DNA from: Sulfurimonas sp.
GTDB taxonomy: Bacteria > Campylobacterota > Campylobacteria > Campylobacterales > Sulfurimonadaceae
Direction: 5' to 3'
Assembly (NCBI GenBank): GCA_027064515.1
Contig: JAMOPL010000115.1
Coordinates: 1 to 36,679, forward strand
Length of the DNA: 36,679 nt
Shown piece by piece: positions 1 to 36,679 of this stretch. The first letter of the stretch is position 1. Each line of letters opens with the position of its first letter. A program made the position numbers and the translations under genes. The notes beneath the pieces are model-generated. The model was not told where the DNA came from, did not search any database, and saw only the letters and a list, made by a program, of their open reading frames with translations.

Positions 1-1227
1 TGACCAAGATGTCTGTATTTTTTTATCAATAAATGGGTAAGTTCTCTTTTTTCTTAGATTCTGAAGTAAAATTTTTATATCTTTGAAATATTCAGGCTCT
101 TCACCATTATCAAATCTGATGATATTTCTCCCCTCAAAGTTACCATTTTTAGTAATTTCCATATCATTCATCATAGATTCTATATTTTCATATCCATTAT
201 CAGCTAAAGTTTTAAAAACTTCATCATAAGTATAAGTAAAATATAACCCCTCTTCACCATCAGTATCAGCATCGCTTGCACTGTAAAAAAGTTCATCTTC
301 ACTCATATGGTTATACCAAAAATCAGCACACTCTTTTGCAGTTTGTAAAAAACTTTCATCATTGTAAGTTAGATATGCTTTAGTATATATTTCACAAAGT
401 AGGGCATTGTCATAAAGCATCTTTTCAAAATGTGGCACTCTCCACTCAGAATCAACAGAGTAACGACAAAATCCACCCTCTACTAAATCATACATCCCAC
501 CTTTTTTCATAGATTTTAGAGTATGAAGAACCATAGCTTTTGCTGCTTTATCATCATAAAGTTTATCTATTGTTAGAAGTGTATTTAGTGTTGCAGTATG
601 TGGAAATTTTGGTGATACTGAGAAACCACCATATTTTGTTTCATAGGCATTCTTTACTTGAAGCATAAAATTTTCTTTGAAACTCTCTTTTAAAACAGTT
701 GCTTGTGTAGGGTGTGATTCTTTATCTAAAAAGCTTTCAACTTCATCAGCATTTTTATATAAAGATGGGTCATTCTCTTTTACTTTTTCTGCAATAAGTT
801 TTGTAATCTCTTTAAAACCCATCCCCTCAATAGAACCAGTTTGAGATTCTGGAGGTATATATGTTCCAGCAAAAAATGGTTTGTTTTGAGGTGTACAAAA
901 AACAGAAGTTGGCCATCCACCTGCACGGTTATTTAGAAGTTGATAAACATTTTGGTAGTGCTTGTCAATATCTGGTCGCTCTTCACGATCAACTTTAATA
1001 CAGATAAAACTTTCATTTAAAATATCAGCACATATCTCATTCTCAAAAACCTTCTCCTCCATCACATGACACCAATGGCAAGAGGAATACCCAATACTTA
1101 TAAATATAGCTTTATTCTCTTTCTCTGCTTTGGCAAATGCTTCATCGCACCAAGGAAACCAATCTACTGGATTATTTTTGTGTTGTTGTAAATATGGTGA
1201 ATCTTCTTTTTCTAATCTGTTTGACAT
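1..1227 (-). CDS. DUF255/YyaL-type thioredoxin-fold protein, 3' part missing (window edge)
   Basis: The visible 409 codons begin at the ATG at 1227 (reverse strand) and run off the left edge, so this is the N-terminal part of a protein that usually has about 640-690 residues. It opens with the family hallmark, [17 protein letters not shown], followed by a thioredoxin-like segment with CHWCHVM (about residues 49-55) and [11 protein letters not shown], then the start of the six-hairpin glycosidase-like alpha/alpha barrel ([20 protein letters not shown]). This is the DUF255 / spermatogenesis-associated protein 20 / YyaL family. Its biochemical role is not settled; the CxxC pair suggests redox or protein-disulfide chemistry. 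The reading frame is open to base 1, where a [12 protein letters not shown] block typical of the family is seen. There is no co-directional neighbour in view. Confidence 0.92.
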
Positions 1228-1327
1228 AATCTATTCTTTGTATTTAATTTATTGTTTGTAGAGTAGGGGAATATTGATGATATTTTGCTTAAAAATAGTA
1301 TTGTAATTATATAAAATATCAATTATT

Positions 1328-1356
1328 TTAACAATTATGTCTAGTTTAGATATAAT
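1328..1356 (+). promoter_or_regulatory. sigma-70 type promoter of the 1385 gene
   Basis: TTAACA at 1328-1333 and TATAAT at 1351-1356 are separated by exactly 17 bases. The gene's ATG follows 29 bases after the -10 box, with AAGGG (1374-1378) as ribosome site. The 1228-1384 gap otherwise shows nothing recognisable. Confidence 0.6.
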
Positions 1357-1384
1357 AAATATAAATTATTTATAAGGGTTCATA

Positions 1385-1687
1385 ATGGATGGTGAGTTAG
1401 TTTATACATCGGTTTTTGTGATAATATTTGTACTTATTGCTATAAAGGTGATGAGAGGAGATGGTTTATCAGATACAAATACTAAAGAACAAAAAAGAGC
1501 ATTAATTTTACAAGGATATAGAAAAAAGTTGAGGGAAGAACTAAGTCAGTTAGAGAATGATAAAAAATTGAGAACTATTAGAAAAAAAGAGTTGTTAAAA
1601 AAATTTAGTGATGAGTTAGCATCAAATATTTTTTTTGAACAAGTTGAGATTAAAAAGATAATATTTGATTTAGCAGAAGAGTGTTAA
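1385..1687 (+). CDS. small single-pass membrane protein with coiled-coil tail, unknown function
   Basis: A 100-residue protein that I do not recognise. Residues about 6-23 (VYTSVFVIIFVLIAIKV) form one membrane segment. The rest is highly charged and helical, with Lys/Glu heptad-like spacing around residues 40-75 (LREELSQLENDKKL), so a short cytoplasmic coiled coil is likely. It has a good promoter and an AAGGG ribosome site. Its stop codon lies inside the start of a short open frame leading to the next gene (1738), and the two are probably co-transcribed. Codon use and base composition match the neighbours, so it looks like a real, lineage-restricted gene. Confidence 0.65.
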   Translation: MDGELVYTSVFVIIFVLIAIKVMRGDGLSDTNTKEQKRALILQGYRKKLREELSQLENDKKLRTIRKKELLKKFSDELASNIFFEQVEIKKIIFDLAEEC

Positions 1688-1737
1688 AAATAGATGATAT
1701 AGAAAGATTCTTAGAATCGAAACAAGGAGATAAATAG

Positions 1738-1950
1738 TTGGAAACTAAAAAGAATAGACTAATAGAAGATATACAACAGTTGTTAAATTCATATGATGAG
1801 GCAGAAACAACATACATAAATCCAGATTTACTTAAATTTATGGATGAGCAAACATTAGTAAGTATTATTGATTCCTTATTAAAACAAAAAGAAGATGCTA
1901 AAGAATCTGATTTGGAGTGGTTAGAAAAGTTTAAAAAAGAAAATAATTAA
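1738..1950 (+). CDS. small acidic helical protein, unknown function
   Basis: A 70-residue, soluble, strongly charged and helical protein of unknown function. The start is TTG at 1738, supported by AAGGAG at 1724-1729 eight bases upstream. An in-frame TAG immediately before it (1735-1737) rules out any upstream start. The sequence between the previous gene's stop and this start is open in the same frame from a GTG at 1681. The gene ends two bases before the stop of the convergent acpS. It is probably in an operon with the 1385 gene. No domain is recognisable. Confidence 0.5.
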   Translation: METKKNRLIEDIQQLLNSYDEAETTYINPDLLKFMDEQTLVSIIDSLLKQKEDAKESDLEWLEKFKKENN

Positions 1951-1952
1951 TT

Positions 1953-2303
1953 TTAAAAACTCTCTATTACCACTACTGCAATAGCATACTCCCCATCGTG
2001 GGTTATAGATACACTTGTATCTTTAATTTTAAAATTATTTATTATTTTTTCTGACAGTTTTATGTGTGGAGCTCCATACTCTGTTTTGTAAATTATAATA
2101 TCATTAAAACCACATTCTGCACCGATTCCAGTACCTAGAGCTTTAGAACAAGCCTCTTTAACAGCCCAAAAACCTGAAGCTGTTTTATGATTTTTTACAA
2201 GTTTTATCTCCTCTTTACAAAGAAACCTTAGTAAAGCTTTTTCACCAAATTTTTCCATTAGTTTTTGCATTCTAGAAGTTTTAATCATATCAATTCCAAT
2301 CAT
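1953..2303 (-). CDS. acpS: holo-[acyl-carrier-protein] synthase
   Basis: AcpS transfers the 4'-phosphopantetheine arm of coenzyme A to a serine of apo-acyl carrier protein, which activates it for fatty-acid synthesis. The protein has 116 residues, the normal AcpS size. It starts with the Mg-binding MIGIDMI motif (Asp5) and carries the second signature FWAVKEACSKALGTG around residues 46-60, where the Glu binds metal and the Lys contacts substrate. It is the last gene of a reverse-strand operon (tonB-like, membrane protein, acpS) with gaps of 26 and 15 bases. Its stop faces the 1738 gene at a distance of two bases. Confidence 0.95.
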   Translation of the reverse strand: MIGIDMIKTSRMQKLMEKFGEKALLRFLCKEEIKLVKNHKTASGFWAVKEACSKALGTGIGAECGFNDIIIYKTEYGAPHIKLSEKIINNFKIKDTSVSITHDGEYAIAVVVIESF

Positions 2304-2318
2304 ACTAAATCCCTTATA

Positions 2319-2708
2319 TTAAAATGATAATGCTATCAGAAACGGATAAGTAACTAATCCAAGGTATGGAAAGAAAGCATTAATAGGTGTTAATAGAGTT
2401 ACACTAAGCTCATTTGAAATCTCTTTTTTTACAAAAACTTGTTCAATGAGTATTATTTTTGTAGCAACATCAACCATTTTGATGAATAAGAAAAACATTG
2501 CATAAGGGTTAAAATTACTAATCATAGCTAAGTAAATAGCAAAATAAAATGTAGGTTGCATAAGCAAAAATAAGATTATATTATTTTTATAATATTTATT
2601 CATCCTCGTAATCATCCCCATCATTGTTGGAGCTTTTTGCCAACTTATCTCATACATCTCTAGGGCAACAAATATTATAATATAGTTTAAAATTAGTTCA
2701 TTAATCAT
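2319..2708 (-). CDS. four-helix integral membrane protein, unknown
   Basis: A 129-residue protein with about four hydrophobic segments: residues 5-20, 45-63, 67-88 and 103-127. I see no catalytic motif. Charged residues are clustered in the first loop (near residues 34-43, RMNKYYKNN) and near VFVKKE. It lies between the tonB-like gene and acpS, 15 bases before acpS, so it is surely co-transcribed with them. That position gives no clear functional clue. I recognise it only as a small conserved-type membrane protein and assign no function. Confidence 0.75.
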   Translation of the reverse strand: MINELILNYIIIFVALEMYEISWQKAPTMMGMITRMNKYYKNNIILFLLMQPTFYFAIYLAMISNFNPYAMFFLFIKMVDVATKIILIEQVFVKKEISNELSVTLLTPINAFFPYLGLVTYPFLIALSF

Positions 2709-2734
2709 AAGTGTAGTTTACAATAAAAATTAAA

Positions 2735-3625
2735 TTAATAGGCTAAATTATACATAACATTGTATCTTATTAGAACTTTTTCAGTTGGACGAGGGTATTT
2801 ACTATAAGCATACTCGATAGTCTCTTTGGTTGTATGGTCAAGTACAAAATATCCACTTTGTTTTAAGAACTTAAAATCACTTATATCACCATTTGGATGA
2901 AGGTAAAACTCTATCACATTAGTTCTATTTACATTAAGATTCTCTTTTAAGTTTACACTAGCAACCCTTGTTAAAACTTGTTGTGTAATTCTTCTCATAA
3001 TTTCAGTATTGTCTATAATATATTTTTGTTGACCTAAAGTTAGTTTACCAAATTTGTCGCCATATAATTTTTTTATATTTTGATTGATACTACTATTTCT
3101 TGCATATCTTTTTTTTATTTGCTTTTTATTTTTGTCCTCTTCAGATCTATCTTCTCTCATCCATCCTAATGGATCGTATACTTTTTTTTCTGTTTTAGGA
3201 GTTTTTTGAATCTTCTCTTTTTTAAAAATAGGTTCTTTTATTATTTTTTTTATAGGTTTCTTTTTTATTGGTTTTATTGATTTAATTTCTTTAGGAATTT
3301 TTTTTATAGGTGGTGTCTTTTTAATGATTTGTTTCTTAATGATTTGTTTTTTTATGATTTGTTTTTTTATGATTTTTTTAAGCTGGTCACCTTTTGGCAT
3401 AGGTGGTGCTTTTGTGATTCTTTTAATTTTCTCTTTAACTATATCTTTTTCTTTTGTTTTTTTAGGTAACTCTTTTAGAGAAATTTTCATTCTTTCTTCT
3501 TTTAACTCTTTAGGCTTTTTTTCACTTGTAACGAATGTTTCTATAAATACAAACAACAATAAAAAGAGTAAGTGAATTAAAAGTGCAACAAATAGAGCAA
3601 AAGAGGTACGATTCATATTTTCCAT
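2735..3625 (-). CDS. TonB-family energy transducer with Lys/Ile-rich spacer
   Basis: The open frame extends to 3736, but that start would lie inside the divergent hemL gene. The likely start is ATG at 3625 (or ATG at 3616), giving 296 residues. The N-terminus is MNRTSFALF followed by a membrane segment (about residues 8-30), as in TonB/TolA. Next comes a long, extremely basic Lys/Ile/Pro spacer (about 35-145) with tandem KKQII repeats. The C-terminal domain (about 210-296) has the TonB_C pattern: VIEFYLHPNGDISDFKFLKQSG and a final LIRYNV strand. TonB couples inner-membrane proton motive force to outer-membrane receptors. No exbB or exbD is adjacent, so the partner motor must be elsewhere. It is first gene of the operon with acpS. 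Confidence 0.8.
   Translation of the reverse strand: MENMNRTSFALFVALLIHLLFLLLFVFIETFVTSEKKPKELKEERMKISLKELPKKTKEKDIVKEKIKRITKAPPMPKGDQLKKIIKKQIIKKQIIKKQIIKKTPPIKKIPKEIKSIKPIKKKPIKKIIKEPIFKKEKIQKTPKTEKKVYDPLGWMREDRSEEDKNKKQIKKRYARNSSINQNIKKLYGDKFGKLTLGQQKYIIDNTEIMRRITQQVLTRVASVNLKENLNVNRTNVIEFYLHPNGDISDFKFLKQSGYFVLDHTTKETIEYAYSKYPRPTEKVLIRYNVMYNLAY
3321..3380 (-). repeat. 15-bp in-frame tandem repeat coding KKQII units
   Basis: Three near-identical 15-bp units (3321-3335, 3336-3350, 3351-3365) and a diverging fourth encode the repeating Lys-Lys-Gln-Ile-Ile block of the TonB-like spacer. Being a multiple of three, copy-number change would alter spacer length without breaking the frame. Confidence 0.8.
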
Positions 3626-3664
3626 TTCTTGTTTAAATTTTATGAGATTATATCTAAAAAGGTG

Positions 3665-3670
3665 TATAAT
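3665..3670 (+). promoter_or_regulatory. -10 box of the hemL promoter
   Basis: TATAAT at 3665-3670 lies 26 bases before the hemL ATG, with no clear -35 box, as is common in this phylum. TTAAGG (3681-3686) is the probable ribosome site. The divergent tonB-like start is about 40 bases upstream. Confidence 0.5.
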
Positions 3671-3696
3671 AACAAAAAAGTTAAGGTATATAAATA

Positions 3697-4989
3697 ATGA
3701 ATAAAGAAGCATCAACACAAGCATTTCAACAAGCACAGAATCTTATCCCAGGTGGAGTTAACTCTCCAGTACGAGCATTTAAAAGTGTAGGTGGGACTCC
3801 TATTTTTATTGCAGAGGGTGAGGGTGCTTATCTTAAAGATGTAGATGGTAACAAGTATGTAGATTTTGTTCAGAGTTGGGGTCCATTAATTTTTGGTCAC
3901 AGAGATGAAAGTATAGAGAGTGCTGTTATAGATGCAGTTAAACATGGTCTTAGTTTTGGAGCACCTACTCAAGCAGAAACCGACTTAGCATCATTGGTGG
4001 TAGATACTTTTGATTCTATTGATAAAATTAGATTTGTAAGCAGTGGAACAGAAGCAGTTATGAGTGCTATCCGTCTTGCTCGTGGATTTACTGGTCGTGA
4101 TGATATTGTTAAGTTTACAGGTTGCTACCATGGTCATAGTGATTCTTTATTAGTTGAAGCTGGATCTGGTGCAGTTACTTTTGGAAATCCTAGTAGCCCA
4201 GGTGTTCCAGCAGACTTCACTAAACACACTCTTTTAGCTACATATAATGATATAGAAAGTTTAAAGAAATGTTTTGCAGATTCTAATGATATATCTTGTG
4301 TGATTATAGAGCCAATAGCTGGAAATATGGGATTAGTTCCTGCTGATAAAGAGTTTTTATATGAGCTTAAAAAAGTTTGTCAAGAGAATGGTGCATTACT
4401 TATTTTTGATGAAGTTATGAGTGGATTTAGAGCTACTTTTCATGGTGCAGAATCTATTACAGGTGTTACTCCAGATATTATTACCCTAGGAAAAGTTATT
4501 GGTGGTGGTATGCCAGTTGGTGCTTTTGGAGCAAGAGCAGAGATAATGGCAAAACTTTCACCAGAGGGTCCAGTTTATCAAGCTGGAACACTGAGTGGGA
4601 ATCCTGTTGCAATGGCAGCAGGTTTAGCATCGCTTAAAAAGTTAAAAGCAAATCCTAAACTTTACTCTGTGTTAGAATCTCGTGCTAAGAGATTAGTAGA
4701 TGGTATGCAGGAAGAAGCTAAAAAATGTGGAATCACAATGCAAACAGATGTAAGAGGAAGTATGTTTGGCTTTTTCTTCAATGAAAATGAAGTAAAGAAT
4801 TTTGCTGATGCTTGTACTAGTGATGCAGAACTTTTTGCTAAGTTTCATTCATCTATGTTGGATAATGGATTCTATTTTGCTTGTTCATTATATGAAACAG
4901 GTTTTATATCAACAGCAATAACAGATGCTATGGTTGAAGATACTATTAAAGCTAGTGCAAAAGTTTTTCAGGCTATAACTAATGGATAA
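3697..4989 (+). CDS. hemL: glutamate-1-semialdehyde 2,1-aminomutase
   Basis: HemL is a PLP-dependent enzyme converting glutamate-1-semialdehyde to 5-aminolevulinate, the committed precursor of heme and other tetrapyrroles in the C5 pathway. The 430-residue length is standard. Visible hallmarks are [13 protein letters not shown] at residues 16-28, [16 protein letters not shown] in the cofactor-binding region, [17 protein letters not shown] (PLP-contacting Asp) and the Schiff-base lysine in [13 protein letters not shown] (Lys266). It heads a forward operon: the next gene starts eight bases inside its 3' end. Confidence 0.97.
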
Positions 4990-5308
4990 AAACCCTGAGG
5001 AACAAAAAATACCAAGAGTAAAACCAATTATAGATGCTGCAGATAATTTATCTCTGGGCATCTCGATAGTTGTTGCAGTTGCTATGGGTATAGGTATTGG
5101 ATATTTACTAAAAAGTATGACTGGAATAGCTTGGTTATTTTGGGTTGGCGTATTTATTGGTATAGCTGCTGCGATATTAAATATTTTTAAAGTCTATAAA
5201 AAGCAGAAAAAAATGTATGAAGATCTTTCTAATGAGCCTAGATATGCAATTAAAAAGAGATTAGATGAAGAAGAAGATGACGAGGATTATGGTGAAAAAA
5301 CTTATTAA
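4982..5308 (+). CDS. AtpZ/AtpI-family small membrane protein
   Basis: A 108-residue protein with two membrane segments (about residues 26-45, [17 protein letters not shown], and 50-72, [19 protein letters not shown]) and a highly acidic tail ([11 protein letters not shown]). The glycine-rich first helix followed by [15 protein letters not shown] matches the AtpZ/AtpI family, linked elsewhere to assembly of, or Mg uptake for, the F1Fo ATP synthase. It overlaps hemL by eight bases, so the two are translationally coupled. ATP synthase genes are not in view, so the family role is inferred from sequence only. Confidence 0.75.
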
Positions 5309-5798
5309 GATTCTAGTAATATCAGAGATTCTGATAATAGCTACAACTTTTATATCTTTTACATTTTTTATAAATTTCCAAGTTGCATTTTTAAGTAGTT
5401 ATTTTGTTATAGTTGGGTCTATATATGCATATAAAAAAATGGTTGTTAATCAGATAGAATCTGATATTATAAATGATGATAGAGATCTACTTGATACAAT
5501 AGAAGACCCACATGAACTATATGATGATGTTGAGATTAATAATGCATCAGTAGAAGAGTTAGATTTAAAAGAGATAGTTAAAGAGGAAAGAGCAAAGATA
5601 AAAACATTTAATAAAACAAGTATAAAACATGGAGCAAGAGGTAGTGTGTCTCTATTTAGATTACTTCCATATCTATTTTTAATTTTAGGTTTTATAGCTT
5701 TGAAAAATAATGAATTATTGAGTATTGCAGTTTATTTACCATCTTTGGCAGTTGGAATTATTATTGGAAATGTCTCTATGAAAAGTTTTAACTCTTAA
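5289..5798 (+). CDS. integral membrane protein, unknown
   Basis: The open frame extends to 5265, but the ATG at 5289 is preferred because GAGGA (5282-5286) precedes it and it gives a normal N-terminus ([12 protein letters not shown]). The result is 169 residues. Two hydrophobic stretches near the N-terminus (about 6-27 and 31-50) and two near the C-terminus (about 121-136 and 145-162) flank an acidic cytoplasmic-type loop (about residues 60-100). No family is recognised. The gene overlaps the AtpZ-like gene by 20 bases and is the third member of the hemL operon. Its last 11 bases overlap the 3' end of the convergent 5788 gene. Confidence 0.7.
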   Translation: MVKKLIKILVISEILIIATTFISFTFFINFQVAFLSSYFVIVGSIYAYKKMVVNQIESDIINDDRDLLDTIEDPHELYDDVEINNASVEELDLKEIVKEERAKIKTFNKTSIKHGARGSVSLFRLLPYLFLILGFIALKNNELLSIAVYLPSLAVGIIIGNVSMKSFNS

Positions 5799-6474
5799 TC
5801 ATAGGTATATTTATAGATATTGAATCTTTTTGAATATCTATATAAAAGTTACTATTAAAAATAAGTGTTTCTAATTCATTTATTTTTTTAGAATCTATAT
5901 TTTTTGCTTCTATTTTTATAGAAAATATACCATATTTTTTCTCTTCAAATAGAATATATTCACCAATTCTATAAAATATTTTAGTAAGAATCTCATTATT
6001 ATTATTAAAACAAGAATAAGCTTTATTTATTATTTTTATTGCTAAATTAACATTAATAATAATATCTGGAATAGTAGGATCAAAATCTTTTTTATAGATT
6101 ATCTTTGAATTGATAGAGTTTGAAGAGATACATAAATCTACAATTGTAAATATATTTGTTAGTTCACCATCTGGTTTTGGTTTGTCAAGTTTAAATGATG
6201 GTGCTTGATATAGTTTTATACCTATCTCATCATCATTATCATAACCAACTGTTAATCCAAAAAACTTATATCTACCATATTTTAAATCTAGGAATGTTGT
6301 CTTAAAGCCAAAAGTGATGTTTGAATTTGTAACAGCTAACTCATACAACTCTTTTTGATTAACATTTCCAAGTAAAAATTGTGCTTCAGCATTTAGAGAT
6401 AAAACTTTACCATTTGAACTAAAAAGTATAAACGGATTATAATCGTACTCTAACCACTGTTGCTCAAAATTCAT
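5788..6474 (-). CDS. PAS-domain protein co-transcribed with rpoD
   Basis: A 228-residue soluble protein. Residues about 8-80 have a PAS-fold pattern (NPFILFSSNGKVLSLNAEAQ, then a run of short strands), as in sensor histidine kinases. The remainder (about 100-228) has a helix with INVNLAIKIINKAY followed by strands FSIKIEA and ISINIPMIK. This is reminiscent of a histidine-kinase ATPase domain, but with no readable N-, G1- or G2-box, so nucleotide binding may be lost. No phosphoacceptor His motif is seen. It starts ten bases after the rpoD stop, so it is in the rpoD transcript. I infer a degenerate kinase-like or regulatory protein; the function is unknown. Confidence 0.6.
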   Translation of the reverse strand: MNFEQQWLEYDYNPFILFSSNGKVLSLNAEAQFLLGNVNQKELYELAVTNSNITFGFKTTFLDLKYGRYKFFGLTVGYDNDDEIGIKLYQAPSFKLDKPKPDGELTNIFTIVDLCISSNSINSKIIYKKDFDPTIPDIIINVNLAIKIINKAYSCFNNNNEILTKIFYRIGEYILFEEKKYGIFSIKIEAKNIDSKKINELETLIFNSNFYIDIQKDSISINIPMIKS

Positions 6475-6484
6475 AACTTGTGTT

Positions 6485-8329
6485 TTATTCTTCTATATAG
6501 TTTTTAAGTTTACGACCAACTTTAGGGTGTTTAAGTTTTTTAATAGCACTTGATTCAATCTGACGAACTCTTTCACGAGTTACACTAAGTTCTTTACCAA
6601 TCTCTTCAAGAGTTCTATCACTCTCATCGTCCATAATTCCAAAACGAAGTTTAATAACAGCTTTTTCTCTCTCATTTAGTTGTTCTAAAACAGATTCAAT
6701 TTGATTTTTAAGATCATCTTTTAGTATAGAATCGCTAGGCGATAATGAAGTTTTATCTTCTATGAAATCACCGAAACGACCATCATCTTCACTACCGATA
6801 GGAGCTTCAAGAGATATAGGTTCTTTTGTTATTTTGATTACATTTTTAACTTTTTCTACTGAGAGACCAACCTCTTCAGCAATTGCATCAACATCTGGCT
6901 CTTTACCATGCTCTTGTAGGTGTTTACGCATAATTTTATTTATTCTATTAATTGTTTCAATCATATGAATTGGGATACGAATCGTTCTAGCTTGATCTGC
7001 AATAGCACGAGAGATAGCTTGACGAATCCACCAAGTAGCATAAGTTGAAAATTTATAACCTTTTTGGTATTCAAATTTATCAACAGCTTTCATAAGACCG
7101 ATATTTCCTTCTTGGATAAGATCAAGGAAAGGCAGTCCACGATTTGTATATCTTTTCGCAATAGAAACAACTAGTCTAAGGTTAGATTTTGCCATTTTTG
7201 TTTTAGAAATTTCAGAGATATTTTTACCACGCTTAATTTGTTCTAAAATATCACCTAGTTTATCTGGTTCCATATCAAAACTATTTTTTGAAGCTTCTTT
7301 TGTTTGAACTAGTTTTTTTATTTCCATATAAGTACTAACCATTGTAGCCTCTGGAACCATACCTGAAATATCTTCTTTTGTCAGTTCGCTAATTTTGTCT
7401 ACTAAAACTTTGTGATTCGCTTTTAGAATTGAGTTAAATAAAGGAAGTTTATACTCTAGTCTTTTTAGTTCTTTATCATAACCATCATCACTTCTTAATG
7501 CAGTTTCCATCGCTTTTACAAGCTCATTGATAAGTTTAGAAGTTGGACCTAAATCTAATAGTTTCTCTTTTAAGATAGCTTTTTTGAATGTTAATGATAA
7601 AAAGAAATGTACTACCTCTTCTGTTACCTCTCCATCTAATGTTTCAGGTGGTTTTTCCAAAAGTTTTGCCCAGTCTTTCTTAGCTTTTTCTAATGCTTTA
7701 AAGCTAATTGTAACTTTTTCTACTCTGCTTTTATCTTCATTCTTTGCTTTTGATGTTTCTTTGTTATCTGTTTTATTGTCATCATCAGAATCATCTTTTT
7801 CATCTTCAAAGCTTTTAAATAACTCTTTAACTCTTCTCTCTCTATTTATAAGAGGTTCTCTATAATCTAAAATAAACTCTATAAGATAAGGAACTGAACA
7901 GATAGCATCAATAATTATACTCTCTCCACCCTCTATCTTTTTAGATATTTCTATCTCTTCTTCTTTAGTTAAAAGAGGTATTTGACCCATCTCTCTAAGG
8001 TACATACGAACAGGAGAATCTGAACGAGACCACTCTAAAAGCTCATGCTCTTTTAAAATATCAAACTTATCTGTTTCATTATTTTCAAGCATTTTTCTTT
8101 GAGCATCTCTTCTTGCTTCAGCTTCTTTGTCATTTAAGCGTTTTGCTTGTTCTGATGCTGTAATAAGACAAGTTTTATTTTTTGTAGCAAGTTTTAAAAT
8201 GTTTTTTGCTTGCGCCATTGTAGGTTGTTTTTCGAAAAGTTCTATCAAAGATTCATAAGATAAACAATCTTTAGATTTAGAGCTGGAAAAAAAAGTTTCT
8301 AAGGCTTGATTTAGTTCTTTTGCTGTCAT
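6485..8329 (-). CDS. rpoD: RNA polymerase primary sigma factor (sigma-70)
   Basis: The housekeeping sigma factor that directs RNA polymerase to TTGACA/TATAAT-type promoters. It has 614 residues, in the usual range for this phylum. Region 1.1 occupies roughly residues 1-90; region 1.2 starts at about 103 ([17 protein letters not shown]). A charged non-conserved insert follows (about 170-200, rich in Asp/Lys). Region 2 is at about 378-450 ([33 protein letters not shown]). Region 3 follows ([13 protein letters not shown]). Region 4 is at about 545-605, with the helix-turn-helix [20 protein letters not shown]. The PAS protein at 5788-6474 follows ten bases downstream in the same transcript. Confidence 0.98.
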
Positions 8330-8376
8330 GTGAGAATATGCTCCATTTTTAGAAGTATTTAATATATATTATTCGG

Positions 8377-8382
8377 ATTATA
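8377..8382 (-). promoter_or_regulatory. -10 box of the rpoD promoter (reverse strand)
   Basis: TATAAT on the reverse strand (8382 to 8377) lies about 48 bases before the rpoD ATG, within the 147-bp divergent gap between rpoD and the flagellar genes. TGGAG (8345-8349 region, reverse) may serve as ribosome site. No clear -35 box is seen. Confidence 0.4.
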
Positions 8383-8427
8383 CCCAAAATATATGAAAAT
8401 CAGTTGAATATATATAAAATATTTTTA

Positions 8428-8442
8428 TGGAACATAATTTGC
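8428..8442 (+). promoter_or_regulatory. sigma-54 (RpoN) promoter of the flagellar rod genes
   Basis: TGGAACATAATTTGC followed by T matches the sigma-54 consensus TGGCAC-N5-TTGCW: the GG and GC doublets are exactly 12 bases apart (-24/-12). Transcription would begin near 8454, about 23 bases before the ATG at 8477. RpoN is the known sigma factor for middle flagellar genes, including rod and hook genes, in Campylobacterota. Confidence 0.85.
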
Positions 8443-8476
8443 TTTTTAATAATTATCTATATTTAAAAGGTACTTT

Positions 8477-9286
8477 ATGCAAACTGGTTATTACAGTGCA
8501 GCTGCTGGTATGGTAGCTCAATTTAATCGTCTAGATACAATATCAAATAATTTGGCTAATGTTAATACTACTGGATTCAAAGAAGATAATTTGGTTGTAG
8601 GTGATTTTATGAGAATATATAAAGAAGCAAGAGATGAGCTTCCTAATGAAAACCATACAAAAGAAGCTGCTCAGTTTTTAAATAGAAACTTAGCTAAAGC
8701 ACCACAAATAGTTGATTCATATACAAACCACAGTCTTGGAAATATGCAAAAGACTAATAATACATTAGATTTTGCTCTTTCAAAAGAGGGCTTATTTTTT
8801 GCAGTAAAAACACCACAAGGTATTAGACTTACAAGAGATGGTTCTTTTACAGTAGGTGATGATGGAAAACTAATTACAAAGCAAGGTTATGAAGTTTTAT
8901 CTGGTGATGGACTTGGTATTGATTTTACTACACAAGACTCATCTATTAAATCAGATAAAGATGGAAATATATCGGTAAATGTACCAAATTCAATTAAATA
9001 TACTCAAACTTCATCTCTTTTCATAGCACAACCTGAAAATATATCACTTCTAAAAAAAGAGGGTGATAACCTTTATAAATATGAAAATGCTGACATTATG
9101 CAAAATGTTGAAGAAACAGGAGCTGTTAGACAAGGATTTATAGAAAAAAGTAATGTTAATGCTGTAAAGATGATGACAGAGATGATAGAAACTAACCGTT
9201 TGGTTGGGATGTATCAAAAAGTTATGGATACTCAAATGAATGATATGAATAAAGATGCAATTGAAAAAATTGCTAGAAAAGTATAA
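8477..9286 (+). CDS. flagellar hook-basal body (rod) protein, FlgF/FlgG2-type
   Basis: A 269-residue flagellar rod subunit of the FlgF/FlgG family. The N-terminal rod motif GYYSAAAGMVAQFNRLDTIS, with NNLANVNTTGFK (about residues 4-36), and the C-terminal GFIEKSNVNAVKMMTEMIE (about 220-260) are the two halves of the coiled-coil core that packs the rod. The middle strand-rich part (GLFFAVKTPQGIRLTRDGSF) is the FlgE/F/G-type domain. The protein is exported by the flagellar type III apparatus and has no signal peptide. It lies 23 bases upstream of flgG behind a sigma-54 promoter. The gene is called flgG2 in some epsilon genomes and flgF elsewhere, so I leave the symbol open. Confidence 0.9.
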   Translation: MQTGYYSAAAGMVAQFNRLDTISNNLANVNTTGFKEDNLVVGDFMRIYKEARDELPNENHTKEAAQFLNRNLAKAPQIVDSYTNHSLGNMQKTNNTLDFALSKEGLFFAVKTPQGIRLTRDGSFTVGDDGKLITKQGYEVLSGDGLGIDFTTQDSSIKSDKDGNISVNVPNSIKYTQTSSLFIAQPENISLLKKEGDNLYKYENADIMQNVEETGAVRQGFIEKSNVNAVKMMTEMIETNRLVGMYQKVMDTQMNDMNKDAIEKIARKV

Positions 9287-9309
9287 GAATAAATTTAAAG
9301 GACTAAATT

Positions 9310-10098
9310 ATGATGCAATCACTTTATACTGCTTCAACAGGGATGTTGGGAATGCAGACGCAGATAGACACAACAGCAAATAATATTGCCAATGTGAATA
9401 CAATAGGTTTTAAAAAGTCTCGTGCTGAATTTGCAGACTTAATGTATCAAGTTCAAGAGTATGCAGGTACATCTACTAGTGATACTACAAAAAGTCCAAC
9501 TGGGATAGAAGTTGGTCTTGGTGTAAGACCAACAGCAATAAATAAAATATTTTCAGAAGGAAGTTTGAAGCAGACTGATAATCAACTTGATATTGCAATC
9601 ACAGGTAGAGGATTTTTTAAGATGGAACTTCCAGATGGTTCGGAGGTTTATTCAAGAAATGGTGCTTTTAAGATGGATGACAATGGTACACTTGTAAATA
9701 GTGATGGATATAAACTTGTTCCAGAGGTAGTTGTTCCAGAAGATGCTACTAATATTACAATAGGTACAGATGGAACTGTAACAGTAATTCAGCCTGGTCA
9801 AACAGAAGCAACACAAATTGGTCAGATTACAACAACTAACTTTATAAATCCAGCTGGTTTGCACTCTCTAGGAGATAATCTATACATAGAAACAGACAGT
9901 TCAGGTCAAGCAGTAGAGGGGAGTCCAGGTTTAGATGGCTTAGGTATCCTTAGACAAGGTTTTGTTGAGTTAAGTAATGTTGAACTTGTTGTAGAATTAA
10001 CAGATCTAATTACAGGTCAAAGAGCTTATGATTCTAATTCAAAAGTTATTACAACGAGTGATGAGATGCTTCAAACAGTAAATGGACTTAAACGATAA
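9310..10098 (+). CDS. flgG: flagellar distal rod protein FlgG
   Basis: FlgG builds the distal rod of the flagellar basal body, the drive shaft through the outer membrane to the hook. The 262 residues are a perfect family length. Motifs: LYTASTGMLGMQTQIDTTAN and NNIANVNTIGFKKSRAEF at the N-terminus, GRGFFKMELPDGSEVYSRNGAF in the middle, and QGFVELSNVELVVELTDLI and QRAYDSNSKVI at the C-terminus. AAAGGA precedes the ATGATG start. It is the second gene of the sigma-54 flagellar operon and is followed by a hairpin (10104-10125), suggesting the operon ends here. Confidence 0.97.
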   Translation: MMQSLYTASTGMLGMQTQIDTTANNIANVNTIGFKKSRAEFADLMYQVQEYAGTSTSDTTKSPTGIEVGLGVRPTAINKIFSEGSLKQTDNQLDIAITGRGFFKMELPDGSEVYSRNGAFKMDDNGTLVNSDGYKLVPEVVVPEDATNITIGTDGTVTVIQPGQTEATQIGQITTTNFINPAGLHSLGDNLYIETDSSGQAVEGSPGLDGLGILRQGFVELSNVELVVELTDLITGQRAYDSNSKVITTSDEMLQTVNGLKR

Positions 10099-10103
10099 TA
10101 AAT

Positions 10104-10125
10104 CTTGATACAGTTTTGTATCAAG
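10104..10125 (+). terminator. hairpin after flgG, likely terminator
   Basis: CTTGATAC (10104-10111) and GTATCAAG (10118-10125) form a perfect 8-bp stem with a six-base loop, six bases after the flgG stop. The T-run is short and displaced (TTTT at 10137-10140), so termination may be weak. Confidence 0.5.
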
Positions 10126-10192
10126 GCTCTCTACTATTTTACATATAAAACCACTTAAAATTCTCTTTATGAAAAAAAAATATCTTTTTAGA

Positions 10193-10198
10193 TATAAT
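10193..10198 (+). promoter_or_regulatory. -10 box of the leuD promoter
   Basis: TATAAT at 10193-10198 follows a run of nine As and alternating T-rich tracts, with no recognisable -35 box. The leuD ATG lies 36 bases downstream, preceded by TAGGA (10223-10227). This is probably the single promoter for the whole leuD-to-13852 run. Confidence 0.5.
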
Positions 10199-10234
10199 CG
10201 CAAAATTATTTATAAAATTAATTAGGATTTTAAT

Positions 10235-10738
10235 ATGCAAAAAGCAAATATTGATGGTAAAGTTTGGACTTTCGGTAAAGATATTGATACAGATTTAATC
10301 ATAGCTGCTAGATACTTAAATACTTCAGTTCCTGAAGAGTTAGCAAAGCATGTTATGGAAGATGCTGACCCATCATTTGTTACAAATATGAGTGTTGGTG
10401 ATGTTATTGTTGCTGGTGAAAATTTTGGTTGTGGTAGTTCTAGAGAACATGCTCCAATTGCGTTAAAAGCAGCAGGTATAGCAGCGATTATTGCTCCAAC
10501 ATTTGCTCGTATTTTTTATAGAAATTCATTCAATATGGGGCTTCCAATTTTTGAACTACCTCAAAGTGCAGAAATTAGTGAAGGTGATACTATAAGTATA
10601 GATATGAATGCTGGAACAATTACAAATAAAACTACAAATAAAGTATATAAGTTTACTCCTATCCCTGAGTTTATGCAAGAGTTAATAGATGCAGGTGGAT
10701 TAATGAATTTCGCAAAAAATGAGATAAAAGGAAACTAA
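10235..10738 (+). CDS. leuD: 3-isopropylmalate dehydratase small subunit
   Basis: LeuD is the swivel-domain subunit of isopropylmalate isomerase, which with the Fe-S subunit LeuC interconverts 2- and 3-isopropylmalate in leucine synthesis. It has 167 residues. Motifs include [15 protein letters not shown] near the N-terminus and the substrate-binding block [18 protein letters not shown] (about residues 62-79), followed by [15 protein letters not shown]. It overlaps leuB by a single base (TAATG), indicating translational coupling. leuC is not in this window. Confidence 0.96.
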
Positions 10739-11814
10739 TGAAAACATATAAAATAGCACTTATTAAAGGTGATGGAATTGGTCCAGAGATAATAGATGAG
10801 GCTGTGAAAGTTTTAGATGCAGTTAGTAGTCGTTATGATTTTGATTTTTCTTACGAAGAAGCATTAATGGGTGGGTGTGCTTATGATATTACTGGTGATC
10901 CACTTCCTCAAGAAACAATTGCTATATCTTTATCAAGTGATGCTGTACTATTTGGTGCAATTGGTGGAGAAAAATGGGATAATCTTCCTCGTGAAAAAAG
11001 ACCAGAAAGTGGGCTTTTAAGATTCAGAAAAGAGCTTGGTGTATATTCAAATCTTCGTCCAGCTGTTGTTTATGATGAATTGATAAATGCATCTTCACTT
11101 AAACCTGAAATAATTAAGGGTGTTGATATTATGGTTATTCGTGAGCTTATTGGTGGTATTTATTTTGGTGAACCTAAAGGTCGTACTGAAGATAAAGGCT
11201 GGAACACTATGGTTTATACAAAAGATGAGATTATTCGTATATCTCATCATGCATTTAAGATTGCAATGAAAAGAGGTAAAAGAGTATGTTCTGTCGATAA
11301 GGCAAATGTACTTGATGTTTCTCAACTTTGGAGAGAAACAGTTGAAGAGGTTGCTAAGGATTATCCAGAAGTTGAACTTTCTCATATGTATGTAGATAAT
11401 GCTGCTATGCAACTTATTCGTGATCCAAAACAGTTTGATGTTATGCTAACAGGAAATATTTTTGGTGATATTTTAAGTGATGAAGCCTCTATGCTTTGTG
11501 GTTCAATTGGTCTTTTACCATCAGCATCTGTTGGAGATAGAATAGGTGTATATGAACCAATTCATGGTTCTGCTCCAGATATTGCAGGTCAAGGAATTGC
11601 TAATCCAATTGCAACAATTGCATCTGCTTCAATGATGTTAAGATATGAGCTTGGTGAAATAGAAGCCGCTAATTGTATAGATAAAGCTATTAAATTAGCA
11701 CTTAGTGATGGTTACAGAACTAAAGATTTATCTCAATTTGATGCCAAAGAGGTATGTTCTACTAGTGAAATGGGTTCTATCATCGCTAATAATACGGTAA
11801 AATGCAAACACTAA
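10738..11814 (+). CDS. leuB: 3-isopropylmalate dehydrogenase
   Basis: LeuB oxidatively decarboxylates 3-isopropylmalate to 2-oxoisocaproate using NAD, the third step of leucine synthesis. The 358 residues show the family's GDGIGPEI at the N-terminus, the substrate-binding [27 protein letters not shown], the catalytic Lys in SVDKANVLD, the Mg-binding Asp block [17 protein letters not shown], and the NAD-binding [18 protein letters not shown]. It starts on the last base of leuD. The following TPR gene begins 13 bases before its end. Confidence 0.97.
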
Positions 11815-12050
11815 CATTAGCAAATATTTATGAATTACAAGGTCTCAAAGATGAGGCCTTGGATATTTACAAAGAGATACTTAAAAAAGACCCATCTAAT
11901 AGTGATGCAAAAATTGCTATACGAAGATTATCTGGAATGAGAAAAAAGTTTTTAAATGTTAATGTACAGATGAAAGATTTTTTTTTAAAGCTAGATAGTG
12001 ATGTTGAGTTTAATGAATTTGAAAGGTGGTTATTAAAATCATGGAATTAA
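11802..12050 (+). CDS. small TPR-like protein
   Basis: An 82-residue protein. Residues about 3-38 form a tetratricopeptide-type helix pair ([20 protein letters not shown], followed by [17 protein letters not shown]), so a protein-protein contact role is likely. The C-terminal half is helical, ending in [10 protein letters not shown]. It overlaps leuB by 13 bases and the next gene (12041) by ten, so it is coupled to both. In Campylobacter a small conserved gene sits next to the CiaD gene in a similar place; that comparison is from memory. No enzymatic motif is seen. Confidence 0.75.
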
Positions 12051-12382
12051 AAGATGTAATATTATCAACATTAGCCGAGATGGAAGAACCAATCAAAGAG
12101 AAAGAACAAGTTCAAAAGATAAGAAAAATAGAATCTTCTATTGTTGAAAAAAAAGAGATTAAGAGTGTTGAAAAAGTACAAAATGAATCTAGTTTAGATG
12201 GTGAACTATTATATTTAGATTCTATAAGAGAAAGACTTTTAGTACTTTTTGAAGGCTTTCAATCCCCTAATAATACTAATGTAGAAGCTAAAATAGATAT
12301 GACATTGAATTTTTTAGAGTATACATTAGCAACTATTGACAATAGAATTAAAACACTGAGAAAAGGTGAGAAATATGAATAG
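12041..12382 (+). CDS. CiaD-like domain protein
   Basis: The ATG at 12041 is preferred over the GTG at 12026, giving [17 protein letters not shown]. It has 113 residues: an N-terminal helix, a Lys/Glu-rich disordered stretch (about 20-52), and a C-terminal helical hairpin with LYLDSIRERLLVLFEGFQSP and LNFLEYTLATIDNRI. The ILSTLAEME start, the LLVLFEGFQ block and the position directly before purU match my memory of the CiaD-like family (C. jejuni CiaD lies near purU). CiaD is a secreted host-cell effector in Campylobacter, but homologues in free-living relatives imply another ancestral job. It overlaps purU by eight bases. The family call is moderate. Confidence 0.6.
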   Translation: MELKDVILSTLAEMEEPIKEKEQVQKIRKIESSIVEKKEIKSVEKVQNESSLDGELLYLDSIRERLLVLFEGFQSPNNTNVEAKIDMTLNFLEYTLATIDNRIKTLRKGEKYE

Positions 12383-13211
12383 ATATAGAGTTCTAATAGA
12401 TGCTAATGATGAAAAAGGTTTAGTTCATAAAGTCTCAACAGTTTTTTATAATAATGGTTTAAATATATTATCTAATAGCGAGTTTGTTGATAAAGAAAAT
12501 GATAAATTTTTTATGAGAAGTGTTGTTGATGGTGATATAGAATTAGATATTTTAAAAAAATCTTTATTAGATGTTTTACCAAAGAGTGCAACAATTCAAG
12601 TTATTTTACCTAAGAAAAAAAATATTGTATTGATGGTAACAAAAGAGATGCATGCTCTTGGTGATATTTTAATTCGTCACGAATCTGGAGAGCTAGAAGC
12701 TAATATTTTAGCTGTTATTTCTAATTATGACAAATTAGAATCTTTGGTTAGTAAATTTAATATCCCTTATGTAACTGTTTCTCATGAAGGTTTAGAAAGG
12801 ACTGAGCATGAGGACAAAATACTTGAGTGTTTATCTAATTATAAAGATATAGACTATATTGTATTAGCTAAATATATGAGAATCTTAACACCTAAGTTTA
12901 TTGAAGCATACAATGATAAAATAATAAATATTCATCACTCATTTTTACCAGCATTTATTGGGGCTAACCCTTATAAACAAGCTTATGAGAGAGGTGTTAA
13001 AATTATAGGTGCAACATCACATTTTGTTAATAATAATCTTGACGAAGGTCCAATAATAGAACAAGAGATTATCCATGTAAATCATAGCTATGGTTGGAGA
13101 GATATGCAAAAAAGTGGTAGAGATGCAGAAAAAATGGTTCTTTCCCGTGCATTAAAGTTAGCTCTTGAAGACAGAATATTTGTTTATGCAAATAAAACTG
13201 TTATATTTTAA
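12375..13211 (+). CDS. purU: formyltetrahydrofolate deformylase
   Basis: PurU hydrolyses 10-formyl-THF to THF and formate, balancing one-carbon pools and supplying formate. The ATG at 12375 is chosen because AAGGTGAG (12363-12370) sits just upstream; a GTG at 12366 is the alternative. The 278 residues comprise an N-terminal ACT domain (about 1-80; RVLIDANDEKGLVHKVSTVF) and a formyltransferase-fold catalytic domain. Catalytic features are the His in INIHHSFLPAF, GANPYKQAYERGVKIIGATSH, and the Asp in LDEGPIIEQ. It overlaps the CiaD-like gene, so purU is translated within the leu operon. Confidence 0.93.
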   Translation: MNRYRVLIDANDEKGLVHKVSTVFYNNGLNILSNSEFVDKENDKFFMRSVVDGDIELDILKKSLLDVLPKSATIQVILPKKKNIVLMVTKEMHALGDILIRHESGELEANILAVISNYDKLESLVSKFNIPYVTVSHEGLERTEHEDKILECLSNYKDIDYIVLAKYMRILTPKFIEAYNDKIINIHHSFLPAFIGANPYKQAYERGVKIIGATSHFVNNNLDEGPIIEQEIIHVNHSYGWRDMQKSGRDAEKMVLSRALKLALEDRIFVYANKTVIF

Positions 13212-13235
13212 TAATATATATTTAAAGGAATTTAT

Positions 13236-13703
13236 TTGTTTAATCTTGTTTTAGTTAATCCTCAAATACCAAACAATACAGGTGCGATAGGTAGATTATG
13301 TGTAAATGCTGGTGCATCATTACATATAATTAAGCCAATAGCATTTGATATAGATGAAAAAGCTGTTAGAAGAGCAGGTTTAGACTACTGGGCAAAACTT
13401 GACTTACATGTTTGGGAAAGTATAGATGAGTTCTTTGAAAATAATGCCATAACAGATAATGCTTATTTTGCTACTACAAAAACAGATAAACCATACTTTG
13501 AAGCTGAATTTAAAGATGGTGATTTTATATTTTTTGGAAGTGAAACTGCTGGAATACCAGAAGATATTTTAAATAAATATAAATCACAAAATATAACAAT
13601 TCCAATGACTAAAGAAGGAAGAAGCTTAAATTTAGCAATAAGCACAGGAATAGTTTTATATGATGCAATAAGACAAAATTACTCAACATTTGGAGATAGA
13701 TAA
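13236..13703 (+). CDS. trmL: tRNA (cytidine/uridine-34-2'-O)-methyltransferase
   Basis: TrmL is a SPOUT-class, SAM-dependent enzyme that 2'-O-methylates the wobble base of leucine tRNAs. The 155-residue length is typical. Motifs: LVNPQIPNNTGAIGRLC (residues 6-22), RRAGLDYW, the knot segment FFGSETAGIPEDI, and PMTKEGRSLNLAISTGIVLY. The start is TTG at 13236 with AAAGGAA (13224-13230) at good spacing; no ATG is available nearby. It follows purU by 24 bases. Its stop overlaps the ATG of the next small gene by one base. Confidence 0.93.
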   Translation: MFNLVLVNPQIPNNTGAIGRLCVNAGASLHIIKPIAFDIDEKAVRRAGLDYWAKLDLHVWESIDEFFENNAITDNAYFATTKTDKPYFEAEFKDGDFIFFGSETAGIPEDILNKYKSQNITIPMTKEGRSLNLAISTGIVLYDAIRQNYSTFGDR

Positions 13704-13852
13704 TGAATCCTATTGTTGATGGAATAATGGTGTTCTTATTTATGCTGTTTATGATATTTGTTTTTGGTGGTTACCATAAAAATAAATCTTCTGCGAGAGA
13801 AGAACAGTTTAGATTAGATGAAGAGAGATCAAAAAAAGAGAAAGATTCTTAA
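13703..13852 (+). CDS. 49-residue single-pass membrane microprotein
   Basis: A short gene starting on the last base of trmL (TAATG overlap). Its 49 residues are a hydrophobic helix (about 4-23; IVDGIMVFLFMLFMIFVFGG) and a charged cytoplasmic tail (YHKNKSSAREEQ, then DEERSKKEKDS). The start overlap and the clean membrane-plus-tail layout make it credible. It resembles in outline the small CcoQ-type or phage-shock-type helpers, but no specific family can be claimed. It is the last gene of the leuD operon. Confidence 0.6.
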   Translation: MNPIVDGIMVFLFMLFMIFVFGGYHKNKSSAREEQFRLDEERSKKEKDS

Positions 13853-13894
13853 AAATCCTTTCTCCCAACTCTTGCATAATATCCTAGAATCTTT
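13841..13894 (+). terminator. weak inverted repeat at the end of the leu operon
   Basis: AAAGATTCT (13841-13849), spanning the stop of the last gene, pairs with AGAATCTTT (13886-13894) across a 36-base loop. The long loop and lack of a T-run make this only a possible terminator. Confidence 0.2.
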
Positions 13895-13919
13895 TAAATA
13901 AAATATCTATATATTTAGC

Positions 13920-14002
13920 AATATGTCATTCTTTTAGTTATAAATATGACATATTCTACACATAACTATAAAATCTGACAAAATGACATTAAACTATTGA
14001 CT
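13920..14002 (+). promoter_or_regulatory. operator cluster before the S24 repressor gene
   Basis: A perfect inverted repeat, AATATGTCAT (13920-13929) and ATGACATATT (13946-13955), is followed by further TGACA half-sites at 13976-13980 and 13984-13988 and by TGACT inside the -35 box (13998-14002). The array fills the region just upstream of the repressor promoter and is the obvious candidate for autoregulatory binding by the 14055 product. Confidence 0.7.
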
Positions 14003-14025
14003 TTCTAATAATAGAATTATATAAT
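13997..14025 (+). promoter_or_regulatory. sigma-70 promoter of the repressor gene
   Basis: TTGACT at 13997-14002 and TATAAT at 14020-14025 with a 17-base spacer make this the best-formed -35/-10 promoter in the window. The ATG is 29 bases downstream, with AAGGA (14043-14047) as ribosome site. Confidence 0.8.
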
Positions 14026-14054
14026 TAATCAATTATATTGTATAAGGATAAATT

Positions 14055-14714
14055 ATGAATACTTTCGTAGCTATTACAGATGAGATAAAAAGTATCATCT
14101 CTGCTGAGTTTGATGGTAAAAAGATTTTTGATAAAGATGTTGCTGATGTTTTAGGTGTTAGTCAAATGAACTTTGCAACTATGAAGAAAAGAGAAAAATT
14201 ACCTTATATGGAATTATTAGATTTTTGTGCTAAACGAAGTATATCTATAAACTGGATGTTGTATGGTCAATCACCTGAGAGTTTAGTTGAAGCAACAAAT
14301 AGATTTTATATGATAAAGTATTATAGTGATGTAAATGTTTCTGCTGGTGGTGGCAGTGATATAGAGGATGAAAATTTACAAAAAGTTGAAATACCTGAAT
14401 TTTTTATCTCTAGGTTAGGAGGAGAAGCTGAATTGAAAAATATTGAAGCTTTAAATGTATCTGGTGATTCTATGGAACCAACTTTTAGTTATAACGATAT
14501 AATATTTATAAATAGAAATAAAATAGATTTACAAAGAGGTGGAATCTTTACTATAAGGACTGAGGCAGGTCTTTTTATAAAAAGAGTTCATAAAAGATTG
14601 GATGGAATGATAGATATAATATCTGATAATAATGTATATACTACTCAAACATTAAATATTAATGAGATAGAGGTAATTGGTAGGGTTGTTAGTAAATTTG
14701 GGAATGTTGATTAA
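14055..14714 (+). CDS. S24 (LexA/CI-like) self-cleaving transcriptional repressor
   Basis: A 219-residue protein. Residues about 1-75 carry a helix-turn-helix (KDVADVLGVSQMNFATMKKR) of the phage-repressor type. Residues about 95-215 are an S24 peptidase/dimerisation domain. The likely cleavage bond is A97-G98 in VSAGGG. The catalytic serine is S139 in VSGDSMEPT and the lysine is K176 in GLFIKRVHK, with spacing like LexA. Such proteins repress target genes and self-cleave, usually when RecA is activated. Operator-like repeats cover its own promoter. It is followed five bases later by a lipoprotein hydrolase gene, presumably in the same transcript. No other phage genes are nearby, so this looks like a domesticated or stress regulator rather than a prophage. 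Confidence 0.88.
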   Translation: MNTFVAITDEIKSIISAEFDGKKIFDKDVADVLGVSQMNFATMKKREKLPYMELLDFCAKRSISINWMLYGQSPESLVEATNRFYMIKYYSDVNVSAGGGSDIEDENLQKVEIPEFFISRLGGEAELKNIEALNVSGDSMEPTFSYNDIIFINRNKIDLQRGGIFTIRTEAGLFIKRVHKRLDGMIDIISDNNVYTTQTLNINEIEVIGRVVSKFGNVD

Positions 14715-14718
14715 ATTT

Positions 14719-16011
14719 ATGATTAAAATTATACTATTTTTTATAAGTCTATTATATTTTACTGGATGTTCTAAGAAAAGCATAGAAATATATGATTTAA
14801 GTCATATCCCTCAAAATATAGAGTTTTATACACAAAATTTAGAAAAGAATACAAATGCAAACAACTATGATTTATACAAAAAAAGCTATTTTAGTGTTTG
14901 GAATATTGATAAGCCAAACACTACATTAAAAGATATAAAATGGACATTTAGAGCTTTTAATCCTACTAATAGTTATGGGGAGAATCTTCAGCCATTAAAA
15001 CAAAGTTTTTTTGACGATATGTTAAAAAATTCAAATTTTAAAAAATATTTAACACTAAACAAAAAAGCCATCACTTTAAGATATTCAAATCTTAGAGCAT
15101 TTCCAACAGATAGACCACTTTTAAGAGATCCAAAAAAAGCAGGAGAGGGCTATCCTTTTGATTATCTTCAAAATAGTTCTATTTTAGCAAATAAACCACT
15201 TTTTGTTTCGCACTATTCTAATGATAAAAATTGGGTTTATGTTTTTACAAGCTTTGCAAGTGGATGGTTGAAAACTAGTGATATTGTATTTCTCGAATCT
15301 ATTACAACTAAAATATGGCAAGATTCTCAACATATATATATAACAAAGGAGGGAGTTCCTTTATATACAAGTGCTGGAGATGGATTATACAACTCTAAAA
15401 TAGGGATGTCATTTCTATTGCTAGAAGAGGATAAAAATAATTTTACAGTATTAGCAATAAAAGAGAACGGTAATTCAAAACCTCTATATGTGGAATCGAT
15501 AATTCCAAAAAAAATAGCTTATAAAGGTGTATTGAATTTTAATAAAAAAAATATTAATAATATAATAAAAGAAATCTCAAAAACAAATTATGGTTGGGGT
15601 GGGCTTTATGGACAAAGAGATTGTTCATCAACAATGAGAGATTATTTTACACCATTTGGTATTTGGTTGCCAAGAAACTCTTATCTTCAGAGTAGAAAGG
15701 GGAAGGTGATTGATTTGTCATCATTAGAGGATAAAGAAAAATTAAATATTATTAAAAAAAGAGCTATCCCTTTTAAAACACTTCTGTATAAAAGGGGTCA
15801 TATCCTTTTATATGTTGGTACATTTAAAGATGAAGTTATTGCTTTTCATAATATGTGGGGAATAAAAACCAACAAAGATGGTATTTATGGAAGAATTATA
15901 GTTGGTAGACCAGTTTTTAGCACTTTAGAGATAGGTAAAAAACAAGAAAATTTTGTTAAAGATTCCACACTTCTAAAAAATATAAGAAGTATGAATATAT
16001 TAGCTAATTAA
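14719..16011 (+). CDS. SH3-domain NlpC/P60 cell-wall hydrolase, lipoprotein
   Basis: The open frame extends to 14677, but the ATG at 14719, just after the repressor stop, gives a proper lipoprotein signal (MIKIILFFISLLYFTGCSKK; lipobox FTGC, Cys17). An ATG at 14704 is the alternative. The protein has 430 residues. The order is N-terminal NlpC/P60-stabilising region, two SH3b-like segments (near RYSNLRAFPTDRPL and KEGVPLYTSAGDGLY), then the NlpC/P60 peptidase (about 275-400). The nucleophile is C302 in GQRDCSSTMRDYF and the catalytic His is H361 in KRGHILLYVG. This architecture cleaves peptide stems of peptidoglycan. Sitting directly behind an S24 repressor, it may be stress- or damage-induced. 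Confidence 0.85.
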   Translation: MIKIILFFISLLYFTGCSKKSIEIYDLSHIPQNIEFYTQNLEKNTNANNYDLYKKSYFSVWNIDKPNTTLKDIKWTFRAFNPTNSYGENLQPLKQSFFDDMLKNSNFKKYLTLNKKAITLRYSNLRAFPTDRPLLRDPKKAGEGYPFDYLQNSSILANKPLFVSHYSNDKNWVYVFTSFASGWLKTSDIVFLESITTKIWQDSQHIYITKEGVPLYTSAGDGLYNSKIGMSFLLLEEDKNNFTVLAIKENGNSKPLYVESIIPKKIAYKGVLNFNKKNINNIIKEISKTNYGWGGLYGQRDCSSTMRDYFTPFGIWLPRNSYLQSRKGKVIDLSSLEDKEKLNIIKKRAIPFKTLLYKRGHILLYVGTFKDEVIAFHNMWGIKTNKDGIYGRIIVGRPVFSTLEIGKKQENFVKDSTLLKNIRSMNILAN

Positions 16012-16313
16012 GCTTTTATATCTAAAAGTGAACCTAACATAGCATCTTGAGTTTTTATAGCAGTAACATTGGCTGATGTAGCAGTTTCAATATTAATTTG
16101 GTCTGGAATCTCTTTAGCTAAATCTGTTTGACTATGTAATGAACCGTTATCATCAGCCTTACGAGTATGGGCAGACACACTATTTCCATTATCTGACATT
16201 TTAGTATCATTTGGTACAAATCTATCAGTATTTACATTTGCTACATTGTTCGCATTGTTATTCATCATTGTTTGATGAGCTTGTATTGAAGAGATATTTG
16301 TTGATATGTTCAT
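16008..16313 (-). CDS. miniature flagellar rod-like (FlgC-type) protein
   Basis: A 101-residue protein made of just the two conserved ends of a flagellar rod subunit. The N-terminal motif is SSIQAHQTMMNNNANNVANV (about residues 8-27), and the C-terminal half is like FlgC (LAKEIPDQINIETA, then DAMLGSLLDIKA). A short Ser/Asn/Asp-rich linker replaces the usual middle. Full FlgC has about 140-160 residues. It stands alone, away from other flagellar genes. It overlaps the convergent hydrolase gene by four bases. A role in the basal body or as an accessory of rod assembly is plausible but unproven. Confidence 0.7.
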   Translation of the reverse strand: MNISTNISSIQAHQTMMNNNANNVANVNTDRFVPNDTKMSDNGNSVSAHTRKADDNGSLHSQTDLAKEIPDQINIETATSANVTAIKTQDAMLGSLLDIKA

Positions 16314-16332
16314 AATAAACCCCTTTTAGGTC

Positions 16333-16338
16333 ATTATA
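16333..16338 (-). promoter_or_regulatory. -10 box of the FlgC-like gene (reverse strand)
   Basis: TATAAT on the reverse strand (16338 to 16333) lies 20 bases before the ATG at 16313, with AGGGG-like sequence (AAAAGGGGTT, reverse) as ribosome site. No sigma-54 or clear sigma-28 element is seen, unlike the rod genes at 8477. Confidence 0.45.
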
Positions 16339-16371
16339 TAGTTAGTTATATAAAAAAAAGATAAAGAAGTT

Positions 16372-16395
16372 AATTCCCAACAAAAATTGGGAATT
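16372..16395 (-). terminator. terminator hairpin after dapD
   Basis: AATTCCCAA (16372-16380) and TTGGGAATT (16387-16395) form a perfect 9-bp stem with a six-base loop, just beyond the dapD stop on the reverse strand. A run of eight Ts on that strand (16352-16359) follows at a distance of about 13 bases. Confidence 0.6.
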
Positions 16396-16402
16396 ATTAA
16401 AT

Positions 16403-17602
16403 TTAGTGTAAATCAGAGTTAAGTTTAATCTCTCTAGTTGAGCGAGAAGCTGTAATCTCACCTGTCATAGAGTTTTGTCTAAAGTGTAAGCCACTAAAGA
16501 AAGATAGTTGTTTACCTTTGAAAATCTCACCTTCCATATTTGCATTAGTGTTTACTTCCATAATTTTTTTAAGTTCAGCTGGATAGATTCCTACTTTTGT
16601 ACCCTCTAAAATCGCTAAACCAGCATCTATGATACAACCATCACCTAATGGGATACCACAAACAGAGTTAGCACCTAAAAGAGAGTTTTTACCAATAGAG
16701 ATAGGGTTACCATCAGTTCCACTAAGTACACCTAAAATAGAAGCACCACCACCAACATCAGAACCATCACCAACGATAGCAGAAGAAGAGATACGACCCT
16801 CAACCATAACAGAACCAGTTGTTCCAGCATTGAAGTTAATGTAAGAAGCACCAGGCATTACAGTTGTTCCACCAGCTAGTTGAGCACCAAATCTTACTTT
16901 TGAAGTATCTAAGATTCTTGTGTTATCTTGAGGGATAATGTGTTGTAAGAATCTTGGGAATTTATCTACAAAGTCAATATGTGGATATTCATTTGCTAGT
17001 TTAAGTTCAATCTCAAATTCTCTTAAATAATCAAGTTCAATTGGTTGACCAGCTGACCATGCAACATTTGGTAAAGCACCAAAAGCACCATTTAGGTTAA
17101 TATCTCTTAATGGAACTTTTGCTTGAGAGATAGCATAAAGTTTTAAATAAGCTGCTTCAACACTCTCAACTGGAGCATCATCAAAAATAAATGTTACTTT
17201 GAATTCACCCTCTAAAGAACCATTTGTAATTATTTGAGAATATAGTGCTGAGATAACTTGAATGTTTTTATGAGCATCACCGTGAGCTTCATCTGAGTAT
17301 GGTGTAAAAGCATTTAAACAGCTCTTTAAAAAATCTAAATTAATATTACAAACAACTTCAGTTTGTGTAAAATCAACCTCTATACCTTGTTCTGCTAATG
17401 CTCTTACAAAAATTGCTGCCGAACCAAAGTTTTCATCCCAGTTAATTAATGGGTAAGTTGCTTGAAGTGATTTTTCAACATTTAATTGACCTAAATCTAC
17501 TCTCGCAATACCGAATGCTAAAGGGTCTCTATAACCACTAGTTGTTGTTTTAATATCTTCTATAAGTGCTTTAAAAGCATCTGTTGTTTCAATGATTTTC
17601 AT
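16403..17602 (-). CDS. dapD: 2,3,4,5-tetrahydropyridine-2,6-dicarboxylate N-succinyltransferase
   Basis: DapD succinylates tetrahydrodipicolinate in the succinylase branch of lysine/diaminopimelate synthesis, feeding protein and peptidoglycan. The 399 residues are of the long epsilonproteobacterial type (the E. coli enzyme has about 274). An extra N-terminal domain (about 1-200) precedes the left-handed beta-helix acyltransferase (about 225-370). The latter has hexapeptide turns in VRFGAQLAGGTTVMPGASYI, SAIVGDGSDVGGGASILGVL, NSLLGANSVCGIPLGDGCII and GLAILEGTKVG. A promoter -10 box (reverse, 17636 to 17631) lies 28 bases upstream of the ATG. A hairpin follows the stop. Confidence 0.93.
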   Translation of the reverse strand: MKIIETTDAFKALIEDIKTTTSGYRDPLAFGIARVDLGQLNVEKSLQATYPLINWDENFGSAAIFVRALAEQGIEVDFTQTEVVCNINLDFLKSCLNAFTPYSDEAHGDAHKNIQVISALYSQIITNGSLEGEFKVTFIFDDAPVESVEAAYLKLYAISQAKVPLRDINLNGAFGALPNVAWSAGQPIELDYLREFEIELKLANEYPHIDFVDKFPRFLQHIIPQDNTRILDTSKVRFGAQLAGGTTVMPGASYINFNAGTTGSVMVEGRISSSAIVGDGSDVGGGASILGVLSGTDGNPISIGKNSLLGANSVCGIPLGDGCIIDAGLAILEGTKVGIYPAELKKIMEVNTNANMEGEIFKGKQLSFFSGLHFRQNSMTGEITASRSTREIKLNSDLH

Positions 17603-17630
17603 TATTTCTCTCTTAATTTATTTTGTTCGA

Positions 17631-17636
17631 ATTATA
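17631..17636 (-). promoter_or_regulatory. -10 box of the dapD promoter (reverse strand)
   Basis: TATAAT on the reverse strand at 17636-17631, preceded by GTG and without a clear -35, lies 28 bases before the dapD ATG. AGAGAG forms the ribosome site. It sits in the 50-bp gap behind the 17653 gene. Confidence 0.5.
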
Positions 17637-17652
17637 CACAGATAATTGTAAA

Positions 17653-18396
17653 CTATCCAAGTTTTTGAATTGTTGGAGGGTTTGTTCTAAATGCATTTTT
17701 AAAAGTATTTATACGCTTCTCTTTAATCTTACCCTTAGCAAGTGGAGCTAAAAAATATGCAATATCAATACACTCATTAGCATCGTAGTTATTATCATGT
17801 GTAAAGTAAACATCTTTACCTAATTTTACAGCTTGAGTAGCTATGTTTTTAGCATATTTAATTATCTCTTTATGGTGTCTGTCATATTTATGCCCACTAC
17901 CAAAATAAACAAATTTACCACTAAGTCTAATATTTAGATAGTCATGATAATTTAATTGCTTGTCATACCTTGTAAGTTGTTTGCTTGTATATCTATCGAG
18001 GTCAGCATCAAACTCTTCTAAGATAGGTGTTGGTTCTATATCAGCTTTATTAAGGTTAAATAGATATTTAATCTCTATAAGTTTACCTCTATAACCATCT
18101 TTTATAGAAGATGAAAATAGATTCATCATTGCATTTGGAGTAAGTTCACAAAACTTATCATCAAATTCATATCCTTGTTCAGCTAATAAAGAATCATTAT
18201 CGTAACCCATAGGTGCAATAGTTGGGTTATATAAGAAAATAGTTCCAACTACTGTTTTTCTTTTTTTCTTAAGCAGTGCTTCAAACTCTTCTAATGTAAT
18301 CTTATCTTTATCTTCGTGTGTTTCATTTATGTATATGTATTGTTCACTAACATATTCAGCATCAAAATTTGTGGAAAACTTTCCAAATGTTTGCAT
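17653..18396 (-). CDS. conserved-type protein of unknown function
   Basis: A 247-residue soluble protein that I do not recognise. There is no signal peptide or membrane segment. Visible blocks are an N-terminal strand/charged-helix part (EQYIYINETHEDKDK, then LLKKKRKTVVGTIFLYN), a central Asp/Tyr-rich region (EEFDADLDRYTSKQLTRYDK), GKFVYFGSGHKYDRHHKEI, and a later VYFTHDNNYDANECIDIAYF. The His/Asp-rich GSGHKYDRHHKE and THDNNYDANE blocks could bind metal, but no known active site fits. It lies 50 bases upstream of dapD, which has its own promoter, and is divergent from the 18443 gene. Confidence 0.65.
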   Translation of the reverse strand: MQTFGKFSTNFDAEYVSEQYIYINETHEDKDKITLEEFEALLKKKRKTVVGTIFLYNPTIAPMGYDNDSLLAEQGYEFDDKFCELTPNAMMNLFSSSIKDGYRGKLIEIKYLFNLNKADIEPTPILEEFDADLDRYTSKQLTRYDKQLNYHDYLNIRLSGKFVYFGSGHKYDRHHKEIIKYAKNIATQAVKLGKDVYFTHDNNYDANECIDIAYFLAPLAKGKIKEKRINTFKNAFRTNPPTIQKLG

Positions 18397-18423
18397 ATAT
18401 AAATCCTATAAATCTTTGACAAA

Positions 18424-18436
18424 ATTATACTATAAT
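18424..18436. promoter_or_regulatory. back-to-back divergent -10 boxes
   Basis: The 46-bp divergent gap contains TATAAT on the reverse strand (18429 to 18424), serving the 17653 gene, and TATAAT on the forward strand (18431-18436), serving the 18443 gene. The boxes are one base apart, so the two promoters must compete for polymerase. The forward box is only six bases from the ATG. Confidence 0.5.
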
Positions 18437-18442
18437 AAATTT

Positions 18443-19207
18443 ATGATTTATATTCTATTTTTAATTTTTACATTTGTTGTCTTATTTGTGGCATTTTATC
18501 AACTACAATATTTTATGGTATTTAAACCGATATATTTTAGAAAAGATACTCTTGATGAGAGGTTTGAGGTATTAAGTATAAAAGCTGAAGATGGTTTAGA
18601 TTTGGAGGGTGTTTTATATCAGCCAGAAACTTTTAAAAAAACTATACTTTTTTTTGCTGGTCGTTCTCTTGATGGGGTAGGGCTTATAAAATTATTATCT
18701 CAAAAGTTTCCAGATTCTAGGGTTGTCTGTTTTAATTATAGAGCTTATGGAAAAAATGGTGGTAAAATTAGTGAAAAAGCTATTTTTGCAGATAGTTTAC
18801 ACATAAGTAAAATAATTCAGAAGAATTATGGTGATTTTTACCTTTTAGGTTTTTCTCTTGGCTCTAGTGTTTCATCTTATGTTGCAAGTAAGCATAAATG
18901 TTTAGGTGTAATTTTAGTAGGTGTTTATGATAGTGTAGCTGAAATAGTAAAAACAAGGTTTGGTATCAATTTATCATGGATATTAAGATATAAATTTGAT
19001 AATACTAAGTTTGTATCTAAAATAGATACCCCTACATATATATATGTGAGTAAAATGGATGAAACTACATATATACAAAATAGCAGAAATTTAAAGTCAT
19101 ATGTTAAAAACTTAGCACTTTATAAAGAGTTAGATAATCTTACACATAAAGAATTATTTTGGAGTGATGAAGTGATAAATAGTATAAATAATGAGGTTTT
19201 AATCTAA
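18443..19207 (+). CDS. alpha/beta hydrolase with N-terminal membrane anchor
   Basis: The open frame reaches back to 18329, but ATG 18443 gives a clean membrane anchor (IYILFLIFTFVVLFVAFY, residues 2-19) and avoids overlap with the divergent gene. The protein has 254 residues. It has the alpha/beta-hydrolase fold: ILFFAGRSLDG (oxyanion-type turn), the nucleophile elbow GFSLGSSVSSYVAS (Ser in GFSLG), an acid in YVSKMDETT, and His in NLTHKELFW. This resembles the BEM46/YfhR-like family of serine hydrolases; the substrate is unknown. The active site would face either side of the inner membrane depending on topology. The next gene starts on its last base. Confidence 0.8.
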   Translation: MIYILFLIFTFVVLFVAFYQLQYFMVFKPIYFRKDTLDERFEVLSIKAEDGLDLEGVLYQPETFKKTILFFAGRSLDGVGLIKLLSQKFPDSRVVCFNYRAYGKNGGKISEKAIFADSLHISKIIQKNYGDFYLLGFSLGSSVSSYVASKHKCLGVILVGVYDSVAEIVKTRFGINLSWILRYKFDNTKFVSKIDTPTYIYVSKMDETTYIQNSRNLKSYVKNLALYKELDNLTHKELFWSDEVINSINNEVLI

Positions 19208-19965
19208 TGGAGATAGGATTCTTTTTAAAAAAATTTATAACTTTTTTTATTGAACCATTTGGTATGGTTTTTACTCTTTTTGTTTTATCACTATATTTTT
19301 TACTTACAAAAAAAGATGTTTTAGGAAAAACTATTTTATCTTTGGCTATTGGAATCCTCTTTTTATATTCATACCCACCATTTTCAAACTACTTAATTTC
19401 AAACTTAGAGAACCAGTATCCAAAATATAATTATAAAAGTGATATAGAGTACATTCATATTTTAGGAAATGGACACAATACGGATATTTCTCAACCGTTA
19501 AGTTCACAAATAAGTGATGGTGGTATAAAAAGAGATTTAGAGGGGATTATAATTCATAAAAGAGTTAAAAATTCTACTATTATTTTTACAGGGTATGCAG
19601 GTAATACAAATATTCCAAATGCAATAATGAACTCTAAATTAGCACAATTACTAGGTGTAGATAAAAAAGATATGATAATTAATCCAAATCCTAAAGATAC
19701 AAGAGAAGAGGCGATTTTTACAAAAAGTATAGTTGGAACTAAACCATTTGTTTTAGTAACCTCAGCTACACATATGCCTCGTTCAATAATGCTATTTAGG
19801 TCATTAGGATTAAATCCAATTCCAGCACCAACTAATTTTTATAAAAATGAGTTTAAAGGCTATTTAAGAACACCAAATATATATTCATTTTATAAATCTA
19901 AAATAGCAATACATGAATATATAGGTATTTTATGGGTAAAACTAAAACAAAAGGTTTCAAATTGA
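19207..19965 (+). CDS. YdcF/ElyC/SanA-family (DUF218) membrane protein
   Basis: A 252-residue protein with two N-terminal membrane helices (about residues 12-32 and 39-57), then a DUF218 domain: IEYIHILGNGHNTD (strand-loop), IIFTGYAGNTN, NPKDTREEAIFTKSI and VLVTSATHMPRSIMLFRSLGL. The domain order is that of ElyC, implicated in E. coli in envelope and peptidoglycan biogenesis at low temperature. It overlaps the hydrolase by one base and the YgiQ gene by 34, so the three form one operon. I leave the symbol empty because YdcF-type proteins share the domain. Confidence 0.85.
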   Translation: MEIGFFLKKFITFFIEPFGMVFTLFVLSLYFLLTKKDVLGKTILSLAIGILFLYSYPPFSNYLISNLENQYPKYNYKSDIEYIHILGNGHNTDISQPLSSQISDGGIKRDLEGIIIHKRVKNSTIIFTGYAGNTNIPNAIMNSKLAQLLGVDKKDMIINPNPKDTREEAIFTKSIVGTKPFVLVTSATHMPRSIMLFRSLGLNPIPAPTNFYKNEFKGYLRTPNIYSFYKSKIAIHEYIGILWVKLKQKVSN

Positions 19966-21740
19966 GCAGAAGAAGTAAAACTAAACAACCAAAAAGAGAT
20001 ACTATAACATTTAGTGAAAAAGATTTTTTACCAACAACTAGAGCAGAGATGGATGCTCGTGGGTGGGATTATTGTGATGTAATTCTTGTTAGTGGGGATG
20101 CTTATATAGATAGTCCTTTTATTGGTGTGGCTATGGTTGGTCGGATGCTTGAGAGGATGGGTTATAAGGTTGGGATGATTGGTCAGCCAGATATTAAATC
20201 TCCTGATGATATTATGCGTTTGGGTGAGCCTAAACTTTACTGGGGTGTGAGTGGTGGTAGTGTTGATTCTATGGTTTCTAATTATACTGCTACAAAGAAA
20301 TTTAGAAACTCGGATGATTATACACCGGGTGGCAAAAATGATAAAAGACCTGACCGTGCATTATCAGTTTACTGTAATTTAATTCGTAGATATTTTAAAA
20401 ATACTGTTCCTTTGGTTTTAGGTGGAATTGAAGCATCTCTTAGACGAGTAAGCCATTATGATTATTGGTCAAACAAGATGAAAAAACCTATTATATTTGA
20501 TGCGAAGGCAGATATACTTATCTATGGGATGGGTGAGATAGCTTTAGAAGAACTTACTCGTGCTATTGCTCTTGGTGAAGATTGGAAAAATATCCGTGGA
20601 GTTTCTTATATTGCTAAAGAACCAGTTACAGAATATATTCAACTTCCATCACATCAAGAGTGTGTGGATGTTAAAGAGAGGTATATAGACCTTTTTGATG
20701 CTTTTTATGACAACAATGATCCTATAACTGCTAAAGGTTTATGTCAGCCCGTAGATACAAGATTCCTCATTCAGAATCCCCCTTGTGATTATCTCAACGA
20801 AAAAGAGATGGATGCTAACTCTAATCTTCCATTTACAAGAGAGTTACATCCATACTATGCTAAAGATGGAAAAGTTAAATGTTTAGAAACTATAAAATTT
20901 TCTATTATGACACATCATGGGTGTTGGGGTGAATGTAATTTTTGTGCGATAGGGGTACATCAAGGTCGTACGATTCGTACAAGATCTGAGGATAATATTC
21001 TCAAAGAGGCAAAAGATTTTAACTCTTACAAAGATTATAAAGGTGTTATAAGTGATGTGGGTGGACCAACTGCTAATATGTACGGTTATGAGTGTGATAA
21101 AAAACTCAAAAAAGGCACTTGTGACCATATGAAATGTGTAGATGCAACTCGACTTTGTAAAACTATGCATGTAGATCACAGCAGAAATATAAACCTTTTA
21201 AGACAGGTGCGAAAGGTAGAGGGTGTTCGTCATGCTTTTGTTGCTTCTGGAATTAGACATGATTTTATAACAGCAGATAAAGAGTATGGCTATGAGTATC
21301 TAAAAGAGATGGTGAATCATCATATATCTGGTCAGATGAAAGTAGCCCCTGAACATACACAGCAACATGTTTTAGAGTTGATGGGAAAACCAGGAAAACA
21401 AACTTTAGTAGATTTTAAAAAATTGTATGACAAACTCAACAAAGAATCAGGAAAGAATCAGTTTTTAACATACTATCTTATAGCTGCTCACCCTGGATGT
21501 GAAGAGAAAGATATGCACGAACTCAAAAGATTTACAACAGATGAGTTAAAGATGAATCCAGAACAGGCACAAGTTTTTACACCAACACCTAGTACATACT
21601 CAGCAGTGATGTACTACACAGAGATGGATCCAAAAACCCGTAAAAAGATTTTTGTGGAGAAAGATACAAAACGAAAAGAGAAACAAAAACAGATAGTTGT
21701 GAAAAAAGAGTGTGGATTTAAGAACGGGTTTGCTTCTTAG
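19932..21740 (+). CDS. YgiQ-family radical SAM protein
   Basis: A 602-residue protein of the YgiQ family: an N-terminal conserved domain (FLPTTRAEMDARGWDYCDVI, then a B12-binding-like SGDAYIDSPFIGVAMVGRML) and a radical SAM core. The [4Fe-4S]-binding motif is seen in HHGCWGECNFCAIGVHQGR as CxxxCxxC. Later conserved blocks are VAPEHTQQHVLELMGKPG and AHPGCEEKDMHELKRF. The reaction is not established. It starts inside the 3' end of the upstream DUF218 gene (34-base overlap; an unusually deep coupling). Family members are usually 600-740 residues, so this is at the short end, with a Lys-rich C-terminus. Confidence 0.93.
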   Translation: MGKTKTKGFKLSRRSKTKQPKRDTITFSEKDFLPTTRAEMDARGWDYCDVILVSGDAYIDSPFIGVAMVGRMLERMGYKVGMIGQPDIKSPDDIMRLGEPKLYWGVSGGSVDSMVSNYTATKKFRNSDDYTPGGKNDKRPDRALSVYCNLIRRYFKNTVPLVLGGIEASLRRVSHYDYWSNKMKKPIIFDAKADILIYGMGEIALEELTRAIALGEDWKNIRGVSYIAKEPVTEYIQLPSHQECVDVKERYIDLFDAFYDNNDPITAKGLCQPVDTRFLIQNPPCDYLNEKEMDANSNLPFTRELHPYYAKDGKVKCLETIKFSIMTHHGCWGECNFCAIGVHQGRTIRTRSEDNILKEAKDFNSYKDYKGVISDVGGPTANMYGYECDKKLKKGTCDHMKCVDATRLCKTMHVDHSRNINLLRQVRKVEGVRHAFVASGIRHDFITADKEYGYEYLKEMVNHHISGQMKVAPEHTQQHVLELMGKPGKQTLVDFKKLYDKLNKESGKNQFLTYYLIAAHPGCEEKDMHELKRFTTDELKMNPEQAQVFTPTPSTYSAVMYYTEMDPKTRKKIFVEKDTKRKEKQKQIVVKKECGFKNGFAS

Positions 21741-21781
21741 TGTTTAGTTATTTATAAAATTAAGGTATCTTTATTTAGTTT

Positions 21782-21787
21782 TATAAT
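21782..21787 (+). promoter_or_regulatory. -10 box of the chemoreceptor operon
   Basis: TATAAT at 21782-21787 lies 39 bases before the MCP ATG, with TAGGG (21814-21818) as ribosome site. The surrounding 86-bp gap shows no other signal. Confidence 0.45.
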
Positions 21788-21826
21788 ATAGTTTTATAGT
21801 GATTAAATTTATAGTAGGGTTAATAA

Positions 21827-23551
21827 ATGAATAATAGTATAGTTAGGAGAATTTTTACATCAGCAATTTGGATATTGTTAGCTTTTATTATTACGATTAT
21901 AAGTTTTTTTTATTACAATTTTAGTGTAGATAAATATGTTGAATTAGAAGTTGAAAATAGTAAAGCATTAAATAAAAGTATTAATAATATTATTTCATTA
22001 AATGAAAGTACCTTAAAAAATTCAGCATCTTTTACACAAATATTAGAAAAGAGTAGTACTAATGTTGAAGAGTTTGAATATATAGGTAGTATATCTACTC
22101 AGCTTATAGAGTTGGCAGCATTTCCAAATGATGTAGCAAAAAGAAAAATGATACTCTCTACTCTTCAAAATTGGAATGAAAAAGTTGTTAAATTGAATGG
22201 TGTAATGAAACAATTTTATCCAGATATTAAAGATGTTATAGAAGTTCTTAAAACATCTAGTGACCCTGATGATATAGTAATGACACAAGAGATTCTAAAT
22301 GATATTTTTGGTGTAATGGTTGAACAAGCTCTTGATGATAGTGATACAGCATTAAACAAAACAGAACTTTTAAAGAAAAATATTATAAATATAAAACAAT
22401 TATTGATTGTAAATCAGAACAATGCGAAAAAAGCTTCTATTGCTAGAGAAAAATCTTCAGAAAATAAAAAAATAGCTTTAATTGTTATAAATGTTATGGC
22501 TTTTTTAACTTTAATAGGAACAATAATCCTTTTGTTGATAGTGAAAAAATTAAAGCAAGGTTTTGGAAATATTGCGAATGAATTAAATAATATGACAGCA
22601 AAAGATGGGTTTATAGATTTTACACAAGTTAAAAGTGCAGATATAGATAAAGATGAGATAAGTTTTATTCAGTATAGTTTGTATAATGTTATACAAGATG
22701 TTAAAACATTACTACAAGAGATAGATGATATTTCAACTAAAAATGCTCATTTGTCCCAGACTATGGCAGATTCTTCGCTAAGTATAAATGAACATATAGG
22801 AAAAGAATCTATACTTATAGAAGAAACAAATAAAAAAAGTGAACAGGTGAAAATCTCACTTGATACTTCAGTTGAAGATGCTAGACAAACAAAAGACAAT
22901 ATTTTAAATGCTGGTGAGAGTTTATCTACAACAAAAGAAGATATTGAAAGTTTTATTGTAGATTTAAAACAAAGTATGGAAGGTGAAGTTGAATTAGCTA
23001 CTAATTTAAGAGAATTAAATTCTAATGCTAATGAGATAAAAAATGTTTTAAGTATTATAGATGATATTTCAGACCAAACAAATTTACTCGCATTAAATGC
23101 TGCTATTGAAGCAGCAAGAGCAGGGGAACATGGTAGAGGATTCGCAGTTGTTGCTGATGAAGTTAGACAACTTGCTGAAAGAACACAAAAATCATTAACA
23201 GATATATACTCATCTGTAAATGTAATGGTAGATTCTATTGGCAACATAAGTGTAGCTATGGATAAAGATGTTAAATTTATAGAAAAACTAGCTAATAATA
23301 GTGAGGATGTTGAAAATGGAGTAGAAATAGTAAGTAACAATATGCAGTTAACGGCAGATACAGCTAAATCAAGCCTTGATGTTACTATTGAAGTTTCAAA
23401 AGATGCTCAAGAAATTATATCAAATATAAATGTAATTTCTAAATTATCAATAGAAAACAAAGAATCTATAAACTCTATTGTTTCTGATATTACTGAAATA
23501 TCATCATTATCAAGTACATTAAAAAGTCATTTAGATAAATTTAAAATTTAA
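21827..23551 (+). CDS. methyl-accepting chemotaxis protein
   Basis: A 574-residue chemoreceptor. It has TM1 at about residues 12-31, a periplasmic, entirely helical sensor (about 32-213; four-helix-bundle type, rich in Asn/Ser/Lys), TM2 at about 217-239 ([20 protein letters not shown]), and a divergent HAMP-like linker. The long coiled-coil signalling hairpin has at its tip the invariant [19 protein letters not shown] and [20 protein letters not shown] (about 415-465). No C-terminal CheR/CheB pentapeptide tether is present (it ends SHLDKFKI). It is followed at 16 bases by a secreted small protein and then by a DUF3373 barrel, and is probably transcribed with them. Confidence 0.95.
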
Positions 23552-23567
23552 AAGGAGAAGTAGTATA

Positions 23568-23807
23568 ATGAAAAAAAAGATGGTAGCAAGTATTATTTTG
23601 TTAAGTGTTCTGTCTAGTACAAGTTATGCAGATTGTAAAGCATTGATGGCACAGTATAATGCCCCAGACCCATCGGTAAAAACGATGAAGCAGTTAAAGA
23701 GATGGGTGAAAAGAAAAGTAAAAGATGGTAATAAAGTAGAATTAGAGAAGTGTTTAATAGATAGAGCAGCAAACAATCCAAATAAAGCAACAGTTGCTGG
23801 ACAATAG
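23568..23807 (+). CDS. small secreted protein with two cysteines
   Basis: A 79-residue protein with an N-terminal signal peptide (MKKKMVASIILLSVLSSTSYA, cleavage probably after Ala21). The mature part has about 58 residues (DCKALMAQYNAPDPSV, then KRWVKRKVKDGNKVELEKCL), with two cysteines likely to form one disulfide. It is basic and helical. A strong GGAG ribosome site precedes the ATG. It lies between the MCP and the DUF3373 barrel with gaps of 16 and 6 bases, so it is periplasmic and probably functionally tied to one of them. No family is recognised. Confidence 0.75.
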   Translation: MKKKMVASIILLSVLSSTSYADCKALMAQYNAPDPSVKTMKQLKRWVKRKVKDGNKVELEKCLIDRAANNPNKATVAGQ

Positions 23808-23813
23808 GGGGAA

Positions 23814-25232
23814 ATGATGAAAAAAATAGGTTTAAGTACAATTTTAATAGCATCTTTAGCAATTAGCGCTAATGCAAAAACATATTCACAAGCTGATATG
23901 GATAGAGTTTTAGAAAGATTAGATAGATTAGAAGCAGCTTTAAATAAACAACAAACACAAACAACAAAGAAATTTAAAGAGATTCAATCATCAACAGATG
24001 AATCTATTGATGATTTATATGAAAGAGCTGATGAGAATGAATTTCAGGCTACTATGAACCGTATTAAATGGGGTGCTGAATTTGAAGTTAGTGATAACTT
24101 TGTAGAGGGTAGAACAGGTTCTATGCCTAAAATGGATACAAATGGAAATACATACAATAACTCTAATCAATGGACAACTAAACTAAGATTGTCTATGGAT
24201 GCTAAAATAAACGATAAAACAAAGTTTACAGGTCGTTTATCTATGTATAAAAATTGGTCAGATTCTAAAAATGATGCTCTTGTTGACCCTGCTCAAGGTA
24301 GAAAACCAGTTGGAGATAGTGGTATATATGTTGAAAGAGCTTATGTAGATTACTCTCCTACTGATTATTTTACAGTTACTTTAGGTCGTCAACCAAGTTC
24401 TGATGGTCCAGGTATGACACTTATTGAAAATACACAGAGAAAGTCAACTTACCCAGCAATTCTTTTTGATGGTGCTGCTGATGGTGTAGTTGGTACATTT
24501 AAGTTAGCTTCAGATTCTGAAATGAAACCTACTATTCGTCTTGCTTATGGTAAGGGTTTTCAAGCAGATGTTAATTACTCTCCATATATGGCAAAAGAAA
24601 ACCAAATTGATGATTTGAATGTTTATGGTTTATTTTATGAGATGAAACTACCATTTAACCAAATGGGTGAAAATCTTCTTGTTCTTAGTTATGTTAAAGG
24701 TACAGATTTTGTTGGTCATCCTCAACAAACAGATGCTCCGAACAATAAGAATTTAGGAAATATGGATTTAGCTGGTATCTATTTTGAAAATAATAAAGCA
24801 TTTGGTTCAAACTTAAGTTACTTCTTATCAACAGCTTTTAGTATGCCAGATTCTAATGGTGAAACTGTGAATTTTGGAGCAATGACGAATAATCAAGATG
24901 TAGCCTTAATCGACAAAAATGGTTATGCTTTCCATATTGGTGCTAGATATGATTTCGAATCAGGTATTAAACTTGGTTATGAATTTAACAAAGGTAGTAA
25001 ATATTGGTATAGTTTCACAAATGGTAGTTCAGACTTATTAAATAAAATGTCTACTCGTGGTACTGTAAATGATTTCTATGCGATGTATCAAATAGATACA
25101 TATCAGTTTATTAAGTTAGGTTATACAATGATAGACTACGATTATACAGGTAGTGGTTGGCATATAGGCACACCTACAAGAACTAATGACTATGTAAATA
25201 GAGCATATACAACATATAACTTAAGATTCTAA
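23814..25232 (+). CDS. DUF3373-family outer-membrane beta-barrel protein
   Basis: A 472-residue outer-membrane protein. It has a signal peptide (MMKKIGLSTILIASLAISANA, cleavage after about residue 21), a short periplasmic coiled coil (about 25-70; MDRVLERLDRLEAALNKQQ), then alternating-strand barrel sequence ending in TYNLRF, a terminal aromatic residue as required for BAM-dependent insertion. The layout and the RIKWGAEFEVSDNFVEGRTG block fit DUF3373, a porin-like family common in sulfur- and hydrogen-oxidising Campylobacterota. GGGGGAA precedes the ATGATG start. Substrate is unknown. It closes the MCP operon and its stop lies inside a terminator hairpin. Confidence 0.85.
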   Translation: MMKKIGLSTILIASLAISANAKTYSQADMDRVLERLDRLEAALNKQQTQTTKKFKEIQSSTDESIDDLYERADENEFQATMNRIKWGAEFEVSDNFVEGRTGSMPKMDTNGNTYNNSNQWTTKLRLSMDAKINDKTKFTGRLSMYKNWSDSKNDALVDPAQGRKPVGDSGIYVERAYVDYSPTDYFTVTLGRQPSSDGPGMTLIENTQRKSTYPAILFDGAADGVVGTFKLASDSEMKPTIRLAYGKGFQADVNYSPYMAKENQIDDLNVYGLFYEMKLPFNQMGENLLVLSYVKGTDFVGHPQQTDAPNNKNLGNMDLAGIYFENNKAFGSNLSYFLSTAFSMPDSNGETVNFGAMTNNQDVALIDKNGYAFHIGARYDFESGIKLGYEFNKGSKYWYSFTNGSSDLLNKMSTRGTVNDFYAMYQIDTYQFIKLGYTMIDYDYTGSGWHIGTPTRTNDYVNRAYTTYNLRF

Positions 25233-25262
25233 TCTTAAGTTTATGTATAAGATTTTAATCTT
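25218..25262. terminator. double hairpin, bidirectional terminator
   Basis: AACTTAAGATT (25218-25228) and AATCTTAAGTT (25231-25241) make a perfect 11-bp stem spanning the DUF3373 stop codon. A second hairpin, AAGATT/AATCTT (25249-25254, 25257-25262), overlaps the 3' end of the convergent methyltransferase. Together they probably end both transcripts. Confidence 0.6.
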
Positions 25263-26193
25263 TTCTAATTGAAGTAGCTGTTAGAAATAGATACTCTTTT
25301 CCTGTTAATGTAACTCTAAACTTTTTTTGTTGTAGATATTTTTTACAAAATATTGCATCTTTAAATAGTAAAGATTTTTCTGGGTAAGGGTAGTTTTTTA
25401 CTCTTGCACCATATATCATCTCCCCATCAATCCATCTACAATTTGGAAATCCTAGAATCATTGCCCCATTTTTTTTAAGTTGATTTTGGACTATTGACAT
25501 AAAAAGAGGGTTAAACTCTAAATTTGAACTTTGTAATGTTCCTATACTTATGATGAGGTCAAATTTACCTAAGTTTAAAGATTCTAAGTCGTTAATATCG
25601 TGTTTATAAAAAGATACATTAGCAGATCTTAAAAATTTATGAGTAGCTTCATCAATGGCAGAATAGCAGTAATCGATACCAGTTAATTCTAAATTATTAA
25701 AATTTGAAGAACATTCCCTTATGAGTTCAAACTCATCACCACTATTTACACCAAGATTTAGAATTTTTAGTCGCTTATCAATTTTTACATATTTTAGAGC
25801 TTGTTTATAATGATAGACAAATGCAGGTTCTTCCATTTTATGAATCTTTGAAAATATAGAGTTAGAACCATATTTTTGCTCTTTGTCTTCAGCATCCTTA
25901 TGAAAGGAATCATCACAAAGTTTTTGGAATCTTAATATTATAAGAGATGGCGATTCTGTATTTGGAGTGAGCATACGACAGTATAGAATCTCAGCTAAAT
26001 CATTCCATGCTTTATATCCTCTATAAATATGATCAAAACCATTTGCCGTAACAATATTCCCAGCATATGTAGAATCAACTATATCAGGATTTAGAACTTC
26101 AAATTCCATAATATCCTTTGGTTCAATTAAAGCTACTTTTTCTTGTAGCACATCAATTATTTCGTTCATTTTTTGTGTTGTAAAACTTAGCAT
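25255..26193 (-). CDS. class I SAM-dependent methyltransferase
   Basis: A 312-residue soluble protein. The Rossmann-fold methyltransferase core is at about residues 135-250: LKILNLGVNSGDEFELI (motif I, with Gly-x-Asn-Ser-Gly in place of the usual Gly-x-Gly-x-Gly), LTGIDYCYSAIDEA (acidic end of strand 2), NVSFYKHDINDL, FDLIISIGTLQ (motif for strand 4) and KKNGAMILGFPNCRW. The N-terminal 130 residues are family-specific helices. The substrate is unknown. It is convergent with the DUF3373 gene and divergent from the signalling operon, sharing with it the 117-bp gap that contains the tandem repeat. Confidence 0.82.
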   Translation of the reverse strand: MLSFTTQKMNEIIDVLQEKVALIEPKDIMEFEVLNPDIVDSTYAGNIVTANGFDHIYRGYKAWNDLAEILYCRMLTPNTESPSLIILRFQKLCDDSFHKDAEDKEQKYGSNSIFSKIHKMEEPAFVYHYKQALKYVKIDKRLKILNLGVNSGDEFELIRECSSNFNNLELTGIDYCYSAIDEATHKFLRSANVSFYKHDINDLESLNLGKFDLIISIGTLQSSNLEFNPLFMSIVQNQLKKNGAMILGFPNCRWIDGEMIYGARVKNYPYPEKSLLFKDAIFCKKYLQQKKFRVTLTGKEYLFLTATSIRKD

Positions 26194-26242
26194 ACTTTTA
26201 TAATAGCTATTAATTGGTTAAGTGATGCTTGTTAATTATAAA

Positions 26243-26264
26243 TTTCTCCATAGTTTCTCCATAG
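26243..26264 (+). repeat. perfect tandem 11-bp repeat in the signalling-operon promoter
   Basis: TTTCTCCATAG occurs twice head-to-tail (26243-26253 and 26254-26264). The 11-bp period is one helical turn. It ends nine bases before the -10 box, i.e. in the -35 region, the usual place for paired activator or response-regulator binding. Confidence 0.8.
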
Positions 26265-26272
26265 TTTTAAAA

Positions 26273-26278
26273 TATGAT
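26273..26278 (+). promoter_or_regulatory. -10 box of the signalling operon
   Basis: TATGAT at 26273-26278 lies 32 bases before the ATG at 26311, with TAGGA (26301-26305) as ribosome site. There is no -35 consensus; the tandem repeat occupies that place, suggesting activator dependence. Confidence 0.5.
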
Positions 26279-26310
26279 TACCTCGAATTTATACACTAAT
26301 AGGATTTATT

Positions 26311-27081
26311 ATGAATATTTTAATTACAGAAGATGCAAAAGAGACTAGAGAAGTACTAAAAAATATTATTAAATTTAGTATTGATGATACTATAAATATT
26401 TTTGAGGCTGAAAATGGTGTTGAAGCATTAGATATCATTAAAGATAATCATATTGATATTTTACTTACAGATATTATGATGCCAACTATGGACGGTTTTG
26501 AACTAATAACAAAGGTGAAAAACACTGAATCTTCAAAAAATATATTTATAGCAGCAATTACTGGATTAAGTGGTGAGGAGCAGGTGAAAAAAGTTTTTTC
26601 TTGTGGAGCTGATTATTATATATCAAAACCTATTCAGCAAGATGATATTATCGCAAGATTAAAACTGATATATAAACTAGTAACAAAAGAGGAAGATGAA
26701 AGTCCTGAATTGGTTAGAGATACTTTCAACCCTTTTGAAGTACCAGTAATGATGAACTACTATACTATATTTACTATCTTGCAAGAGGATGATTTATACC
26801 AAATAATTCATCATCTAGTTGCTTTATATCCAGATGTAGATAAAATGATGTTAAAAGATTTTATAACATTACTTTTAAAAACTTACGAATCCTTAGATGA
26901 TGAGTTTGATGGAGCATTTGAGATGATGCTTGAATCTTCTTTTGAAGAGGTTTTTTTAAGTTGTACGAATCTTAACTTTATAGAAGCGTTAAAATATTAT
27001 AAAGATTCAATGCCACAGGCTTATGAAGTAAAATATATGTCAAATAGTGTAACAATAAAAATCCCAACAAAAGGTGTATAA
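26311..27081 (+). CDS. response regulator with unrecognised output domain (RR-X1)
   Basis: A 256-residue response regulator. The receiver domain (about 1-122) has the acidic pocket E7/D8, phosphoacceptor D54 in LLTDIMMPTMDG, T84 in AAITGLSGEEQ and K106 in ISKPIQ. The output part (about 138-252) is not a DNA-binding, GGDEF or HD domain that I recognise. It matches in layout residues 145-255 of the next protein: an aromatic strand (NYYTIFTI), a helix with MMLKDFITLLLKTYE, and a last strand VTIKIP. It may be a degenerate ATPase-type fold. It is the first gene of the eight-gene signalling operon. Its receiver aligns without gaps to that of the next gene, pointing to tandem duplication. Confidence 0.88.
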   Translation: MNILITEDAKETREVLKNIIKFSIDDTINIFEAENGVEALDIIKDNHIDILLTDIMMPTMDGFELITKVKNTESSKNIFIAAITGLSGEEQVKKVFSCGADYYISKPIQQDDIIARLKLIYKLVTKEEDESPELVRDTFNPFEVPVMMNYYTIFTILQEDDLYQIIHHLVALYPDVDKMMLKDFITLLLKTYESLDDEFDGAFEMMLESSFEEVFLSCTNLNFIEALKYYKDSMPQAYEVKYMSNSVTIKIPTKGV

Positions 27082-27082
27082 A

Positions 27083-28321
27083 ATGAAAATTTTAATAGTA
27101 GATGATGAAAAGGAAACAAGAGAAAGTTTAAGAAATATAATTAAAGTAAAAGTAAATAGTTCTTATGAGATAGCTGAAGCTGAAAATGGTTTAGAAGCTT
27201 TAGGTGTTGTGGAGAGTTTTCAACCTGATATTGTTTTAACTGATGTTTTGATGCCAAAAATGGATGGGATTCGTTTTACGGCACTTCTGAAATCACAGCC
27301 TGAAACAAAACATATTTTTGTTGCAGCTATTACTGGCTTAAGTGGTGAAGAACAGATAGAGAAAATCTATGCAAGTGGTGTTGATTTTTATATTGCAAAA
27401 CCATTTCAACTAGATGATATTGTTGCGAGGTTAAAAGTAATAACATCATTGATTTTTAATAAAAGTGATATACCAACCTCAAAGCCATCTGTTATTCATA
27501 ATAATTTTAATGATACGCAGATAAAAAGATATTTTGTAACTTTTTCTATTGCTAAAGAGAATGATATATTTTTGATTTTTGATTATTTTTCAAAACAAGA
27601 TATTCAATATAACTCTATAATGTTAAAAGATTTGATGGTTATTTTGGTAAAAGCATATAGAAAAGCTAAAATAGAAGATAAAGTATTTGATTTAGTTGTA
27701 GAAGAATCTGAAACATATTTTTATTTGACTATTAAAGAAAAATCATTTATAACTATTATGGAAAAGTTGGTAAAAAATAATTTTACAAGATTTAATTATT
27801 CTAGTAGTAGTGATATATTTTCATTCAGAATTGATATAGCATCTTTTATTGATAGTGTAAAAGATAATTCTGTTGAAGAGGTAGTTGAAGAGATTGAAGT
27901 TACATCAGCGACAGAGTTGATGATTATCGCTTCTGATGATATACTAGATTATGTAAATGAGCTAAACTATGATCTTCAAGAGTATAAATCATTAGCTAGA
28001 AACAACAATAGATATGATAAAGAATCTTATCTATTATTGGTACAGTTACTTAATCAATATATAAGACTATTTAAAAAAGTTCCAAATTTTGATAGGGTTT
28101 CAATTGCATTAGAGAGTGTTGTATTGGTTATAGAAAAAGCAGGTCTTAAATCTTTTAGTGATAGTGAATATATGGATATAAATAATCATATGAAAGAGTT
28201 AAATGATAATATTAATAATTGGATTCAGTGTGTAATTATTAATCAAGATAGACATGATGTTCATGATATTGATTATATTATTATGGATAGTTGTAGATTA
28301 ATAGAAAAAGATTTTAGTTAA
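27083..28321 (+). CDS. long response regulator, shared X domain plus helical C-terminus (RR-X2)
   Basis: The ATG at 27083 is preferred, with AAGGTG (27071-27076) upstream; a GTG at 27074 is open in frame. The protein has 412 residues. The receiver (about 1-122) has D7/D8, phosphoacceptor D54 (LTDVLMPKMDG), T84 and the KP pair near 106. The second domain (about 145-255) resembles that of RR-X1: YFVTFSIAKENDIF, then IMLKDLMVILVKAYR, then FSFRID. A third, all-helical part (about 265-412) has YLLLVQLLNQYIRLFKKVP and NQDRHDVHDIDYI; whether one of its His residues is a phosphotransfer site is unknown. It follows RR-X1 by one base. Confidence 0.85.
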   Translation: MKILIVDDEKETRESLRNIIKVKVNSSYEIAEAENGLEALGVVESFQPDIVLTDVLMPKMDGIRFTALLKSQPETKHIFVAAITGLSGEEQIEKIYASGVDFYIAKPFQLDDIVARLKVITSLIFNKSDIPTSKPSVIHNNFNDTQIKRYFVTFSIAKENDIFLIFDYFSKQDIQYNSIMLKDLMVILVKAYRKAKIEDKVFDLVVEESETYFYLTIKEKSFITIMEKLVKNNFTRFNYSSSSDIFSFRIDIASFIDSVKDNSVEEVVEEIEVTSATELMIIASDDILDYVNELNYDLQEYKSLARNNNRYDKESYLLLVQLLNQYIRLFKKVPNFDRVSIALESVVLVIEKAGLKSFSDSEYMDINNHMKELNDNINNWIQCVIINQDRHDVHDIDYIIMDSCRLIEKDFS

Positions 28322-28331
28322 AGGGTCAGTT

Positions 28332-28724
28332 ATGAAAATTGTATTTATAGATGATAGTACGATTGTTTTAGAAACATTGAAGTCATTGGTGCAAGAGATG
28401 ATAGATTCAGGGATGATAAAGTGTGACTTTTTTAATGATTCCTTTAGTGTAAAAGAGATGATAGAGAATGAAACATTAGAATATGATTTGATGTTTGTAG
28501 ATATAAATATGCCAAATATAACAGGTTATGAATTAGCCATAAGTGCTAAAAAACTTGAAAAATATAAGTATAAACCTATAATAGCAATTACATCTGTATA
28601 TAATGATGAAGCAAAAGAGTTAGGTAAGAAAGCTGGCATAGATGGTTGGTTTATTAAGTCAATTACTCAAGATTCTTTACAGGCGTCTATTGTAGAAACA
28701 ATTAAGAAATTATATAAAGATTAG
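28332..28724 (+). CDS. stand-alone receiver domain protein
   Basis: A 130-residue single-domain response regulator, like CheY or a phosphorelay shuttle. It has acidic residues D7/D8, phosphoacceptor D57 in FVDINMPN, a Thr in IIAITSVYND and a Lys in GWFIKSITQ. The normally conserved Pro after this Lys is Ser, which may change the beta5-alpha5 face. There is no output domain, so it probably acts by protein contact or passes phosphate on. It lies ten bases after RR-X2 and 11 before cheB. Confidence 0.9.
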   Translation: MKIVFIDDSTIVLETLKSLVQEMIDSGMIKCDFFNDSFSVKEMIENETLEYDLMFVDINMPNITGYELAISAKKLEKYKYKPIIAITSVYNDEAKELGKKAGIDGWFIKSITQDSLQASIVETIKKLYKD

Positions 28725-28735
28725 GGTATAGATAG

Positions 28736-29812
28736 ATGAAAAAAGTAAAATTATTTATAGTGGATGACTCAGCGATTGTTCGTCAAACTATATCTAAATT
28801 AGTTGAGAATGAAGCAGATATAGAACTTCTTGGTGTTGCGGCTGATCCAATTTTTGCTATGCAAAAATTTAAAACAACAGGTCTTCCTGATGTTTTAATT
28901 CTTGATATAGAGATGCCAAGAATGGATGGCATAACATTTCTAAAACAGATAATGAGTGAAAACCCAATTGCTACTATAATATGTTCAGGTGTAGCAAAAT
29001 CAGGTAGTTCTAAGGCGATAGAGGCTCTTCAACTAGGAGCAGTAGAACTGATAGAAAAGCCAAATATGCAAACAAAAGCATTTTTAGAACACTCTAAAGA
29101 GAGTTTGATAAGATCTATAAAATCAGCATCTATATCTAGGTTAAAAAAACTTCCTAAAAGTAGTCTAAAGAGTAAAGAAAAAAGTTTTAATAAAATTGAA
29201 AGTACAGATGATGTGATAGTACAAAAAAGATCTAATGTAGCAGTAGGTGGTAAAAGAGTGATAGCTATTGGATCTTCTACTGGTGGTGTTCAGGTAATAG
29301 AAAAGATTCTATCATCACTTCCGAAAACAACAGTTCCTATTATGATAACACAGCATATGCCAGCAGGCTTTACAGCATCTTTGGCAAAAAGACTAGATAA
29401 TATTTGTAAAATAAATGTAAAACAAGCTGAAGATGGTGAAGAGTTAAAATCCTCTACTGCATATATCGCTCCAGGTGATACTCATATGATAATTCAAAGA
29501 GTTGGATTAAAATATATTATAAATATTAAAAATGGTCCAAAAGTTTCTCATCATCGTCCAAGTGTGGATGTTCTTTTCCGTTCATTTGCTAATGAAGTGG
29601 GTAAAAGTGGTACAGGTATTATTCTAACTGGTATGGGAAGTGATGGTTCTCATGGTTTAAAAGAGATGTTTGATATAGGTGCAAAAACTTATGCTCAGGA
29701 TGAAAAAAGTTGTGTTGTTTATGGTATGCCTAATGAAGCAGTAAAATTAGGTGGTGTTATCAAATCTCTAAGTATAGATAAAATAATAGAGATAATCATA
29801 TCTACAAGATAG
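28736..29812 (+). CDS. cheB: CheB-type receiver-methylesterase
   Basis: CheB removes methyl groups (and deamidates Gln) from chemoreceptor helices, resetting adaptation, when its receiver is phosphorylated. The 358 residues are complete. The receiver (about 1-120) has D10/D11 and D57 (LDIEMPRMDG). A linker (about 130-170) leads to a methylesterase domain (about 172-355) with the full triad: S181 in IGSSTGGVQ, H207 in MITQHMPAGF and D303 in LTGMGSDGSHG. No cheR, cheA or cheW is nearby, so it may act on a distant receptor set (an MCP gene is at 21827) or have a non-chemotaxis target. As I recall, some Campylobacter CheB proteins lack the receiver; this one has it. Confidence 0.93.
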   Translation: MKKVKLFIVDDSAIVRQTISKLVENEADIELLGVAADPIFAMQKFKTTGLPDVLILDIEMPRMDGITFLKQIMSENPIATIICSGVAKSGSSKAIEALQLGAVELIEKPNMQTKAFLEHSKESLIRSIKSASISRLKKLPKSSLKSKEKSFNKIESTDDVIVQKRSNVAVGGKRVIAIGSSTGGVQVIEKILSSLPKTTVPIMITQHMPAGFTASLAKRLDNICKINVKQAEDGEELKSSTAYIAPGDTHMIIQRVGLKYIINIKNGPKVSHHRPSVDVLFRSFANEVGKSGTGIILTGMGSDGSHGLKEMFDIGAKTYAQDEKSCVVYGMPNEAVKLGGVIKSLSIDKIIEIIISTR

Positions 29813-29838
29813 TAAAAAAATTAGTTTAGGATTTAAAA

Positions 29839-31521
29839 ATGTATGATACAAAAAAATTAAAAGAGATTTGTTCTAAGTTTTCTGTACTGATAGCAGATGA
29901 TGAAGAGGGAGCAAGAACCCAGATTTATAATATACTGATACTATTTTTTCCTACTGTATATTCTGCTAAAGATGGTCAAGAAGCATTCGATATTTATAAA
30001 GAGAAGAGACCAAATTTAATTATTACAGATTTGACAATGCCTAAAATGACAGGTTTTGAACTGATTGATGCAGTTCGTACTATTAATAGTAAACAAAAAA
30101 TAATTGTGATGTCAGCACATACTGAAACAGATGTTATTGTAAAAGCTATTAAAAGTAGTGTAGATGGATATATCTTAAAACCGATAGAAGCTGTTCAGAT
30201 GTTTGAAGCTTTAGAAAAGACAGCAAATGCTTTAAAAATAGAAGAAGAGAATGTTGAATATCAAAAAGGTTTAGAGGGAAAAGTCAATAAACAGGCAGAA
30301 CAACTTATAAAACAATTAGAGTGTGATTCCTTAACAAAACTGCCAAATAAAGCAAAGTTAAATATAGACTTTAAAGCTAAAAACTATGATGAACTTATCT
30401 TATTAAATATAGATAATTTTTCGCAGATAAATAGTACTTACGGGTATAGTGATGGAGATATGTTACTAAAGCATATAGCTGAATTTTTGCTATCAATAGC
30501 ACCTAATTCTCTTTATAGGGGTAATGGTGATGAATTTTTTATTTTACTAGAATCTTCTACTCCAAAAAAATCTTTAGCTTTGGCAGAATCTATAAAAGAA
30601 AAAGTTTACAATAAAAGATTTCTACTCAATTCAACCTCTGTTCGTATTACATTTTCTATGGGGATAGTTTCTATTGATTCAGAAGAAGAAGAACTTCCTT
30701 ATGCTAAAGCAAATATAGCTATTTCAGATATGAGAAAGTTACATAAAAATGTGATAGGACATTATCATAAACATTCTCAAACAGAAAACTATCAACAACA
30801 GATGCATGAGTGGGCAAACAAAGCAAAACTTGCATTAGATTTTGATTTACTTGTTCCTTATTATCAAGCAATTGTAAATATAAAAACTGGAAAAATAGAA
30901 AAGTACGAGTGTTTAGCAAGAATCATAGAACAAGAAAAACCTATCAGTCCATTCTTTTTTATAGAACCTGCTCGTATCGCTGGAATGGTTACCGATATTA
31001 CAAGACGGATGATTTTAAAAGCATTTGAAATATTTAAAGATACAGAGATAGAATTTTCTATAAATATTACAGATGATGATTTCAAAGAGGAGTATCTGAT
31101 TGATTATCTTCAAGAGAAGTGTAAAATATTTAGCATAAATCCAAACCAAGTAGTTTTAGAGGTGTTAGAAAATATTAGTGATTATGATGCTACTCATGCT
31201 ATTAAACAGATGGATAAGTTAAAAGCTATTGGCTTTCAAATAGCGATAGATGATTTTGGAGCAGAGAGTTCTAATTTTGCAAGAGTTCAAAAACTGCAAG
31301 TAGATTATATAAAAATAGATGGTGGTTTTATAAAAGATATAGCACAAAATTATAATAGTCTTATTATTGCAAAAACTATTGTTTATTATGCAAAAAATAG
31401 TGGGCTTAAAACAATTGCAGAGTTTGTTCATAATGAAGAAACATACAATATAGTTAAAGAATTAGGTATAGATTATGCACAAGGTTATTATTTTTCTGAG
31501 CCATTAAAGGATATTGAATGA
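29839..31521 (+). CDS. receiver-GGDEF-EAL protein (c-di-GMP turnover)
   Basis: A 560-residue three-domain regulator. The receiver (about 1-125) has D20/D21 and D64 (ITDLTMPKMTG). A short coiled-coil linker (about 130-160) is followed by a GGDEF domain (about 160-310) whose signature reads N-G-D-E-F (N229 for the first Gly), so cyclase activity is doubtful. The EAL domain (about 325-560) has E357 in the signature (E-C-L), NITDDDF, LEVLEN, the metal-binding IDDFG, YIKID, a late IAEFVHNEET, and AQGYYFSEP. Most catalytic residues of an active c-di-GMP phosphodiesterase are present. Phosphorylation by the operon's kinases likely controls c-di-GMP breakdown. It overlaps the next gene by four bases (ATGA). 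Confidence 0.92.
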   Translation: MYDTKKLKEICSKFSVLIADDEEGARTQIYNILILFFPTVYSAKDGQEAFDIYKEKRPNLIITDLTMPKMTGFELIDAVRTINSKQKIIVMSAHTETDVIVKAIKSSVDGYILKPIEAVQMFEALEKTANALKIEEENVEYQKGLEGKVNKQAEQLIKQLECDSLTKLPNKAKLNIDFKAKNYDELILLNIDNFSQINSTYGYSDGDMLLKHIAEFLLSIAPNSLYRGNGDEFFILLESSTPKKSLALAESIKEKVYNKRFLLNSTSVRITFSMGIVSIDSEEEELPYAKANIAISDMRKLHKNVIGHYHKHSQTENYQQQMHEWANKAKLALDFDLLVPYYQAIVNIKTGKIEKYECLARIIEQEKPISPFFFIEPARIAGMVTDITRRMILKAFEIFKDTEIEFSINITDDDFKEEYLIDYLQEKCKIFSINPNQVVLEVLENISDYDATHAIKQMDKLKAIGFQIAIDDFGAESSNFARVQKLQVDYIKIDGGFIKDIAQNYNSLIIAKTIVYYAKNSGLKTIAEFVHNEETYNIVKELGIDYAQGYYFSEPLKDIE

Positions 31522-31946
31522 ATTTAGCAGATAAATTAAAAAAAGAAACTAAAGATTTAAGAGTTATGTATGTTGAGGATGAGGATGATACTCGCAGACA
31601 GATAGCACAAATTTTAAGTATCTTTTTTAAAGAGGTGGTTATAGGTGTTAATGGTTTAGAAGCTTTAGAAATCTATAAGCTAGATGGTGAAAATATAGAT
31701 TTAGTTATGACAGATTTAACTATGCCAAAAATGGATGGTTTGACAATGGTTAAAAATATAAGAAAAATAAATCATGATCAACATATAATAATATTAACTG
31801 CACATAATAGTAGTGCAAATCTTATGGAAACAATAGATTTACAACTTGATGGTTTTTTACTAAAACCAATAAAAATGGAAAAAATGGTTGATTTACTTTT
31901 AAAAGTAACAAAAATAATTAATCTTGAAAAAAATTATTTAAATTAA
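31518..31946 (+). CDS. stand-alone receiver domain protein
   Basis: A 142-residue single-domain response regulator with an N-terminal extension of about 14 residues. Acidic pocket E20/D21, phosphoacceptor D66 in VMTDLTMPKMDG, Thr in IIILTAHNSS and Lys-Pro in FLLKPIKM are all present. Its D-loop and the IFFK/FFP segment resemble the receiver of the preceding GGDEF-EAL protein more than those of RR-X1/X2, suggesting a second duplication set. It starts in the last four bases of the preceding gene and ends ten bases before the FIST kinase, its likely cognate. Confidence 0.92.
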   Translation: MNLADKLKKETKDLRVMYVEDEDDTRRQIAQILSIFFKEVVIGVNGLEALEIYKLDGENIDLVMTDLTMPKMDGLTMVKNIRKINHDQHIIILTAHNSSANLMETIDLQLDGFLLKPIKMEKMVDLLLKVTKIINLEKNYLN

Positions 31947-31956
31947 TTGGAAAAAA

Positions 31957-33957
31957 ATGTATACATTAAATTACAAATATAAAAATAGAGATGAAAACTC
32001 TTTAATTGATTGGTTAAGTGAAAATGATTTAGCTTCAAAAAAAGAGTGTTTGGTTCAATTGTTTTTCGGGATTTTAAAAGAGGATGAGATTCAAAATATA
32101 ATCTCTCTTTTAGTTGATAAACTACCTGAATCTCATATAATTGGTTCAACAACAGATGGTGAAATTGTAGATGATATTGTAGAAACAAATTCCATTGTTA
32201 TTAGTATTACTGTTTTTGAAAAAAGTACAATAAGTTCAACAAGTGTTAATTATGATACACACTCTTATGATATGGGATATAAAATAGCTAAAGAGTTAGA
32301 TTCTGATGATGTTAAAGCTATGATTCTATTTACCACTGGTCTATCTATCAATGGTGAGAGTTTTTTGGATGGTGTTAGAAAAATATCCAAAGGTAATTAT
32401 ATAGTTTCAGGTGGTATGGCTGGTGACAATGGTGCTTTTAAAAAAACTTATATATCACACCAAGGTAAAGTTATCTCAAAAGGTGCTGTTGGAGTTGTTT
32501 TAAAGGGAGATGAGTTAAATGTAAAAAACAATTATAAGTTTGGTTGGGATGCAGTTGGCTTACCTATGAAAATCACTAAAAGTATTGAAAATAGAGTTTA
32601 TGAGCTAGATAATAAACCAATAATTGATATATATACTAAGTATTTTAGTAAAGAGATTTCAGATTTACTACCAGTTATAGGTGTTGAGATTCCATTAATA
32701 GTAGATAGAGATGGACGAAAAATAGCTCGTGCTTGTATAAATAAGTTTGATGATGGGTCTTTACTATTTGGTGGAAATCTTAAGCAAGGGGAAGAGGTTC
32801 GATTTGGTTTAGGTGGTGTAGATAGTATTTTAAAAGATAGTGAAAGAATATGTAGTAGTATTAGTAAAACATGTAATCCTGAAACAGTTTTTGTTTATTC
32901 CTGTATGGCTAGAAGAAGATTACTAGAATCTCAAGCTTCTTTAGAGTTAAAAGTAATTTCTAGTAAAACTGCTGTTAGTGGGTTTTTCACTTATGGGGAG
33001 TTTTACTCTGATGAGAAAAATAATTATCTTTTTAATGAAACAATGACAATTTTAGCATTAAGTGAAAAAGTATTTGATACTAGATCAGAACCTGTAATTG
33101 AAGAGAATGTTAAAATAGATATAGAAAGCAATAAACTGATGTATGCTGTTACACATATGACAAATGTGATAGCAAGAGAGTGGCAAGAGAGAGTTGATGA
33201 GGAGATAGCTAAAAATAAAGAGCAAGAGAGACAAAGTTTTCAAAAAAATAAATTGGCTCAAATGGGTGAAATGATAGGGATGATCGCTCATCAATGGAGA
33301 CAACCATTAAATGCTATCAGTGCAACTGGAATTAACTTATCGTTACTTTCAAGTATGAAAATGTTAGAAGATTCTAAAGTTCAAGAGAGTAGTGTGTTTA
33401 TTCAAGACCAGTGCCAGAAAATGTCAACAACTATTGATACTTTTATGAATTTTGTCAGACCATCACAAGAATCAAAAAAGTTTTATCTGAATCATACAGT
33501 TGAAGCTATAATGCAGATAATGGGGACACAACTAGCAAATCACGATATAGAAGTAAATATAGATATGAAAGATGAAAATATATCTATTATTGGATATGAA
33601 GACCTACTAGAGCAGGTGATAATAAATATACTTTCAAATGCTAGAGATGCTTTTTCTGAACTTGAAAAAGATGGAAAATTTATAAAAATAATAATTGATT
33701 CTGATAGTGAATATTTTATATTAATTATACAAGATAATGCTGGTGGGATTCCAACAGAGATAAGTGATAAAATATTTAATCCATATTTTACAACAAAAGA
33801 GCAAGGTAAAGGTACTGGAATCGGTCTTTATATGAGTATGGATATAATTAAAAAAAGTTTTGGTGGGGATTTGGTTTACAATCCTATCAAAGATGGTAGT
33901 GAATTTAAAATAGTTATTGGAAAAGATACAAAAACAGAAAAAGTTAAAATGGTTTAG
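31957..33957 (+). CDS. FIST-domain sensor histidine kinase
   Basis: A 666-residue cytoplasmic kinase with no membrane segment. Residues about 25-235 are FIST_N (LPESHIIGSTTDGEIVDD, FTTGLSINGESFLDGVRK, SGGMAGDNGAF) and about 235-385 FIST_C (VIGVEIPLIVDRDGR, VFVYSCMARRRLL, SGFFTYGEF). FIST is a proposed small-ligand sensor, perhaps for amino acids. A helix (about 395-430) leads to the HisKA with H445 in MIAHQWRQPLNAIS, and an HATPase (about 540-660) with an N-box (ILSNARDAF), DNAGGIP and GKGTGIGLYMS. It is followed without any gap by the second kinase, whose catalytic half is almost the same. Confidence 0.94.
   Translation: MYTLNYKYKNRDENSLIDWLSENDLASKKECLVQLFFGILKEDEIQNIISLLVDKLPESHIIGSTTDGEIVDDIVETNSIVISITVFEKSTISSTSVNYDTHSYDMGYKIAKELDSDDVKAMILFTTGLSINGESFLDGVRKISKGNYIVSGGMAGDNGAFKKTYISHQGKVISKGAVGVVLKGDELNVKNNYKFGWDAVGLPMKITKSIENRVYELDNKPIIDIYTKYFSKEISDLLPVIGVEIPLIVDRDGRKIARACINKFDDGSLLFGGNLKQGEEVRFGLGGVDSILKDSERICSSISKTCNPETVFVYSCMARRRLLESQASLELKVISSKTAVSGFFTYGEFYSDEKNNYLFNETMTILALSEKVFDTRSEPVIEENVKIDIESNKLMYAVTHMTNVIAREWQERVDEEIAKNKEQERQSFQKNKLAQMGEMIGMIAHQWRQPLNAISATGINLSLLSSMKMLEDSKVQESSVFIQDQCQKMSTTIDTFMNFVRPSQESKKFYLNHTVEAIMQIMGTQLANHDIEVNIDMKDENISIIGYEDLLEQVIINILSNARDAFSELEKDGKFIKIIIDSDSEYFILIIQDNAGGIPTEISDKIFNPYFTTKEQGKGTGIGLYMSMDIIKKSFGGDLVYNPIKDGSEFKIVIGKDTKTEKVKMV
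33733..33870 (+). repeat. duplicated kinase-core segment, copy 1
   Basis: These 138 bases, coding the G1-to-G2 part of the first kinase's ATPase domain, align without gaps to 35263-35400 in the next gene. By eye about 14 of 138 bases differ (roughly 90% identity), far more alike than the two genes' sensor halves. Confidence 0.85.
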
Positions 33958-35451
33958 ATGTATAAGATGATTAAAAATCTAAGAAATAGCTATAAATTAA
34001 CAAATAAGATAGCAAGTATTTTTTTATTAGTAGTATTTTTTAGTTCTATTATTAATTCCTATATTAGTTATTTTACAAATAAAACTATCCTTTATAAAAG
34101 TATAGATAAAAAGTTAGAAAGTGCAGTTTTAACAACAAATTTATTTTTAGATAAAAAATTTCATGATAGAGCAATTTCAAAGGAATCTATATCTAAGGAT
34201 GAGAATCTAATAAATACTCTAAATTTATCAGAACTAGCTAATAGTGTTGGTGTAGAGTATATTTATACTATGGTTCAAAGAGATGATAAAATATATTTTA
34301 CATCATCAAGTGCAACTAAAAAAGAGTTGAAAAATAATGAAATCACTGATTATTTTGAATATTATGGTGAGGCTACACCATTGTTGAAAAATCTATTAAA
34401 AAATAATAAAACAATGTATGAAGAATCAACAGATAGATGGGGTACATTTAGAACAGTATTTATACCATTTAGCACAAAAAATGGTAATAAATATATAGTT
34501 GGAGCAGATGTAAAAATAGATTATATTCAAAATATATTAAATAAATATATTCAAAAAATATTTATAACACAGATTTTAATAATATTTTTACTTATAATTT
34601 TAGGTTATTTTTTTATGAAAATAACTAAAAAAGAGTTTTCGGAACTAAAAGAACAATTAGAAACAGAGATAGATATAAAAACACAAGAGTTAGAAACTTT
34701 AAATAATTCAATAGAAAAAAAGGTTGAAGAGGAACTTAAAAAAAGTGTAGAAAAAGAAGCACAACTAATTCAACAGTCAAAACTAGCTCAGATGGGAGAT
34801 ATGTTAAGTATGATAGCACATCAATGGAGACAACCATTAAATGCTATTAGTGCCTCTGCAATAAATATATCTTTGTTATCTAGTATGAAAACATTAGAGG
34901 ATTCTAAACTTCAAGATAGCAGTGAATTTATACAAAATCAATGTCAAAAAATGTCTGAAATAATAGATACATTTATGAATTTTGTAAAGCCATCTAAAGA
35001 ATCTAAAAAGTTTAAGGTTATACATTCTATAAATGAGATTCTTACACTGATGGGTACACAGCTAAATAATAAAAATATTGAAGTAAGTGTAACAGAGATA
35101 GATAAGAATCTTGAGGTAGTAGGGCAAGAAGATTTATTGGAACAAGTTATAGTGAATCTTTTATCTAATTCAGGAGATGCATTAGATGAGCTTAATATTG
35201 AAAATAAATTTATTAATATAAGTGTAGAATTAATTAATGAAATGGTAAGTATAAAAATAGAAGATAATGGTGGTGGAATTCCAAAAGAGATAAGTGATAA
35301 AATATTTAACCCATATTTTACAACAAAAGAGCAGGGTAAAGGTACTGGTATAGGTCTTTATATGAGTAGAGATATTATGAAAAAAAGTTTTAATGGTGAT
35401 TTGAAATATAGTGATACTGATGTGGGTAGTAATTTTGAAATAGTTTTTTGA
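33958..35451 (+). CDS. membrane sensor histidine kinase
   Basis: A 497-residue kinase whose ATG directly follows the stop of the FIST kinase (a start at 33967 is also possible). TM1 is at about 19-40, and a periplasmic sensor at about 41-197 resembles a single-Cache domain (VEYIYTMVQRDDKIYFTSSS, GEATPLLKNLL, RTVFIPFSTKNGNKYIVGAD). TM2 is at about 199-221, followed by a coiled coil (about 225-270). HisKA has H288 in MIAHQWRQPLNAIS and HATPase has LLSNSGDALDEL, DNGGGIP and GKGTGIGLYMS. It presumably adds an extracellular or periplasmic signal to the same relay as the cytoplasmic FIST kinase. It is the last gene of the operon. Confidence 0.94.
   Translation: MYKMIKNLRNSYKLTNKIASIFLLVVFFSSIINSYISYFTNKTILYKSIDKKLESAVLTTNLFLDKKFHDRAISKESISKDENLINTLNLSELANSVGVEYIYTMVQRDDKIYFTSSSATKKELKNNEITDYFEYYGEATPLLKNLLKNNKTMYEESTDRWGTFRTVFIPFSTKNGNKYIVGADVKIDYIQNILNKYIQKIFITQILIIFLLIILGYFFMKITKKEFSELKEQLETEIDIKTQELETLNNSIEKKVEEELKKSVEKEAQLIQQSKLAQMGDMLSMIAHQWRQPLNAISASAINISLLSSMKTLEDSKLQDSSEFIQNQCQKMSEIIDTFMNFVKPSKESKKFKVIHSINEILTLMGTQLNNKNIEVSVTEIDKNLEVVGQEDLLEQVIVNLLSNSGDALDELNIENKFINISVELINEMVSIKIEDNGGGIPKEISDKIFNPYFTTKEQGKGTGIGLYMSRDIMKKSFNGDLKYSDTDVGSNFEIVF
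35263..35400 (+). repeat. duplicated kinase-core segment, copy 2
   Basis: Partner of 33733-33870, same frame. Most differences are at third codon positions or conservative, so the copies look like a recent duplication or gene conversion under coding constraint. Confidence 0.85.
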
Positions 35452-35482
35452 TAGCTAAAAGTTACCTATTTTCCCTTTATGT

Positions 35483-35488
35483 TATAAT
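35483..35488 (+). promoter_or_regulatory. -10 box of the AAA-ATPase gene
   Basis: TATAAT at 35483-35488 lies 42 bases before the ATG at 35531, with GAGGAAA (35519-35525) as a strong ribosome site. This suggests a transcript independent of the signalling operon. No terminator hairpin is apparent between the two. Confidence 0.5.
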
Positions 35489-35530
35489 AATTGTATAAAA
35501 GCTACACTAGATTTTTACGAGGAAACTAAA

Positions 35531-36679
35531 ATGAAACTAAAAAAACTACCAATTGGAAAATCAACATTTAGAACACTCATAGAAGAGAATTTTGTATATG
35601 TAGATAAAACAAAAATTGCTCAATCACTTATCGATAATGGTGGAGGATACTATTTTTTATCTCGACCTAGAAGATTTGGTAAGTCTTTGTTTCTTGATAC
35701 TTTGAGAACTATTTTTGATGGGGATAAAGAGGTTTTTAAAGGGCTTCATATTTATGATAATGGGTATGAGTTTGTTAAACATCCTATTATTAGGATTAGT
35801 TTTAATGATGGTGAATTTAAAACGGAAGAGGAGTTTAACCAGACACTCTATGAGGTATTAAAAACCAATCAAAGAGATTTAGAAATCACTTGTGATACCG
35901 ATTTATCATTAACTGGTTGTTTTAGAGAATTGATATACCAAGCTTATAAAAAATATAATAAAAAAGTGGTTATACTAATAGATGAGTATGATAAACCTAT
36001 TTTAGATAATATTGAGAATCAAATAGAGGCACTAAAAAGAAGAGAAAAGTTAAAAAACTTTTATAGTGTGATAAAAGGTGCTGATGAGTATTTGAAATTT
36101 GTGTTTATCACTGGTGTTTCAAAGTTTTCTAAAGTTTCTCTTTTTAGTGGACTTAATAATTTGGATGATATTACACTAGACCCAAACTATGCAACAATAT
36201 GTGGATATACTCAAAATGATGTAGAAACTGTATTTAAAAATCATCTTGTTGGTGTAGATATGGGGAAAGTAAAAAAATGGTATAACGGATATAAGTTTTT
36301 AGGAGAGGGTGTTTATAATCCCTTTGATATTCTTCTTTTTATATCTAAGAATCATATATTTGAAAACTATTGGTTTTCAACTGCTACACCTACATTTTTA
36401 CTAAAACTTATTGAGAAAAATAACTATTTTTTACCTAACTTAGAAAATATTGTTAAAGATTCTAAGATGCTCAATAGTTTTGATGTTGATTATATAGAGT
36501 TAGAGACTTTGATGTGGCAGACTGGGTATTTGACAATAAAAAATACTAAAACTGTTTTTGATGAGATACGATATGAGTTAGCTATACCAAATGAAGAGGT
36601 AAGAATCTCTCTTATGAGTAGTATTTCTGAATTTTTAATGAAAACTTCAATAGTTCAAAATAAAGATAATATAAAATAT
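35531..36679 (+). CDS. AAA-ATPase-like / PD-(D/E)XK family protein, 3' part missing
   Basis: The 383 visible codons run off the right edge. The protein begins KKLPIGKSTFRTLIEEN, with FVYVDKT, the hallmark start of the DUF1703-type AAA-ATPase-like family. The Walker A-like SRPRRFGKSLFLDTL lies at about residues 44-58 and Walker B VVILIDEYDKPI at about 146-157. FITGVSKFSKVSLFSGLNNL (sensor region) and KWYNGYKF are further family motifs. Complete members have about 500-600 residues and end in a PD-(D/E)XK nuclease-like domain, which would lie outside this window. These genes occur in many scattered copies in bacterial genomes, behave like mobile or selfish elements, and have no settled function. 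Confidence 0.9.
   Translation, partial: MKLKKLPIGKSTFRTLIEENFVYVDKTKIAQSLIDNGGGYYFLSRPRRFGKSLFLDTLRTIFDGDKEVFKGLHIYDNGYEFVKHPIIRISFNDGEFKTEEEFNQTLYEVLKTNQRDLEITCDTDLSLTGCFRELIYQAYKKYNKKVVILIDEYDKPILDNIENQIEALKRREKLKNFYSVIKGADEYLKFVFITGVSKFSKVSLFSGLNNLDDITLDPNYATICGYTQNDVETVFKNHLVGVDMGKVKKWYNGYKFLGEGVYNPFDILLFISKNHIFENYWFSTATPTFLLKLIEKNNYFLPNLENIVKDSKMLNSFDVDYIELETLMWQTGYLTIKNTKTVFDEIRYELAIPNEEVRISLMSSISEFLMKTSIVQNKDNIKY

Follow-up and report, generated by a model that had tools for sequence, protein, structure and literature searches.

A CheB and c-di-GMP operon of Sulfurimonas, probably one arm of a chemosensory locus that has been split

The window analysed here, the whole 36,679-nucleotide stretch under study, is contig C115 of a 1.85-Mb Sulfurimonas MAG (G000; 80% complete, 166 contigs). 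At 26311-35451 it carries eight plus-strand genes, g1 to g8, in which a complete CheB and a c-di-GMP protein accompany two histidine kinases; within this interval Pfam detected no CheA, CheW or MCP. Is this CheB phosphorylated by the kinases of its own operon, along a CheA-independent route as the first-pass annotation had proposed, or does the operon belong to a chemosensory system whose other genes lie elsewhere?

Gene content of the operon

ORF calling and Pfam confirmed the eight genes and their domains, and both phospho-acceptor histidines are as originally described. The presence of all eight genes on one strand with intergenic gaps of -4 to 26 bases also supported their likely co-transcription. 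From its ATG at 27083, g2 lies 1 base after g1 (an alternative GTG at 27074 would give an 8-base overlap), and the following gaps are 10 (g2-g3), 11 (g3-g4), 26 (g4-g5), -4 (g5-g6), 10 (g6-g7) and 0 bases (g7-g8). No terminator-like hairpin was seen in any intergenic gap, and promoter and terminator scans, which performed at chance level, have no bearing on the single-transcript claim. An MCP gene (21827-23551) is located outside the operon, about 2.8 kb upstream, with a DUF3373/porin-like gene and a divergently oriented methyltransferase gene in between. Downstream, an AAA-ATPase-like gene (PF09820; 35531-36679) runs off the contig; at this place G142, a genome of the same family, has more regulators and a che arm.

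REC domains were recognized in g1 to g6. The first gene (26311-27081) encodes a 256-aa protein with a receiver (D54) followed by a region that we called X1, and g2 (27083-28321; 412 aa from ATG 27083), with receiver, X1 and X2, is paralogous to g1 and has an additional helical domain at its C-terminus. Stand-alone receivers are encoded by g3 (28332-28724), which is CheY-like, and by g6 (31518-31946), whose kin are the receiver domains of the REC-EAL proteins encoded in the same loci (51% identity to G249). Orthologues of g3 are 79% (G142) and 54% (G175) identical. Within chemosensory clusters, relatives of g3 occupy the position between CheR and HK/CheD, and matches to its receiver (90-96 bits) adjoin CheR in L148, L149, L152 and L155. 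The kinases are a cytoplasmic FIST-FIST_C histidine kinase (g7, 31957-33957; H445) and a membrane histidine kinase (g8, 33958-35451; H288), both with the phospho-acceptor within an HQWRQPL box. Pfam recognized FIST, FIST_C and HATPase_c in g7, whose HisKA score (22.7) was under the cut-off of 26.9, and HisKA and HATPase_c in g8, in which two hydrophobic segments lie on either side of a probably periplasmic region with no domain assignment. The kinase core of g8 is about 65% identical to a PAS-GAF kinase of G142. The term phosphorelay, applied to this operon at first, could not be upheld in its strict sense, since Pfam found neither an Hpt domain nor a hybrid kinase (HK-REC) in any of the eight proteins.

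The CheB encoded by g4 (28736-29812) combines a receiver with a methylesterase domain carrying the catalytic Ser/His/Asp motifs (GSSTGG at 179, QHMP at 206 and GMGSDG at 299) and scored 210.8 bits with CheB_methylest and 396 bits with NF001965 (cut-off 293). In the receiver-GGDEF-EAL protein g5 (29839-31521), the GGDEF motif is degenerate (NGDEF), and a motif reading of the alignment found all EAL metal and catalytic residues: E(CL), N, E..E, DD, K, E and Q. Orthologues likewise combine a degenerate GGDEF with intact EAL residues. Because of this combination, g5 is predicted to act as a c-di-GMP phosphodiesterase, which is its probable function.

X1 (~115 aa; 26692-27078 in g1) and X2 (~135 aa; X1 and X2 of g2 together at 27464-28318) had no Pfam match in the post-receiver regions of g1 and g2. 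Chemosensory clusters of the family repeatedly encode REC-X1-X2 proteins, as a rule next to CheB, and X1/X2 response regulators were seen at L045-L051, L149, L159, L161, L165 and L167. The DIHYLDsSL-like motif of X2 is near-invariant, with an eroded version in g2; its Asp-[Ile/Val]-His core is conserved in most aligned sequences, has no Hpt match, and makes the histidine a candidate phospho-site. We also observed proteins of 280-302 aa with an N-terminal X1 and no receiver (L186:10004-10885, L189:3103-4011, L191:9200-10102 and similar), which adjoin GGDEF/EAL genes in several genomes. Kinship of X1 with GHKL/HATPase domains was not supported by profile comparison (probability 5.7), no convincing match to X1-X2 was found among PDB sequences, and a contig scan of the genome with g2 returned receiver-domain matches only. 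AlphaFold modelling of g2 from two sequences gave a weak structure (pLDDT 58.6), which was set aside, its PDB matches being driven by the receiver. We infer that X1 and X2 serve chemosensory response regulators as accessory domains for output or interaction.

Orthologous loci in relatives

An X1-domain alignment was searched against 228 genomes of the family and 399 sampled from the order. Strong matches were limited to 4 of the 228 (G000, which is the window's own genome, G142, G174 and G175), and outside the family a clear match was obtained in one genome, G249, which is near-complete and belongs to a different family of the same order; this five-genome group was traced via X1, so that relatives devoid of X1 may be missed. 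Orthologues of g1 are 76% (G142), 79% (G174), 49% (G175) and 43% (G249) identical, and those of g2 are 62% (G142), 68% (G174, a fragment) and 35% identical over their full length (G249).

The family search with g2 recovered one near-identical operon, that of G142, in which the genes follow the same order as in the window (g1, g2, g3, g4, an extra HK, g5, g6, g7). This conserved order shows that the arrangement is not a product of chance. CheR and CheA searches located both genes within 20 kb in G142: on the opposite strand, a convergent cluster encoding STAS, CheA, MCP, CheW, CheV and CheR abuts the last gene of the operon and, in the region covered, has no cheB of its own. The G142 CheA is 61% identical to that of G249. 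In the latter, Pfam-confirmed domains on contig C15 follow the order g2, MCP, MCP, CheW, CheV, CheR, g1, CheB and REC-GGDEF-EAL on the minus strand, with a divergent plus-strand set consisting of a 99-aa gene, CheA, REC-EAL and FIST-HK. Orthologues of five of the eight window genes (g1, g2, g4, g5 and g7) thus share this locus with CheA, two MCPs, CheW, CheV and CheR. In G175 we recovered MCP, CheW, CheV, CheR, g1, g3, HK, CheD, CheB and REC-GGDEF-EAL, with orthologues of g1, g3, g4 and g5; CheA is out of view because the contig begins inside the MCP gene. G174 carries g1-g2, CheB-g5, and a CheA fragment (70% identical) with a STAS-like gene, on three contigs. A gene of 98-99 aa was observed directly 5' of this cheA type (L168:6807-7103, L197:516-815, L212:740-1036), with a weak STAS-domain match in G142.

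The CheBs of the window, G142, G174, G175 and G249 formed a single clade (100/100), and the CheRs of G249, G142 and G175 another (97/99); since these clades match, CheB and CheR track each other. The next-nearest CheBs (53-58%) likewise come from chemosensory clusters; most of these encode CheR, and CheA is present too where the contig extends far enough. Comparison of loci and trees thus showed that the operon genes are orthologous to genes sharing or adjoining CheA-MCP-CheW-CheV-CheR loci, and that the CheB and CheR lineages match. Far from never occurring together, the genes that had been joined in one system are found together in relatives, and their company points to CheA. The proposed functional link between CheB and c-di-GMP gained support from its recurrence in G142, G174, G175 and G249. 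The claim of a system devoid of CheA, CheW and CheR fared differently: it is not borne out by G249, by G175 as far as its contig extends, or by G142, where the operon adjoins a CheA cluster without its own cheB. Because the orthologous loci hold or adjoin che genes and the CheB and CheR clades match, we consider it probable that the operon is the CheB and output arm of a chemosensory system that forms one locus in relatives and is split here.

Alternative readings and proposed pathway

The rest of the MAG contains several CheW matches, two CheAs (C66, C164) and three CheR domains (C155, C157, C28), so that all three proteins exist in the cell. Neither of the CheAs nor the stand-alone CheR on C157 is of the matching lineage, and a CheA/CheR arm of the G142/G249 type was not found in this assembly; since the MAG is only 80% complete and in 166 contigs, this is weak evidence, and a true loss of the arm is possible. 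If the arm were absent, the FIST kinase, the membrane kinase or both could phosphorylate CheB and g5 directly, setting methylation and c-di-GMP together. The tight operon of CheB with two kinases would agree with this, as would the AAA-ATPase-like gene and contig end found in place of a che cluster, but matching che genes are present in each of the four relatives that share this CheB lineage (CheA in G142, G174 and G249; CheR in G142, G175 and G249), and we regard such direct control as improbable. A broader version, in which the CheA arm was lost or uncoupled and the FIST-type and membrane kinases took over CheB and the phosphodiesterase, also seems unlikely; if true, orthodox two-component input would set the methylation of another array, such as the CheB-less array of C157.

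That contig (L053:1-5259) encodes CheW, CheV, CheR, a ParA-like protein and products of 300 aa and at least 429 aa. It has no cheB at the place where one is present in G062, G072 and G053, in the last of these behind the 300-aa gene. The only other CheB domain in the MAG is a CheB-CheR fusion on C28, and g4 might therefore serve the C157-type cluster in trans, its cheB having been lost from the expected place. The C157 CheR, however, groups with G053, apart from the CheR lineage of G142, G175 and G249 that accompanies this CheB, and the contig is short in an incomplete assembly; service in trans is thus not likely either. Finally, the eight genes could be independent two-component genes that merely adjoin. 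Of 151 family genomes, 108 encode FIST-domain proteins, in many different settings, and orthologues of g7 (61-62% in G125, G149, G144 and G142, 52% in G072, 43% in G249) accompany chemosensory genes in G249 and lack a nearby CheB in G072, G125, G144 and G149; the FIST kinase therefore behaves as a separable input. Chance adjacency is nevertheless very hard to credit against the conserved order in G142 and the membership shared with G249 across an order-level divide. In G149 and G144 (L163:5224-5784, L164:7-594), the FIST-HK orthologue adjoins a truncated g5 reduced to the receiver and the start of GGDEF, which suggests decay of the locus.

The reading that we prefer therefore remains that of a CheB and output arm separated from its CheA arm. 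We infer the wiring, phosphotransfer partners not being readable from sequence. Receptors would control CheA, which most likely phosphorylates CheB (a step predicted by homology) and the output receivers; CheB would then reset receptor methylation against CheR. Phosphorylation of g3 and g5 by CheA would make c-di-GMP hydrolysis by g5 follow receptor state, the g5 receiver being the likely link to c-di-GMP. The FIST kinase may provide a second input into the same receiver set (g1, g2, g6 and possibly g5), and g8, added in this lineage, may feed other signals into it. The CheA-free reading most likely arose because a single arm of the split locus was in view in a draft assembly, and a missing CheA on such a contig need not mean a CheA-free pathway.

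Relation to known systems

The locus is a rare, apparently undescribed variant of chemosensory system: it joins output through a probable c-di-GMP phosphodiesterase to input from a FIST (NosP-like) kinase, is rare in its order, and no description of chemosensory control combined with c-di-GMP hydrolysis and a FIST kinase was found in the portion of the open-access literature covered. Since intact, rearranged and decayed versions coexist, it offers a test case for the merging of chemosensory and ordinary two-component pathways. The Wsp system of Pseudomonas is a chemosensory array with c-di-GMP output, in which WspF is the CheB and WspR a REC-GGDEF protein. Our locus resembles it in combining such an array, CheB and a c-di-GMP output, and differs in its REC-X proteins, its FIST kinase and its REC-GGDEF-EAL protein; no WspR-type cyclase was seen, g5 having NGDEF and an attached, intact EAL (a probable phosphodiesterase) in place of an active GG[D/E]EF.

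The accessory (non-F3) clusters of Campylobacterota are likewise extra CheA-CheW-CheB-CheR systems of Sulfurimonas-type genomes, whose clusters include one or two cognate receptors; FIST kinases, REC-X1-X2 proteins and REC-GGDEF-EAL proteins are not mentioned in the available part of their description (PMC9321776). In the NosP/NosK/NosR two-component operon for NO, a FIST sensor and a histidine kinase are encoded together with a response regulator related to c-di-GMP (PMC12570481), as in the window; in g7, however, FIST is fused to the kinase, scores 69.1 bits with the NosP NCBIfam equivalog model against a cut-off of 450, and is embedded in a chemosensory locus.
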